A DNA stretch of 64,000 bases from the NCBI RefSeq assembly GCF_003688405.1, contig NZ_REFC01000015.1, positions 186,001 to 250,000 on the forward strand. The letters run 5' to 3'. Origin of the DNA: Ulvibacter antarcticus. Its GTDB lineage: Bacteria; Bacteroidota; Bacteroidia; Flavobacteriales; Flavobacteriaceae. The position numbers and the translations under genes are program-made. Shown in pieces: positions 1-64,000 of the stretch; the stretch's first letter is position 1; each line of letters opens with the position of its first letter. The notes beneath the pieces were generated by a model. That model saw only the letters and a program-made list of their open reading frames with translations. It was not told the DNA's origin and searched no databases.

Positions 1-24
1 AATATCTTTTTTTTCTGAAGTCAT
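1..24 (-). CDS. 5' end of a gene running off the window (8 codons)
   Basis: An ATG at 22-24 on the minus strand opens a frame reading M-T-S-E-K-K-D-I to the window edge. An exact TAnnTTTG box (32-39) lies just upstream at a leaderless-like distance common in Flavobacteria. Too little is present to name a product; that this is a real start is inferred from the promoter box and the open frame. Confidence 0.35.
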
Positions 25-31
25 TATGCTG

Positions 32-39
32 CAAAAATA
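32..39 (-). promoter_or_regulatory. Bacteroidota -7 box (TATTTTTG)
   Basis: Minus-strand TATTTTTG matches the TAnnTTTG -7 consensus of Bacteroidota housekeeping sigma factor and ends 7 bases before the ATG at 24. No clear TTG -33 element was seen. Confidence 0.35.
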
Positions 40-92
40 CAGAATAAATATAGAAGTGTGTTGAATCGAAAAGGAAGCTTTAAATAAGATTT

Positions 93-1748
93 TTAACGCT
101 CTACCACAATCTTTTTAGTAATACTCGATTTGGATTCGTCGTCGACCAGATATAAGAAGTATACTCCTTCTGCGAAACTTTCGACTGAAATAGTATTCAT
201 AGTGTTGGACACTGAACCATCCATCAATTTTTGACCTACAAGATTAAATAAACTATATGAAAGATGAGGATACCTACTGTTAATCACTGTGATCTCTGTA
301 GAAGCCGGATTAGGATATATTTCCAGTTTTCCGATTTCATCAAACTCTTGCGTGTTAAGTATATTCTGCAATGTTCCTAAAGTGGTTTGCCCAGAATTTA
401 TTGGATCTAACCAATCCCGCAATCTTGTTTCGGGTGTTACTCCCGCATTCCATGATACGCCAAACCTTCCGTAGATATCATAATCATTATTATTTTCAAG
501 TCCGTCACAAAACGACTGCCCAGCATATAACTGACCAATAATTCTTCCATTTTGATCGAACAAGGGTGAACCTGAAGATCCACTTTCGGTCGTTCCTATT
601 TCCCAACCATCACCACTTCCAACAGATACTCCACCAATAAGCCATACTTCTGTACCATTCGCATTATCCTTTACAGCTCCTGAATCATCTCTGCAAATCT
701 TCATTATATCTCCATTTGGATGATGTATCCCAACTTCGAATTCTGGATTTGTATCCGTATGATCCCATCCGCCAAAAGAAATATCCCACGAAGATGGTAT
801 ATCATTATTCATAACAACCAGCGCAAAATCACTTAATTCATTATTCGCAAGTAGCGTTGAACCACTCATAGTGAAATTGCTCTGTAGATCCGCACTTGGT
901 TCCCCAGTAGCGCATTCCGGACTTGGGCTCATCCAATTAAAACGAACCGTCCACAATGACGGATCACTATTATCAAGACAGTGATTTGCAGTTAAAAGAA
1001 AAGGTGTTTTATCCTGATTTGTATTATTAACAAGTGCAGCCGAACATAAATAGCCATTACCTAGTGTGAGCAGCGCAACTGTTTTTTTGACGATATCTTT
1101 CTTAGAGTCGAAGTCATCTCCAATAGGACAATTTACATCATAATTGCAAGCCCCCGCATCGTTCATTCCTTTTTGTCCACCCACCAAATCCTGTACTCTA
1201 CCCAATCGATAACCATGAATAATGCTTCCAATTTGCAAACTGGCGCTCGCTGTAACATACTCGGGTTCAAAATACTCGATATAGATTAAATCACCGTTAA
1301 TATACCAGGATCCAATGTTACTGGAAACACTATTTTGAGCGTGTGAGAAAATTCTGGACACATCACTTCTATCGGCATTGTACATTTGCAGCCTGGCGCC
1401 TTCCGGTAAGTTGAAATCCTCAAAGTTGATACTTATGTTAATAGCCTCGGGTGATTTCACTGCGACTCTCCAAATACGACCTATATTCGGGATCTCAGAC
1501 CATTCGCCTGAAGTATTAAGATTGAACACAATTGGGCGTTCAATTCCATATCTCCATGGAAGACTTTTGTCCAAATCATTGATACTATCTTCGCGTATAA
1601 TAGCTTCTAGCTCTAAAGGAGGTAATTCTATAGGGGCAACATTCCTATTTAGTTGTGTATTCCAGCTCATAGGAGATTCCTCTCTATTCTGTGCGATACA
1701 GACGAGACCGGCAAAAAACAATATTGAAAAAAGTAATTTTATTTTCAT
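93..1748 (-). CDS. Secreted trypsin-like serine peptidase (lysyl-endopeptidase type) with T9SS sorting domain
   Basis: Exported peptidase of 551 residues. Residues 1-20 are a signal peptide ending in IAQ. The catalytic triad is visible as His256 (LLTANHCLDN), Asp307 (LSDFALVV) and Ser392 (ESGSSGSPLF), the arrangement seen in Achromobacter/Lysobacter lysyl endopeptidases; several cysteines (for example C235, C257, C352, C414) could form disulfides. Residues from about 473 form a type A C-terminal sorting domain (KLEIYPNPAS ... YFLYLVDD ... KKIVVER), the tag recognised by type IX secretion, so the product should cross the outer membrane or be attached to the surface. It stands alone, downstream of queA and separated from it by a terminator. 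Lys specificity is a family suggestion only; the specificity pocket was not verified. Confidence 0.88.
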   Translation of the reverse strand: MKIKLLFSILFFAGLVCIAQNREESPMSWNTQLNRNVAPIELPPLELEAIIREDSINDLDKSLPWRYGIERPIVFNLNTSGEWSEIPNIGRIWRVAVKSPEAINISINFEDFNLPEGARLQMYNADRSDVSRIFSHAQNSVSSNIGSWYINGDLIYIEYFEPEYVTASASLQIGSIIHGYRLGRVQDLVGGQKGMNDAGACNYDVNCPIGDDFDSKKDIVKKTVALLTLGNGYLCSAALVNNTNQDKTPFLLTANHCLDNSDPSLWTVRFNWMSPSPECATGEPSADLQSNFTMSGSTLLANNELSDFALVVMNNDIPSSWDISFGGWDHTDTNPEFEVGIHHPNGDIMKICRDDSGAVKDNANGTEVWLIGGVSVGSGDGWEIGTTESGSSGSPLFDQNGRIIGQLYAGQSFCDGLENNNDYDIYGRFGVSWNAGVTPETRLRDWLDPINSGQTTLGTLQNILNTQEFDEIGKLEIYPNPASTEITVINSRYPHLSYSLFNLVGQKLMDGSVSNTMNTISVESFAEGVYFLYLVDDESKSSITKKIVVER

Positions 1749-1821
1749 TTATACTGCACTATAGAATCTAAACAATCATACTAAAATAAGGCTTTAAATT
1801 GACATGAAGAAACTATTTGGC

Positions 1822-1857
1822 GCAAAACAAAAAGTCCCGATTGTACATCGGGACTTA
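1822..1857 (-). terminator. Rho-independent terminator after queA
   Basis: Perfect 10-bp stem AAGTCCCGAT (1832-1841) / ATCGGGACTT (1847-1856) with a 5-base loop, followed on the minus strand by TTTTTGTTTTG. It lies between the queA stop and the peptidase start. The stem core is shared with the hairpins at 12450-12476 and 28681-28708. Confidence 0.85.
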
Positions 1858-1879
1858 TATAGTATGTTTAGTTTCAATT

Positions 1880-2935
1880 TTATATGATTAACATGGCGTC
1901 ACCATAGGTATAGAACCTGTATTTTTCTTTGATCGCTTCTGCATATGCCTCTTTGATAAATTCATGCCCGGCAAAGGCAGCCACCATCATTAGCAATGTA
2001 GATTTTGGCGTATGAAAATTAGTGACCATAGCATTTGCGATGCTAAAATCGTAAGGTGGAAAAATAAACTTATTCGTCCAACCTGAGTATGCATTTAAAG
2101 TATGTCCTGAGGAAACCGAACTTTCCAACGCCCTCATAGCTGTAGTACCTACAGCACAAACACGTTTCTTTCTTTCAATACCTCTATTGATAATTTTTGC
2201 AGTTGGCTCATCAATAATCATTTCTTCCGAATCCATTTTATGCTTTGAAAGATCTTCAACCTCAACAGCGCTAAATGTTCCTAAACCAACGTGTAATGTT
2301 ACTTCAGCAAAATCAACTCCTTTAATTTCAAGGCGTTTCAACAAATGCTTAGAAAAGTGTAATCCGGCAGTAGGAGCAGCAACAGCACCTTCATTTTTAG
2401 CAAAAATGGTTTGGTAACGTTCTGCATCTTCCGGCTCTACATCTCTCTTAATATACTTAGGAAGTGGCGTTTCTCCAAGTTCAGTTAATTTACTTCTAAA
2501 CTCTTCGTAAGAACCGTCAAATAAAAATCTAAGTGTTCTTCCTCTTGACGTTGTATTATCGATCACCTCAGCTACTAAGGTTTCGTCTTCACCAAAATAA
2601 AGTTTATTTCCTATTCTAATTTTTCGTGCAGGGTCTACCAACACATCCCAAAGTCTGGTTTCAGAATTTAATTCACGCAATAAAAACACCTCGATTCTCG
2701 CTCCAGTTTTCTCCTTATTTCCAAACAATCTTGCAGGGAATACCTTCGTATTATTAAGTACCAACACATCGTCCTCCTCGAAATAATCGATTAGGTCCTT
2801 AAACATTTTGTGCTCAATTGTTTTTTCTTTGCGGTTAAGCACCATCAATCTAGACTCGTCCCTGTTATCTGCGGGATATTCTGCCAAAAGCTCTTCCGGC
2901 AAGTTAAATTGAAAATTAGAAAGTTTCATTCCCAT
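1880..2935 (-). CDS. queA: S-adenosylmethionine:tRNA ribosyltransferase-isomerase
   Basis: Transfers and isomerises the ribosyl moiety of SAM onto 7-aminomethyl-7-deazaguanine in tRNA, giving epoxyqueuosine. The full-length family pattern is visible: N-terminal [11 protein letters not shown] (12-22), ETPLPKYI (155-162), AAPTAGLHF (186-194) and VGLGTF (216-221). The length (351 aa) is normal. Two in-frame starts are close together (2935 and 2929); the second gives MKLSNF, which aligns better with the usual QueA N-terminus, but both are possible. It follows aroA but has its own exact -7 box (2965-2972), so it may be transcribed separately. Confidence 0.97.
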
Positions 2936-2946
2936 AGTTCGTGTGT

Positions 2947-2972
2947 TATATTTGTAAAAGGTGGCAAATATA
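2947..2972 (-). promoter_or_regulatory. queA -7 box (TATATTTG) inside an inverted repeat
   Basis: Minus-strand TATATTTG at 2965-2972 fits TAnnTTTG; a CAA (TTG on minus) at 2994-2996, 21 bases away, could be the -33 element. The same 8-mer occurs in inverted orientation at 2947-2954, giving perfect arms around a 10-base spacer, so the site could also be a protein-binding palindrome. Confidence 0.5.
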
Positions 2973-3096
2973 CAATCTCAACATAGGGGTTGTCAAGTAA
3001 ATGACCATTTATTATTGAAAATACCCTAAGTATTATTAAAATAAGCTCTAATTCCTTGTAAAATCAATACACTCGCTGCTAATTCTGACGCCGTAT

Positions 3097-4368
3097 TTAA
3101 ACAAATTCTACGGTCAAACCCATTTTCTCCAGATCCTGATAGAAGCTAGGAAACGACTTAGTGACCACCATTGGGTCCTTGATTGCAATGGGAAAAAGCA
3201 ACGCTAATGGCGCGAAAGCCATAGCCATGCGATGATCCTGATAGGTATTTATGTGTATGTTTTTATCTTTATTTTTTGAAGTTATACTTTTATCGCCGGG
3301 ATGCAGTTCAATAGATTCTTCATCGATCGAAACTTCCGCACCAAACTTTCGCAATTCCGTCTCCAAGGCTTCCAAGCGATCTGTTTCTTTAATTTTCAAG
3401 GTATGAAGTCCGGTTAGCTTACAACCAATCCCCAATCCAAAACAACTTACTGCAATGGTCTGCGCTATATCCGGTGTAGCCGACAGATCTAAAGACAGAT
3501 AGTCTGGTAATTGGGTTTCGAAGCTTCGCAATGTGATTGATTTTTCTTCTATTCCTTCGGAAGAAGTACTGCTCTTAAAAACAGTCTCTACACCTAACAT
3601 TTCATAAATATCGACCAATGCGGCATCGCCCTGTAAACTCTTTTCAGAATAACTTGTCAAGGTCACCGAAGCTTTTTTTGATAATGCAATAAAGCTATAG
3701 AAATAAGAAGCCGAACTCCAATCGGATTCCACCACAAAAACAGTGTTAGTTTTCTTTCTTCCCGGCTTAATGACAATTTTATTTTCTGAAAAATTTGCTT
3801 CCACGCCTAATTGCTTAAGCAGGGAAATGGTCATGTTGATATAGGGGGTTGAAGTTACTTCTCCCTTTAAATCTATAGTTAATCCATTTTTCAAAGAAGG
3901 TGCAATAAGGGATAAGGCCGAAATATATTGACTACTTACATTTGCCTTTATAGAGACACTTGAGCCCTTAAGGTTCTTTCCCTTAATTCGCAAAGGCGGA
4001 AAACCTTCTTCATTCATATACTCGATATTCGCTCCTAGTTCACGAAGTGCGTCTACCAGTATTTTAACGGGGCGTTGTTGCATTCGCTCACTTCCGGTCA
4101 ATACAATTTCCGCTCCTTTTTTGGCTGCGAAATAGGCCGTTAAAAATCGCATCGCCGTTCCCGCGTGATGCACATCCACCATTCCTTCATCGATAGAAAG
4201 CCCTTGCTTTAATACAACTGTATCGTCACTTTCAGATAAGTTCTGAATTTTAATATCAGGAAATAGAGCCTGTAATAGCAGCAGTCTGTTCGACTCACTT
4301 TTGGAACCGGTTACACTTATTTTTTTAGTTGCTTCGGATATGTTTGTGCTTCTTAATAAAGCTTTCAT
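3097..4368 (-). CDS. aroA: 3-phosphoshikimate 1-carboxyvinyltransferase (EPSP synthase)
   Basis: Sixth step of the shikimate pathway: joins PEP to shikimate 3-phosphate. The 423-aa length is that of the family. Visible motifs are GSKSESNR (21-28, the PEP/S3P binding loop), HAGTAMRFLTAYF near residue 86, and DHRMAMAFAPLAL near the C-terminus. Its start overlaps the stop of the upstream small membrane-protein gene by 4 bases, indicating translational coupling. It ends the run that begins with pheA and DAHP synthase/chorismate mutase, so the cluster contains three aromatic-pathway genes interspersed with translation-quality and unknown genes. Confidence 0.97.
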   Translation of the reverse strand: MKALLRSTNISEATKKISVTGSKSESNRLLLLQALFPDIKIQNLSESDDTVVLKQGLSIDEGMVDVHHAGTAMRFLTAYFAAKKGAEIVLTGSERMQQRPVKILVDALRELGANIEYMNEEGFPPLRIKGKNLKGSSVSIKANVSSQYISALSLIAPSLKNGLTIDLKGEVTSTPYINMTISLLKQLGVEANFSENKIVIKPGRKKTNTVFVVESDWSSASYFYSFIALSKKASVTLTSYSEKSLQGDAALVDIYEMLGVETVFKSSTSSEGIEEKSITLRSFETQLPDYLSLDLSATPDIAQTIAVSCFGLGIGCKLTGLHTLKIKETDRLEALETELRKFGAEVSIDEESIELHPGDKSITSKNKDKNIHINTYQDHRMAMAFAPLALLFPIAIKDPMVVTKSFPSFYQDLEKMGLTVEFV

Positions 4369-4607
4369 TCTCTTGATTCTTTATCTTTCAGTTTTGCTCT
4401 GAATTTTCCGAAGGTCACAAAAAACCCATATGCAAATCCTGCTATTAGGACACCTGCAATAAACCGAATGGGATTCCCTTCAGAAAAAAAAGTACCTGAA
4501 AATCCACTTATAGCCCATTTTATAATAGTAAATACAACTGCAAATGCCAGTGCTAATGAGAGCACCGATTTCCAAAAACCTTTATATGAAATAACTTTCT
4601 GAAACAT
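4365..4607 (-). CDS. Small two-helix membrane protein of unknown function
   Basis: 80 residues with two hydrophobic segments, about residues 15-33 (VLSLALAFAVVFTIIKWAI) and about 47-69 (FIAGVLIAGFAYGFFVTFGKF), and a charged C-terminus rich in Lys/Glu/Asp. I do not recognise a family. It is tightly packed in the operon: its first base touches the stop of the mazG-like gene and its stop overlaps the aroA start by 4 bases. The packing and the good hydrophobic pattern argue that it is a real gene, but the sequence gives no function. Confidence 0.75.
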   Translation of the reverse strand: MFQKVISYKGFWKSVLSLALAFAVVFTIIKWAISGFSGTFFSEGNPIRFIAGVLIAGFAYGFFVTFGKFRAKLKDKESRE

Positions 4608-4933
4608 TATTTTAATTTTTTATTCTGATGATGACGATCATGGTCGCGCTTTGATTTGGCCTCAAGTTTTGCGTCGAAAGCCTTCTGTAGATCGATTCCT
4701 GTCTGATTAGCAAGACACAGCACTACAAAGACTACATCTGCAAGCTCTTCGCCTAAATCCTTGTTCTTATCACTCTCTTTCTCACTTTGCTCCCCATATC
4801 GCCTGGCAATAATACGTGCAACTTCTCCTACTTCCTCGGTGAGCTGCGCCATATTAGTGAGTTCATTGAAATAGCGAACACCATGTTCACTTATCCAATG
4901 ATCTACTGCTAATTGTGCATCTTTTAAGTTCAT
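4607..4933 (-). CDS. MazG-like nucleotide pyrophosphohydrolase
   Basis: All-alpha NTP pyrophosphohydrolase of 108 residues. The metal-binding signature is present: E33-E34-x2-E37 in TEEVGEVARI and E63-x2-D66 in GEELADVVFVV. Small single-domain MazG/iMazG proteins hydrolyse (d)NTPs, often non-canonical ones, to NMP and PPi; the substrate here is not known. A Lys/His-rich tail (KSKRDHDRHHQNKK) ends the protein. It sits in the operon 3 bases after the 676-aa DUF3857 protein. Confidence 0.85.
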   Translation of the reverse strand: MNLKDAQLAVDHWISEHGVRYFNELTNMAQLTEEVGEVARIIARRYGEQSEKESDKNKDLGEELADVVFVVLCLANQTGIDLQKAFDAKLEAKSKRDHDRHHQNKKLK

Positions 4934-4936
4934 AAT

Positions 4937-6967
4937 TTAAATTTTTGAAAGTACTACTTTTTCCTTTTCCTTTTCAATAAGCAGTTCAAAAAATTTCTTT
5001 AAACTCGCATATTCATCGGCGCCGATAAATGCTTCATTCACGGAATATTCAACAGACAGCTGCAATTTATCTCCATTATTACTTACCGCGTATCTATAAT
5101 TTAAAGCATTTCGTTCCAAACCGAAACTGGCACTTTCAGGAAGGGTTTCGACCTTGTAACCTTCCGGGATAGTAATGTTAATCATATATCTATCCTTTTT
5201 AGGATATTTAAAATCAACAGGATACTTTCGTTCATCTAGCTTAAACGGATTCTCCTCATTACCCATAAATAGTATAGGTGAAAAGTACAATTTATCTCCA
5301 ATTTTTTCTACTGCATCAAAGGTTTTAAAATCGTATGTTAGATTAACAGGTTGATATAATGTAGTTAAGTTTTCAAAATCTATATTCGACATTTCTGTTT
5401 CTCCAGCGTCTTCTTCAAGTGATTTACGTCTCTCTTCTGCATTTGCAAGTTCAAAGTTCGAGCGATATTTTTGTGACAAGTGGCCGGTAAATCGATTTTT
5501 CGATGAGCCTGCTGCCGACAAATCTTCAGAAATTACTGCATTCACCAATGTACTTCTCACAGCAGGATTTGTAGGCAAAAGAGAAACCCAGGTTGAACTT
5601 CCATCTTCTCTAATAATTCTTCCTTGCCAGTTCAAAAGCTTGGTCTCCAGAATATTTATTTCGTTCTTTTTGTTTGTAGCATCAAAAAGAATAACTTCAT
5701 TTTCTATTTCAACTCCTGCAATCACAAAATTAAATCCGCTTCTTGTTGGAAAAATAGGTATACCATTCTCCTTTGTACTAACTAGAATAGGGTTGGCATT
5801 TAAACCTGCGTAGCGAAACATAGCTGTGAGCATAAGATTAATTTCTGCAGCATTTCCTTTTCCTTCGTTATAAGCAGTTCGAAGACCGTCATTGGCAAAA
5901 ACACTATTAAATTTATTCCAATTCAACTTATTCTTCACATATTCAAAAATACGAAGCATTTTCTCGCTGTTGTCTGCTGCTCCAGTCAATAATTGATCTA
6001 TATCATCTTTAAAATACTGAGTTTTATTTAACTGCCCACCAAAAGAATCGGACTTGTAAATTGAAGTCGAAACTGCCTCCCAGGTAGTTGCGTAAGTTTC
6101 TAAACCGGCATTCGGAAACTGCACGTACGACAATTCCATTTTAATAGAAGCACTGTAATTATCCAAATTGCCAGAATATGGCTCCTCTTTCATAGCCGGA
6201 ACATTTTGCATAACTACCTTATAGATATTCTCACGAAACGTAATATTAGAATTCACAACTTTATGTGCTTCCGCCAAATCCTTCACACTTCCTGATCTAG
6301 TTCCCAGTTTATGAGAATATGACATGGATCGCTCTCTACCATCGTTTTGGATCTTAAATGGCATCCACCCCTTTTGATGCATTTTATAATTATAGTATTC
6401 TGGAGCAGCAAATTTGAAATTTAACTCATTTACAGGAATCGTTTCCTGAAATCTGTATTCATCCAACGAATTTATAAAAGGTGTTTTCTTGGTGTAGCGA
6501 AATTCAATTACACAACCCTCTTTTAAATCCGGCATAGTAAATTTCTTTACTTCCCAGTATTCATTGCGTTCCTCATCGAAGATACCGTCTCCTTTAAGTT
6601 TCACTTTTTCGACCTTTCCAGACGAATCTAAATAATAAGTATAGGCTTTTAGGTTCTGAATCTCCTCTTCATCTCCTCCACCACCTTGAAATAGGTTTAC
6701 TTTTTTGGTCGCCCAATCGAAGCCTTCTTTATTGTAAATTTTTATACGTTCAAAAACTTCTTCGACAATAAAAAACCCCCATTGTTGTGATTGTTCAAAA
6801 CGTGAATCGTACTCTCTGTAAAGTATAGCAGCATTCGCGTCGGGCTCAGTAGGATGTACTTTTTCTTCTAATTCTTCTTTGGAAACTTTTCCGAATTTAA
6901 AATTTTGTGATGTCGAAAATTGAACGGCACAAAAAACTAGTAAAAGTGTAAATATTTTATTTTTCAT
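4937..6967 (-). CDS. Exported DUF3857/transglutaminase-like protein, apparently catalytically dead
   Basis: 676 residues. Residues 1-20 form a signal peptide (ending STSQ). An N-terminal DUF3857-type beta region (about 45-260) is followed by a transglutaminase-fold region (about 330-440) and a C-terminal beta domain. In the core, where its neighbour has G-D-Cys-K-A-L, this protein has G-N-Ala373-A-E-I; the His position reads FNF (N413), and only the acidic residue (LFDAT, D429) remains. I therefore infer loss of the cysteine-protease-like activity and a binding or structural role. It lies 11 bases downstream of its paralogue, so the two probably act together in the periplasm or at the cell surface. 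Confidence 0.85.
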   Translation of the reverse strand: MKNKIFTLLLVFCAVQFSTSQNFKFGKVSKEELEEKVHPTEPDANAAILYREYDSRFEQSQQWGFFIVEEVFERIKIYNKEGFDWATKKVNLFQGGGGDEEEIQNLKAYTYYLDSSGKVEKVKLKGDGIFDEERNEYWEVKKFTMPDLKEGCVIEFRYTKKTPFINSLDEYRFQETIPVNELNFKFAAPEYYNYKMHQKGWMPFKIQNDGRERSMSYSHKLGTRSGSVKDLAEAHKVVNSNITFRENIYKVVMQNVPAMKEEPYSGNLDNYSASIKMELSYVQFPNAGLETYATTWEAVSTSIYKSDSFGGQLNKTQYFKDDIDQLLTGAADNSEKMLRIFEYVKNKLNWNKFNSVFANDGLRTAYNEGKGNAAEINLMLTAMFRYAGLNANPILVSTKENGIPIFPTRSGFNFVIAGVEIENEVILFDATNKKNEINILETKLLNWQGRIIREDGSSTWVSLLPTNPAVRSTLVNAVISEDLSAAGSSKNRFTGHLSQKYRSNFELANAEERRKSLEEDAGETEMSNIDFENLTTLYQPVNLTYDFKTFDAVEKIGDKLYFSPILFMGNEENPFKLDERKYPVDFKYPKKDRYMINITIPEGYKVETLPESASFGLERNALNYRYAVSNNGDKLQLSVEYSVNEAFIGADEYASLKKFFELLIEKEKEKVVLSKI

Positions 6968-6978
6968 ATTCTATTTGA

Positions 6979-8883
6979 TTAGCTGTTCTTTGGGGTTAAT
7001 AATACTTTAGTTTTATCGGCTTTAGCTATTTTTCTTCGGAAGGATCTATAGGTGTTATAAGCTTCAGGAGGAAAAGTACCTTTATTGATGATTACTGTTC
7101 TGCTATACTTAATTAGATTTTCTGAGACTATTTCAAAAGAGATACGATAGCTACCAAATTCGTTTTCCAGCACGATAGCTTCCGGAAGGGAATCCACCGC
7201 ATAATTTTGAGGAAATTTAATCTCAAAAATATCCACATCCATATAGCTTTCAGAAATAAACAACTCTTGCTTTCTATTTGAAATCCGCGGAGGTATATAT
7301 TGATTCTGATTAAAAACATTTGGGCAAAATAGCAAATCGTCACCCATCGAAGTTGCGTAGTTGGTAGCTTTAACTTTCACTTCTTCTGTGAAAACAATGT
7401 TTGTACGATCGTTAACAATAGTAGTGTTTTCAATATTTAGCCCATTTACATAACTCCATCTTCTCTTGTATGAAACGTCAAGTTCATCGACAGTTTCTTT
7501 TTCCAGGGAATATTTATCTTCATACTGAAGCCCCTTAGATACTACCTTTATTGTCGCATTGATACTTCCATCGGTATTCAAACTAATATTTCCTGAATTT
7601 TCCTGTAAGCTCTCGGCAGCTTCATATTTTTTGGTATGAACTATCTTACCGCCTTCCGGAGTAATTATTAACACATCTCTATCGTCGATATGATTACCTC
7701 CAAAACCAAATGGCGTATCCTGACTTGTACATTCTAACCAAATGATATCGTCTCCTTCAGGAATACCTAGGATGGCATGATCTCCCTGAATAGAAGAAAA
7801 ATCCTTAGTTATATCCATTTCTTGTTCTCCAGTATACAAAATCGTATAGTAAGAAGGGACACCTACTACTTCGAGTAATGCTCTTGTGTAATTTGAAAGC
7901 GCTTTACAATCTCCGTAGCTCAATTGATCCACTTCCGAAGCAAGCATAGGTTTCCAGCCCCCAATGCCAATTTGAACACTGATATAACGCACCTTTTCTT
8001 GTAAATACTGATACACCTTCCTTGCCTTTCCAATATTGGTGGTTTCCCCCTCCACCAGATTCTTGATTTTAGCAACAGTTCCTGGAGGTAACTCATTAAC
8101 ATCAGACAAAAGACTCTGTTGCATCCAATTCCCAAATTCCTTCCAATCTTTTGCGTATCCTAACACCCCTTTTAAGTAGAATTTGTTGAGAGAAAATTTT
8201 GCAATTGGAGCAATATTACTGAAAGACTTGCTGTGGTCTTCATACTGGATGGCGGGAATATTTTCCGCTTCAAACACAAATTGATTCGGACTTTCAGTTA
8301 TCGATATATTATATCCTTCAAAGTTTTTAGCCATATATCTTGGCTTATTTGCAGGATCAAAGCTTAGTTTAAACACACTTTTTTTTGTGCTGGTAGCATA
8401 ATTAGCTGCTGGTTTCCACCATTCAATGAAAGCAGTATTTGAAGTTTCAATTTTCGAGTTGAACACCAACGTATAAGGATAAGATGAAGGCGTATAATCC
8501 AGATATAAAGCACGTGACTCACTGTATAATGTAGATCCATCAACGGCACTTACATCGTGGAAATCTTTTTTTCTGAAATGTTCGATTTCTTTTCCGAAGG
8601 CATCATAAACATAAACATTGGCAGCGCTTATTTTGGTGAAATTATCATAGTATAAAACCGTATCTGTATGAAAATCACCTCTTTTATTCAATACCGAAAC
8701 CTCCCTATGCGAAGTGACAACCATTTTTCCGTCTTTAGAAACATCCACATCAATGAGTTCGTACAACAAGACACTATTTGCTTGTTTCGATAAATTCACT
8801 GGTATAGATGCAACCGAAAAATCTGATTGTGAGTAGGTTATAGCGCTTGTAAATAACAGCACCAGCATTGTAATTCTTTGCAT
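6979..8883 (-). CDS. Exported DUF3857 and transglutaminase-domain protein
   Basis: About 634 residues from the preferred start at 8883, which gives a normal signal peptide MQRITMLVLLFTSAITYSQ; a longer frame reaches 8919 but adds a hydrophilic 12-residue prefix. DUF3857 occupies about residues 30-240 and the transglutaminase core about 270-400. Catalytic-type residues are present: Cys326 (SYGDCKAL), His369 (GDHAIL) and acidic Glu384 (IWLECTSQ). It may cleave or cross-link peptides in the periplasm, but no substrate is known. The next gene downstream is a diverged paralogue lacking the Cys and His. Confidence 0.88.
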   Translation of the reverse strand: MQRITMLVLLFTSAITYSQSDFSVASIPVNLSKQANSVLLYELIDVDVSKDGKMVVTSHREVSVLNKRGDFHTDTVLYYDNFTKISAANVYVYDAFGKEIEHFRKKDFHDVSAVDGSTLYSESRALYLDYTPSSYPYTLVFNSKIETSNTAFIEWWKPAANYATSTKKSVFKLSFDPANKPRYMAKNFEGYNISITESPNQFVFEAENIPAIQYEDHSKSFSNIAPIAKFSLNKFYLKGVLGYAKDWKEFGNWMQQSLLSDVNELPPGTVAKIKNLVEGETTNIGKARKVYQYLQEKVRYISVQIGIGGWKPMLASEVDQLSYGDCKALSNYTRALLEVVGVPSYYTILYTGEQEMDITKDFSSIQGDHAILGIPEGDDIIWLECTSQDTPFGFGGNHIDDRDVLIITPEGGKIVHTKKYEAAESLQENSGNISLNTDGSINATIKVVSKGLQYEDKYSLEKETVDELDVSYKRRWSYVNGLNIENTTIVNDRTNIVFTEEVKVKATNYATSMGDDLLFCPNVFNQNQYIPPRISNRKQELFISESYMDVDIFEIKFPQNYAVDSLPEAIVLENEFGSYRISFEIVSENLIKYSRTVIINKGTFPPEAYNTYRSFRRKIAKADKTKVLLTPKNS

Positions 8884-8950
8884 AAGTATATTTTGGAGCG
8901 GGAGAATTTCGTGCCACAATATAATAAGATAAATTAATCTACAAAAAATA

Positions 8951-9403
8951 TTATTCCCGGCTTTGAGAATCGATTGAAATGGTCACAGGTCCGTCATTAA
9001 TTAACGCCACATCCATCATGGCACCAAACTCACCTGTTTGCACCTTTTTACACATTTCCTTTTCTAATTGTTGCACAAAAGATTGGTACAGCGGAATCGC
9101 AATTTCCGGTCTTGCCGCTTTAATAAATGAAGGCCGATTACCCTTTTTTGTACTCGCATGCAAAGTAAATTGGCTTACAACTATAGCATCACCATCGCAA
9201 TCTAATATCGAATTGTTCATGGCATCATTTTCATCTCCAAAGACCCGCAGTTTTGATATTTTCGCGGCAAGCCATTCGACATCCAATTGACTGTCTGAAG
9301 GCTCAATCCCCAAAAGAATAAGAAATCCCTTACCTATCGAAGACACAATTTTGCCATCAATAGTAACCGAGGCTTCCTTAACTCTTTGCAGTACAACTCT
9401 CAT
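8951..9403 (-). CDS. dtd: D-aminoacyl-tRNA deacylase
   Basis: Hydrolyses D-aminoacyl-tRNA (and glycyl-tRNA-Ala), protecting translation from mischarging. 150 aa, the standard length. The two cross-dimer active-site motifs are intact: SQFTL (77-81) and GPVT (138-141, the Gly-cisPro motif). It lies 48 bases after rsgA and 67 bases before the preferred start of the transglutaminase-like gene. Confidence 0.96.
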   Translation of the reverse strand: MRVVLQRVKEASVTIDGKIVSSIGKGFLILLGIEPSDSQLDVEWLAAKISKLRVFGDENDAMNNSILDCDGDAIVVSQFTLHASTKKGNRPSFIKAARPEIAIPLYQSFVQQLEKEMCKKVQTGEFGAMMDVALINDGPVTISIDSQSRE

Positions 9404-9451
9404 GGTTTTATTTTTTACTTCGGAAGTGGACGAAGGTGGTCACAATAGTGC

Positions 9452-10405
9452 TTATTCATTATTGTAAATATCCTTGCGATAATGATCTTCTTCACCTTCA
9501 ATCATCTGAAGGTAACTCTTATACCGGGACCAGGCAATTTCCTCATGTTCCAACGCTTCCTTTATAGCGCAATTCGGTTCTTCCAAATGCAGACAATTAT
9601 TAAATTTGCAATGTTCTTTCAGCTCGAAGAATTCAGGAAAATAACCTCCTAACTCTTCTTTATCAATTTCTACAATTCCGAAGCCCTTAATTCCCGGGGT
9701 ATCGATGATTTGTGCTCCGAAAGAAAGGTCATACATTTCGGCAAAGGTAGTGGTATGCTGCCCTTGCATGTGCTGATCTGATATTTCGGTAGTTTTTATA
9801 TTAAGATCAGACTCAATGGTATTTACCAAGGTCGATTTTCCAACACCACTGTGACCGGAAAACATACTTACCTTGTCTTTCATCATTTCCTTCACTTTCT
9901 CGATATTCTTTCCGGTAATGGCTGAAATTCCAATACATTCATAACCTATTTCACGATATAAGGCTGCCAAAAACTTTATTTCCAGTAACTCTTCTTCGTT
10001 ATAAGTGTCAATTTTGTTGAATAACAGTACCGCCTTTATTTCATAAGCTTCGGCCGTAACCAAAAATCTATCTATAAAAGGAGTAAACGTAGGCGGATTG
10101 TTTAAAGTAACCAGTAAAAAAGCGATATCGACGTTCGCAGCAATGATGTGCGTTTGCTTTGATAGATTAACAGACTTCCGGATAATATAATTATGTCTTT
10201 CCTCAATCTCACTTATAATCCCGATGGTCTCGTCGCCCTTTTTTTCCACTTCAAAATGCACTTTATCCCCTACCGCAACTGGATTGGTGCTTTTTATCCC
10301 CTTCATTCTGAACTTCCCCTTTATACGGCATTCAAAAAAAGTACCGTTTTCGGCTTTGACCGTGTACCAGCTTCCAGTAGATTTATAAACTACGCCTTTT
10401 TTCAT
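9452..10405 (-). CDS. rsgA: Small ribosomal subunit biogenesis GTPase RsgA
   Basis: Circularly permuted GTPase that helps late 30S maturation. N-terminal OB-fold (about 1-70), then permuted G motifs: NKID (130-133, G4), GHSGVGKST (184-192, G1) and DTPG (235-238, G3), then a zinc finger with C266, C271, H273 and C279. 317 aa is usual for Bacteroidota. It follows the DAHP synthase gene and precedes dtd, an order I recall as common in Flavobacteriaceae. Confidence 0.97.
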   Translation of the reverse strand: MKKGVVYKSTGSWYTVKAENGTFFECRIKGKFRMKGIKSTNPVAVGDKVHFEVEKKGDETIGIISEIEERHNYIIRKSVNLSKQTHIIAANVDIAFLLVTLNNPPTFTPFIDRFLVTAEAYEIKAVLLFNKIDTYNEEELLEIKFLAALYREIGYECIGISAITGKNIEKVKEMMKDKVSMFSGHSGVGKSTLVNTIESDLNIKTTEISDQHMQGQHTTTFAEMYDLSFGAQIIDTPGIKGFGIVEIDKEELGGYFPEFFELKEHCKFNNCLHLEEPNCAIKEALEHEEIAWSRYKSYLQMIEGEEDHYRKDIYNNE

Positions 10406-10481
10406 AGCGCAAAATTCTGAAAATTATCTATAACAAGCACTATCCTGAAACAGATTCGCTGAAATATCCTCAAAGGCAAAC

Positions 10482-11564
10482 TCAAGAACTGATAACCCTT
10501 TTCTGATGATTGATCGATTCCTGGTGAATGGCTTTATAAATTCGAAGCATAAATTCTTCACTTAATTGATTCTCTTCTCCTTCCAAAATCATTTTACCAA
10601 GAATTTCATTCCATCGCTTATTTTGAAGTATGGCAACGTTGTTTCTCTTCTTTAAACTACCAATAGAATCGGCTATCTTCATTCGTTTACCCATCATTTC
10701 AACCAATTTATTGTCGATCACATCTATCTGAGTTCTCAACGTATTCAGTTCATTTTTATAAACGGCGGTATCGTCTTCTGCTTTTCTAATTCGAAGATCA
10801 ACGGTAATCTGGTCAAGAGTCTTTGGTGTAATTTGCTGATTGGCATCACTCCATGCATTATCGGGATCGAAATGAGTTTCGACCATTAAGCCATCATAAT
10901 TAAGATCTAAAGCTGTTTGACAAAGATCAAAAATAATATCTCTTCTCCCAGCAATATGCGAAGGGTCCAAAATAAGAGGAAGGTCTGGAAAGCGACTTTG
11001 AAGATCGATAGGGATCTGCCATTCGGGATTATTACGGTATTTGGTCTTTTCATAGGTCGAAAAACCACGATGAATAACTCCTAGATTTTTCACATTAGCT
11101 GTGTAAAAACGTTCTACAGCTCCTAACCATAAAGAAAGATCTGGGTTTACAGGATTCTTAATCAATACAGTTTTATCTGTTCCTTTAAGCGCTTCTGCAA
11201 TTTCCTGAACAATAAATGGGGAAACCGTAGTACGTGCACCAATCCACAAAATATCCACATCGTGTTTTAATGCAAGATCTACATGATTGGCATTCGCAAC
11301 TTCAGTGGTAGTTAATAAGCCTGTTTCTTCTTTTGCTTTCTGAAGCCACTTTAATCCTAAGGCACCCACTCCCTCAAAATTTCCCGGACGGGTTCTTGGC
11401 TTCCATATTCCGGCTCTCAACACCGTAGTGTCGGTTTCCTTTAACTGATGCGCTATTTTTAAAACTTGCTCTTCGGTTTCGGCACTACACGGACCTGCAA
11501 TTACCAAAGGATGATCCAATCCAAAAGCGTCTAGCCAGGATCTAAGATTTTTATTGTTTTCCAT
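10482..11564 (-). CDS. Bifunctional DAHP synthase / chorismate mutase
   Basis: Fusion of a type I (KDO8P-like) 3-deoxy-7-phosphoheptulonate synthase (about residues 1-260; GPCSAE at 24-29, RAGIWKPRTRPG around 50-61, DPSHIAGRR) with an AroQ-type chorismate mutase (about 265-355; ELNTLRTQIDVIDNKLVEMM). It catalyses the first shikimate step and chorismate to prephenate. The mutase domain may also serve as the allosteric sensor, as in Bacillus-type fusions. Its start overlaps the 3' end of pheA by 14 bases, so both are expressed from the attenuated pheA leader. No aminotransferase or prephenate dehydrogenase gene lies between them. Confidence 0.95.
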   Translation of the reverse strand: MENNKNLRSWLDAFGLDHPLVIAGPCSAETEEQVLKIAHQLKETDTTVLRAGIWKPRTRPGNFEGVGALGLKWLQKAKEETGLLTTTEVANANHVDLALKHDVDILWIGARTTVSPFIVQEIAEALKGTDKTVLIKNPVNPDLSLWLGAVERFYTANVKNLGVIHRGFSTYEKTKYRNNPEWQIPIDLQSRFPDLPLILDPSHIAGRRDIIFDLCQTALDLNYDGLMVETHFDPDNAWSDANQQITPKTLDQITVDLRIRKAEDDTAVYKNELNTLRTQIDVIDNKLVEMMGKRMKIADSIGSLKKRNNVAILQNKRWNEILGKMILEGEENQLSEEFMLRIYKAIHQESINHQKRVISS

Positions 11565-12420
11565 CTACTGTTTCTTTTATAATTGTGCTAGGTTCGTTTT
11601 CAACATTATGCTTGTAAACACCAAGTATTTTAAGCTCTGTTACTGTTTTTTTAAGTAAATCAACTACTTCTGCAAAACGTGAATAATCTTCGAATAATAC
11701 GTCTACAAAAAACGCATATTGCCAAGGTTTCCCCACGATAGGAAGCGACTGAATTTTCGTTAAATTAATGGAAAATGCTGCAAAACATTGCAGAATATTT
11801 GACAAGCTTCCTGCCGAATGTTCCAGTTCAAATTTTAAAGTTGCCTTATTCACATTTTCATCCGGTACTCTAACCTCTTTTCCAATCAACACAAAGCGCG
11901 TCTGATTGTCACTCATGTTCTGAATATTACTATCGAGAATCTTCAATCCGAATTTTTCTGCTACTTGTTTTCCGGCAATAGCTGCTACTCCTTTCAAATT
12001 TTGCTCTTTTATTGCTTTAGCTTCGGAAGCAGTATCCTTCCCTTCAATTATCTTTAGTTGAGGCGGTAGTTTCCGAAGATAATCCTTGCATTGTAGTAAT
12101 GCTACAGGATGAGAATGTACTTCTTCTATATCATAAATAGATTGTCCTTCCAATGCCATTATGTACATCTGAATATTTAAAAACACCTCATCATAAATAA
12201 CAAGACCGCTGGCATCTATAAGATTATAATTAGGCAAAATGGAACCTGCTATGGTATTCTCAATAGCCAGCACACCAAAATCCGCGCTATAATTTTCAAT
12301 GCTTTCGGTTACCTGCTCGAAGGTATCACACATAACTAATTCTACATCGGTGTCGGGAAACAACAAACGTGTTGCCATGTCGTGAAATGAACTTTCTATT
12401 CCCTGGATCGCAATCTTCAT
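11551..12420 (-). CDS. pheA: Prephenate dehydratase
   Basis: Converts prephenate to phenylpyruvate for phenylalanine synthesis. 289 aa: a periplasmic-binding-fold catalytic region (1-180) with the TRF motif at 174-176 (DNQTRFVLIG), then a C-terminal ACT domain (about 194-275). In the ACT domain the usual Phe-binding motifs are altered (SAGSLSNIL for GAL, IQSLP for ESRP), so feedback by Phe may differ from E. coli. There is no fused chorismate mutase; that domain is in the next gene. It is preceded by a leader-peptide attenuator (12444-12570). Confidence 0.95.
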   Translation of the reverse strand: MKIAIQGIESSFHDMATRLLFPDTDVELVMCDTFEQVTESIENYSADFGVLAIENTIAGSILPNYNLIDASGLVIYDEVFLNIQMYIMALEGQSIYDIEEVHSHPVALLQCKDYLRKLPPQLKIIEGKDTASEAKAIKEQNLKGVAAIAGKQVAEKFGLKILDSNIQNMSDNQTRFVLIGKEVRVPDENVNKATLKFELEHSAGSLSNILQCFAAFSINLTKIQSLPIVGKPWQYAFFVDVLFEDYSRFAEVVDLLKKTVTELKILGVYKHNVENEPSTIIKETVDGKQ

Positions 12421-12443
12421 ACTTCTCTTTTTTAAAATTCAAC

Positions 12444-12476
12444 AAAAAAAAAGTCCCGGTTAAAAACCGGGACTTT
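12444..12476 (-). terminator. Attenuator terminator in the pheA leader
   Basis: Perfect 12-bp stem, AAAGTCCCGGTT (12450-12461) and AACCGGGACTTT (12465-12476), three-base loop, then a run of nine Ts on the minus strand (12452 down to 12444), two of them in the stem. It sits 24 bases before the pheA ATG and after the leader peptide stop, so it would end transcription before pheA. Its 5' arm can instead pair with CCGGGA in the leader-peptide codons (plus-strand 12510-12515), forming an antiterminator. Confidence 0.88.
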
Positions 12477-12498
12477 ACAAATTAATATTTTTTATTAA

Positions 12499-12570
12499 TT
12501 ACATAACAATCCCGGGCTTTTCCATAAAATAGAAATACCAAAAATTGAAATATGTACTTAAATGTTTCAT
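12499..12570 (-). CDS. Aromatic amino-acid leader peptide (attenuation sensor)
   Basis: A 23-codon ORF with ATG at 12568-12570 and TAA at 12499-12501. It starts MKHLST, and residues 7-15 read Y-F-N-F-W-Y-F-Y-F: four Phe, three Tyr and one Trp in nine codons. It ends MEKPGIVM, whose Pro-Gly-Ile codons (CCC GGG ATT) carry the strand that can sequester the 5' arm of the downstream terminator. This is the classic pheL/trpL logic: stalling at aromatic codons when charged tRNA is scarce should favour the antiterminator and expression of pheA and DAHP synthase/chorismate mutase. No strong -7 box was found upstream. Confidence 0.9.
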   Translation of the reverse strand: MKHLSTYFNFWYFYFMEKPGIVM

Positions 12571-12725
12571 GTTTCGTTATGAATAGCTAAAGTAACCAAA
12601 ACTTTAGAACGACAAAATTTATTTTCAGTTTTTTTAATTTTATAAATAATTCAGTTCTAAAAATGTAAGCATGAATTCATGGTTTTTAAGACGGGTTTTA
12701 TAAAAGTTTTAGTCGCTATTTTATG

Positions 12726-12733
12726 TAGTTTTG
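12726..12733 (+). promoter_or_regulatory. gldA -7 box (TAGTTTTG)
   Basis: Exact TAnnTTTG match 13 bases before the gldA ATG; the -33 region holds only TTTTAG. This spacing implies a very short 5' leader. Confidence 0.5.
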
Positions 12734-12746
12734 TTTTTCTCAACAT

Positions 12747-13643
12747 ATGTCTATAGAAGTATCAAATATCAGCAAAGTATACGGAACGCAGAAAGCGCTC
12801 AACAATGTCTCTTTTAGTATTAAAAAAGGGGAAATCGTTGGCTTTCTGGGGCCTAACGGTGCCGGGAAATCAACTATGATGAAGATACTCACCACTTTTT
12901 TAAAGGCTTCGGAAGGAGAAGCGAAGGTGAACAACTATGCTGTTTCAAATGAAGCGCTACAAGTGCAGACCAGCGTAGGTTACCTCCCTGAACACAATCC
13001 GTTATACTTAGATATGTATGTTCGCGAATACCTTCAGTTTAACGCAAGCATTTATCATGTAGCTGCTTCTGAAGTTGAAAAGGTAATAGAACAAACCGGC
13101 CTTACTTCGGAAGCAAACAAAAAAATTGAACAACTTTCAAAAGGATACAGACAAAGGGTCGGACTTGCAACCGCATTACTCCACGACCCGGATGTACTTA
13201 TACTTGATGAACCCACTACTGGTCTTGACCCCAACCAACTTATCGAGATTCGGGAATTGATAAAAAACGTTGGTTCCGAAAAAACAGTTTTGCTATCGAC
13301 CCACATTATGCAAGAGGTGGAAGCGATTTGTGATCGAGTGATCATTATTAATAAAGGTGAGATTGTACTTGACAAAAAATTGGCGGATCTACAGAAAAAC
13401 AAGCGGCAGATCGTGGAAGTGGAATTCGATTTTCGGGTAGAAGAAGTCGCGCTTCAGAAGATTGAAAAGGTCGATAAAATTGAAAATATTTCAGGGTTTC
13501 TGTATCATATCTATTTCGATACTGAAAATGATATGAGAAGTAAGGTATTCGATTTTGCACATGATAATGGCTTAAAGATTCTTCAGCTACATCAGAAAAA
13601 CACCACGCTCGAAAAGTTGTTTATTGAATTAACTTCAAAATAA
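12747..13643 (+). CDS. gldA: Gliding motility ABC transporter ATP-binding protein GldA
   Basis: ABC ATPase of 298 aa with Walker A GPNGAGKST (35-43), signature LSKGYRQ (130-136), Walker B LILDEP (151-156) and H-loop STHIM. The N-terminus MSIEVSNISKVYGTQKAL and the overall length match the GldA proteins of Flavobacterium. GldA works with GldF and GldG, which are encoded elsewhere (as in F. johnsoniae); none is present here. It is a single-gene unit divergent from the pheA operon. The alternative is a generic ABC ATPase, but the sequence resemblance to GldA is strong. Confidence 0.9.
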   Translation: MSIEVSNISKVYGTQKALNNVSFSIKKGEIVGFLGPNGAGKSTMMKILTTFLKASEGEAKVNNYAVSNEALQVQTSVGYLPEHNPLYLDMYVREYLQFNASIYHVAASEVEKVIEQTGLTSEANKKIEQLSKGYRQRVGLATALLHDPDVLILDEPTTGLDPNQLIEIRELIKNVGSEKTVLLSTHIMQEVEAICDRVIIINKGEIVLDKKLADLQKNKRQIVEVEFDFRVEEVALQKIEKVDKIENISGFLYHIYFDTENDMRSKVFDFAHDNGLKILQLHQKNTTLEKLFIELTSK

Positions 13644-13653
13644 CCACACCGTT

Positions 13654-14772
13654 TCATTTAAACCTAACTCCTAAACCAAATTCTATTCCTTCCGCTTTTG
13701 CCCATTGCGATTTTACCGAGACACTGGCATATATTGTCTTTCCGAAGTACCTTTTCAAGCCTAAGCGATTATATACTCTTTGCTCAAATTGATAAGGCCA
13801 ATAGGCGTAATATCCTAATTGTGTAATGAGCGCTGTATCGTAAAGCCGTAATTCATGGCCTACAAAAACCCCAACTCGTTTATAATCTTCATCGCCTGTG
13901 AGCCCATCTTCAGGATAAGCAATAGAGCGATAATAAATAAGTTCTTTCAGAAAATGAGAAAAGAAAACATCTATGCCAGCCTGAAAACTACTTTTATAAT
14001 TAATTCGCTTATCTGCGAAGACAGAAAAAACAAAAAAGGGAGATTGGCCCTGACCAATCACATCGCTTTCGTTCATTCCCAATCTAAAAACAAAATTGTA
14101 GTGAATTGCTTCGGCAAAGGAACGACTGTTCATTGTTTCTAACGGAATGTATTCTGGAAAAGATCCATGATCGAACAAGTAATTTACACCGAGATTAAAA
14201 GCAAAAGTATTGGTACTGGTATTTGGCGCTTTTAAATTAGCATTAGAGTAATGAATTAAAGAAAGTCCCGCTTGTAGCCCGAAACCGTTCCATATATTTT
14301 CTTTTATATAAGAGAGTTTAAAGATAGAGGTACTTAAAAGAGAGGTTCCGTAGGCGTTGTTTTCTGGATTTTTCTCTCGATCATAAGGATTGGTATTAAA
14401 AGCGATTCCGGTAGCCAATGAAAAACGAAGTTTCCTTTTTAAAAAATACCAGCCATAATGACCATACAGCGCATAATTTTTGCCCAAAGAAGGATTTTGA
14501 AATTGTTGGTACGCAAATGTAAACCCCCAATCGGGATAATTATAAATCCTTTCAGCACGCCGTAACCCATAGGTTTTTCTATTGTAGGTGATGCTAATTC
14601 CTGAGGGATGGCCAACAATGAGATGAGAAATTTCTTTATTATGTTCGAAAATATTTCCGTAGAAATAATCTGCTTCAATCGAAAAAGGAGTTTGTATTTC
14701 TTGCTGGGAAAATAAGGAATTGCATGAAACAAGAACTGTTATAATGTATAAACAATTCTTTATCTTTTTCAT
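13654..14772 (-). CDS. PagL-like acyloxyacyl hydrolase (copy 1)
   Basis: 372 aa with signal peptide (1-22, ending LFSQ) and alternating beta-strand pattern of an outer-membrane barrel. The H-x-S-N signature of lipid A 3-O-deacylase/acyloxyacyl hydrolase is visible as H174-Y-S176-N177 in LIHYSNANLKAPN. It probably removes acyl chains from lipid A at the outer membrane. It is the last of three paralogues separated by DUF2807 lipoproteins; the copies share DYFYG near the N-terminus, NPYD, NNAYG and the GDEDYKRVG block. It lies 25 bases downstream of the lipoprotein gene. Confidence 0.85.
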   Translation of the reverse strand: MKKIKNCLYIITVLVSCNSLFSQQEIQTPFSIEADYFYGNIFEHNKEISHLIVGHPSGISITYNRKTYGLRRAERIYNYPDWGFTFAYQQFQNPSLGKNYALYGHYGWYFLKRKLRFSLATGIAFNTNPYDREKNPENNAYGTSLLSTSIFKLSYIKENIWNGFGLQAGLSLIHYSNANLKAPNTSTNTFAFNLGVNYLFDHGSFPEYIPLETMNSRSFAEAIHYNFVFRLGMNESDVIGQGQSPFFVFSVFADKRINYKSSFQAGIDVFFSHFLKELIYYRSIAYPEDGLTGDEDYKRVGVFVGHELRLYDTALITQLGYYAYWPYQFEQRVYNRLGLKRYFGKTIYASVSVKSQWAKAEGIEFGLGVRFK

Positions 14773-14797
14773 AATCCTTTTTGGATATTAGCGTGCC

Positions 14798-15550
14798 TTA
14801 TTCAAAAATAAGGCGGCCAGTATAAAGTTCTATTTTTTCTACTTCCGGAGGATGATTTTTGGCGATTACATCTCCAATACTCACAATTTTTGCATAGATA
14901 GACTGTTGCGGATTTACAACGATTCTATTAGTAGAGCGATGTAATGATATGCTAACATGCTGAGTTATTAACCCTCCTGCTTCCACACTTCCATCTCCTG
15001 AATAGAGACCAATATTCAATCTGTCTGCCTTACCGTTAAGATAAAAACGTGATAAGCCATTCGCTGCAAGCGTTAAAGTTTCGACGTCTAATTCCAATCT
15101 GAAATCGCCATCAATATGATAAAAGTCTTCTTCATTAAAATCTTCTGAAAATAAATTTAAAACTGGAAAACTCAAGACTCCATTACTTAATGTAGGTAAG
15201 CCAGTGCTGCTTCTTATTTCTGTAATATTTGGAGAGGTAACATATACTTTGGTAAGTCCATAATCACGGACCACATTACAACCGTTGTGATTATAAATAT
15301 TGAGCTGACCATCAATCACTTCAAGTTCTACGTCATTTAGTAAATTTTCTCCGGTTTCAACTACCACTTTTTGAACAGGGCCTTGTTGAATGATAAGTTG
15401 GGCGCGTTCCCAAACCAATATTCTTGAAAACTGAGGCATGGTAAATTCTTCTTGGATGATATCTCCGGAAGCTTGAAAACAATTCAAGCCCTTGTCTGAA
15501 TCACAGCTGAAACAAACAATTAGTAATAATAGTATGAGTATTCTTTTCAT
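14798..15550 (-). CDS. Lipoprotein with DUF2807 (head GIN) domain (copy 1)
   Basis: 250 aa. The N-terminus MKRILILLLLIVCFSC is a lipoprotein signal with Cys16 as the likely lipidated residue. The remainder is a right-handed beta-helix-like DUF2807/head-GIN-type region with repeated short strands (for example VETGENLLNDVELEV, TLAANGLSRFYLNG) and a C-terminal ELYTGRLIFE. Function unknown. The second copy (16693-17457) shares ETGENLLNDV, RDYGLTK-type and YTGRLIF segments, showing duplication together with the adjacent PagL-like gene. Confidence 0.82.
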   Translation of the reverse strand: MKRILILLLLIVCFSCDSDKGLNCFQASGDIIQEEFTMPQFSRILVWERAQLIIQQGPVQKVVVETGENLLNDVELEVIDGQLNIYNHNGCNVVRDYGLTKVYVTSPNITEIRSSTGLPTLSNGVLSFPVLNLFSEDFNEEDFYHIDGDFRLELDVETLTLAANGLSRFYLNGKADRLNIGLYSGDGSVEAGGLITQHVSISLHRSTNRIVVNPQQSIYAKIVSIGDVIAKNHPPEVEKIELYTGRLIFE

Positions 15551-15553
15551 AAT

Positions 15554-16666
15554 TTATAAGCGTATTCCTAATCCAAATTCAACACCTTCGGCCTTTGCCC
15601 AGTGTGCTTTCACCGTAATTGATGCAAAAAGTTTGTTATCCAGAAAATAGCGTTTTAATCCCAAACGATTGTAAATTCTATTTTCAAATGCATATGGCCA
15701 ATATACGTAATAGCCTAATTGTGACACAAAGGCCACTTTATTAAATCGCAATTCATGTCCAATAAAAAGTCCGACTCTTTTATAATCTTCATCGCCAGAT
15801 ACACCATCTTCCGGGTAGGCTACAGACCGAAAATAAATAAGTTCTTCCAGAAATTTTGAAAAGAAGACATCAACTCCAGCTTGTAAGGTACTTTTATAGT
15901 TAATACGTTTGTCGGCAAATGCAGAAACCACATAAAAAGGAAACTGCCCCTGTCGCACTACATCGCTTTCATTTAATCCGAATCGAAAAACAAAATTATA
16001 GGCAATAGGCTCGGCATGACTAGAACTTGGCGGGTCGTTTTCAGCAGAAATCAACTCCGGAAAATTTTCATGATCAAACAAGTAACTCACACCGGCATTA
16101 AAACCAAAAGTGTTTGTACTGTTATTAGGCGCCCTGAAATTAGCATTCGAAAAATGAAGAATATTGAATCCGAGGTGAAATCCGAAGCCTTTATAGACGT
16201 TCTCACGAATATAATTCGCTTTTAAAAAGGTAGTACTAACCAGACGTGTCCCGTAAGCATTATTATACACATTGGTTTCTAAATCGTAAGGGTTGGTGGC
16301 ATACGAAACTCCCTGCCCCATTCGAATTACGAGATTCCGATTGTAAAAATACCAGTTAAAGTGACCATACAGTGCGTATTGATCTCCCAAAATATCATTC
16401 ATTGAATTATGATAGGCAAAGGTTACACCCCAATCCGGATATCGGTATCTGCGTTCCCATTCGTTAAATCCATAGGTTTTACGATTATAGGTCATTACTA
16501 AACCAACGGGATGGTTGGTGATTAAATGCTCGATATCGGGGTTATGTTCCAATATGCTTCCGTAGAAATAATCTAATTCGAGTGAAAAAGGTTTTAATTC
16601 TTCCTGTTGCGAAAAGAGCGACAGACTAGTTAGAAAGGCAATTACGACGGGAAAAAAGTGCTTCAT
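15554..16666 (-). CDS. PagL-like acyloxyacyl hydrolase (copy 2)
   Basis: About 370 aa from the ATG at 16664-16666, which gives the signal peptide MKHFFPVVIAFLTSLSLFSQ; a longer GTG start at 16693 overlapping the upstream stop is possible but adds an unlikely nine-residue prefix. The catalytic signature is H-F-S-N in ILHFSNANFRAPNN, about residues 171-174. The sequence is an outer-membrane barrel throughout, with the same DYFYG, NPYD, NNAYG and GDEDYKRVG blocks as copies 1 and 3. It lies 3 bases upstream of lipoprotein copy 1 in the same operon. Confidence 0.84.
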   Translation of the reverse strand: MKHFFPVVIAFLTSLSLFSQQEELKPFSLELDYFYGSILEHNPDIEHLITNHPVGLVMTYNRKTYGFNEWERRYRYPDWGVTFAYHNSMNDILGDQYALYGHFNWYFYNRNLVIRMGQGVSYATNPYDLETNVYNNAYGTRLVSTTFLKANYIRENVYKGFGFHLGFNILHFSNANFRAPNNSTNTFGFNAGVSYLFDHENFPELISAENDPPSSSHAEPIAYNFVFRFGLNESDVVRQGQFPFYVVSAFADKRINYKSTLQAGVDVFFSKFLEELIYFRSVAYPEDGVSGDEDYKRVGLFIGHELRFNKVAFVSQLGYYVYWPYAFENRIYNRLGLKRYFLDNKLFASITVKAHWAKAEGVEFGLGIRL

Positions 16667-16692
16667 ATTTTTTAAAGAGGCATAAATATACA

Positions 16693-17457
16693 CTAATCCT
16701 GAAAAATTAAACGCCCTGTATAAAATTCTTGCACTTCATTTACTGAAGGTCGGTTCACAGAAATCACATCTCCTGTTCCTCTAATAATTCCGGAGATTTT
16801 TTGCTGAGGGTTCACAATCATATCGTTAGCACTCACCTGAAAGATTTTTAGTTCATCAACCTCTAAGTTTTCACCCTCAAATCTTGGGTTTTCGTCTGTG
16901 AAACTAATATTCGCAGAATTTGCCCGACCACTGATATAAAAAATACTTTGTCCGTTAGCCGAAATTTTAAGCCTCTCACAATTGATCTCAAGGTAGAAAT
17001 CTCCACCTTTTCTTACATTCTCAATTCCTCCTGATGTATTACTTACCAAGCTTAAATCTGAATATAGCAAAACACCATCACTTCTAACATCGTACGAAGA
17101 GCTGTTTCGAATTAGCGTCAAATTAGGAGCCGTTACAATTGCTTTTGTAATGCCGTAATCACGAAATAAATTACATTTATTGTCATCCTTTATAATCAAG
17201 GTTTCCCCATCGACAGAGACCGTGACATCATTTAACAGGTTCTCTCCTGTTTCCACTAACACTTCATGCGCTTCGCCTTGTTTAACAACAAGAGAGACCT
17301 CACCTTCGATTCTAATTTCAGTAAACTCCCCAACATCGAAGCTCGTTTCTATTATACTACCCTCAGTTTGAAAACAATCATTTGCCGAATCACTATTGCA
17401 AGCAATGCAACAAATAATCAATCCTATTATGTAAATACTTTTTTGAATCATTATCAT
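16693..17457 (-). CDS. Lipoprotein with DUF2807 (head GIN) domain (copy 2)
   Basis: 254 aa; N-terminus MIMIQKSIYIIGLIICCIAC with Cys20 as the probable lipidation site, followed by SDSANDCF. The body is a head-GIN/DUF2807-type beta repeat ending EFYTGRLIFQD. The start overlaps the stop of PagL-like copy 3 as ATGA, so it is translationally coupled to it; an in-frame ATG two codons later is also possible. Function unknown; by position it may partner the barrel enzymes. Confidence 0.82.
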   Translation of the reverse strand: MIMIQKSIYIIGLIICCIACNSDSANDCFQTEGSIIETSFDVGEFTEIRIEGEVSLVVKQGEAHEVLVETGENLLNDVTVSVDGETLIIKDDNKCNLFRDYGITKAIVTAPNLTLIRNSSSYDVRSDGVLLYSDLSLVSNTSGGIENVRKGGDFYLEINCERLKISANGQSIFYISGRANSANISFTDENPRFEGENLEVDELKIFQVSANDMIVNPQQKISGIIRGTGDVISVNRPSVNEVQEFYTGRLIFQD

Positions 17458-18551
17458 ATTCGTATACCTATTCCAAATTCAATTCCTTCTGCTTTGGCAC
17501 CATGCGACTTTAAAGTCACAGCGCCAAAAAGTTGTTCTGTAAAATTATAATTTAAGCCGGCTCGAATATAAGTCCGTCCCTCAAATTCGTACGGATAATA
17601 CACATAATACCCGAACTGTGACACCAACGATATTTTATTAATGTGCAATTCATGTCCCGCAAATACCCCAACACGCTTATAATCCTCGTCTCCTGTAAGC
17701 CCCCGTGTTGGATAAGCCGTGGCTAAGAATTCGACTTCCTTCTTCAGAAATTTTGCAAAAAAAGCATCGGCTCCCAATTGAATGCTACTCTTAAATCCAA
17801 TTCGTTTATCTGCATATGCAGAAATAACTCCAAAAGGCTGTTGTCCTAACCCGATATAATCACTTTCATTAAATCCTCCTCTAAGTACAATATTCAGTGC
17901 GATAGGTTCTGTATACGACTCGTATTTCTTTTTTTCTATGTATTCTGAAGGCTCCTCTGAGTCGATTTCATATTGCAAACCTAAATTGAAAGTAATGGCG
18001 TTGGTACTGGAATTGGGTGCTTTTACATTTGCGTTTGAATAATGTACGATCGATAAACCTGCCTGTATTCCGAAGCCTTCAAAAATATGCTGCTTGTTAT
18101 AATTAAGCATCACATAGGTAGAACTCAAAAACGAACTTCCATAGGCATTGTTCTTTGGGTTTTTCTCTTTGTCGAAAGGATTAGTATTGTATGCGATTCC
18201 TTGTCCGATTCGCAGGAAAAGGTTTCTCTTCAGAAAATAGAAATTATAATGGCCGTAAAGTCCAAAATTATCGCCTAAAATTTCACTTTCGGTATCTTGA
18301 TAAACAAATGAAAAGCCATAATCCGGGTAGTTATAAACCTGCTCCCAGCGTTCCTGCCCAAAAGTTTCCCGATTGTAACTAATGATAACTCCTTCCGGAT
18401 GACCCTTTACCAAATGCGAAATATCCTTATTATGCCGCACTATACTTCCATAGAAATAATTGGCATCAACAAAAAAAGAAGTCTCTTTAACTTCCTGAGA
18501 AAACAATGAGGCACAGCAAAACAGGAAGGGGATTAAGTAGGTTTTGATCAT
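17454..18551 (-). CDS. PagL-like acyloxyacyl hydrolase (copy 3)
   Basis: About 365 aa from the ATG at 18549-18551, giving the signal peptide MIKTYLIPFLFCCASLFSQ; an ATG at 18569 adds six residues. Active-site signature H170-Y-S172-N173 in IVHYSNANVKAPN (numbered from the shorter start). It is the first of the three tandem hydrolases, 29 bases after the PLP-dependent dehydratase gene, and overlaps the next lipoprotein gene by 4 bases. Predicted to deacylate lipid A or related lipids in the outer membrane. Confidence 0.85.
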   Translation of the reverse strand: MIKTYLIPFLFCCASLFSQEVKETSFFVDANYFYGSIVRHNKDISHLVKGHPEGVIISYNRETFGQERWEQVYNYPDYGFSFVYQDTESEILGDNFGLYGHYNFYFLKRNLFLRIGQGIAYNTNPFDKEKNPKNNAYGSSFLSSTYVMLNYNKQHIFEGFGIQAGLSIVHYSNANVKAPNSSTNAITFNLGLQYEIDSEEPSEYIEKKKYESYTEPIALNIVLRGGFNESDYIGLGQQPFGVISAYADKRIGFKSSIQLGADAFFAKFLKKEVEFLATAYPTRGLTGDEDYKRVGVFAGHELHINKISLVSQFGYYVYYPYEFEGRTYIRAGLNYNFTEQLFGAVTLKSHGAKAEGIEFGIGIRI

Positions 18552-18580
18552 TGGCGCAAAATAAAGCAAACTTTAGCGCA

Positions 18581-19525
18581 TTAAAAAGGTAAGTTCGACA
18601 AATCCACATTTCCACCGGAGATCACGATTCCTATTTTTTGGTTTTTAAACCGTTGTCTTTCTTTTAATAAGGCCGCAAAAGGCACTGCACTAGAAGGTTC
18701 GACGACAATCTTTAATCGTTCCCATAACAATCGCATGGCAGCAACAATCTCTACTTCGGAAATCGTTATAATTTCCGAAACTAACTCTTTAATAATTGGA
18801 AAATTCTTGTCCCCAAGATGCGTTCTTAAACCATCGGCAATGGTAATAGCAGTTTCATTAAACTCAATCTTTCCGCTTTTCAATGAGCGATATGCATCAT
18901 CGGCGTTTGCAGGTTCGCCACCTATGGTCTTACATTTATTAGAAAAATAATGTACTGCCAAAGCGGTCCCGGCTATGAGTCCGCCGCCGCCAACAGGTGT
19001 AAAAATACAATCGAGGTCGGGATATTTCTGAAGGAGTTCGTAAGCGGCCGTTCCTTGTCCTAAAATCACATTGATATCGTTTGAAGGATGAATAAAAGTA
19101 GCCTTAGTTTTTTTTACAATTTTAGTGGCTTCCTCCTCCCGGGATTCCAAAGTTGGCATTGAGGTGGTGATTATTCCTCCATATGCTTCGACGGCCTCTC
19201 TTTTTACTTTAGGAGCATTGGAAGGCATTACGATGTACGCTTTGACGCCTAGATTTTTTGCTGCCAACGAAAGGGCCTGAGCGAAATTACCCGACGAATG
19301 AGTTACCACACCTGATTTTTTTTGTGCTTCGGAAAGATGCGAGATCGCGTTCACTGCACCTCTCATTTTGAAGGCGCCCATTTTCTGAAAATTTTCACAT
19401 TTAAAGTATATGGAAGTTCCAGATAGGTCATCTAAAAGATGAGAAGTTAAGACTGGTGTATTATGTACAAATGGACTAACACATTTATAAGCATTTTCGA
19501 ACGCTGTTTTATCTGGAATGGCCAT
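18581..19525 (-). CDS. Threonine/serine dehydratase or serine racemase (PLP, ACT-less)
   Basis: PLP-dependent fold-type II enzyme of 314 aa. PLP lysine K53 in MGAFKMRGA, substrate loop SSGN (77-80) and phosphate-binding GGGGL (179-183). It lacks the C-terminal regulatory ACT domain present in the biosynthetic ilvA elsewhere in this window (45985-47247), so a catabolic threonine dehydratase or serine racemase is more likely than an isoleucine-pathway enzyme. The two activities cannot be separated by sequence alone. It lies between the Rrf2 regulator and the PagL-like array. Confidence 0.85.
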   Translation of the reverse strand: MAIPDKTAFENAYKCVSPFVHNTPVLTSHLLDDLSGTSIYFKCENFQKMGAFKMRGAVNAISHLSEAQKKSGVVTHSSGNFAQALSLAAKNLGVKAYIVMPSNAPKVKREAVEAYGGIITTSMPTLESREEEATKIVKKTKATFIHPSNDINVILGQGTAAYELLQKYPDLDCIFTPVGGGGLIAGTALAVHYFSNKCKTIGGEPANADDAYRSLKSGKIEFNETAITIADGLRTHLGDKNFPIIKELVSEIITISEVEIVAAMRLLWERLKIVVEPSSAVPFAALLKERQRFKNQKIGIVISGGNVDLSNLPF

Positions 19526-19604
19526 TTGTAAAGTTTGGATATTACTTCAGAATAAGTAGAATGTATTAAAAGATGCTTCCGAAGAAAAAAAACTCAAAAA
19601 ACGA

Positions 19605-20030
19605 TTATACCTCCTCGTGATCCTTAATTAGATCGGAGAGCGTAGTGTTTTCCAATATCTTAAGATTACTGTCTCTAACATCTATCATTAAATTATGAAC
19701 ACTGCACAAATCTTCGTCCGGACAGTCGTCACATTTTTCATAAAAGTTAAGACTTACACATGGAACCAAAGCAATAGGACCTTCAAGAACTCTATAAACT
19801 GAGGCTATCGAAATTTTTTCGGCTTCCCTTAACAAATAATAGCCTCCACCCTTTCCTTTCTTGGAACCTAAAAACCCTGCTTTTTTTAAGGTAAGCAAGA
19901 TACTTTCTAAAAATTTTAATGAAATATTCTCCGCATTCGAGATTACGGAAATTTGCACAGGTGCGTCGTCTTGGTTTCTAGCGAGATACGAAAGTGCTTT
20001 TAAGCCGTATTTTGTTTTTCTGGAGAGCAT
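19605..20030 (-). CDS. Rrf2-family transcriptional regulator with cysteine cluster
   Basis: 141 aa winged-helix protein. Residues 1-65 hold the Rrf2 DNA-binding domain (LSRKTKYGLKALSYLA; GSKKGKGGGYYL wing). Four cysteines, C91, C100, C103 and C109, are spaced much like the Fe-S ligands of IscR/NsrR-type members, so an Fe-S or redox sensor is likely. It is the last gene of the methionine operon, 50 bases after metF, and may sense sulfur/cysteine or Fe-S status. Targets are unknown. Confidence 0.85.
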   Translation of the reverse strand: MLSRKTKYGLKALSYLARNQDDAPVQISVISNAENISLKFLESILLTLKKAGFLGSKKGKGGGYYLLREAEKISIASVYRVLEGPIALVPCVSLNFYEKCDDCPDEDLCSVHNLMIDVRDSNLKILENTTLSDLIKDHEEV

Positions 20031-20080
20031 CTGTTATATTAATTGTTAAAAATAAGCAATTCTATATAAATAATAGAGTG

Positions 20081-21037
20081 TTAGAATAAATTCTTAGCGA
20101 TCTCTTTAATATTGTCACTTTTTCCCATAGAATAGTAATGTAAAAAAGGAATATTAGCCTTCTTTAACTCCTTACTTTGCATGACACACCATTCGACTCC
20201 TACCTGCCTAATCCCTCTATTATCGGTGCATTTCAGTACTTCCTTTATCAATTCTTCCGGAAGTTCGGCATTAAATCGCTGAGGAATGAGATTTAACTGC
20301 TTTTTTGTAGAAAGCGGTTTTAATCCGGGAATAATAGGAACAGTGATTCCTGCGGCCCTACATTTATCAACAAAATTGAAATATTTCTTATTGTCGAAGA
20401 ACAGTTGGGTTACAATATAAGTTGCCCCATCTTCAATCTTCTTTTTTAAAAAATGGATATCACTGTCCATATTGGGAGCTTCGAAATGCTTTTCCGGATA
20501 ACCTGCGACTCCTATACAAAAACTAGTGGGAGTCGTATTTAACAAACCTTCTTCGAGATAAGTACCGTTGTTCATAGCCGCAATTTGTTGAACCAGACCA
20601 TTGGCATAAAGATGTCCTTCCTTCTCAGGGGTAAAATAGGTTTCATTTTTTACAGCATCACCTCGAAGTGCCATCACATTGTCTATCCCTAAAAAGCCAA
20701 GATCTATTAAAAAATTCTCAGTATCCTCTTTATTAAAACCTCCACAAAGTATATGAGGAATTGCATCGACATTATACTTATTCTGAATTGCAGCGCAAAT
20801 CCCTACAGTTCCAGGTCGCTTGCGAACAATCTTCTTTTTTAAAAGTCCGTTTTGCTGTTCTTCATAAATATACTCCTCTCTATGATAAGTCACATCAATG
20901 AATGGCGGGTTAAATTCCATCAACGGATCGATACTATCAAAGATCGATTGTATATTCTGACCTTTTAATGGCGGTAGAATTTCGAAGGAAAACTGCGTCT
21001 TTCCGTTTGCTTTTTCTATATGTTCTAATACTTTCAT
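20081..21037 (-). CDS. metF: Methylenetetrahydrofolate reductase
   Basis: Flavoprotein reducing 5,10-methylene-THF to 5-methyl-THF, the methyl donor for MetH. 318 aa TIM-barrel with the expected N-terminal FSFEILPPLKG, DVTYH near residue 49, ALRGD, and EKHFEAPN near residue 187. It starts immediately at the metH stop (no gap), so the donor-producing and donor-using enzymes are translated from one message. Confidence 0.96.
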   Translation of the reverse strand: MKVLEHIEKANGKTQFSFEILPPLKGQNIQSIFDSIDPLMEFNPPFIDVTYHREEYIYEEQQNGLLKKKIVRKRPGTVGICAAIQNKYNVDAIPHILCGGFNKEDTENFLIDLGFLGIDNVMALRGDAVKNETYFTPEKEGHLYANGLVQQIAAMNNGTYLEEGLLNTTPTSFCIGVAGYPEKHFEAPNMDSDIHFLKKKIEDGATYIVTQLFFDNKKYFNFVDKCRAAGITVPIIPGLKPLSTKKQLNLIPQRFNAELPEELIKEVLKCTDNRGIRQVGVEWCVMQSKELKKANIPFLHYYSMGKSDNIKEIAKNLF

Positions 21038-23725
21038 CTACTCTGCTATGTTTGGCTGTAACCATCTTCTGGCCGTTTCATATTCAATTTCTTTTCGCTT
21101 GGCAAAGTCCCGCAACTGATCTTCCTTTATCTTTCCAAGACCAAAATAACGGGCTTCGGGATTTCCAAAATAATAACCCGACACCGAAGCGGCCGGCCAC
21201 ATGGCAAGACTTTCAGTAAGCGCTACACCAATCTGTTCATTTACTTTTAGAATCTCCCAAATTGTTTTTTTCTCTAAATGATCCGGACAGGCTGGATAGC
21301 CCGGTGCCGGACGTATGCCCTTATAACTTTCCTTGATCAAATCAGCATTAGATAAATTCTCATCTGCTGCGTAGCCCCAATGTACTTGTCTTACGTTTTT
21401 ATGCAAATATTCCGCAAATGCTTCAGCCAGTCTATCGGCAAGTGCTTTTACCAAAATTGCATTATAATCGTCCAATTCAGACTCATATTTAGCGGCAAGT
21501 TCTTTCGTTCCGAAGCCAGCGGTTACACAAAAACATCCCATATAATCCTTAATTTCTGTTGCTATAGGTGCGATAAAATCGGCTAAAGCTATATTTGGTC
21601 GGCCTTCTGCTTTTTTACTTTGTTGTCTAAGTGTTCTAAAAATAAATTCTTCTTCGGAAGACTTTACAGAAATATCATCATCATTTATAGTATTAGCTTC
21701 AAAAAGACCAAAAACTGCTTTGGCGGTCAATAATTTTTCAGAAATTATCTTCTGAAGCATTTGCTGTGCATCTTCAAATAATTCGGTCGCTTGTTCACCA
21801 ACCACTTCGTCGGTAAGAATATCCGGATAACGTCCATGCAATTCCCAACTTCGGAAAAAAGGCGTCCAATCTATAAAATCGACCAACTTATTAAGATCAA
21901 AATCCTGCAAAGTTTGAATACCCAGTCTATTAGGTTTTACAATTTCTGAAGCATGCCAATCAATCTTAAATTTATTTCGTCGTGCCGCTTCAATAGAAGT
22001 ATACGATTTCACTGTTTGCCGTTTTAAAAAATTAGTTCTGAACTCGGCATAATCACTTTTCAGATCCTTTTTATAAGCTACAGAAGTTTTCTTTTTAAGC
22101 AATTCTCCCACGATAGTAACGGCTCTTGAAGCATCGTTTACATGTACAACGGCACTTTCATAATTGGGATCTATTTTCACCGCGGTGTGAGCTTTACTGG
22201 TCGTGGCGCCTCCAATAAGCAATGGGACTTTAAATTCTTGTCGCTGCATCTCTTTAGATAAGAATACCATCTCATCAAGAGACGGAGTTATTAAACCGCT
22301 AAGTCCGATAACATCGACATTGTGTTTTTTTGCTTCTGAAATAATTTTCTCCGGTGCTACCATTACACCAAGATCAATGATCTCATAATTGTTACATGCC
22401 AAGACTACCCCCACGATATTCTTTCCTATATCATGAACGTCTCCTTTAACCGTTGCCATTAAAATACGTCCATTCGAACTAACGACTCCATTTTTTTCAG
22501 CTTCAATATATGGCAACAAATAAGCCACTGCCCTTTTCATGACTCGTGCCGATTTCACCACCTGTGGTAAGAACATTTTTCCACTTCCGAAGAGATCACC
22601 TACTACATTCATACCTATCATAAGATGACCTTCGATCACTTCTATTGGTTGACTAACACTATTTCTAGCCTCTTCTACATCCTCAACGATATATTGATCG
22701 ATTCCTTTAACCAAGGCTGTGGTAATTCTATTCTGTAGAGGTTCTTCCCGCCATGAGAGATCAACAGTACGTTCTTTGGAAGTCTGTTTTACTGTTTCGG
22801 CGAAGTCTAATAATCGTTCGGTTGCATCGTCTCTTTTATCAAACATCACATCTTCAACACGATCTAATAAATCTTTAGGAATATTATCGTACACTTCCAA
22901 CATGGCGGGATTCACAATACCGATATTCATACCAGCCTGAATCGCATGATACAAAAATACCGAATGCATTGCTTCTCGCACCGTATCATTTCCTCGGAAG
23001 CTAAACGACACATTACTCACACCGCCACTTACACTGCAATGAGGCAGATTTTGCTTTACCCATCGCGTGGCTTCGATAAAATCGATGGCATTTTTCCGGT
23101 GTTCGTCCATACCGGTGGCCACGGGAAAAATATTAAGATCGAAAATAATATCTTCCGGTTTAAATTTTACCATATTCACTAAAATATCATAACTGCGTTT
23201 TGCAATCTCTATCCTTCTTTCGTAATTATCTGCCTGCCCTGTTTCATCAAAAGCCATTATAATCACCGCCGCACCATATCGTTTTATAAGTTTTGCATGA
23301 TGAATAAAATCTGCTTCTCCTTCTTTTAAACTGATAGAATTTACTACACATTTCCCTTGCACTACCTGCAAACCAGCCTCAATGATTTCCCACTTGGAAC
23401 TGTCGATCATCACCGGCACCTTGGAAATATCGGGCTCGGCCATCACTAGGTTTAAAAACCTCACCATGGCTTCCTTTCCATCGATCAAGCCATCGTCCAT
23501 ATTTATATCGATGATCTGCGCTCCACCTTCAACCTGATGACGAGCCACAGAAAGCGCTTCTTCAAAATTTCCTTCTTTTATAAGTCGTAGAAATTTCTTG
23601 GAACCTGCTACATTGGTTCGCTCTCCCACATTAATGAAATTACTTTCCGGGGTTATAACGAGTGGTTCGAGGCCCGAGAGTTTTAGATATCGTGGTACTT
23701 TTATTTCCAAATCAATTTCTGCCAT
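21038..23725 (-). CDS. metH: Methionine synthase, folate/cobalamin/activation part
   Basis: 895 aa covering three of the four MetH modules: the pterin (methyl-THF) barrel beginning NVGERTN (32-38); the cobalamin cap and B12-binding domain with D429-V-H431-D-I-G434 (His is the lower axial ligand); and the C-terminal SAM-dependent reactivation domain (about 560-895; [12 protein letters not shown]). The homocysteine-binding module is in the separate gene immediately upstream. The enzyme therefore needs both polypeptides. A length of 895 plus 337 aa corresponds to one full MetH. Confidence 0.96.
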
Positions 23726-23729
23726 AATT

Positions 23730-24743
23730 TTAGACTGTAACTTGAGAATTAAAGTTTATTGATCTAGGAGAAAAGTCTGAAGCAATCTTAGCGATTGCAC
23801 GAATATGCTCCGGAGTAGTCCCACAACAGCCTCCAATTATATTAATCAGTTTTTTATCCAAATATTCACGAATTTGTTCGGCCATTTGATCCGGACTTTC
23901 ATCATATTCACCAAACGCATTTGGCAATCCGGCATTGGGGTATGCCGAGACTGCCAATGTTGTACGTCTGGCTATTGCTTCCAAATGAGGTGTAAGCTGT
24001 TTCGCCCCCAATGCACAGTTGAATCCTATACTCAGTAAAGGAATATGTGAAACGGAGATTAAAAAGGCTTCTGCTGTTTGCCCTGATAAAGTTCTGCCTG
24101 AAGCATCGGTAATAGTACCACTTACCATTATTGGAATTTCAATGTTTCTTTCTTCTTTAATTTCATCGATCGCAAATAAAGCAGCTTTTGCATTTAAGGT
24201 GTCAAAGACAGTTTCCACCAATAAAATATCTACACCACCATCGATTAAGGCTTCAGCTTGCTGTTTATAGGCAACACGAAGTTCGTCGAACGAAATAGCT
24301 CTGAAACCCGGGTCATTTACATCTGGCGACATACTCGCTGTTTTATTAGTGGGTCCAATAGCTCCTGCGACAAATCGCGGTTTATGTGGTTCTTTGTTGG
24401 TGAATTCATCCGCTACTTCTTTTGCGATTCTTGCCGACTCAAAGTTGAGTTCATTCACAAGATCTTCCATGCCGTAATCTGCCATAGCTATGGTCGTTCC
24501 CGAAAAAGTATTAGTCTCCACGATATCGCAACCAGCTTCAAAATATTTCGCATGCACTTGTGCAATGGCTTGCGGCTGAGTCAGCGATAAAAGATCGTTG
24601 TTTCCTTTTACAGATTTATGAAAATTCTTAAAACGCTCTCCTCGAAAATCTTCTTCATTAAAATTATAACGTTGCAACATGGTTCCCATGGCCCCATCTA
24701 ATACAAGAATACGTTTCATTAATGCTTTTTGTATTTCACTCAT
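23730..24743 (-). CDS. Methionine synthase, homocysteine-binding part (homocysteine S-methyltransferase)
   Basis: 337 aa barrel equal to the N-terminal module of MetH. The zinc ligands are visible as Cys243 (GFNCALG) and Cys306-Cys307 (GGCCGT); [10 protein letters not shown] near the N-terminus is typical. It binds homocysteine through zinc and presents it to the cobalamin of the 895-aa partner, 4 bases downstream. It overlaps the OsmC-like gene upstream by 4 bases. Confidence 0.94.
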
Positions 24744-25159
24744 ATTTTTATCCCGTTTAAAATGATATCATAGGTGATAGCCACACATCCACTTAATGTT
24801 ATGGATACCGAGCAATACTTTTCAAAGCTTAGCTCCGCCGCTCGTTTTGCTTTTGCTTCAGCTATATCTCCCTCAAGAAATATGCTTAGATGAATCGCTT
24901 CGAAAGGTTTGGCATCGCCCGTATCTTTTCGCTTTCCTACCACTTCAATTTTATAGGATTTCACTTCCTGACGTTGTTTTTTCAGAATAGAAATAATATC
25001 AATAGCATTACAACCTCCCACTGCCATTAATATGAGTTCCATTGGACTCGCTCCGTTAACAACATTGTTTTGTTTGTTATCAACTAAAACGGAAACATCA
25101 TTTGGTCCTTTGGCATCAAAAAGATAATTATCGTCAATTCTGTTTAAAATAACTTTCAT
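24740..25159 (-). CDS. OsmC/Ohr-family protein
   Basis: 139 aa with the OsmC fold and two family-position cysteines, C50 (AVGGCNAIDI) and C116 (EKYCSVS), plus C125. Family members are thiol-dependent peroxidases for organic hydroperoxides; cysteine placement fits. Its place inside the methionine operon, between hom and metH, suggests protection of thiol or cobalamin chemistry, which is only an inference. It is coupled to both neighbours (5-base gap, 4-base overlap). Confidence 0.85.
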   Translation of the reverse strand: MKVILNRIDDNYLFDAKGPNDVSVLVDNKQNNVVNGASPMELILMAVGGCNAIDIISILKKQRQEVKSYKIEVVGKRKDTGDAKPFEAIHLSIFLEGDIAEAKAKRAAELSFEKYCSVSITLSGCVAITYDIILNGIKI

Positions 25160-25164
25160 AAATT

Positions 25165-26307
25165 TTAATTTAGTTTATCGCTAAGGCGTAAAATATCTCC
25201 AAAAACTCCTCTTGCCGTTACAGCTGCACCGGCACCGGCACCCTGAATTACAATGGGGTTTTTTCCATAACTTTCGGTATAGATTTCAAAGATTGAATCA
25301 CTGCCCTTTAACTGACCCAACATACTATTTTTAGGCACAGAAAGCAACCGAACATCCAGAATAGCGCCATCATTTTTGGATAAATCACCTCTTAACTCTC
25401 CAACATAGCGTAAAACATGATCTTTTTTCTGATTTTTCCTTTTAATATGAAAAGGAACATCAAAATCATTTAAGCTGTTAAAGAATTCTGTTTTGGGGAC
25501 GAGTCGAAGCGATAGAGGAATAAGGTTTTCAATCTTTACATCATCAATCTCGTTGTGAAGATCAAGTTCTCTGGCCAGGATGAGCAATTTACGACCTACA
25601 TCATTACCACAGAGATCTTCCCGAGGATCGGGCTCGGTAAAACCTTTGTCTATTGCCTTTTTTAACACTGTACTAAAGAGTTCATCTTTTGCCGAAAATT
25701 CATTAAACAAATAACTTAACGAACCCGAAAATACTCCTTTAATACGGGTGATATTCTCGCCCGAAAGGTGTAGTAACTTAATGGTGTCAACTAACGGTAA
25801 TCCGGCACCAACATTGGTTTCATACAAATACTCTTTCCCATGATCCTTTAGTTTTTTCCGAAGGTCTTTGTAAAATGACAACTCGGTAGTATTTGCTATT
25901 TTATTTGATGAAACTACATTGAATCCATTTTCGATCAAATATGGATAAATCTTTACAAATTCAGAATTGGCTGTATTATCAATCGCGATTAAATTATCAA
26001 GATTGAAACGTTTAGCAAAATTGGTGATATCTTCAATAGAATAGGAATTTTCATTCTCACATTTAACGGTCCTCCAGTCTTCACTAAAATTGTCTCTTGT
26101 AAGTAGTAGCTTTTGAGAATTCGCAATTGCGAAAATATTGAGCTCAATATTCTTACGTCTAATAATTTCACCTCTGGAAGCGATGATTTGATCAATCAAT
26201 AAAGCGCCTACATTTCCATGTCCAAAAACAACAAGGTTTATTTTCTTCTTTTGAATCTTTTCCAAATCAATTCGTTGAGAGGCTTTTACTATAGTTTGTG
26301 TCATCAT
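25165..26307 (-). CDS. Homoserine dehydrogenase
   Basis: NAD(P)-dependent reduction of aspartate semialdehyde to homoserine. 380 aa: Rossmann motif GHGNVG (29-34), catalytic barrel block with TNVGAGLPLVDTIKLL and GFTEPDPREDLCGNDVGRK. It is a stand-alone form without the fused aspartate kinase or the C-terminal ACT domain of longer homologues. It lies 2 bases after metX and supplies the substrate for MetX, so it is probably dedicated to methionine. Confidence 0.92.
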   Translation of the reverse strand: MMTQTIVKASQRIDLEKIQKKKINLVVFGHGNVGALLIDQIIASRGEIIRRKNIELNIFAIANSQKLLLTRDNFSEDWRTVKCENENSYSIEDITNFAKRFNLDNLIAIDNTANSEFVKIYPYLIENGFNVVSSNKIANTTELSFYKDLRKKLKDHGKEYLYETNVGAGLPLVDTIKLLHLSGENITRIKGVFSGSLSYLFNEFSAKDELFSTVLKKAIDKGFTEPDPREDLCGNDVGRKLLILARELDLHNEIDDVKIENLIPLSLRLVPKTEFFNSLNDFDVPFHIKRKNQKKDHVLRYVGELRGDLSKNDGAILDVRLLSVPKNSMLGQLKGSDSIFEIYTESYGKNPIVIQGAGAGAAVTARGVFGDILRLSDKLN

Positions 26308-26309
26308 AT

Positions 26310-27281
26310 TTAGGTTGTATGTTCCAGTTGAAAAATGTGTTTCAGTATTTTCGATAATTGTTCAAATTCAATTAAGAATCCATCATGACCATGAATTGAA
26401 TTGATTTCAGAAAAAGAAATATTATTTTTAAATTCACTTAATGCGAGATAACTATTAATGATTTCCTCGTTTAAGTAAAAATGGTCGCTGTCAATGCCAA
26501 TTAAATGAATAGCCCCCTTGATTCGCTTCGCGCTGTCGATAAAATTCCTAGTACCATCTGTTACATCTGCTGTCATTAATAAGTGATTCATGAGCTTGTA
26601 CGCCTTTAAATGAAATCTTTTTTCAAGCTTCTCACCATGACTCTTTAGCCAATTCTCCACATCATAATTCGATGAACCCTCTCGCTTACTTCTATCGAAC
26701 TTCGCGGTTAGTGATTGAGGCGTTCGATAAAAAGTCATTGCATGCATTCTGGCGTCTTGCAAGGGATTTGAAGAATTTTCCAGAAGTTGCTTTTGAATTC
26801 TGCACTGTGCCAGTATCCAATCTGTGGCTTTCCAATCAGAAGCAATAGGTATAATATGATTCATCAGTTCAGGACGTAAAACCGCCATTTGCCATGTAAC
26901 ATTTCCACCTAGAGATCCGCCAATTACTGCAAAGATTGAATCAATATCGAGTAATTCGAGACCCTTCAAAAATAGACGGGCAATATCAAAAACTGAAAAA
27001 TTTTCATAGTTGTCTATCAAGAATCCATCGTATCCGTTTCCGGGGATATTAAAAGCCAAAATTGAATATTCATTGGTGTCAATACATTTACCTTCCCCGA
27101 TTAAATCTTTCCACCAACCCTGTTCCCCTACTACCGAACTATTTCCGGTTAAAGCATGGTTTACTAAAACAATTGGCGCTGTACCCATTGGGCATCCAAA
27201 AGTTTCGTAACTCAGTGGAATAGAATCATAGACACTCGAATTATGTGTTTTAAACTGCTCTATTTTTAAGAAATTCAACAT
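26310..27281 (-). CDS. metX: Homoserine O-acetyltransferase-like alpha/beta-hydrolase
   Basis: 323 aa alpha/beta-hydrolase-fold acyltransferase. Nucleophile Ser123 in GGSLGGN, Asp266 region (IGIDSDHFY) and His299 in GHDGFLIE form the triad; VNHALTGNSSV gives the oxyanion segment typical of MetX. Slightly shorter than many MetX proteins. It activates homoserine by acylation for MetY. Acetyl versus succinyl preference cannot be settled here; acetyl is assumed because the partner is a MetY-type sulfhydrylase. Confidence 0.88.
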   Translation of the reverse strand: MLNFLKIEQFKTHNSSVYDSIPLSYETFGCPMGTAPIVLVNHALTGNSSVVGEQGWWKDLIGEGKCIDTNEYSILAFNIPGNGYDGFLIDNYENFSVFDIARLFLKGLELLDIDSIFAVIGGSLGGNVTWQMAVLRPELMNHIIPIASDWKATDWILAQCRIQKQLLENSSNPLQDARMHAMTFYRTPQSLTAKFDRSKREGSSNYDVENWLKSHGEKLEKRFHLKAYKLMNHLLMTADVTDGTRNFIDSAKRIKGAIHLIGIDSDHFYLNEEIINSYLALSEFKNNISFSEINSIHGHDGFLIEFEQLSKILKHIFQLEHTT

Positions 27282-27296
27282 AGACTATTTAATGTT

Positions 27297-27336
27297 GTAA
27301 AACGATGGCTGGCAAGATGCCGAACCACCGTTTTAC
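27297..27336 (-). promoter_or_regulatory. Long hairpin between metY and metX
   Basis: Outer stem GTAAAACG (27297-27304) / CGTTTTAC (27329-27336), one mismatch and three more pairs, then an inner GGCA/TGCC hairpin. No T-run of terminator type follows on the minus strand (ACATTAAAT). It may be an RNA-stability or processing element setting the metY:metX ratio; this is an inference. Confidence 0.45.
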
Positions 27337-27353
27337 TATTTATACTTAAATTT

Positions 27354-28646
27354 TTATACCAGATTTCTCTTCGGAACAAAAGCAAATGCCTGTTTTAAAT
27401 CTGCTGTTAAATCTTCGAAATCTTCAAGCCCGACAGATAAACGAATCAAGTCTTTGGTTACTCCAGTGGTTTCCTGATTTTCATCACTCAATTGCTGATG
27501 TGTGGTACTCGCCGGATGTATAATAAGTGATTTTGTATCTCCTATGTTTGCCAATAGCGAAAATAGCTGGGTATTGTCGGCTATAACTTTTGCGGCATCA
27601 AAGCCACCTTTTAAACCAAAGGTTACAAGTCCGCTTTGTCCTTCAGGCAAGTATTTCCGAGCCAATTCAAAATAATCACTTGATTGCAAACCCGGATAAT
27701 TTACCCAACTTACTTCTTCTTGATTCTGAAGCCATTCAGCAATTTTCAAGGCATTCTCACTATGCTTTTTGATTCGAATTTCGAGCGTTTCCAAGCCTTG
27801 TATAATTTGAAAAGCATTAAATGGACTTAATGCTGCTCCAAAATCCCGAAGTCCCTCAATACGAACTTTGGCGATGAAGGCAGCGTTTTCAAGGGCTTCA
27901 GAATAAACTAATCCATGATAACCGGCCGATGGCTCTGTGAATTCAGGGTATTTTCCATTGGTCCAGTCAAAATTTCCTGCATCGATGATAGCGCCTCCAA
28001 GAGCGGTACCATTTCCATTAATATACTTGGTCAAAGAGTGAATTACGATATTCGCTCCAAATGTGATTGGATTCAATAAATAAGGCGTTGCAACGGTATT
28101 ATCAACAATAAGTGGGATTTTATTTGCCTTCGCTTGATTGGCAATACTTTCGATATCCAGTACATCCAACTTCGGATTTCCTAAAGATTCAATGAAAACA
28201 GCACGTGTGTTTTGTTGTACGGCATTTGAAATGCTGTCGTCTTCATTTGGATCCACAAAAGTGGTTGTAATACCCAATCTAGGTAAGGTAACGTTTAACA
28301 AGTTGAAAGTTCCTCCATACAAGCTCTTTGATGCCACAATGTGATCTCCGGCTCGTAATAAGGTTAGCAAGGTGGTAGCAATTGCAGATGTTCCTGAAGC
28401 GGTTACAACCGCCGCAATGCCACCTTCTAAGGCAGCGAGCCTCTTCTCGAGAATGTCATTTGTTGGATTATTGATCCGAGTATATATAAAGCCCGGCTCA
28501 GACAGGTTAAACAAATTTGCGGCGTGATCACTATTGTTAAAAACATAGCTTGTGGATTGATAAATCGGCACCGCACGTGTACCTCCGTTAGATTTTACAT
28601 CGTGTCCTGCGTGCAACGCGTTAGTTGCGAATTTTTGTGTACTCAT
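27354..28646 (-). CDS. metY: O-acetylhomoserine sulfhydrylase / aminocarboxypropyltransferase
   Basis: 430 aa Cys/Met-metabolism PLP enzyme. PLP lysine K207 in HSLTKYINGNGTALGG; N-terminal ATNALHAGHD and YTRINNPT (55-62) are MetY features. It converts O-acetylhomoserine and sulfide to homocysteine. It is the first gene of the operon and directly follows the SAM-I riboswitch, so methionine pathway output would be repressed by SAM through it. Confidence 0.95.
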   Translation of the reverse strand: MSTQKFATNALHAGHDVKSNGGTRAVPIYQSTSYVFNNSDHAANLFNLSEPGFIYTRINNPTNDILEKRLAALEGGIAAVVTASGTSAIATTLLTLLRAGDHIVASKSLYGGTFNLLNVTLPRLGITTTFVDPNEDDSISNAVQQNTRAVFIESLGNPKLDVLDIESIANQAKANKIPLIVDNTVATPYLLNPITFGANIVIHSLTKYINGNGTALGGAIIDAGNFDWTNGKYPEFTEPSAGYHGLVYSEALENAAFIAKVRIEGLRDFGAALSPFNAFQIIQGLETLEIRIKKHSENALKIAEWLQNQEEVSWVNYPGLQSSDYFELARKYLPEGQSGLVTFGLKGGFDAAKVIADNTQLFSLLANIGDTKSLIIHPASTTHQQLSDENQETTGVTKDLIRLSVGLEDFEDLTADLKQAFAFVPKRNLV

Positions 28647-28680
28647 TTTTCTAAATTTTGAATTAAACTTGATTAAAACA

Positions 28681-28708
28681 AAAAGTCAACCCCGACGTCT
28701 CGGGACTT
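28681..28708 (-). terminator. Riboswitch expression-platform terminator before metY
   Basis: Minus-strand AAGTC + CCGA stem with a small bulge (TCGGGACTT at 28700-28708 against AAGTCaaCCCCGA at 28683-28695), four-base loop, followed by TTTTTGTTTT. It sits between the SAM-I aptamer and the metY ATG, as expected for transcription-terminating riboswitches. Confidence 0.65.
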
Positions 28709-28759
28709 ATGAAAAATGCTAAAAAGAATGAATATACAATTTGTGAAAATTGTTGTTTC

Positions 28760-28881
28760 GTTATCTATCGTCGGTAAATTACCGTTGTAGAATGTAGCAC
28801 CTTCTTGGTTCTGCATAGCTGCAAAATGACAAGGGTTGCTAAGGTTTCAAAGGGTCTAATCCCTCCACCTTTCTTGATAAC
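28760..28881 (-). ncRNA. SAM-I riboswitch (S-box)
   Basis: Minus-strand RNA with the S-box core: P1 GTTATC (28876-28881) closing with GATAAC (28760-28765), then AAGAAAGGTGGAGGGA, TTAGACCC, TTTGAAACCTTAGCAACC and AAGGTGCTACATTCTAC, corresponding to the conserved P2/kink-turn, J1/2, P3 and P4 segments. It precedes metY and a terminator hairpin. Binding of S-adenosylmethionine would switch off the metY-to-metF operon. Confidence 0.93.
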
Positions 28882-28911
28882 ACTTCAATAAAGTTTTGAA
28901 CTTTGTGAGCG

Positions 28912-28944
28912 CAAATATTCGGTTAGAAAAAGTTAGTATCCAAA
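28912..28944 (-). promoter_or_regulatory. Promoter of the SAM riboswitch / met operon
   Basis: Minus-strand TTTG (28941-28944), 21-base spacer, then AATATTTG (28912-28919), one mismatch from TAnnTTTG. The spacing is right for Bacteroidota promoters and puts the start about 20 bases before the aptamer. Confidence 0.5.
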
Positions 28945-28977
28945 TTATTTTGCAAATATTTTATAAAATAAATATAA

Positions 28978-30525
28978 TTAACTACGGCTATGTAGTAAAT
29001 ATTTCTCTCTAACTACTTGACCTACAGGCTTGTTTTCTATTTTACTTTCTAACCAAGAAATAATATCTAAATACAAAAATGCGCGACCCTCAAACGGATG
29101 ATTTTCAAATTCCTTGAGCTTGGCATGCAATTTCTTGAAAGCTTTTATCAAATCCTGAGGATATATATCCTGTAAACTTTTTATAAATTTTATCATTTCC
29201 TTCTGAACTACATGCAAATCATTCATCTTCAATAAAAACTTATATGTACTCTTCAACAAAGACTGAAGATGGTAATCTTGCCCTGCTTCATAATGCGCTA
29301 CAAGATTGAGAACTCTTGAAAAACACAATAAATCTTCTCTCATCGAAAGTGATTTATTTGATATAATTTTTTGCAGATACAGGATACATAATTTATTAGC
29401 ACCCGAGCCAAAATGTAGACATGCAAATTTGTAATAAAGCGACATGATATGATGCTCATCGATGCGATTACTATATTTTTTAAACTTCCCCTCAATCTTT
29501 GGTATGAGCATCAAACCTTTGTCGAAACTACCATCCATAAAACACAAATTAATTTTATTGGTGCTCAGGTATAAAAATGACAGTGCGTCTACATTTTCAT
29601 CCTTCGGAAAAGTTTCACTTTCTAACATTGATTCGAACTTTGACAAGTGAAATTGAAACCTTTCTCTGTTCCGAATTAAAAACAAAGACTCGAGAAGATA
29701 ATTATTCCCTTTAAGAAAGAAAACGGGATTTAAGCCAATCATCGTCTCATTTTCATAAAACAAATTCACCCATTTTAACGAATACTTATAGCAGCTTAGA
29801 AAATCCTGTAATAAAAAGCTATGCCACAAATTCGCCTTGTACAACCACATTTTTTCTCTAAAACCAAGCTCATTTATGTTGTATTTGGGCAAGCGTTTTT
29901 CAAAATAAGTAGAAATCCACTCACTTTCCTCAGCACTTCTTGCATAACCGGTTTTTAGAAATATTCCATAGAGTTGAAGGGCTAGATTGGATAATTTACT
30001 TGCGATCACATTCGCAGCGCTTAACTCTTTTGCCTGAATCGTCAACTCATCGGCTCGTCCACTAATGCTTCGAGTGATGTACTGAGATTCAATAATTTTT
30101 TCGAGTTCAACAATTTCAAAAGCCATATTTTTTTCCTCATTCTGAATGGCAATTTCTTTTGACTTATCAAGTAGTTTTAAACTTTGCTTATATAGACCTT
30201 TATGGTACAAAATAGAAGCAAAATCAAGTTGTTCTCTAATTTGTGAACGAATGTTTTGATGTGAAGGATTAAGTTTTAAGCTTACAAGAATTTGCTTATA
30301 CAAGTGAGCCTTAACATTAGCAAGCTGCTTTTTTTTAACAACTCCACTTTCTAGAATAAGCTGTTCGTCATAAGATTTTAATTTATCCAAAATCGTGAAC
30401 AGATTCAGAAATTTGGAATCCGAATTTACATCCAATCTCCCGACGTACAGTTTAAATTGACGCTTTTCAGATTTGGTGAGTGACTTCACCAGCATAAATA
30501 AGTTATCTTTTTGATTCTTAGTCAT
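28978..30525 (-). CDS. Conserved helical protein of unknown function
   Basis: 515 aa, no signal peptide, rich in Leu, Lys and aromatic residues in a repeating alpha-helical pattern that looks like degenerate TPR/solenoid repeats (for example QLDFASILYHKGLYKQSLKLLDKSKEIA at about 108-135, limited to helix pairs). The N-terminus MTKNQKDNLFMLVKSLTKSEKRQFKLYV is basic and could bind nucleic acid or a partner. I recall similar proteins in Flavobacteriaceae but know no function. It ends only 34 bases before the met promoter and is divergent from leuA. Confidence 0.75.
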   Translation of the reverse strand: MTKNQKDNLFMLVKSLTKSEKRQFKLYVGRLDVNSDSKFLNLFTILDKLKSYDEQLILESGVVKKKQLANVKAHLYKQILVSLKLNPSHQNIRSQIREQLDFASILYHKGLYKQSLKLLDKSKEIAIQNEEKNMAFEIVELEKIIESQYITRSISGRADELTIQAKELSAANVIASKLSNLALQLYGIFLKTGYARSAEESEWISTYFEKRLPKYNINELGFREKMWLYKANLWHSFLLQDFLSCYKYSLKWVNLFYENETMIGLNPVFFLKGNNYLLESLFLIRNRERFQFHLSKFESMLESETFPKDENVDALSFLYLSTNKINLCFMDGSFDKGLMLIPKIEGKFKKYSNRIDEHHIMSLYYKFACLHFGSGANKLCILYLQKIISNKSLSMREDLLCFSRVLNLVAHYEAGQDYHLQSLLKSTYKFLLKMNDLHVVQKEMIKFIKSLQDIYPQDLIKAFKKLHAKLKEFENHPFEGRAFLYLDIISWLESKIENKPVGQVVREKYLLHSRS

Positions 30526-30674
30526 AATTATATAACTTCATCTAAGTTATTGTCTTTCTGATATTTAAGTGCCTTTATTATCAAATAAACATCGTATAAT
30601 TCTATTTGTGTGCAAAAGTAAATCCATATCCAAATTATACATTCGTAATACAATTAGAAAATTTATTTTGATAA

Positions 30675-31850
30675 ATGTTAAATTCTGAAGTACAAATCTT
30701 TGACACAACCCTTCGGGACGGAGAACAAGTTCCCGGTTGCAAGTTAAATACTGAGCAAAAACTAATTATAGCCGAACAACTTGAGGAACTAGGTGTTGAT
30801 GTAATCGAAGCCGGATTTCCAGTTTCCAGCCCTGGAGATTTTAAGTCGGTAGAAGAAATATCGAAAAAAATAAAATATGCGACCGTTTGTGGGCTCACGC
30901 GGGCTGTAGAAAATGATATCAAAGTTGCCGCAGCGGCATTAAAATATGCTAAAAATCCAAGGATCCATACAGGAATAGGGACATCAGATTCACATATTAA
31001 ATACAAATTCAATCTTACTCGGGATGAAATTATCGAACGTGCATATTCAGCCGTGCGCTTTGCAAAATCTTTTGTCGAAGATGTAGAATTTTATGCCGAG
31101 GACGCAGGAAGAACCGAAAATTCGTATTTGGCAAGGGTATGTGAAGCAGCAATTAAGGCAGGAGCAACTGTTATAAACATTCCAGATACAACAGGCTATT
31201 GCTTACCAAGTGAATACGGTGCCAAAATTAAATACCTTAAGGAAAATGTAAATGGTATCGAAAAAGCAATTTTATCCTGTCATTGTCATAATGATTTGGG
31301 CCTTGCCACAGCCAATTCTATTGAAGGAGTTATAAACGGCGCGCGGCAAATAGAATGCACCATTAACGGTATTGGAGAAAGAGCCGGGAATACAGCTCTT
31401 GAAGAAGTCGTAATGATTTTAAAACAGCATCCATACCTCAACCTCGACACTAACATTAAAACAAAGAATTTATACGGAATTAGTCAGCTAGTTTCAGAAC
31501 ATATGGGGATCTACACGCAGCCTAACAAAGCCATAGTAGGAGCAAATGCCTTTTCACACAGTTCTGGTATACATCAGGATGGGGTTATTAAACAAAGGGA
31601 AACCTACGAAATCATCAATCCAAAAGACGTAGGTGTAACAGAATCGAGTATTGTACTTACTGCTAGAAGTGGAAGAGCTGCTTTGGCATATAGAGCAAAA
31701 AATATTGGATATGAATTAACGAAACTCCAGCTAGATGAGGTCTATGCTAATTTTTTAAACTTTGCCGACCTCAAGAAACAAATTGAAGACAATGACATCC
31801 ACCAGATCATTGAAACTAGCAAGATGTATCGTGAAATTATTTCTGCATAA
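30675..31850 (+). CDS. leuA: 2-isopropylmalate synthase, short form without regulatory domain
   Basis: 391 aa. It condenses acetyl-CoA with 2-ketoisovalerate in leucine synthesis. DTTLRDGE (10-17) and metal ligands H203/H205 in [11 protein letters not shown] are present, and [32 protein letters not shown] match LeuA closely. It stops at about the point where the catalytic and subdomain regions of the usual ~510-aa enzyme end, so the C-terminal LeuA allosteric dimer domain is absent and leucine feedback is not expected. Homocitrate synthase is an alternative by length, but the leuCDB context and motifs favour LeuA. Stop is immediately followed by the leuC ATG. Confidence 0.92.
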
Positions 31851-33233
31851 ATGAAGAAAACACTATTCGACAAAGTTTGGGATTTACATGTGGTTGATAC
31901 TATCGAGAATGGACCACAGGTTTTATATATAGATAGGCATCTCATTCATGAGGTAACGAGCCCGCAAGCGTTTAAGGAACTGGAAGATCGTGGTATTCCA
32001 GTTATGAGACCTAAACAAATTGTGGCTACAGCAGATCATAATACTCCCACAATAAACCAACATTTGCCAATTAAAGATGTCTTATCGCGAAACCAGTTAA
32101 ACCAACTTTCTATAAATTGCAAAAAAAACGGTATAAAGCTTTATCAATTAGGCCATAAGAACAACGGAATTGTACATGTTATGGCTCCCGAATTGGGCAT
32201 CACTCAACCCGGAATGACTATAGTTTGCGGGGACAGCCATACATCAACACATGGTGCCTTCGGAACTGTTGCTTTTGGAATAGGTACAAGTCAGGTTGCA
32301 CAAGTTTTTGCCAGTCAATGTTTGCTATTAACCAAACCAAAAAGTTTACGCGTTACGGTAAATGGTACACTTAAAAATGGTGTCCTTCCCAAAGATGTAA
32401 TATTATACATTATCGCCAAACTAGGCACCAATGCCGGTACCGGATATTTCTGTGAATATTCCGGCGATGTCTTCAAAAACATGTCAATGGAAGGCAGAAT
32501 GACGGTTTGTAATATGAGCATTGAAATGGGGGCACGAGGGGGTATGATTGCGCCTGATGAAACAACATTTGAATATATAACAGGCCGGGAATTTGCACCT
32601 TCGGGGAATAAATTAAAGCGCAAGATAGAATACTGGAAAACCTTACCAACCGATGAGGGCGCTGAATTTGATAAAGAATATGAATTTGATGCTGCCGATA
32701 TCGCACCTATGATTACTTATGGCACCAATCCCGGTATGGGAATAAAAATTACTGAAAACATCCCGATTGACAAAAATGAGTCGAGCCTTAAATCGCTAGA
32801 ATATATGGGCTTTCAGCAGGGAGAAACATTATTGAACAAACCTGTAAATTTTGTATTCATAGGAAGCTGCACAAACTCCAGAATTGAAGATTTTAGAGTG
32901 GCGGCAAATTACATACGTGGCAAACAAAAAGCAGATAATGTAACTGCTTGGTTGGTCCCTGGAAGTAAGCAAGTGGAATCTCAAATTATAGCGGAAGGTT
33001 TAAAAGATATTTTTGATGCGGCTGGATTCGAATTACGACAACCAGGTTGTTCCGCCTGTTTGGCAATGAACGATGATAAAATTCCGCAGGGGGAATACTG
33101 CGTATCGACATCGAACCGAAATTTTGAAGGCCGTCAAGGTCAGGGATCGAGGACAATTCTAGCGAGTCCATTAGTTGCTGCAGCCACAGCGATTGAAGGA
33201 AAAATTATTGACATAACTAAACAGCTAAATTAG
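31851..33233 (+). CDS. leuC: 3-isopropylmalate dehydratase large subunit
   Basis: 460 aa aconitase-family subunit carrying the [4Fe-4S] cluster. Ligand motifs are visible: [11 protein letters not shown] (first Cys) and [10 protein letters not shown] (paired Cys). [13 protein letters not shown] at the N-terminus and [12 protein letters not shown] are characteristic. It works with LeuD, encoded next with no gap. Confidence 0.97.
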
Positions 33234-33824
33234 ATGCAAAAATTTACAACTTTAGTTTCAACGGCAGTTTTGTTGGTTAATGAAAATATTGATACCGATC
33301 AAATAATTCCTGCTCGATTCTTAAAAGCCACCAATCGCGATGGCTTCGGAGTAAACTTATTTCGGGACTGGAGGTATCTGAAAAACGGTGCGCCAAATAA
33401 AGATTTTGTGTTAAATAATTCATTATATAACGGTAACATTCTTGTTGCCGGAAATAATTTTGGATGTGGTTCTAGTAGAGAACATGCAGCCTGGGCGTTG
33501 TCCGATTATGGCTTCAAAGTAATTGTATCCAGTTATTTCGCAGATATATTTAAAGGAAATGCATTAAATAACGGACTTCTCCCTGTTAAGGTTTCCGAAG
33601 AATTTCTGAAGGTATTGTTTCAGAAAATAAAAGAAAACTCCAAGACTAAAATAATCGTGAACTTGGAAACACAAATTATTTCAATTGAAGCCGCGGATCT
33701 TTCCGAAGAATTTGAAATAGATTCCTATAAAAAAACATGCCTAATCAATGGTTATGACGACATTGATTTTTTGGTAGCTAATAAAAATAAAATAGAAGCT
33801 TTTGAAGCTCAGCAAACACAATGA
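33234..33824 (+). CDS. leuD: 3-isopropylmalate dehydratase small subunit
   Basis: 196 aa swivel-domain partner of LeuC. The [15 protein letters not shown] substrate-binding motif and [14 protein letters not shown] near the N-terminus are intact. It begins immediately after leuC and overlaps leuB by 4 bases. Confidence 0.97.
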
Positions 33825-34939
33825 AATTAAATATTACTGTTTTACCAGGTGACGGTATTGGACCAGAAGTAACAGCGCAAGCCGTAAAATCTTTAAAGGC
33901 TATAGCCTCAGAATTTGGTCATAATTTTCGATTTAAGTATGCCTTAATGGGTGCCGAAGCTATAGATGCTACAGGAAGCCCCTTACCTAAGGAAACGCTG
34001 GCACTTTGCAAATCCAGTGACGCCATTCTCTTTGGAGCAATTGGAGATCCTAAATACGACAATGACCCATCTGCAAAAATACGCCCGGAACAGGGACTAC
34101 TGGAGTTGAGAAAATCTCTGGGACTATTCGCAAATATTCGCCCTGTAAAAGCTTATGACAACCTAATAGATAAGTCACCTCTAAAACGAGAGAACATCGA
34201 AGGAACCGATATTAGCATTTATCGTGAGCTTACCGGTGGAATTTATTTCGGTGAAAAGAAATTGAGTGAAGATGGTAACACAGCTTCCGACTTATGTGAA
34301 TATTCCAGAATGGAGATTTCACGTATTGCTCATTTAGCATTTAAGGCTGCGCAATCTAGAAAAAAGAAGGTTACCCTCGTCGATAAAGCTAACGTGCTTG
34401 AGAGCTCCAGATTATGGCGTAAAGTTGTGACAGAAATAGGAGAAACATATCCAGATGTCAACCTGGAATTTCTGTTTGTTGATAATGCCGCAATGCAACT
34501 TATCTTAAATCCGAAACAATTCGATGTGATCTTAACAGAAAATATGTTTGGAGATATTATTTCAGATGAAGCGAGTGTAATTGGAGGCTCCATTGGTTTA
34601 TTGGCTTCGGCATCCATTGGTAAAAAGTATGCCCTATTCGAACCAATCCACGGATCATTTCCGCAGGCAAAAAATAAGGATATTGCTAATCCGATTGCGT
34701 CTATTTTATCTGCTGCAATGCTTTTAGAACATTTCGGTTTAGTAAAAGAGGCTAAAATAATACAGAAGGCTGTTGAAAAGTCTATGGAATTAGCGATAAC
34801 AACACCCGACTTAAATACGTCAAATATTCAGGTTACGACGACAAATGTAGGTGACTTTATTGAAGACTATATATTACACCCAAAAGACAGTGATTTAAAT
34901 TTCACTAATATTCATTTGGGTCAATCCACAATAATCTAG
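33821..34939 (+). CDS. leuB: 3-isopropylmalate dehydrogenase
   Basis: Oxidative decarboxylation of 3-isopropylmalate with NAD+. 372 aa with PGDGIGPEV at the N-terminus, [21 protein letters not shown] substrate region, [13 protein letters not shown] and EPIHGSFP. It ends the leuACDB operon and is followed by a strong terminator. Confidence 0.97.
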
Positions 34940-34960
34940 TAACTCACTATTCATATATTG

Positions 34961-34998
34961 TAAAAGGGCCTATATTATATTCGGCCCTTTTATTTTTG
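34961..34998 (+). terminator. Rho-independent terminator of the leu operon
   Basis: Ten-bp stem TAAAAGGGCC (34961-34970) / GGCCCTTTTA (34983-34992) with a 12-base loop, then TTTTTG. It separates the convergent leuB and argH genes; the symmetric A/T flanks could also stop argH transcription. Confidence 0.88.
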
Positions 34999-35017
34999 AT
35001 AAATTAAACAATCGAAT

Positions 35018-36301
35018 TTAATTTATAGCTTTTGTAAACTTGGCTTTAATTTCCTTTAAACCAAGATTGTGAATACTTCCAATATGTGAATGCTTTTTGG
35101 ACATATCGCTTTTATATTGTCCATCCTGTATTTGCTTAGCTATAACTTGATAAGCCTCTCTAAAGGGCACACCCTCTACCACCAAGTTGTTGATACTATC
35201 GACTGTAAATAAATACTGATATTTCTCATCATTTAAATCGACATCTTTAATTCGTATCTGCTGAATTGAATAATTAAAAATCTCCAAAACCTCTTTAACA
35301 TCTTCAATAGCCTGTATCATATTTTCCTTCAACAATTGAAAATCCCGATGATATCCACTGGGCAAATTGGTTGTAATTAGCAACATTTCTGTCTGCAATG
35401 CTTGAATTTTATTACACTTCCCCCGAATTAACTCAAAGACGTCAGGATTCTTTTTATGAGGCATGATACTGCTGCCCGTAGTCAAAGCATCTGGGAATGA
35501 TATAAAGTCGAAATTCTGACTCATATACAGACATATATCCATCGCAAATTTAGATAAGGTACCACACAAACTGCCCAAAGCGGATGCCAAAATCCGTTCA
35601 TTCTTTCCCCGACTCATTTGCGCGGCTACGACATTATATTTTAAGGTTGAAAACCCCATCTCCCGAGTCGTAAATTCTCTGTCTATAGGAAAAGAACTTC
35701 CATAACCCGCAGCAGAACCCAACGGATTCTGATCAACAATTTTGATGGCGGCGTTTATTAGATAAATATCATCAATTAAGGATTCTGCATAAGCAGAAAA
35801 CCATAGGCCGAATGAAGATGGCATCGCTACTTGTAAGTGCGTATAACCCGGCAATACTTTTCCTTGATGCTGCTGAGCTAAATCGATCAAGGTTTCAAAT
35901 AAAGTTTTAACCTGCGATTTTATGAGTCCTAAATTATCTTTGTAATACAACTGAAGTGCCACCAAAACCTGATCATTTCTGGAACGAGCGGTATGAATTT
36001 TTTTACCTGTTTCACCCAAGGTCTCGATAAGATATCCTTCAATTTTTGAATGCACATCCTCATAGGAAGCACCAATGTTAAAGGTTCCTTCCACTATCTG
36101 AACTTCTAATTGGTTTAGGCCAATTTCTATTTGTTGCAATTCGTCTGTTGTAAGCAAACCCACTTTTTCCAACATTCTGGCGTGCGCCCACGATGCAATT
36201 AGATCGTATTTAGCGATTTTCAAATCCAATTCACGGTCATTTCCCACAGTGAATGCTTCAATTTTATCATCTATTGATATTCCTTTATCCCAAAGTTTCA
36301 T
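35018..36301 (-). CDS. argH: Argininosuccinate lyase
   Basis: Last step of arginine synthesis. 427 aa fumarase-superfamily enzyme with the signature SSIMPHKKNPDVFELIRGK, and HTARSRNDQV and GYTHLQVAMPSSFG segments. Last gene of the arginine operon, separated from argE by 121 bases of pyrimidine-rich DNA without a recognisable gene. Confidence 0.96.
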   Translation of the reverse strand: MKLWDKGISIDDKIEAFTVGNDRELDLKIAKYDLIASWAHARMLEKVGLLTTDELQQIEIGLNQLEVQIVEGTFNIGASYEDVHSKIEGYLIETLGETGKKIHTARSRNDQVLVALQLYYKDNLGLIKSQVKTLFETLIDLAQQHQGKVLPGYTHLQVAMPSSFGLWFSAYAESLIDDIYLINAAIKIVDQNPLGSAAGYGSSFPIDREFTTREMGFSTLKYNVVAAQMSRGKNERILASALGSLCGTLSKFAMDICLYMSQNFDFISFPDALTTGSSIMPHKKNPDVFELIRGKCNKIQALQTEMLLITTNLPSGYHRDFQLLKENMIQAIEDVKEVLEIFNYSIQQIRIKDVDLNDEKYQYLFTVDSINNLVVEGVPFREAYQVIAKQIQDGQYKSDMSKKHSHIGSIHNLGLKEIKAKFTKAIN

Positions 36302-36422
36302 AGGTCTAATTTTAATTCTTAAATATTCAGATTAATTATTTGAGAAAGTTATTTCCAAACCTCATAATCCCTCTTTTCTCTTTATTCTTTCTGCTTACTA
36401 CTTAATTCTTTCATCTTACTAT

Positions 36423-37493
36423 TTATAACAACACCCTCTCAAGCAAATCGATGTACAATGAAATGCCTTCCTTAATTTCATCAAAATAAATAAATTCATC
36501 TGCTGTATGCGAGCGTGTACTATCACCCGGACCTAATTTTAGCGACGGACAGGTTAATACTGCTTGATCGGATAGTGTTGGTGAACCATAAGTTTTCCTG
36601 CCCATGGCAATTCCAGCTTCCACTAAAGGATGGCTTTGCGGAATTGACGAGGAATTCAACCGCAAGCTCCGAGCTTTTATACTCGAACAGGGTGACTTTT
36701 GTTCTAAAATATCTGCTATTTCTTTATTCGTATAATTGTCATTTACCCGAACATCTATTACTAAGTCAACCTCGGCAGGTACTGCGTTGTGTTGTTTTCC
36801 TGCACTTATTTGAGTTACGGTCATTTTTACATCTCCTAAAACCGATGATTTCCGTTCAAATTTATACTCCTGAAACCATTTCAATACGGGGATTGAATTA
36901 TAAATCGCATTATCACTATTAGGATGCGCAGCATGTCCTGGAGTTCCTTTTACCTTGGCATCAAAAACGACTAAGCCCTTTTCCGCAATGGCAAGGTTCA
37001 TTAAAGTTGGCTCTCCAATAATCGCAACGTCAATTTTAGGAATAACATCCAACATACTATTTAAACCATTTTGTCCGCTGCTCTCTTCTTCAGCAGAAGC
37101 GACGATTATTAGGTTAAATTTAAGTTTCTTTTTATCATACAAATAGGTGAATGCCGCGATTAATGAAACCAATGCCCCACCCGCATCATTGCTGCCTAAA
37201 CCATACAATTTACCATCTTCTTCAATTGCTTCAAAAGGATCTTTGGTGTATCCGCTATTTGGTTTTACCGTATCGTGATGAGAATTCAACAATAAGCAAG
37301 GTTTTCCCTCAACAAAATATTTATTCGTCGCCCAGACATTATTGTTGGTTCTTGTAAACGGAATTTCACTTTCAGTAAACCAATTCTCAATAATAGTTGC
37401 TGTATGTTCCTCTTCGGAAGAAAACGAAGGAGTTTCAATCAACGATTTCAACAATACCATGGCTTTATCTTTCAATTTTTCTTGTTTCATCAT
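36423..37493 (-). CDS. N-acyl-ornithine/citrulline deacylase (M20 family)
   Basis: 356 aa zinc hydrolase. Metal-site motifs are LLNSHHDTV, GSNDAGGALV and SAEEESSGQNG, and a dimerisation insert around GHAAHPNSDNAI. In this operon, which has an ArgF'-type transcarbamylase, it probably removes the N-acyl group from citrulline rather than from ornithine, as in the Bacteroides succinylated route. The acyl group (acetyl or succinyl) is inferred, not shown. It overlaps argB by 4 bases. Confidence 0.88.
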   Translation of the reverse strand: MMKQEKLKDKAMVLLKSLIETPSFSSEEEHTATIIENWFTESEIPFTRTNNNVWATNKYFVEGKPCLLLNSHHDTVKPNSGYTKDPFEAIEEDGKLYGLGSNDAGGALVSLIAAFTYLYDKKKLKFNLIIVASAEEESSGQNGLNSMLDVIPKIDVAIIGEPTLMNLAIAEKGLVVFDAKVKGTPGHAAHPNSDNAIYNSIPVLKWFQEYKFERKSSVLGDVKMTVTQISAGKQHNAVPAEVDLVIDVRVNDNYTNKEIADILEQKSPCSSIKARSLRLNSSSIPQSHPLVEAGIAMGRKTYGSPTLSDQAVLTCPSLKLGPGDSTRSHTADEFIYFDEIKEGISLYIDLLERVLL

Positions 37494-38266
37494 ACTTGTA
37501 TTGTTGTGAAAATTTCTTCCGAATTAAATATCATTTCAGGTTTCCCTATGCATACTTTATGCACTTTATGAGTAATTGCTTGAAAGCAATTATTCAGTTT
37601 TGGCAACATCCCTTCTGAAACTAAACCTTCTTCGATTAGCGATTTATAGTTCACGGTATTTATAATTTCAATAATCGAAGTATCGTCCTCAATATCTTTT
37701 AAAACTCCATTTTTCTCGAAACAATAATAGAGTTCTGTTTCATAAGACTCAGCAAAACCTATTGCTAATTCCGATGCAACTGTATCTGCATTTGTATTCA
37801 AAAGTTGACCTAAACCATCATGAGTAATTGCACAGAAAACAGGTGCAATATTCAATTTTAAAAGCAATTCAAGCGTTTCTGTATTTACTTCTGAAACATC
37901 TCCAGCAAAACCATAATCTACGGACGTCACCTTTCTTTTTTCTGAAACAATACTGTTTCCATCTGCTCCTGTTAAACCAATGGCGTTGCATTTATGAGCC
38001 TGCAGTTTAGCAACGATTGTCTTGTTAATTTTACCTGCATATACCATCGTAATAATATCTAAATTCGCCTGATCTGTAATGCGCCTGCCTTCATTCATTT
38101 TCACTTCAACGCCCATTTTATCCGCTACTTTAGTGGCTATTTTTCCACCTCCATGCACGAGTATTTTATGGCAAGTTAATTTTGAGAATTTAGCTAGAAA
38201 ATTGTCCAATGCCGCATCATCATCAATGATATTCCCCCCAATTTTTACTATTTTTAAAACATCCAT
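37490..38266 (-). CDS. argB: N-acylglutamate kinase
   Basis: 258 aa amino-acid kinase family protein; KIGGNIIDD and LVHGGGKIATKVADKMG at the N-terminus, and GLTGADGNSI and NTNADTVASELAIG near the nucleotide site. It phosphorylates the N-acylglutamate of the arginine route. Packed between argF' (2-base gap) and argE (4-base overlap). Confidence 0.93.
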   Translation of the reverse strand: MDVLKIVKIGGNIIDDDAALDNFLAKFSKLTCHKILVHGGGKIATKVADKMGVEVKMNEGRRITDQANLDIITMVYAGKINKTIVAKLQAHKCNAIGLTGADGNSIVSEKRKVTSVDYGFAGDVSEVNTETLELLLKLNIAPVFCAITHDGLGQLLNTNADTVASELAIGFAESYETELYYCFEKNGVLKDIEDDTSIIEIINTVNYKSLIEEGLVSEGMLPKLNNCFQAITHKVHKVCIGKPEMIFNSEEIFTTIQV

Positions 38267-38268
38267 CG

Positions 38269-39204
38269 TTATAGATTTTCGAGTATTTTTTTTAGGACTA
38301 TTTGGGCTGCAAAAGTTCTATTATTAGCTTGATGAATCACCAACGAATTGTCCCCGTCAAGCACTTTATCTTCAACAACAACATTACGCCGTACCGGTAA
38401 ACAATGCATAAATTTTGCCGCTCCCAACTTACTTTTAGTCATCATCCAGTTCGGGTCATGGCTCATTACTTTACCATAGTTATTATAACTACTCCAATTT
38501 TTAACATAGATAAAATCGGCACCTTTCAAAGCGGTTTCCTGATCATATTCAATCAGCGAATCTTTGATAATTGCCGGATCTAAGTCATAGCCCTTTGGAT
38601 GTGTAATTAACAGCTCGACATCTATTTTCTGCATCATTGTTACAAAACTATTTGCCACAGCATGCGGTAATGCTTTAGGGTGTGGCGCCCAGGACAGCAC
38701 TACTTTGGGCCTCTTCTTCGTTTTTAATTCTTCAATAGTAATTGCATCAGCCAATGCTTGCAACGGATGTGCAATCGCACTTTCCATATTAACAATGGGT
38801 ACTGTGGCATACTTTAGAAAACTTTTAAGTACTAATTCTGATGCATCTTTTTCTTTATCCTGAAGCGAAGCGAACGCACGTACTGCAATGATATCTGCAT
38901 ATTGAGAAATCACCCGACACGCCTCTTTAATATGCTCTGCAGTTGCCGCGTTCATGATGGTTCCATCTTCAAACTCCAAATTCCAGGAGTCGTTTACATT
39001 TAAAATAGTGACTTCCATCCCAAGATTTTTCGCTGCCTTCTCCGTACTCAATCGCGTACGTAAGCTCGAGTTAAAAAATAGCATGACCAATGTTTTATGC
39101 TTACCGAGTGTAGAAAACTGATACGGATTCTTCTTTAATAGAATCGCTTGATCAATTATTTCAGAAAGATTTTCAATCGCAGATATGTCGTCGTAATTTT
39201 TCAT
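38269..39204 (-). CDS. N-acyl (probably N-succinyl) ornithine carbamoyltransferase
   Basis: 311 aa transcarbamylase of the ArgF' type. Carbamoyl-phosphate motif FFNSSLRTRLST (43-54, in place of the S-x-R-T of classical OTCase), and HCLPVRRNVVV near the C-terminus. In the loop TIMNAATAEHIKEA the residue before E90-H91 is Ala89; I recall that the equivalent Bacteroides residue is Pro90 and the Xanthomonas acetylornithine enzyme has Glu92, and that Ala at this site favours succinylornithine. Hence succinyl specificity is inferred. It carbamoylates N-acylornithine, avoiding free ornithine. Confidence 0.9.
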   Translation of the reverse strand: MKNYDDISAIENLSEIIDQAILLKKNPYQFSTLGKHKTLVMLFFNSSLRTRLSTEKAAKNLGMEVTILNVNDSWNLEFEDGTIMNAATAEHIKEACRVISQYADIIAVRAFASLQDKEKDASELVLKSFLKYATVPIVNMESAIAHPLQALADAITIEELKTKKRPKVVLSWAPHPKALPHAVANSFVTMMQKIDVELLITHPKGYDLDPAIIKDSLIEYDQETALKGADFIYVKNWSSYNNYGKVMSHDPNWMMTKSKLGAAKFMHCLPVRRNVVVEDKVLDGDNSLVIHQANNRTFAAQIVLKKILENL

Positions 39205-40325
39205 AATTCTGAATAAAGGGCTTCAAAAAAGATATCTAAATGTTGTTTCTGAATAGTAAGTGGTGGCAGGATTCGCAACAAATTCGAATTACTTGCACTT
39301 CCGGTGAAAATATGATGTTTGTATATAAGGGTCTTCCGAAGTTCTGAAACAGGGAAATCAAATTCCAATCCCAGCATTAATCCGCGACCTTTAATAGTTT
39401 TTAACTTCGGAATTGATTTCGCTTTCTCAATAAAATAAGTTGCCATCTTTGCAGCATTCGACATAAGACTCTCGTTCTCTATAACTTCTAATACTGACAA
39501 AGATGCCGCGCAAGCCAAGTGATTTCCTCCAAAGGTAGTCCCTAACAGACCATACGACGCCTTTATAGATGGATGAATTAATATCCCGCCGATTGGAAAT
39601 CCATTACCCATTCCCTTGGCCATTGAAATAATATCCGGCTCAATTCCATGCTTTTGAAATGCAAAAAAATCGCCGGTACGCCCAAAACCCGATTGTACCT
39701 CATCAATGATGAGTAAGGCGCCATACTTTTTAGTTAATATCTCTAGCCCTTGATAGAAGCCAGTCGTACTTTCATCCAATCCTCCTACACCTTGAATACA
39801 TTCAACAATTACAGCGCAAACATCATTCTTCTGAAGTGCTTTCTCTACTGAAATTAAATCACCCAATTCTATATATTCTACTTCTTGCTGGGCGTTAATT
39901 GGAGCTACTATTTTCGGATTATCGGTCACCGCAACCGCCGCTGAAGTTCTTCCATGGAAAGAATTTTTAAAAGCAATAACTTTCTTTCTCCCTGTTTGAA
40001 AAGAGGCAAGCTTTAGTGCATTTTCATTAGCTTCAGCGCCAGAATTACATAGAAAAAGTTGATAGTCTTCACATTTTGACAAGCCTGCTAATTTATTTGC
40101 TAATTTAACTTGCAAAGGATTCTGAATTGAATTGCTGTAAAATCCAATTTGCTGCAATTGACTCGTTAGACTCTTTACATAATGTGGATGCGAATGCCCA
40201 ATAGAAATAACCGCATGACCTCCGTACAAATCGAGGAATTTAGTACCTTTTTCATCGTATACAAAAACGTCTTTTGCCTTTACAGGCGTAATATCAAAAA
40301 GTGGATATACCTCAAATAAACTCAT
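39201..40325 (-). CDS. argD: N-acylornithine aminotransferase
   Basis: 374 aa class III PLP aminotransferase. PLP lysine K237 in SMAKGMGNGFPIGG, EVQSGFGRTG (209-218) and NSGAEANENALKLA (94-107) are present. It transaminates N-acylglutamate semialdehyde to N-acylornithine. It overlaps the genes on both sides by 4 bases. Confidence 0.94.
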   Translation of the reverse strand: MSLFEVYPLFDITPVKAKDVFVYDEKGTKFLDLYGGHAVISIGHSHPHYVKSLTSQLQQIGFYSNSIQNPLQVKLANKLAGLSKCEDYQLFLCNSGAEANENALKLASFQTGRKKVIAFKNSFHGRTSAAVAVTDNPKIVAPINAQQEVEYIELGDLISVEKALQKNDVCAVIVECIQGVGGLDESTTGFYQGLEILTKKYGALLIIDEVQSGFGRTGDFFAFQKHGIEPDIISMAKGMGNGFPIGGILIHPSIKASYGLLGTTFGGNHLACAASLSVLEVIENESLMSNAAKMATYFIEKAKSIPKLKTIKGRGLMLGLEFDFPVSELRKTLIYKHHIFTGSASNSNLLRILPPLTIQKQHLDIFFEALYSEL

Positions 40326-41122
40326 AATTCTGCCTCTTTTATATTGCTGATTTTATTGAAAGAAGCCACCATTCCCTGAATGAGCGAAGAGCTTAGTCCT
40401 TTGTGTTCCATTTCATTTAAACCTAGAATGGTACATCCCTTTGGGGTAGTTACACGATCAATCTCTTGTTCAGGATGATCGCCGTTTGTAATGAGCAAAT
40501 TCGCCGCACCTTCACTGGTGTACATGGCCAATTCTTGCGCCTCCTTAGCATCGAATCCTAGTTGAATTGCTGCCTGCGTGGTAGCTCTAATGAGTCGCAT
40601 CCAAAAAGCAATTCCACTGGCGCAAACAACCGTTGCCGCTTGCATTTGTGATTCCGGGATACTAAGAGTATGACCAAGGCGATCAAATATTGCCTTGGCA
40701 ATTTTTATGCGTTTTTGTCCAGCTTCGTTGCTACATAGACAGGTCATTGATTTTCCAACGGCAATTGCTGTATTAGGCATGGCACGAATTACAAAAGTAT
40801 CTGAACCTACGATCGCTTCAATTTTAGGAATTACAAATCCTGTAACAGTTGAAATGAGCACGTGCTTTTCAGTTAAAAATGGCACAATCTCATTCAAGAC
40901 AGCTTGCAAATGTGCAGGTTGAACTGCGAAAATAAGGATGTCCGATTCCCGAACCGCCAAAGTATTATCGGTAGTAAGCATCACATTTTTATATCCTTCG
41001 AATTCCTTTATATCATCTAAATTTCTCTTGGTCAGATAAAGAGAGGTTATCGCATTTGTGGTAATTAATCCTTTTGCGATTGAATACCCTAAATTACCCG
41101 TTCCTATAATGGCGATTTTCAT
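40322..41122 (-). CDS. proC: Pyrroline-5-carboxylate reductase
   Basis: 266 aa: Rossmann motif IGTGNLGYSIAKGL at the N-terminus and the C-terminal signature ATTQAAIQLGFDAKEAQELAMYTSEGAANLL followed by TTPKGCT. It makes proline from P5C. Its position between argC and argD suggests that proline and arginine synthesis are co-regulated here. Confidence 0.93.
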   Translation of the reverse strand: MKIAIIGTGNLGYSIAKGLITTNAITSLYLTKRNLDDIKEFEGYKNVMLTTDNTLAVRESDILIFAVQPAHLQAVLNEIVPFLTEKHVLISTVTGFVIPKIEAIVGSDTFVIRAMPNTAIAVGKSMTCLCSNEAGQKRIKIAKAIFDRLGHTLSIPESQMQAATVVCASGIAFWMRLIRATTQAAIQLGFDAKEAQELAMYTSEGAANLLITNGDHPEQEIDRVTTPKGCTILGLNEMEHKGLSSSLIQGMVASFNKISNIKEAEL

Positions 41123-41133
41123 AGTATTTATTT

Positions 41134-42114
41134 TTAAAAAAAGTTAGCTTTAAGTCTTAATCCTTCAGATTCTTGAAACCCTAACATTAAATTCATATTC
41201 TGAACTGCTTGTCCGGATGCACCCTTCAAAAGATTATCTAAAATGCTTGTGATTAGTAAAATATTATTGTGTTTGTGTAAATGAATTATGCATTTGTTTG
41301 TATTGACAACCTGCTTCAGATGAATATCCTCGTCAAATACAAATACAAATTCAGCATCAGTGTAAAAAGTATTGTAAAGCTTCTTGGCATCTTCTATACT
41401 TCCCTCGTACTTCGTATAAAGAGTAGCGAAAATCCCTCTTGAGAAGTTCCCTCGATTTGGAATGAAAATTATTTCCGAAGAAAACGTTGATTGTAAATTC
41501 ACAATAGACTCATTTATCTCATCTAGATGCTGATGTGAAAAAGCTTTATAATGACTTAAATTATTGGTTCGCCAACTAAAATGAATTGTTTCAGACAAAC
41601 TAGTTCCCGCTCCGGTAGAGCCAGTTACAGCATTCACATGAATATCATCTTTTAGCAAATTATTCTTGGCCAATGGCAACAATCCCAATTGAATCGCAGT
41701 AGCAAAACACCCGGGATTCGCAATATAATTTGCTGTTTTAATCCTTTCTTTCTGCAATTCAGGCAAACCATAGATATAGTTATTCTCTTTAAAGATGCTG
41801 TCTTTATTTAGTCTGAAGTCATTACTTAAATCTATAATTCTTGTCTTTTCTGAAAACTCATTGACTTCCAAAAAAGCTTTAGAATTTCCATGACCTAAAC
41901 ATAAAAACAACACATCTACCTTAGAATTAATTCTCTTTGTAAACACCAATTCTGTTTCTCCAACTAAATCTTGATGAACAGAACTAATCTTATTTCCCTC
42001 ATTAGAAGTACTATAAACGAAATTTATAACCACTTTTGAATGATTAATCAATATCCTAATCAATTCACCGGCTGTGTATCCGGCACCACCTACAATTCCA
42101 ACTTGGATCTTCAT
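41134..42114 (-). CDS. argC: N-acyl-gamma-glutamyl-phosphate reductase
   Basis: 326 aa semialdehyde-dehydrogenase family enzyme; VGIVGGAGYTAGELIRIL N-terminus, catalytic Cys136 in ANPGCFATA, and SGATG-like GSTGAGTSLSE. It reduces the phosphate made by ArgB. Overlaps argG by 4 bases. Confidence 0.95.
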   Translation of the reverse strand: MKIQVGIVGGAGYTAGELIRILINHSKVVINFVYSTSNEGNKISSVHQDLVGETELVFTKRINSKVDVLFLCLGHGNSKAFLEVNEFSEKTRIIDLSNDFRLNKDSIFKENNYIYGLPELQKERIKTANYIANPGCFATAIQLGLLPLAKNNLLKDDIHVNAVTGSTGAGTSLSETIHFSWRTNNLSHYKAFSHQHLDEINESIVNLQSTFSSEIIFIPNRGNFSRGIFATLYTKYEGSIEDAKKLYNTFYTDAEFVFVFDEDIHLKQVVNTNKCIIHLHKHNNILLITSILDNLLKGASGQAVQNMNLMLGFQESEGLRLKANFF

Positions 42115-43298
42115 GATTTCGTGTTTACCTGATGATATATTTTATTCTGATTACTTAAAATCTTAATAAATCCTTTTGCTTCTTCTGCAGACCATCCAAT
42201 GTTTTCCTCACCATAGCTTCCGAACTTGGCATTCATAAGATCATGAGGTGAATCAATTCCGTCGAGCGTGAAGTGATATGGTTTTAAACTCACAATAACA
42301 TCTCCAGTTACTTTCTCCTGACTACTTTCCAGGAAAGCCTCGATATTTCTCATCACAGGATCTAAATATTGCCCTTCGTGTAAATGCATTCCGTAGAAAC
42401 TCGCCAAATACTCCTTATGCTGTAATTGCCATTTTGTAAGGGTGTGCTTTTCTAGTAAATGATGTGCCTTTATTATAATTAAAGCTGCGGCTGCCTCAAA
42501 ACCTACCCGTCCTTTAATACCAACGATCGTATCTCCCACATGGATATCTCTTCCAATTGCATAACTGGAAGCCAAAGAATTCAATAACTCAATGTTTTTT
42601 TCAGGGCTATTTTCAATACTATTTAGAGCTGTTAACTCGCCATCACTAAAGGTAAGCTTTAGCTTTTCCTCTCCCTCTTTCTGCAATTGAGATGGGTAAG
42701 CTTGCTCGGGTAATGGACTCTCTGAAGTAAGTGTTTCTGCACCTCCAACACTTGTTCCCCACAGACCTTTATTCACCGAATACTTCGCTTTGTCCCATGA
42801 CATTTCAATTTTATTGGCTTTTAGATATTCTATTTCCTGTTGCCTAGATAATTTTCCATCTCTTATTGGTGTGATAATCTGAATTTCAGGTGCTAAAATC
42901 TGAAAAATCATGTCGAATCGAACCTGATCGTTTCCCGCACCAGTACTGCCATGTGCAATATATTGTGCATTTATAATTTTTGCATATTCAATAATTTCAA
43001 TAGCTTGAATAATACGCTCTGCACTGACCGATAATGGATAGGTATTGTTTTTAAGAACATTTCCGAAGATTAGAAACTTCACCACTTTATGGTAAAATGT
43101 GGATACCGCATCGATATTTTTATAAGTTGTAACGCCCATTTTATAGGCATTTGCTTCAATTTCACTAATTTCTGAAGGTGTAAATCCACCGGTATTCACT
43201 GATACTGCATGGACTTCAAAACCCTTCTCTTTCGATAAGTGCACGGCACAATATGAAGTGTCTAAACCTCCGCTATAAGCTAAAACTAACTTTTTCAT
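42111..43298 (-). CDS. argG: Argininosuccinate synthase
   Basis: 395 aa ATP-pyrophosphatase; AYSGGLDTSY (7-16, PP-loop), AHGSTGAGNDQVRFD, and SVNKGLWGTSVGGAETL. It joins citrulline to aspartate. Second gene of the operon, overlapping the GNAT gene by 4 bases. The sequence is of the divergent Bacteroidota type, but all motifs are present. Confidence 0.95.
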   Translation of the reverse strand: MKKLVLAYSGGLDTSYCAVHLSKEKGFEVHAVSVNTGGFTPSEISEIEANAYKMGVTTYKNIDAVSTFYHKVVKFLIFGNVLKNNTYPLSVSAERIIQAIEIIEYAKIINAQYIAHGSTGAGNDQVRFDMIFQILAPEIQIITPIRDGKLSRQQEIEYLKANKIEMSWDKAKYSVNKGLWGTSVGGAETLTSESPLPEQAYPSQLQKEGEEKLKLTFSDGELTALNSIENSPEKNIELLNSLASSYAIGRDIHVGDTIVGIKGRVGFEAAAALIIIKAHHLLEKHTLTKWQLQHKEYLASFYGMHLHEGQYLDPVMRNIEAFLESSQEKVTGDVIVSLKPYHFTLDGIDSPHDLMNAKFGSYGEENIGWSAEEAKGFIKILSNQNKIYHQVNTKS

Positions 43299-43912
43299 TT
43301 TTTCTCCTTTTTTAAAAACATGCTTTCTTTGATATGCTTAAGCCTATTAAATACTTTTTCTTTAATCTGTTTCTTTCCTTTCAATTCTTTTTTGGAAGGA
43401 TCGTATAACATTCCGGTACACAAACACATTTTTTGTTCAGTACGTTGCAAGACGTCATAGTTTTTACATGTTTGACAGCCATTCCAGAAACTTTGATCGT
43501 CTGTTAATTCAGAAAAAGTAACAGGTTTGTAGCCAAGGTCATTGTTCATTTTCATAACGGCTAAACCTGTAGTTATACTAAATACTTTTGCGTCTGGAAA
43601 CTTGGTTCGTGAATGTTCGAAAATCTTTAGTTTTATCTTTTTCGCCAGGCCTTGTTCTCTAAAATCGGGATGAACAATTAAGCCCGAATTCGCGACGAAC
43701 TTACCGTGACTCCACACTTCGATATAGCAAAAGCCCGCAAAAACATCTCCCTCTAATGCGATAACAGCATTACCATTCTCCATTTTAGTAATAATATATT
43801 CGGGAGTTCGCTTCGCTATTCCGGTGCCTCTTACTTTGGCCGATTCATCTATGGTTTCAGATATAATAGTAGCGTACACACCATGTGATTTATTGGCAAT
43901 AACAATTTCCAT
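43295..43912 (-). CDS. GNAT-family N-acyltransferase heading the arginine operon
   Basis: 205 aa. The GNAT acetyl-CoA site is visible as VHPDFREQGLAKKIKLK, with a C-terminal cysteine cluster C-x2-C ... C-x-C (FWNGCQTCKNYD, KMCLCTGM) and a Lys-rich tail. No argA or argJ is present in the window, so this is the obvious candidate for the N-acylglutamate synthase step; I recall GNAT proteins with this placement in related genomes but no activity is shown by the sequence. First gene downstream of the promoter and palindrome at 44030-44051. Confidence 0.82.
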   Translation of the reverse strand: MEIVIANKSHGVYATIISETIDESAKVRGTGIAKRTPEYIITKMENGNAVIALEGDVFAGFCYIEVWSHGKFVANSGLIVHPDFREQGLAKKIKLKIFEHSRTKFPDAKVFSITTGLAVMKMNNDLGYKPVTFSELTDDQSFWNGCQTCKNYDVLQRTEQKMCLCTGMLYDPSKKELKGKKQIKEKVFNRLKHIKESMFLKKEKK

Positions 43913-44029
43913 TGCTCTGATTTTTAATTATAAACATTAATATTTTTTCGGAAAGAGAACCGGACTCACCTAAGTTCTAAAATAGAAGCTCACCCAAAGG
44001 GCGACGAAGAAAATATGAGCGTAGCCTAT

Positions 44030-44037
44030 CAAAGTTA
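44030..44037 (-). promoter_or_regulatory. arg operon -7 box (TAACTTTG)
   Basis: Exact TAnnTTTG on the minus strand, about 110 bases before the GNAT start. No TTTG was found at -33 spacing, consistent with a regulated promoter. The box is overlapped by the palindrome 44034-44051. Confidence 0.55.
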
Positions 44038-44051
44038 TAAATGTTTATAAC
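44034..44051. promoter_or_regulatory. Perfect palindrome, candidate arginine-repressor operator
   Basis: GTTATAAATGTTTATAAC: 8-bp perfect arms around TG, 18 bases, the length and AT-rich character of ARG boxes. It overlaps the -7 box of the arginine operon, so bound protein would block RNA polymerase. No argR gene is in the window. Confidence 0.6.
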
Positions 44052-44378
44052 TAATTTTTGTAGGCAATCTATGTTGTAAGTTGTAATCAATGTGAAAAAA
44101 TAAAATTAACGTATCGTTTTAATAGGTCGAAAAATAAAAATATTAGCGACGGGGTTGGCGCAAGAACCAACTCGGAATAGAAGTACGTATTTTATTTTGT
44201 AAAGAATTCATTGACACAAAACTATACTTTTATTTTTAATATTGTCCTTAAAATATTGTCTTTTTAAAAACTCTTATCAAATTCGCAATCTTACGCTTAC
44301 AAAATATAAATGCTTCATTTATAAATTGCTCCGTTAAGAATATTCAAATAATTCTTAAATCCAATTGCCAAATATTGA

Positions 44379-45956
44379 CTATAAAATATAATCGGTACTA
44401 ATAAAATTTGATGCCTTACTATCAAGTATTTCATTTAATATAGCATTGTTATAGGCGTTATCCTTTGAAGCAACAAATGTTCTAATTGAAAAAGAACGAA
44501 TCGCATCATGAACACTCAAAGTTGCTACGGCCGAATCTTTTCTGCCGGTAAAAGGATAGGCATCCGGGCCACGCTGACATGAGCTATTTAAATTAACTCG
44601 ACAAACGAGATTTACCAAGGTATCGATTAAAGAAGCAAGGGTTTTGACATCTTTTCCAAATACGCTCACTTGTTGACCGTAGTTAGATTCTGCCATATCA
44701 TCTAGTGGTTCTTCAATATCATTAAATGAAACAATTGGAACTACTGGTCCAAATTGCTCTTCCTGAAATACTCTCATCTCCTTATTCACAGGATATAGAA
44801 CAGCAGGAAAAACATAATTATTTGAGGTTTCTCCCCCTTTTTTATTCAGAATTTTGGCTCCTTTTTCTAAAGCATCATCAATCAATTCCTGAATATACGC
44901 CGGTTTGCCAGGTTCCGGAAGTGGCGTCAATTTTACACCATCCTCCCAAGGATTTCCAAATTTAAGGGCATCAACTCGCGCTGAAAATCGCTTATTAAAC
45001 TCTTCTATAATGGACTCATGCACATATAAAATTTTTAAAGCGGTGCATCGCTGTCCGTTAAAGGATAGAGTTCCCGCAATGCACTCGTCTATTGCTAAAT
45101 CTAAATCGGCATCGGGTAAAACAATGGCCGGATTTTTAGCTTCCAATCCTAATACCAATCGCAATCTGTTTTGTCTGGGATGTACATTTTGAAGTGCATT
45201 AGCAGAAGTACTGTTTCCAATCAATGCCAGGACATTCACTTTTCCAGTCTCCATAATGGGCGTTGCAACAGTTCTGCCTCGACCATAAATAATATTAACC
45301 GCACCTTTTGGAAAACTGCTTCGGAAGGCTTCCAATAAAGGTGAAATTAACAAGACCCCGTGTTTCGCCGGTTTAAAAATTACTGTATTCCCAACAATTA
45401 ATGCAGGAATCAAAAGTGCAAAAGTCTCATTTAGTGGGTAATTATAAGGTCCCAAACAAAGAACAACCCCAAGGGGTCCACGTCTTATATGTGCATATAC
45501 TCCGTCTTGCTTTTCGAATTTCGCATTGCGCCTGTCAAGTTGCTTGTAGTCTTCGATTGTGTCATTAATATAGTCTACAGTTCTGTCAAATTCCTTTTCA
45601 GAATCCGGAAGGTTTTTGCCAATCTCCCACATCAATAATTTTACAACTTCTGCCCGCTTGGTTTTCATTTGTTTTACAAAATTCTCCATGCAGGCAATTC
45701 TATCGATTACCTTCATTGTAGGCCACGACCCTTTACCTTTATCATAGGCATCACAAGCAGCATCTAATGCCTCTAAAGCTTCATCTTTACCTAACTGTGG
45801 TATACTCCCCAATAAGGTGGGCTTATAATCTTCAGTTGAAGAGATCGTTGAATAAACTTCGGTTGTTTTACCTTTCCAAGGCTTTAATTCCCCTGAAACG
45901 AGATAGCTATTTTGATTAATTAAGGACGTTATTTTATAAGCTTCTGGAATATCCAT
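44379..45956 (-). CDS. gapN: NADP-dependent non-phosphorylating glyceraldehyde-3-phosphate dehydrogenase-type aldehyde dehydrogenase
   Basis: 525 aa aldehyde dehydrogenase. Catalytic Cys304 (FNGQRCTAL), oxyanion Asn172 (LGPYNYPLN), and Glu272 in GLEAKNP in place of the common ELGGKNP. The N-terminal ~20 residues and the GLEAKNP variant resemble Bacteroidota GapN proteins, which oxidise glyceraldehyde-3-phosphate to 3-phosphoglycerate with NADPH formation. It follows ilvA by 28 bases in the same direction, so it is probably co-transcribed with the NADPH-consuming ilv genes. Substrate is inferred; another aldehyde is possible. Confidence 0.82.
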
Positions 45957-45984
45957 GAATGTTGAGTTTATTATTATTGTCTTG

Positions 45985-47247
45985 TTAAACCAAAAATTGA
46001 AATAAATCTGGCTTGTTATTCAAATAGTCTCCATAAAAATTATGAAGCTTCAATTTTGTAATTAATGGTTCTAAATCATTTGGTGATTTAAGTTCTACAC
46101 CAACCACAGCGACATCGTTATCTCTATTGGCTTTTTTAGTGTATTCAAAATGTGTAATATCATCGTTAGGTCCCAAAATATCTACAACAAATTCTCGCAG
46201 AGCTCCGGCCCTTTGTGGAAACTTAATAATAAAATAATGTTTTAAGTTCGCATAAAGTAGTGCCCTTTCTTTAATTTCAGGAGTGCGCGTAATATCGTTA
46301 TTGCTTCCACTTACAATACAAACTACATTTTTCCCCTTTATCTCTTCTTTATAGTAGTCCAATGCCGCTATACTCAACGCCCCCGCTGGCTCAACAATAA
46401 TGGCATCTTTATTATAAAGTTCTAATATGGTCTGACATATTTTGCCCTCAGGAACAGTTATCATAGCGTCCAAATTTTCCTTGCAAATGGCAAAGGTCAT
46501 ATTACCTACTTTTCGAACTGCGGCCCCGTCAACGAAACTTTCTATGTGTTTAATTTCAGTATTTCTGTTATTGCGTATTGAAGTGGACATTGAGGGTGCG
46601 CCTTCTGGTTCAACTCCAATAATTTTTGTATTTGGCGATACGAGTTTAAACAAGGTTGAAAGGCCTGAAGCCAGACCTCCACCACCTACCGGAAGAAAAA
46701 TGTAATCAACTGGTTTTTCAGTTTGTTTCAAAATTTCCAAGCCTATGGTCGCTTGGCCTTCAATAACTTTCTCATCATTAAATGGATGAATGAAATTTCC
46801 GCTGAGTCGTTCACATTCCAACATAGCTGAAACATAAGCATCGTCGAAGGTATCACCTCCTAGCACAATTTCTATAAACTCTTCACCAAACATTTTAACC
46901 TGTTCGACCTTCTGATTTGAAGTAGGAGAAGGCATAAAAATTGTTCCCTTTATTTTTAATAATTTACATGATAGTGCAACTCCCTGGGCGTGATTACCGG
47001 CACTAGCGCAGACAATACCATTTTCAACTTCGGAAGCTGTTAAAGAAGCCATTTTGTTGTATGCGCCTCTTATTTTATAAGAACGTACTTCTTGCAGATC
47101 TTCCCGTTTGAACAATACGTTAGATTCAAATTGCTGAGAATACCGGGTATTTTGAGTTAAAGGTGTCACGGAGGCAACCCCCTTTAATTTCAAGGCGGCC
47201 GCTTCAATAGCTTGTACAGTAGGAAAGTATGTTAAGGTTGTATGCAT
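45985..47247 (-). CDS. ilvA: Threonine dehydratase, biosynthetic
   Basis: 420 aa. PLP domain (1-320) with K58 in [19 protein letters not shown] and GGGGLASGL, followed by one C-terminal ACT-like domain (about 335-420; [12 protein letters not shown]). E. coli IlvA has two regulatory modules (514 aa), so this shorter type has a reduced regulatory region. It makes 2-ketobutyrate for isoleucine. Six bases after ilvC. Confidence 0.95.
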
Positions 47248-47253
47248 ATTTTA

Positions 47254-48753
47254 TTAAGATAAAACAGCTTCCTCTTTTACAGCTGATTTTATTGTTTTCA
47301 TGGCGGTCATTGCATGACGCAATCGTTTCCCAACTGCTTCAATTTTAAGATTCCGAATTGCATCATTTACCGCAATTAAATCTACATTGTCGACAGCATT
47401 AGATTTAGAAAAAGACGTTCCAATTACATCTGTCTTTACAGACTTCATAAAATCAACCAATAGTGGTTTGCAAGCATGGTCGAACAGATAACAACCGTAT
47501 TCCGCAGTATCGGAAATAACCCGGTTCATTTCAAAAAGCTTCTTTCTTGCAATGGTATTGGCAATTAACGGAAGTTCATGCAATGACTCATAATAGGCCG
47601 AGTCTTCAACAATACCGGCACTTACCATTGTTTCGAAAGCTAATTCTACTCCAGATTTCACAAAAGCCACTAACAAAACACCATGGTCAAAATATTCTTG
47701 TTCGCTTATATGATTAGAAGTAAGGGCTGTTTTTTCGAAGGTTGTTTCTCCGGTTTCAGCTCTCCATCGCAACAAATCTTTATCGTTATTGACCCAATCG
47801 GTCATCATAGTTTGCGAGAAATGCCCCGAAATAATATCGTCCATATGCTTTTCAAACAATGGCTTCATTATTGTTTTTAATTTTTCAGATAATTCGAAGG
47901 CTTTAATTTTTGCCGGATTCGATAATCGGTCCATCATATTGGTAATTCCACCTTGCTTCAAGGCCTCAGTAATTGTTTCCCAACCAAACTGAATTAACTT
48001 CGCTGCATAATTAGCAACAATACCTTCAGCAACCATTTTATTGAAAGAAAGTATAGACCCTGTTTGCAACACACCACATAAAATGGTCTGTTCTCCCATA
48101 AGATCACTTTTAACTTCTGCAATAAATGACGATTCTAAAACCCCGGCGCGATGCCCTCCAGTGGCCACTGCATATGCTTTTGCTTGTGACCAGCCCTTAT
48201 TTTCAGGATCATTTTCAGGATGAACTGCTATTAACGTTGGTACTCCAAATCCTCTTTTATATTCTTCTCTCACTTCAGTCCCAGGACATTTAGGGGCAAC
48301 CATTATAACCGTTATATCCTTTCGGACTTTCATCCCTTCTTCCACGATATTAAAACCATGAGAGTACGATAAAGTCGCTCCTTTTTTCATTAACGGCATT
48401 ACTGCATTTACAACCTGTGTATGCTGTTTGTCTGGCGTTAAATTTAACACCAAATCTGCCATTGGAATTAATTCATTATAAGTACCTATATTAAAGTTAT
48501 TTTGACTAGCATTTTTAAAAGAGTCACGGTTTTCTTTAATTGCGACTTCTCTTAAAGCATAAGAAACATCGAGACCGGAATCCCTCATGTTTAAGCCTTG
48601 ATTAAGACCTTGAGCGCCACAACCAATAATTACCACTTTCTTTCCAATTAATGCGTTAACCCCGTCCTCAAATTCCGAAGCATTCATAAATCTGCACTTT
48701 GCCAATTGCGCCAATTGCTCTCGTAAGGATAAGGTGTTGAAATAATTTGTCAT
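47254..48753 (-). CDS. ilvC: Ketol-acid reductoisomerase, class II (long form)
   Basis: 499 aa, the long E. coli-like form with a duplicated C-terminal knotted domain. NADPH-binding GCGAQG (44-49); [17 protein letters not shown]. Uses NADPH to convert acetolactate/acetohydroxybutyrate to dihydroxy acids. Lies 13 bases after ilvN. Confidence 0.96.
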
Positions 48754-48766
48754 TTTTCTATTCTTT

Positions 48767-49297
48767 TTAATGATTAAATGCTTCCAGCATTTGTGTAACT
48801 TCCATAGGTTCTTTTGTCACTGCTATTCTTCCCGAACGCGTAAACTGCATAATTCCAAAAACACTGAGTTCTCTATGTAACAACTCAATTTCGTTGCGTC
48901 TTCCCGATTTCTCCAATACGAAGAATTCTTTATTCACAGTTACAATTCTGGCGTTGCTTTCTTTTATTATATTCTGAATTTCTCTTTCCTCGAATAATAA
49001 ATCCGACTTGATTTTAAACATACAAGACTCTTGATAAACAGTCTCTTCATCGGTATGGTAATAAGCCTTTATCACTTCCACCTGCTTTTCAATCTGACCG
49101 ATAATTTTCTTGATTTGTTCCTCCGTCATTTCCACAACAATCGTAAATCGTGATACACCCTCTATTTCGGATACTGAAGTATTTAAACTTTCAATATTCA
49201 TGTGTCTTCTTTGAAAAATCGCCGAAATCCGATTCAGTAATCCTATATTATTTTCAGTATAAACTGAAACCGTATATGTATTTATTGATTCGCTCAT
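48767..49297 (-). CDS. ilvN: Acetolactate synthase small (regulatory) subunit
   Basis: 176 aa. N-terminal ACT domain ([32 protein letters not shown], in short segments) for valine binding and a C-terminal ALS_ss_C-type domain. It activates and confers feedback control on IlvB. A 122-base purine/pyrimidine-biased spacer separates it from ilvB, which is unusual for this tightly packed operon. Confidence 0.94.
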
Positions 49298-49419
49298 ATT
49301 TTATTTTTTTAGAAGAAAGAACAAAGAGGAAAGACTGTTCTCGTTTGTATTATTTAATTTTCTCTTTTCTTTCGTCTATTTTCTATATTCTTTTTTCTTA
49401 CTTCTTTCAGCGAAGCGGT

Positions 49420-51156
49420 CTAACTCAACCTTATATCCGATACAGACGCTCCCGTAGGAATCATTGGAAACACATTTCCTTCTTTTTCTACCCGAACTTC
49501 AAGGAAATAGGCGCCTTCACATGCCATCATTTCTGCAACTGCATCTTTTAATTCTTCTCGCTTTGTCACTTTCTTAGCCTCAATAAAATAGCCTTTCGCA
49601 ATAGCCACAAAATCTGGATTTACCATTTCAGTAGATGCATATCGCTTATCAAAAAACAGCTCTTGCCATTGACGAACCATTCCTAAAAATTCATTGTTTA
49701 AAACCACAATTTTCACGGGTACCTTCGTTTGAAAAATCGTGCCTAATTCTTGAATCGTCATCTGATAACCTCCATCACCAATGATAGCAATCACATCTCG
49801 ATCTGGAGCTGCCATTTTAGCTCCAATAGCAGCCGGAAGTGCAAAGCCCATAGTTCCTAATCCGCCAGAAGTTATATTACTTTTTGATTTGTTGAATTCG
49901 GCATAACGACACGCAATCATTTGATGCTGCCCCACATCCGATATAATTGCGGCATTCCCTTCGGTCACCTGGTTAATCTCATTTAGAACTTCTCCCATTG
50001 TAAGTCCCTCCATGGTAGGATGTAAATCATTTTTAATGACCTTTTCAAATTCTATAGTATATAAGTCTTTGAATTTCTGAAGCCAATCCGTATGTTTATT
50101 CAAATTTAAATGAGGTAGCAGTAAGGAAAGACTTTCTTTGGCATCTCCTAATACAGCTAAATCGGTTTTTACATTCTTGTCAATTTCTGAAGGGTCAATA
50201 TCGAAGTGGATGATCTTCGCTTGTTTAGCATAGGTCTTTAAATTACCTGTAACCCGGTCATCAAAGCGCATTCCAATAGCAATCAATACATCACATTCGT
50301 TGGTTAAAACATTAGGGGCATAATTACCATGCATACCAACCATTCCAACATTTAGTGGATGGCTTGTCGGTATCGCAGATGCACCCAAAATGGTCCATGC
50401 CGATGGTATCCCAGCTTTTTCAATGACCGCCTTAAACTCCGCTTCTGCTTCTCCAAGTAAAATTCCTTGTCCCCAAACAATCAATGGCTTTTTTGCGGCA
50501 TTAATCATTGCTGCAGCTTCAGTTATTGCGCTATTGTCAATTACGGGAATCGGATTATAACTTCTGATTCCTGTACATTTTTTATACTGAAAATCAAATT
50601 CCTCCAACTGCGCATCTTTAGTGATATCAATCAATACAGGTCCCGGACGACCACTTTTTGCGATATAAAAGGCTTTTGCCAATACTGCAGGAATTTCTGA
50701 AGCCTTGGTTATTTGATGATTCCATTTGGTTACTGGTGTTGAAATTCCGACGATATCTGTTTCCTGAAAAGCATCACTTCCCAACAAATGTGAAGCAACT
50801 TGACCGGTAATGCAAACCAAGGGTGTAGAATCTATTTGAGCATCTGCAATTCCAGTAATTAGATTGGTAGCTCCAGGACCGGATGTAGCCATTGCAACTC
50901 CAACTTTCCCTGAAATTCGGGCATAACCTTGCGCCGAATGTGCTGCTGCCTGTTCATGTCTCGTGAGCACGTGATGAATCTGACTTTTATATTTATAAAG
51001 CTCATCATACACCGGCATAATGGCGCCTCCGGGATAGCCATAAAGTATATCCACACCTTCCGCCAATAAACATTTTACCACGGCTTCAGCACCCGAGATT
51101 CGCACCTTCGTTTGAGATGAAGCATCCTGCTTTTCAATAATTTGTGTTTCTTTCAT
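49420..51156 (-). CDS. ilvB: Acetolactate synthase large (catalytic) subunit
   Basis: 578 aa ThDP enzyme. Catalytic Glu68 in LTRHEQAAAHSAQGYAR, GATNLITGIADA, and the ThDP/Mg motif beginning GDGGYQM with NNEFLGMVRQWQ. It condenses pyruvate with pyruvate or 2-ketobutyrate. It lies 41 bases after ilvD, with a small palindromic repeat (51179-51198) in between. Confidence 0.96.
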   Translation of the reverse strand: MKETQIIEKQDASSQTKVRISGAEAVVKCLLAEGVDILYGYPGGAIMPVYDELYKYKSQIHHVLTRHEQAAAHSAQGYARISGKVGVAMATSGPGATNLITGIADAQIDSTPLVCITGQVASHLLGSDAFQETDIVGISTPVTKWNHQITKASEIPAVLAKAFYIAKSGRPGPVLIDITKDAQLEEFDFQYKKCTGIRSYNPIPVIDNSAITEAAAMINAAKKPLIVWGQGILLGEAEAEFKAVIEKAGIPSAWTILGASAIPTSHPLNVGMVGMHGNYAPNVLTNECDVLIAIGMRFDDRVTGNLKTYAKQAKIIHFDIDPSEIDKNVKTDLAVLGDAKESLSLLLPHLNLNKHTDWLQKFKDLYTIEFEKVIKNDLHPTMEGLTMGEVLNEINQVTEGNAAIISDVGQHQMIACRYAEFNKSKSNITSGGLGTMGFALPAAIGAKMAAPDRDVIAIIGDGGYQMTIQELGTIFQTKVPVKIVVLNNEFLGMVRQWQELFFDKRYASTEMVNPDFVAIAKGYFIEAKKVTKREELKDAVAEMMACEGAYFLEVRVEKEGNVFPMIPTGASVSDIRLS

Positions 51157-51178
51157 AAACTAAACTTCAAATGTTGAG

Positions 51179-51198
51179 ATTCCTGTCTGCGCAGGAAT
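51179..51198. repeat. Small intergenic palindrome (ATTCCTG...CAGGAAT)
   Basis: ATTCCTG / CAGGAAT arms (7 bp, 6-base centre TCTGCG) directly after the ilvD stop. I recall ATTCCTGCCTNCGCAGGAAT-type palindromes as dispersed intergenic repeats in many Flavobacteriaceae; this looks like one copy. It may form a stem-loop affecting ilvD mRNA 3' stability. Confidence 0.55.
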
Positions 51199-52877
51199 TA
51201 GAATTCGTCTGTTACGCACCCTTGGGATGCAGATGAAACAGTTCTTGCATATTTATATAAAACACCACGACTTACTTTCAGCTTTGGCGCCGACCAGCGT
51301 TGTTTTCTCTGTTTTAATTCTTCTTCAGTCACCTCCAGCGAAATTGAATTAGTTTCGGCGTCAATTGTAATGATGTCTCCATCTTTAACTAAGGCGATTG
51401 TTCCACCTTCTTGAGCTTCAGGAGTAATATGTCCCACTACAAAACCGTGAGTTCCTCCAGAAAATCGACCGTCGGTGATTAAAGCAACGTCATTTCCAAG
51501 TCCGGCTCCTATAATGGCAGCTGTTGGTTTTAACATTTCGGGCATTCCCGGACCTCCTTTAGGTCCTTCATATCTAATTACAACCACATCTCCTTTTTCC
51601 ACTTCTCCATCTCGAATTCCGTCGTTTGCAGCATATTCTCCCTCAAATACTTTTGCTTTTCCCTGAAATTTCAACCCTTCTTTACCAGTTATTTTTGCAA
51701 CACTTCCTTCTGAAGCTAAATTTCCATAAAGCATTCGCAAATGTCCGGTTGCTTTTATAGGCTTTTCGATTGGTCTTATGACATCTTGCCCTTCAGAAAG
51801 ATCAGGGACATCTAATAAATTTTCTGCTATTGTTTTTCCGGTAACTGTAAGACAGTCTCCATGTAACAATCCCTTCCGAAGTAAATATTTTAAAACTGCA
51901 GGGATTCCACCAACAGCATGTACGTCTTCCATTAGGTATTTTCCGCTGGGTTTTAAATCGGCTAAAAAAGGTGTGTTGTCACTTATATTCTGAAAGTCCT
52001 TCAGAGTGAAATCAATATTAGCTGCTCTGGCGATCGCCAAGAAATGAAGTACTGCATTTGTAGATCCACCAAGGATTGTTACCAACCGAATGGCATTCTC
52101 TAAAGATTTACGCGTAATAATGTCTGAAGGTTTAATGTCCTTTTCAAGCAAAACTCTAATGGCTTCACCAGCTTTCACCGACTCCTCCTGTTTTGCATCA
52201 CTCAAGGCCGGGTTCGAAGCATTAAATGGAAGCGTCATACCCAAGGCTTCGATTGCCGAAGCCATTGTATTTGCAGTGTACATTCCGCCACAGGCACCCG
52301 CGCCAGGACAGGCTTTTTCAACAATATTTTGATATTCATTTTCTGTCATCGTGCCTGCCACCTTTGCTCCCCAAGCTTCAAAAGCAGAAACAACGTCAAG
52401 TTTTTGTCCATTGTGGCAACCTGAATCAATCGTTCCGCCATACACCAAAATTGATGGGCGATTTAATCTAATCATGGCCATCAAGGCTCCGGGCATATTT
52501 TTGTCGCAACCCACAACGGTAATCAATCCGTCATAACTCATCGCCTGTACTACCGTTTCCATTGAATCGGCAATTAAATCGCGTGAAGGCAAAGAATAAC
52601 GCATCCCTGGAGTTCCCATAGAAATACCGTCACTTACGCCAATAGTGTTAAAAATAAGGCCAATTACATCTTCATTTTTGGTGCCTTTTTTCACCAATTT
52701 TGCCAAATCATTGAGATGCATATTACAGGGGTTTCCTTCATAACCTGTACTTGCAATTCCAATCATTGGCTTATAAAAATCTTCAGTAGTAAGGCCAATT
52801 GCGTGGAGCATTGCCTGAGCTGCGGGTTGTGTAGGGTCCTGAGTTACTGTTTTACTATACTTGTTTAATTCTTTCAT
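51198..52877 (-). CDS. ilvD: Dihydroxy-acid dehydratase
   Basis: 559 aa Fe-S dehydratase. Cluster ligands appear in [18 protein letters not shown] and [16 protein letters not shown]. First gene of the ilv operon. The start MKELNKYSK at 52877 is preceded by a 13-bp tandem duplication that contains an out-of-frame copy of the same start (52890), so the start region has been duplicated. Confidence 0.96.
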
Positions 52878-52900
52878 TCAATTCTTTCATTCAATTCTTT
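52868..52900 (-). repeat. 13-bp tandem repeat duplicating the ilvD start codon
   Basis: On the minus strand AAAGAATTGAATG is tandemly repeated and followed by AAAGAATTAAAC. The upstream ATG at 52890 is out of frame and would give an 11-residue peptide ([11 protein letters not shown]) ending inside ilvD, whereas the in-frame ATG is at 52877. Confidence 0.8.
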
Positions 52901-53179
52901 TCAATGTATACTTCGGAATTGTACTATCCTGAAGTACAAGAGTCGAAAATAAGAAATCGGCAGTACAACAAAATTGACTTTGAACAATTCAAAATAAATC
53001 CAATTATAAATTTTTAAGTTTAATGTTCTAATTATCAGTTATTTAATACCTAATCTTATCCGATGTTCATAAAGATAATTATCTTTACAATGACTGCTCT
53101 TAGCTTAACCTTCAAGAGTATTAGTTTAGAATTTCAAGTTAACTAAACCTGTTTCTGAACGATAAGTTTAATTATGTAT
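52878..53179. promoter_or_regulatory. 302-base ilvD leader / gltD downstream gap with two palindromes
   Basis: No Ile/Val/Leu-rich leader peptide and no exact TAnnTTTG box was found. Two perfect palindromic elements stand out: TAAAGATAATTATCTTTA (53070-53087, 18 bp) and TTTGAACAATTCAAA (52979-52993). Either could be an operator for a branched-chain amino-acid regulator. Confidence 0.5.
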
Positions 53180-54646
53180 TTAAACTCTGGGTAGATCATT
53201 ATCATCTTTTAATGGCAGGTTTGAAGTCCCCATTAAATAAGCATCGAGATGATGTGCCGCTTGCCTACCTTCGGAGATTGCCCAAACAATCAAAGACTGT
53301 CCTCGTCTAACATCACCTGCCGCAAAAATTCCTGCAACGTTTGTTTTATAATCGGCGATTGTCGCTTTTATATTCGTTCTAAAATCGATTTCTAATCCTA
53401 ATTGTTCCGATAATGTTTTTTCAGGACCTGTAAACCCTAGTGCTAATAGTACCATATCGCAATCCAGCGTCTTTTCAGTATTTGGGATTTCTTTCAATTG
53501 TGGTCTTTCACCCTCCTTGAAAATCCATTCAACTTCTGCAGTTACCAATCCCTTTAAGTTTCCATTTTTATCTCCCAAAAATTCTTTGGTAGAAATACTC
53601 CAAAATCGTTCTACACCTTCCTCATGCGAAGAGCTAGTTTTAAGTCGCATAGGCCAATAAGGCCAAGGTTGGTTTACTGGTCTTCCCTTAGTTGGCTTGT
53701 TTAGTATCTCAAAGTTCGTAACCGATTTCGCACCATGACGATTCGATGTACCAATACAATCTGAACCTGTATCACCTCCTCCAATTACAATTACATTTTT
53801 ATTCTTCGCTGAAAGAACCTTATCAAATTCAACCAATCCATCCACAAATTCATTGTTTAGTTTTAAGAAATCCATTGCCTGATGCACCCCTTTTAGATGT
53901 GCACCTTTTATTGGAATGCTTCTTCGTTCTGTAGCACCAACACATAACAAAATTGCATCGAAATCGGCTTTAAGCGTTTCAACACTGGTATTTACTCCAA
54001 TATGGGCATTGGTTTCAAAATTAATTCCTTCTTTTACCAATACCTCTAACCTGCGGTCTATTATAGATTTTTCAAGTTTAAAGTCGGGAATCCCGTAGCG
54101 TAATAATCCGCCTAGCTTTTGATCTCGTTCAAATACAGTTACGTAATGTCCTGCTCTGTTTAATTGTTGTGCTGCAGCTAATCCGGAAGGTCCGGAGCCA
54201 ATGATTGCCACTTTTTTATCTGTGCGTTGTTTTGGAGGATCTGCCTTTATCCAACCTTCTTTAAAGGCGGTTTCCACAATATTTTTCTCAATATTCTCGA
54301 TTGTTACCGGATCTTCATTTATGCCTAGCACACAAGCCTCTTCACAGGGTGCGGGACATAATCTGCCGGTAAACTCAGGGAAATTATTGGTTGCATGTAA
54401 AATTCTCGCAGCCTCTTTCCATTTTCCTTTATAGACGTAATCATTAAAATCGGGAATTAAATTGCCCAATGGGCAGCCGGTATGACAAAAAGGAATTCCG
54501 CAATCCATACATCTTCCACCCTGTTTTTTCAATTCTTCCTTTTCAAGAGGAATTGTAAACTCATTGTAATTTTTTAACCTGTTTTCGACTTTGTCATAGC
54601 TTTCTACGACACGTTCAAACTCCATAAATCCTGTAATCTTTCCCAT
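53180..54646 (-). CDS. gltD: Glutamate synthase small subunit
   Basis: 488 aa NADPH-binding subunit. N-terminal cysteines for [4Fe-4S] clusters (CMDCGIPFCHTGCP and LCPAPCEEAC), FAD motif GSGPSGLAAAQQL (about 151-163), second nucleotide motif GGGDTGSDCIGTS. It passes electrons from NADPH to the large subunit. Starts 4 bases after gltB. Confidence 0.97.
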   Translation of the reverse strand: MGKITGFMEFERVVESYDKVENRLKNYNEFTIPLEKEELKKQGGRCMDCGIPFCHTGCPLGNLIPDFNDYVYKGKWKEAARILHATNNFPEFTGRLCPAPCEEACVLGINEDPVTIENIEKNIVETAFKEGWIKADPPKQRTDKKVAIIGSGPSGLAAAQQLNRAGHYVTVFERDQKLGGLLRYGIPDFKLEKSIIDRRLEVLVKEGINFETNAHIGVNTSVETLKADFDAILLCVGATERRSIPIKGAHLKGVHQAMDFLKLNNEFVDGLVEFDKVLSAKNKNVIVIGGGDTGSDCIGTSNRHGAKSVTNFEILNKPTKGRPVNQPWPYWPMRLKTSSSHEEGVERFWSISTKEFLGDKNGNLKGLVTAEVEWIFKEGERPQLKEIPNTEKTLDCDMVLLALGFTGPEKTLSEQLGLEIDFRTNIKATIADYKTNVAGIFAAGDVRRGQSLIVWAISEGRQAAHHLDAYLMGTSNLPLKDDNDLPRV

Positions 54647-54650
54647 GTTA

Positions 54651-57600
54651 TTATAATTTAATTAGGTCTTCTTCCGAAAGTCTAATTAGAGCTTGTTTAT
54701 ATTCTTCCGGAAGCACTTTTACAAATTTTGACAATTCCTTCTCCCAATTTTCTAATATTCTTTGTGCTAAAGGGCTCAATGTAGCATTGTAATGATTTTC
54801 AATGAATCCTTTTAGACTTTCAATATCTTCAGTTTCAGTAAGTGAATCAAGATTGAGATCATCGCTGTTACAATGAGCCTTGAACGTATTATCAGGATCA
54901 TAGACAAAGGCAATTCCGCCACTCATGCCTGCGCCAAAATTTCTGCCGACATTTCCTAAGATCACAGCAACACCACCTGTCATGTATTCACAGCCATGAT
55001 CTCCAATACCTTCAACAACGGCAATTGCACCGGAGTTTCTTACGCAAAAACGTTCACCTGCTTTTCCATTTATATAGGCCTCACCAGCGGTTGCACCATA
55101 CAGAGCTACATTCCCAATGATGACATTATCCTCAGGAATAATTGTTGCCTCCTCAGGCACTTTTACTATAAGTTTGGCGCCTGAAAGCCCCTTTCCGAGA
55201 TAGTCATTTGTATTTCCAGTCACTACAAAACTTAGTCCTCGAGTACCAAAGGCTCCGAAACTTTGTCCGGCAGAACCTCTAAAATTGATTTTCAAGGTAT
55301 TCTCTGGTAAACCATGAGCTCCGTAAATTTTCGATATTTCGTTACTTAATATCGCACCTACCGCTCTATCTTCATTTGTTATTTTAAAATCAAGTGTCGT
55401 TTTTTCTTTTCTGAATAAAGCAGGATGCGCTTTATCAATAATTTTGAAATCCAGTGATTTTTCAAGATTGTGATTCTGAGTAGAGGTATTATGTAACTTC
55501 ACATCTGCAGCAACTTCTACTTTGTGAAGAATTGGTGATAGATCGATCCCGTGTGCTTTATAATAATCAATTGCCTCATTTCTATTAAGTTTTTCAACTC
55601 TTCCAACCATTTCATTAATAGTTCTAAATCCAAGTTTTGCCATAATTTCTCTGAGCTCCTGCGCTATGAAATACATAAAGTTCACCACATGTTCAGGCTT
55701 CCCTTTAAACTTTTTTCTCAATTCAGGGTTTTGAGTTGCGATTCCTACCGGGCAGGTATTGAGATGACATGCTCTCATCATTATACATCCGGAAGCCACC
55801 AATGGTGCTGTGGCGAATCCAAATTCTTCGGCGCCTAAGAGGCAAGCAATCGCAACATCCCTACCTGTTTTTAACTGGCCATCGCATTCAACAACAATTC
55901 GATTTCTTAGATTGTTCATGACCAAGGTTTGTTGTGCTTCAGCAAGGCCTAGTTCCCAAGGGAGTCCGGCATGCTTCAAAGATGTTAATGCGGCCGCTCC
56001 TGTTCCTCCATCGAAACCTGAAATAAGCACTACATCTGCCTTTGCTTTTGCAACACCTGCAGCCACGGTACCTACTCCGACTTCAGAAACCAGTTTTACA
56101 TTAATTCTTGCGGTTCGATTGGCAGATTTCAAATCGTAAATAAGTTGTGACAAATCCTCAATTGAATAAATATCGTGATGCGGTGGTGGGGAAATCAATC
56201 CTACATAGGGTGTAGAATTTCTAGTTTTTGCAATTTCACGATTCACTTTAGCACCGGGAAGTTGACCTCCTTCTCCCGGTTTCGCACCTTGCGCCATTTT
56301 AATTTGAATTTCAGAAGCATTCGTTAGATAATTAGAGGTAACTCCGAAGCGACCTGAAGCAACCTGCTTTATGGCACTATTCTTCCAATCTCCATTTGCA
56401 TCTTTATAAAAGCGTTCTTCATTTTCTCCACCTTCTCCCGAGTTACTTTTTCCGCCCACTCTGTTCATGGCAATCGCCAAATTTTCATGTGCTTCTTTAC
56501 TAATAGAGCCATAAGACATCGCTCCGGTTTTAAAACGCTTTACAATATTAGTCCAGGGCTCTACTTCATCTAGCGGAATGGGATCAAAATTTGCAAATTC
56601 GAACATACCACGAATAGTCATCAATTGTTTCGATTGATTATTTATTAATTCTGAATATTCCCGATAGGTTGAAGGTTTATTACTGCGAACTGCTTCCTGC
56701 AATTTAGCGACTGATAACGGACTAAACATGTGATGTTCTCCATTACGACGCCATCTATATTGCCCTCCGATTTCCAAATCCAAATCGGCGGCGATATCCT
56801 GATTTTTGTATGCTCGGCTATAACGTTTATTAATCTCCTTTTCAAGCTGATGCAATCCGACACCTTGAATTCGAGTAGCGGTTTTAGGAAAATATTTATC
56901 TACTACGTCTGTATTTATACCGATGCATTCAAATAATTGAGATCCCCGATACGAGTTCAATGTAGAGATTCCAATTTTATTCATCACTTTAAGAATACCC
57001 TTTCCTATTGCCTTATTATAATTTTCGATAGCCTCAACTGCATTTATAGAAGTTGAATTAAGATCGTCTAGCTGGTCTTCAATTATTTCATTCACCATAT
57101 AGGGATTAATGGCACTTGCACCATAACCAAACAATAGAGCAAAATGATGCACTTCACGAGGCTCAGCAGATTCGATGATGATACTTAAATTGGAACGCTT
57201 CCCTAACCTTTGTAAACCACTATTCACGAAAGCACAAGCTAATAAAGCCGGTATCGGAGCTTTTTCTTCGTTTGAGTTTCGATCGGATAAAATTATAATG
57301 TTAGTTCCTTGGTCAATACTTTTTGAAGTCTCTTTCAATATGCCGTCCAAAGCATCTTCTAATCCATTATGGCCTTTTTCGATATCATATAAAATTTGAA
57401 TAGACTCAATTTTAAAATTCGGGCTTTTAAAACTCTTTATCTTATCCAGATCTTGTTTTGAGATAACCGGATTTTGAATTTTTAGTTTTTGGGCAGGCTT
57501 TTCATTTATATTGAAAATATTAGAATCACTTCCTAAAGTTAAACTTATGTCGGTAATAAGTTCTTCTCGAATTCCGTCTAATGGCGGGTTGGTTACTTGA

Positions 57601-59162
57601 GCAAAAAGTTGTTTAAAATAATTATACAACAATTGTGGTCTTTGTGAAAGCACTGCAATAGGAGTGTCTGTCCCCATTGACCCAATAGGTTCCTTGCTAT
57701 TTTGAGCCATCGGTAATATAATGGTATTAATATCCTCGAGGGTATATCCAAAAACTACCTTCCTTTTATCTAATGACTCTTCGCCTAAAAACAATGGGCA
57801 GTCATTATATGGTATCTCTTTTAACAGCACTAAATTTTTATCTAACCATTCTCGGTAAGGATGTTTGCTTACAACAATTTCTTTTACTTCATCATCGTTA
57901 ATAATTCTGCCTTCACCCATATCGACTAAAAACATTTTACCTGGCTCCAGTCTGCCATGATAGGCTACATTTTTCGGCTCAATCTCAATGACACCAATTT
58001 CCGAAGACATAATTACGTATCCATCTTTGGTAATTGAATATCGTGACGGACGCAGCCCATTTCTATCCAGTACTGCTCCAATGTAATTTCCATCGGTAAA
58101 AGGAATAGATGCCGGACCATCCCATGGTTCCATTAAGCATGAGTTATACTCATAAAAAGCTTTTTTAGAATCAGACATCTCAGGGTTCTTTTCCCAAGCT
58201 TCAGGTACCAGCATCATCATTACCTCAGGTAAAGATCTTCCAGTCATTAATAAAAATTCGACGACGTTATCCATAGAAGCGGAATCGGATTTTCCCGGAA
58301 GTACAATTGGAAGTATTTTCTTAATTTCATCATCAAAAAGTTCACTATCCATTAATTCTTCTCGTGATAGCATCCTTGAAATATTTCCTCTCAAGGTATT
58401 TATCTCCCCATTATGACACATATATCTGAACGGCTGCGCTAAATCCCAAGTTGGAAAAGTATTTGTGGAAAAACGTTGATGTACCAATGCCAATCTCGTG
58501 ACGAACAAAGGATCACTAAGATCTTTATAAAATAATTTGATGTCCTCCGGAATTAGTAAACCCTTATAAATGATGATTTTTGTTGAAAGACTGGGCACGT
58601 AGAAAAATGTACTTTCTGAAATTTTAGATTTGGAAATTTCATGTTCAGTCTTTTTTCTGGCTATAAAAAGCTTTAAGTTAAACTGAAAGTCTTCTTGAGT
58701 CTTCGAGCCTTTACCTATGAATATTTGTTTTATATAAGGTTGTGTAACTGAAGCAATTTCACCTAAAACCGATTCATCTACCGGAACATCTCTCCAACCT
58801 ATCAATTTAAGGCCTTGTTCTATAACATGTTTTTCAAAAACCTCGATACAAAAGTCTCTTTGATTACCTCTCTTGGGTAGAAATACGTTACTAACAGCAT
58901 ACTCACTTTCTTTAGGTAATTTGAAATCACAATTCCTTATAAAAAATTCATGGGGGATATCAATTAAAATACCGGCACCGTCTCCGGTTTTTCCATCCGC
59001 ACTAACCGCTCCTCTGTGTTCTAATTTTTCTAAAATTTGAAGTGCCTTATGAATAATATCATTTGACTTTGTTCCTTTCAAACTGCAAATAAATCCGGCA
59101 CCACAATTGTCGTGTTCAAATTCGGGTAAATACATTCCTTGTTTCTTCAACATAATCATCAA
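54651..59162 (-). CDS. gltB: Glutamate synthase large subunit
   Basis: 1503 aa. The N-terminal class II glutaminase begins at Cys20 (HDNCGAGF) after removal of a short propeptide; the synthase domain has FMN and [3Fe-4S] sites with CIMMRACHLNTCPVG; the C-terminal GxGxG beta-helix follows (YGATAGEAYINGKAGERF). It makes two glutamates from glutamine and 2-oxoglutarate. Three Met codons lie close to the start (59162, 59159, 59153), so the exact start is uncertain. First gene of the gltBD operon. Confidence 0.97.
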   Translation of the reverse strand: MMIMLKKQGMYLPEFEHDNCGAGFICSLKGTKSNDIIHKALQILEKLEHRGAVSADGKTGDGAGILIDIPHEFFIRNCDFKLPKESEYAVSNVFLPKRGNQRDFCIEVFEKHVIEQGLKLIGWRDVPVDESVLGEIASVTQPYIKQIFIGKGSKTQEDFQFNLKLFIARKKTEHEISKSKISESTFFYVPSLSTKIIIYKGLLIPEDIKLFYKDLSDPLFVTRLALVHQRFSTNTFPTWDLAQPFRYMCHNGEINTLRGNISRMLSREELMDSELFDDEIKKILPIVLPGKSDSASMDNVVEFLLMTGRSLPEVMMMLVPEAWEKNPEMSDSKKAFYEYNSCLMEPWDGPASIPFTDGNYIGAVLDRNGLRPSRYSITKDGYVIMSSEIGVIEIEPKNVAYHGRLEPGKMFLVDMGEGRIINDDEVKEIVVSKHPYREWLDKNLVLLKEIPYNDCPLFLGEESLDKRKVVFGYTLEDINTIILPMAQNSKEPIGSMGTDTPIAVLSQRPQLLYNYFKQLFAQVTNPPLDGIREELITDISLTLGSDSNIFNINEKPAQKLKIQNPVISKQDLDKIKSFKSPNFKIESIQILYDIEKGHNGLEDALDGILKETSKSIDQGTNIIILSDRNSNEEKAPIPALLACAFVNSGLQRLGKRSNLSIIIESAEPREVHHFALLFGYGASAINPYMVNEIIEDQLDDLNSTSINAVEAIENYNKAIGKGILKVMNKIGISTLNSYRGSQLFECIGINTDVVDKYFPKTATRIQGVGLHQLEKEINKRYSRAYKNQDIAADLDLEIGGQYRWRRNGEHHMFSPLSVAKLQEAVRSNKPSTYREYSELINNQSKQLMTIRGMFEFANFDPIPLDEVEPWTNIVKRFKTGAMSYGSISKEAHENLAIAMNRVGGKSNSGEGGENEERFYKDANGDWKNSAIKQVASGRFGVTSNYLTNASEIQIKMAQGAKPGEGGQLPGAKVNREIAKTRNSTPYVGLISPPPHHDIYSIEDLSQLIYDLKSANRTARINVKLVSEVGVGTVAAGVAKAKADVVLISGFDGGTGAAALTSLKHAGLPWELGLAEAQQTLVMNNLRNRIVVECDGQLKTGRDVAIACLLGAEEFGFATAPLVASGCIMMRACHLNTCPVGIATQNPELRKKFKGKPEHVVNFMYFIAQELREIMAKLGFRTINEMVGRVEKLNRNEAIDYYKAHGIDLSPILHKVEVAADVKLHNTSTQNHNLEKSLDFKIIDKAHPALFRKEKTTLDFKITNEDRAVGAILSNEISKIYGAHGLPENTLKINFRGSAGQSFGAFGTRGLSFVVTGNTNDYLGKGLSGAKLIVKVPEEATIIPEDNVIIGNVALYGATAGEAYINGKAGERFCVRNSGAIAVVEGIGDHGCEYMTGGVAVILGNVGRNFGAGMSGGIAFVYDPDNTFKAHCNSDDLNLDSLTETEDIESLKGFIENHYNATLSPLAQRILENWEKELSKFVKVLPEEYKQALIRLSEEDLIKL

Positions 59163-59480
59163 ATTTTGGCTGTAATTCTCGCCTCGCTGTTAAACAATAT
59201 AAAGACATATATATCACAAATCATAATCTGGATTACACATTTGCGGATATCAAAATTTAGCCTACTTGAAAACAAGAATTCAAAATTTTAGACCCTAGTT
59301 AATTATCATATTCTCAATACAAAAAACATAAATTTTGAGTTTTAGATAAATTAAACGCAACAAAAACTCATTTTTATTGTATAAAATTTAAATAATATTA
59401 GAAAAATGAAAATAATCTTAAAAAATCAATTGTCATAAATTTAATATTTTAAGAATATTTTGCATACCCCCTAAATTTAT

Positions 59481-59496
59481 AGGGGTAACTATTGCA
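59481..59496 (+). promoter_or_regulatory. Candidate sigma-54 (-24/-12) promoter for PII-amtB
   Basis: AGGGGTAACTATTGCA shows GG (59482-59483), ten bases, GC (59494-59495), and a full TTGCA -12 element. The -24 side is weaker (no CAC). Nitrogen genes are typical RpoN targets; it lies about 90 bases before the start codon. Confidence 0.4.
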
Positions 59497-59554
59497 AAAA
59501 TGCAAATTTTATACATTTTTTAAATTTTTAATGGGGTGCGACAGGATTATAACA

Positions 59555-59562
59555 TAGTTTTG
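59555..59562 (+). promoter_or_regulatory. TAGTTTTG -7 box upstream of PII gene
   Basis: Exact TAnnTTTG, 24 bases before the ATG. No TTTG at -33; the sequence there is GGGTGCGAC. May be an alternative promoter. Confidence 0.4.
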
Positions 59563-59586
59563 CGTATTAATTTTTAAAAATTCAAT

Positions 59587-59925
59587 ATGAAAAAAATTGA
59601 AGCAATCATCAGAAAATCAAAATTCAGTGCAGTTCGTAACGCATTGCACGATATAGGCATCAATTTCTTCTCCTATTGGGACGTCACAGGGTTGGGAAAC
59701 GAAAAAGAAGGACATGTTTATCGAGGTGTTTCTTATAGCACTAGTGACATTCAACGACGATATCTTTCCATAGTTATCAATGACGAATTTGAAGCCGCTA
59801 CCATAAAAGCAATTTTAGATTCCGCTGCGACAGGCGAGGTTGGAGACGGAAAAATATTCGTTTCCGACGTACAAGAATGCTATAGAATACGCACAGGAGA
59901 ACGAGGCGGAAAAACTTTAAAATAA
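59587..59925 (+). CDS. PII-family nitrogen regulator
   Basis: 112 aa. Signature pieces: MKKIEAIIRKSKF, T-loop GHVYRGVSYS with Tyr50 in the position of the uridylylated Tyr51, B-loop TGEVGDGKIFV, and RIRTGERGG. It lies directly upstream of amtB and probably gates the transporter as GlnK does. Effector-site changes are notable: position 39 is Glu (Gln in E. coli GlnB), and the residue matching Lys58 is Arg57. These may alter 2-oxoglutarate sensing. Confidence 0.92.
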   Translation: MKKIEAIIRKSKFSAVRNALHDIGINFFSYWDVTGLGNEKEGHVYRGVSYSTSDIQRRYLSIVINDEFEAATIKAILDSAATGEVGDGKIFVSDVQECYRIRTGERGGKTLK

Positions 59926-59945
59926 TCATCTAAAAACATTTAACT

Positions 59946-61178
59946 ATGGAATTATTAACTATAAATAATGTATGGATGATGATCTGTACCGCATTGGTGT
60001 TCTTTATGCATTTAGGATTCTCCTTATTGGAAATCGGACTTACAAGACAAAAAAATACCATTAATATACTTTTTAAAAACATTTTCATAATTACCATCGG
60101 CTTACTATTATATGCAGTAGTAGGATTTAATCTGATGTATCCAGGCGATTTTAATGGATTTCTCGGTTTTGCCGGGTTTGGATTGGATTCACCACTCACC
60201 ACCGACGGTACTCTAAACCTCGCATATAATGAAGGTTACACCTATTGGACAGACTTTCTGTTTCAAGGAATGTTCGCTGCTACCGCTGCAACCATTGTTT
60301 CGGGAGCAGTTGCAGAGCGTGTTAAGATAGGACCGTTTATGATTTTTGTAATCCTTTATGTAGGTATTATATACCCTATTGCGGGATCCTGGAAATGGGG
60401 AGGCGGTTTTCTACAACAATTAGAAACTCCGTTTTACGACTTCGCCGGTTCTACATTGGTACACTCTGTAGGTGGCTGGGCGGCATTAGTTGCAGTTTGT
60501 CTTCTTGGAGCCCGTATTGGCAAATTTAAAGATGGTAAAATTCAAGCGATTCCCGGTCATAATATTCCATTGGCTACCGCAGGAGTATTAATTCTATGGC
60601 TGGGTTGGTTTGGGTTTAACGGAGGATCGGTATTGTCTGCAGATCCTGGACTGACTTCACTAACCTTAGTAACAACTTCTTTAGCCGCTGCATCAGGTGG
60701 TGTTATTGCTTCATTAGTAGCAGCTATTAAATTTAAAAACCTTGACCTTACTATGTTTTTAAATGGAATTTTAGGTGGTTTGGTCGGAATCACGGCAGGA
60801 GCCGATCAAATGAGCCCAACAGACGCTATTATAATAGGTGCAGTTGCCGGTGCGATCATAGTATTTGCAGTCTCCTTTATTGATAGACTGAAACTAGACG
60901 ATCCCGTGGGTGCTATTGCTGTTCACTTGGTTTGTGGAATCTGGGGAACCTTAGCAGTCGGTGTTTTTGGAAATTTAGCCGGAGGTCCGCAGTTTCTAAG
61001 TCAATTAATAGGAGTAACGTCTTATGCATTGATTTGCATTTTTTCCTCTTTTGTTATATTATTTATTCTGAAAAAAACAGTTGGTATTCGAGTTTCTGAA
61101 ATAGAAGAAATAGAAGGTCTTGACGCACATGAACATGGAATGGATGCTTATCCGGATTTCAGATTGAACGAGCATTAA
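59946..61178 (+). CDS. amtB: Ammonium transporter
   Basis: 410 aa Amt/Rh channel with about eleven membrane helices. Characteristic GMFAATAATIVSGAVAERV, STLVHSVGGWAALVA and AIAVHLVCGIWG motifs carry the pore histidines. No cleavable signal peptide is evident. Twenty bases after the PII gene; the pair is one operon and is followed by a strong terminator. Confidence 0.97.
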   Translation: MELLTINNVWMMICTALVFFMHLGFSLLEIGLTRQKNTINILFKNIFIITIGLLLYAVVGFNLMYPGDFNGFLGFAGFGLDSPLTTDGTLNLAYNEGYTYWTDFLFQGMFAATAATIVSGAVAERVKIGPFMIFVILYVGIIYPIAGSWKWGGGFLQQLETPFYDFAGSTLVHSVGGWAALVAVCLLGARIGKFKDGKIQAIPGHNIPLATAGVLILWLGWFGFNGGSVLSADPGLTSLTLVTTSLAAASGGVIASLVAAIKFKNLDLTMFLNGILGGLVGITAGADQMSPTDAIIIGAVAGAIIVFAVSFIDRLKLDDPVGAIAVHLVCGIWGTLAVGVFGNLAGGPQFLSQLIGVTSYALICIFSSFVILFILKKTVGIRVSEIEEIEGLDAHEHGMDAYPDFRLNEH

Positions 61179-61218
61179 AAATTATACAGTAAATTGTTGA
61201 TCAGGACTCTTTGTCCTT

Positions 61219-61252
61219 AAAACCTCAAAGTGTTATGCTTTGAGGTTTTTTT
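61219..61252 (+). terminator. Rho-independent terminator after amtB
   Basis: Twelve-bp perfect stem AAAACCTCAAAG / CTTTGAGGTTTT with a 7-base loop (61231-61237), followed by more Ts. It lies between the convergent amtB and ppc genes. A smaller hairpin (AGGAC TCTTT GTCCT) precedes it. Confidence 0.9.
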
Positions 61253-61262
61253 GAATATACCC

Positions 61263-63848
61263 TTAGGCAGAATTCCTACTCGCATTAATATTCCCAAACA
61301 AAGAACGAGTCACGATTTTTTCGAAGATTTTAATTTGCTCTTCATCCCTAACTTCTTCTTTCTCCAATTCCTGAATCTTCTTCAAAGCATATTGTTGAAT
61401 TGTTAATAATGGCAACACTATTGACTCTCTTACTTCGATTGAAGCTTTTCCCGACTGCTCGTTTTCCATTAATTCTTTGTAACCGGTAAGCTTTAAAATT
61501 AAACGCTTAGTAGTTTCATACTCGGCGAAAATAATCTTCCAAAAATCACCAAACTCGCTATCATCTGCCATATACTTGGTTAAATCGAAAAATGATTTCG
61601 AGAGGGACATCATACTATTTTCTATCAAAGTCTTGAAAAAACTTGAACTTTGATACAAGGCTTTCACTTTTTCAAATTCCCCTTTGTCGTCATAATACTT
61701 CAGTGCAGAACCCACCCCAAAAAAACCAGGCACATTTTGTTTTAACTGACTCCATGAACCCACAAATGGTATGGCTCTTAAATCACTAAACACTAATTCG
61801 GTCGATTTTCCTCGTTTTGAAGGCCGACTTCCAATATTAGTCTTAGCGTAGTATTTTAAGGTGCTCATCCGTTCCAGATAAGGCAAAAACATGGGGTGAC
61901 TTTTAAACTTAGAATACGTTTTAAAACTAATAGTAGCCAAATGATCCATGACCTCTACATTTTCAGAAGACATGCTTAGATTTTTATCACTCAGGTGATT
62001 GTATATTCCTGAGCTTAATAACTGTTCCATATTGTACTGTGAAGAATCCAAGGTTCCAAAATTGGAACTAATGGTCTGTCCCTGTATGGTCAATTGCACT
62101 TCCTTTGCTTCAATGGTTGGCCCAAGCGAAGCATAAAATTGATGTGTCTTCCCACCTCCTCTTGCCGGTGGACCCCCTCGTCCATCAAAGAATATAGCCG
62201 TAATATTAAATTTTCTGGACATTTTCGTAAGGCGTTCCTTAGCCTGAAAAATTGCCCAATTCGCCATTAAGTAACCTCCATCCTTAGTACCATCACTAAA
62301 GCCTAACATTATCGTCTGCCTATCGCCTCTTTTTCTTAAATGATCTCTGTACTCTTTATTCGAATACAACTCTTCCATTACCTGAGGCGCGTTTTCAAGA
62401 TCGTCAATTGTTTCAAATAAAGGTCCAATATCAACTGTTAACTCATCCTTAAAGGCCACTAACTTAAGCATAGCATAAAGCTGCATCACGTTGAGCGCAG
62501 TTTGGTTGTTACTAATAATGTATCTGTTAGCCGCCCGTTCACCATTATTTTCCTGAATGGTCTTTATAGCCTTCATCGTATTTAAGGTGCTAATAACATC
62601 TTCGTCTTTAAATATGGCAACATCAACTTCGCCTTTTACCTTAGCCAATAATGCGACTTGCTTTTTTGCTGAAAGTTCATTAAAATTCGCCGGAAAAATA
62701 TCTAATCCGGCACTGATAACACCATTTACCATATTTGTAAATACATCATTGTGCACCCGACTATCCTGCCGTATATCAAGTATAGCAAAATGAAATCCGA
62801 AGAGATGCACCTTATTAATCATGCTACAAACGTCAGATAGATAGAGGGACTGATGCTCTGTTTTAATGATCTTTTTTATTTCTTTTAATTCTGAAAGCAA
62901 GGTATTGTAACTAATCGCATCAAAAATGTTGTGATTTAAAACACTCGCATATAATTTCTTCTCCAAAGCATCCAAACGATCTACTACTCCCGCAAAAGAT
63001 AATTTTCGCTTCAATAACCGAATATCCCTGTAATAATTTTTTATAATAGTCTCCTTCAATCTATTGGCAACCTTCAGAGTAATTTCAGGCGTCACAAATG
63101 GATTACCATCTCTATCACCACCAGGCCAGAAACCTATGTTCAATATATCGTTCGAAATAGGTTCATCGTTAAAAATGTTTTGCTGAATGTAATCGTAAAT
63201 ACTTCCGAAGGACTTATAAAAAACATTTTCCAAATACCATATTAGACTCACGGCTTCATCATAAGGAGTTGGCTTTTCATGTTTAAAAAACGGCGTTTTT
63301 CCAAGTTGCGCCAGAAGATTAATTATGGTTGGCAAGTCATCCTTGTTAATAGCGTCGGTTAAATCTGTTATGATACCTAATACCCCACCAGGATAGAATT
63401 GGGTAGGATGCGCCGTTAACACAATGCGGACCTTAAACTCTTCCAAATAGCCTTTTAAATCTTCCAGCTTATTCCCTAAATTGGCAGATTCTTTTAAACT
63501 GCGTAAGGTTCCTATTCCATCCATATTGTTCACAACCGGAAACGCAGCATCTTCAATAGCATCAAACAACACCACCTGACGTTCTATATACTGAATAAAT
63601 CGAAATAATAAATTTATCTGACTCTCACTGGATCTCCTCGACTGATATTTTTTAAAGAATGAATTTACAATTGTAGTAGGATTGTCACCATTTGCAAATC
63701 CATTCTTACAGGTTTCATGAAAGAGAGGCAATAAAACACCGGTTTTGGCAATACTATCAAATGGTAGCGTCATAAAGATGCTATTGTAGATTTGATACTT
63801 CGATAAAACACTTTGATTAAATCTGGTAAGCTTAGGTTGTGTTGACAT
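61263..63848 (-). CDS. ppc: Phosphoenolpyruvate carboxylase
   Basis: About 861 aa from the ATG at 63846-63848 (MSTQPKLTRFNQ); a longer frame from 63899 would include an inverted repeat and looks artificial. Catalytic motifs: LTAHPTQ, GFHFAILDIRQDSRVH, LGFSDGTKDGG and FFDGRGGPPARGGGKT. It carboxylates PEP to oxaloacetate, feeding the aspartate-derived amino acids and 2-oxoglutarate. Confidence 0.95.
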   Translation of the reverse strand: MSTQPKLTRFNQSVLSKYQIYNSIFMTLPFDSIAKTGVLLPLFHETCKNGFANGDNPTTIVNSFFKKYQSRRSSESQINLLFRFIQYIERQVVLFDAIEDAAFPVVNNMDGIGTLRSLKESANLGNKLEDLKGYLEEFKVRIVLTAHPTQFYPGGVLGIITDLTDAINKDDLPTIINLLAQLGKTPFFKHEKPTPYDEAVSLIWYLENVFYKSFGSIYDYIQQNIFNDEPISNDILNIGFWPGGDRDGNPFVTPEITLKVANRLKETIIKNYYRDIRLLKRKLSFAGVVDRLDALEKKLYASVLNHNIFDAISYNTLLSELKEIKKIIKTEHQSLYLSDVCSMINKVHLFGFHFAILDIRQDSRVHNDVFTNMVNGVISAGLDIFPANFNELSAKKQVALLAKVKGEVDVAIFKDEDVISTLNTMKAIKTIQENNGERAANRYIISNNQTALNVMQLYAMLKLVAFKDELTVDIGPLFETIDDLENAPQVMEELYSNKEYRDHLRKRGDRQTIMLGFSDGTKDGGYLMANWAIFQAKERLTKMSRKFNITAIFFDGRGGPPARGGGKTHQFYASLGPTIEAKEVQLTIQGQTISSNFGTLDSSQYNMEQLLSSGIYNHLSDKNLSMSSENVEVMDHLATISFKTYSKFKSHPMFLPYLERMSTLKYYAKTNIGSRPSKRGKSTELVFSDLRAIPFVGSWSQLKQNVPGFFGVGSALKYYDDKGEFEKVKALYQSSSFFKTLIENSMMSLSKSFFDLTKYMADDSEFGDFWKIIFAEYETTKRLILKLTGYKELMENEQSGKASIEVRESIVLPLLTIQQYALKKIQELEKEEVRDEEQIKIFEKIVTRSLFGNINASRNSA

Positions 63849-63862
63849 TTTCTTAATTATTA

Positions 63863-63889
63863 TTGATAAAAGTACTAAGGCTTTATCAA
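63863..63889. repeat. Inverted repeat upstream of ppc
   Basis: TTGATAAA (63863-63870) and TTTATCAA (63882-63889), perfect 8-bp arms around an 11-base spacer, 14 bases upstream of the ppc ATG. It could be an operator or an mRNA hairpin controlling translation. No -7 box was found in the remaining ~110 bases. Confidence 0.5.
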
Positions 63890-64000
63890 TTTTCCCCACA
63901 GCCCTAACACTTTTACAGATAATTCACTAAAACGATGCAGATAATGCAGAAATCCCATTATATAAAAGTATTAATTTCAAATCAACAATAAATCTCATTA

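Follow-up and report, generated by a model that had tools for sequence, protein, structure and literature searches.

An aromatic-rich leader peptide and a candidate transcription attenuator upstream of pheA in Flavobacteriaceae

Attenuators described for amino acid operons

The pheL leader peptide of Escherichia coli reads Phe, and single leaders that read several amino acids are found in the ilvGMEDA and thr attenuators. For the aroR-aroF attenuator of Corynebacterium glutamicum, the primary paper is reportedly that of Neshat in 2014. These systems were compared with a leader located upstream of pheA in a 64-kb stretch of the Ulvibacter antarcticus genome (the window, taken at its full length) and at the pheA loci of other Bacteroidota.

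As at this locus, the pheL-pheA system of E. coli has a short leader before prephenate dehydratase, control codons for the product and a terminator/antiterminator pair (PMC11802643, in the part on this system). By contrast, the Bacteroidota leader contained both Phe and Tyr codons in 98/98 Flavobacteriaceae leaders and all three aromatic amino acids in 57/98, and its operon adds a DAHP synthase-chorismate mutase fusion (DAHPS/CM). A sequence relation between the two leaders was not detected (Rfam Phe_leader, RF01859, 20.3 bits against a gathering threshold of 55). In C. glutamicum, the aroR leader, with Phe-Tyr-Phe, precedes the DAHP synthase gene or operon, aroF; it differs from the leader studied here in its shorter aromatic run, in the different phylum of its host and in that no Trp is reported for it in the corresponding part of the source (PMC11802643). 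The trpL-type attenuators share the switch logic of the pheA leader, but they are dedicated to Trp and carry repeated Trp codons, whereas at most one is present in the pheA leader. The multi-amino-acid attenuator operons ilvGMEDA and thr, named in a passage of PMC1183508, resemble the pheA leader in reading several amino acids, although these are branched-chain or Thr/Ile and not aromatic.

Within the family, a transcriptome study of Flavobacterium psychrophilum reported in 2021 a structured 5' element of pheA, conserved in other Flavobacteriaceae and without an Rfam match, as well as strong clues for leader-peptide attenuation before amino acid operons (PMC9723704, in its passage on such elements). 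This element is almost certainly the same as the leader studied here, and the pheA leader is therefore not wholly undescribed. The main text of that study, in the parts dealing with the element, does not analyze its peptide, codons, antiterminator or phylogeny. Beyond this passage, no description of a Phe/Tyr/Trp leader in Bacteroidota was found in the open-access literature, supplements aside, and the three-aromatic composition, the antiterminator, the breadth and the link with trp loss were not found described in the open-access literature searched. The first-pass annotation of the window had stated that no leader of this composition was known in Flavobacteria; in the literature searched this held for the composition, but the pheA 5' element as such was already in print (PMC9723704, same passage). 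The mechanism is classical, as in trpL and pheL, and a detailed description of the three-in-one aromatic form seems to be lacking.

Organization of the leader and its alternative stems

The order leader, terminator, pheA and DAHPS/CM was observed on the minus strand (Table 1), with an overlap of 14 bp between the two genes and with the leader ORF unannotated. The first-pass annotation had claimed a 23-codon ORF with Y-F-N-F-W-Y-F-Y-F at residues 7-15, a 12-bp terminator stem with a T-run, and pheA and DAHPS/CM downstream. The ORF was read directly on the minus strand, the terminator and its nine T were present, and the two genes, the only ones of the operon here, were confirmed by their Pfam matches. 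As in known attenuators, the biosynthetic operon is preceded by a short ORF whose control codons match the end products, a terminator lies between this leader and the first gene, and an antiterminator was found that is mutually exclusive with the terminator.

Table 1. Positions of the leader, its RNA elements, the candidate promoter and the two genes in the window.
Feature	Positions	Strand	Details
TTG, candidate -33 element	12613-12615	minus	18 nt before the -7 box; read from sequence, weak
TACTTTAG, candidate sigma-A -7 box	12587-12594	minus	16 nt before the leader ATG
Leader peptide ORF, MKHLSTYFNFWYFYFMEKPGIVM followed by stop	12499-12570	minus	ATG at 12570, TAA 12501-12499, 23 codons
Control codons TAT TTC AAT TTT TGG TAT TTC TAT TTT	12526-12552	minus	Y-F-N-F-W-Y-F-Y-F, residues 7-15
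Antiterminator hairpin	12467-12515	minus	49 nt; contains the leader stop codon
Segment 2 (CCGGGATT), antiterminator 5' strand	12508-12515	minus	within the peptide codons
Intrinsic terminator hairpin, AAAGTCCCGGTT-TTT-AACCGGGACTTT	12450-12476	minus	12 bp, -17.5 kcal/mol
Terminator T-run	12444-12452	minus	nine T; the first three pair with AAA of the 5' arm
pheA, prephenate dehydratase	11551-12420	minus	PF00800 (PDT), E 3.5e-51
DAHP synthase-chorismate mutase fusion	10482-11564	minus	PF00793 (DAHP_synth_1), E 8.4e-40; PF01817 (CM_2), E 1.8e-21

Of the ATG-started ORFs of 10-45 aa in the window, this leader alone had a stretch of 10 residues with 8 or more aromatics, and one other reached 7. No other convincing leader-terminator pair before a gene was obtained in a window scan with strict thresholds, in which a homopolymer-style codon score failed to rank even the pheA leader. 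Upstream of an ORF at 93-1748 (minus strand), a terminator-like hairpin was located about 100 nt before the start (1748), with no obvious leader peptide. Additionally, a SAM riboswitch (Rfam RF00162, 75.2 bits) was detected at 28758-28883 on the minus strand, upstream of a Cys/Met-metabolism PLP enzyme (28646-27354), and a B12-dependent methionine synthase at 23725-21038. Between 13654 and 18569 (minus strand), PagL-like proteins (372, 379 and 371 aa) alternate with DUF2807 proteins (250 and 254 aa); a Pfam search was run on one protein of each type, and the array looks like a tandem duplication.

A candidate promoter was also found. The sigma-A -7 consensus has been given as TAnnTTTG (PMC9723704, in the passage concerned), and a TAnnTT[T/A]G box lay in the 60 nt upstream of the leader ATG at 80/97 Flavobacteriaceae loci against 183/1940 shuffles, usually 15-20 nt away from the ATG. 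At 52/97 of the loci, a TTG was found when the spacing was loosely defined. In the window, the transcription start would be expected near 12582.

The first-pass annotation had also noted a CCGGGA segment complementary to the 5' arm of the terminator. This segment (12515-12510, codons 19-21) is indeed complementary to TCCCGG at 12472-12467, but its extent had been drawn too small, since the predicted pairing is a 49-nt hairpin with the stop codon inside. The antiterminator fold, 12515-12467, reached -17.7 kcal/mol (z -5.5, none of 200 shuffles as good) and is thus about as stable as the terminator (-17.7 vs -17.5 kcal/mol). In an alignment of 21 leaders, 93.7% of the cells of the helix between segment 2 and the terminator arm were paired, a value that dropped on sliding, and 11 cells had changes in both strands, where shuffles averaged 3.1 (0/500 as high). 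The terminator helix was paired in 97.2% of its cells, also with 11 doubly changed cells (shuffled mean 2.8). The same column changes were found in both stems: in one relative (L013), the three segments read CCAGGA, TCCTGG and CCAGGA. Moreover, the complementarity of each segment with its own arm averaged 17.5 against 13.0 with swapped arms (sd 0.36; maximum of 1000 permutations, 14.2). When 98 loci were folded over the region that begins at the last aromatic codon and ends at the terminator arm, the folds were better than those of shuffles, with a median z of -3.2 and values below -1 in 92 loci and above 0 in 3.

The inner part of the long antiterminator varied in sequence and its pairs were not conserved one by one. 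A control slid by one position gave a higher covariation score than the true antiterminator (0.113 vs 0.097). The whole long antiterminator was rejected as a single conserved structure; its outer part alone holds. For the 1:2 protector (pause) helix, 89.3% of the cells were paired against 87.5% in shuffles, and no covariation was detected.

Given the dimensions of a ribosome, one stalled on any control codon is expected to leave segment 2 accessible, and one that has reached the stop codon to cover it. The spacing at the locus would allow this: in the window, 10 nt separate segment 2 from the last aromatic codon (12528-12526). The same gap measured 9-11 nt in 64/94 loci (range 5-15), and it was kept though the peptides differ in length and sequence.

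The leader is very probably a ribosome-mediated transcription attenuator of the pheA-DAHPS/CM operon. In the proposed mechanism, the RNA polymerase would start about 12582 and transcribe the leader ORF with a ribosome behind it. With an ample supply of charged Phe-, Tyr- and Trp-tRNA, the ribosome would reach the stop codon within the antiterminator and cover segment 2 (12515-12508), so that the terminator at 12476-12450 could form and an RNA of about 140 nt would be released. If any of the three were short, the ribosome would stall among codons 7-15. In a stall at the last control codon, its front edge would lie about where segment 2 begins, which would leave segment 2 free to pair with the 5' arm of the terminator; the antiterminator would then form and the polymerase would read through into pheA.

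Conservation of the leader in Bacteroidota

A comparison of the pheA upstream regions of related Flavobacteriaceae had been set by the first-pass annotation as a test of its reading, and its outcome was favorable: the aromatic codons are conserved and the alternative stems covary. Leader and terminator were found in the same place in the 20 close relatives examined (L002-L021; L022, a partial match, was left outside this count). An aromatic leader, defined by at least 6 aromatics in 10 codons, was present at 98/102 Flavobacteriaceae pheA loci, with a terminator in 98/98 and a complementary segment 2 in 94/98; segment 2 was not found in the other 4, and one of the 4 loci lacking the leader is cut by a contig end. 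This set of 102 loci is non-random, as it includes 20 close relatives and 30 loci chosen partly for absent trp genes or for misses of R1, a covariance model. The 30 best R1 loci were left out of the count, since their selection had depended on the leader itself. Nine genomes fetched twice (L060-L063, L065-L067, L071 and L134) were represented by their second, longer locus.

PheA was found in 268/299 Flavobacteriaceae genomes, and R1 matched 272/299 at E <=0.1, where the weak matches may be plain terminators. Among the PheA-bearing genomes listed without an R1 match, 12/14 still have an aromatic leader. R1 was useful near the window, but since it missed leaders and its weak matches may be generic terminators, the counts were based on PheA loci. 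In the genome of the window, R1 gave one full match (1.4e-22), and the next was partial (0.0055).

The leader was also observed outside the family. In other families of the order it was found at 8/20 loci, with a terminator at 6/20 and segment 2 at 6/20; one of the eight (G455), without a terminator, is doubtful, and two more loci combined 5 aromatics in 10 codons with a terminator and a complement. In other orders or classes, the leader was present at 15/20 loci, the terminator at 12/20 and segment 2 at 11/20. These 15 leaders came from 11/15 loci of the same class and 4/5 from elsewhere in the phylum. In families f16 and f5, most of the sampled loci had no leader: it was not found at two loci of f16, from tiny genomes, nor at most of those of f5, where PheA shares only about 30% identity with the query.

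Amino acids probably sensed by the leader

The operon downstream of the leader differs between lineages. In 16/20 fetched 7-kb Flavobacteriaceae loci, the same leader was followed by pheA, an aminotransferase gene, tyrA and DAHPS/CM; in the clade of the window, pheA and DAHPS/CM alone remain. By domain search, PDH_N (TyrA) was not found in the genome of the window (G000) nor in 36/37 clade genomes tested, the exception being a marginal match of 27.9 bits. Biopterin_H was detected in the genome of the window, in a protein of about 615 aa that matched the profile in two pieces, and in 35/42 of all genomes tested. With no TyrA found and a Biopterin_H hydroxylase present, Tyr is probably made from Phe, and hence via PheA, by a hydroxylation that may be its sole source. 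The pheA operon would then serve Phe, Tyr and, through DAHPS, Trp. The reading of three amino acids would follow from this arrangement, since DAHPS feeds all three, PheA makes Phe, and Tyr probably derives from Phe.

The 98 leaders contained on average 5.3 Phe, 3.0 Tyr and 0.6 Trp codons, and the Trp codon was absent from 41, nearly all in trp+ genomes. In the clade of the window, comprising 38 PheA rows, a Trp codon was present in 33/33 trp+ (trpA-bearing) genomes and, at residues 5-17, in 0/4 genomes without trpA and full-length TrpE (G188, G167, L011 and L018). Two of these four rows are near-copies, and the absences represent three separate losses in lineages kept apart by supported branches. 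The Trp of the relatives is replaced by Arg in G188, with neighbors that are still aromatic, and by His in L011 and L018; G167, on a long branch, carries a Trp codon downstream of its aromatic run and was counted among the 57. Two other genomes (G232 and G251) were not counted as trp-minus, because TrpE is present although the trpA search had suggested loss. The genome of L017 lacks TrpE, and of its trpB/trpA only remnants with frame breaks, among them a trpA fragment, lie beside an intact trpG-like gene (L243), yet its leader keeps the Trp codon. Its trp operon is apparently in decay, and the codon would fit a recent decay, although L017 is formally a counterexample. The association gave a Fisher p of 1.5e-5 without L017 and 6.8e-5 with it (4/5 without the codon), in both cases uncorrected for kinship. 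All 10 PheA rows that were checked, the four trp-minus ones among them, kept the single Trp of this protein, so that Trp was not simply purged. Outside this clade, the comparison was discarded as uninformative: many trp+ genomes lack the Trp codon, and in family f9 both G306 (trp-minus) and G331 (trp+) are without it.

The gene trpE has a leader of its own. In the genome of the window, outside the window (L204, G000:C6, 121720), an uncalled leader, MITIITNSWWWNKLRRTS followed by stop, precedes a terminator at trpE, and WWW leaders were found before trpE at 17/18 loci, this one included; at the 18th, the assigned gene start is misplaced. Trp therefore has a second, separate sensor.

The best explanation of the codons is that the attenuator senses Phe and Tyr, and Trp where a Trp codon is present. 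It may also be that the same attenuator senses Phe (and Tyr) alone, the Trp codon being incidental and its loss a coincidence or a change of reduced genomes. The single Trp among nine codons, the 41 leaders without it, the separate trpE leader and the codon kept by L017 beside broken trp genes all agree with this alternative; the split of 33/33 against 0/4 with three separate losses, the Arg amid aromatic neighbors in G188 and the Trp retained in PheA argue against it and make it rather doubtful. The claim of the first-pass annotation that Trp charging is read along with Phe and Tyr was thus strengthened by the joint loss of codon and trp genes in three lineages and weakened by L017 and by the leaders without Trp. 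A Trp input is likely, with less certainty than the attenuator itself.

Detection of a free aromatic amino acid by the nascent peptide inside the ribosome tunnel, with stalling as in TnaC, would suit a hydrophobic aromatic peptide whose stop codon position is conserved in the close clade. Among relatives, however, it is the aromatic character alone that is conserved: residues interchange, F and Y freely, while the aromatic run is kept, and the peptide varies from about 17 to 29 residues. The gap to segment 2 counts from the last aromatic codon and the Trp codon is lost along with its pathway, as fits codon sensing; sensing in the tunnel is therefore very improbable. Slightly less credible still is a leader that works as a metabolite riboswitch, as a T-box or by binding a protein, with no important role for the ORF. 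The strong structure would suit it, but coding content is what persists across genera, and nothing rose above threshold in Rfam searches of the locus at the gathering score and at a permissive E-value (Trp_leader, RF00513, 25.7 bits against a gathering score of 41). Moreover, no T-box was matched at the gathering score in a scan of the whole window, where the SAM riboswitch was the sole match. That a chance AT-rich ORF precedes an ordinary terminator can be practically dismissed, for although T-rich sequence favors Phe codons and 40/510 shuffles reached at least 6 aromatics in 10 codons, 0/510 had a terminator in addition, against 98/102 real loci, and the stems covary.

On balance, it is probable that a three-aromatic attenuator is old in Bacteroidota and that its Trp codon is modular, kept while Trp is made and lost after the trp pathway. 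If this is true, the codons of one small peptide keep a record, species by species, of the branches of the chorismate pathway that are still in operation. The parallel disappearance of the Trp codon and the trp genes offers an uncommon natural test of whether a control codon in a leader is under selection for sensing its amino acid. The leader would explain the control of the entry into the aromatic pathway in these bacteria and provide a widespread and testable example for Bacteroidota, a phylum with few descriptions of attenuation by leader peptides. Similar leaders may account for many of the small ORFs left uncalled in these genomes.
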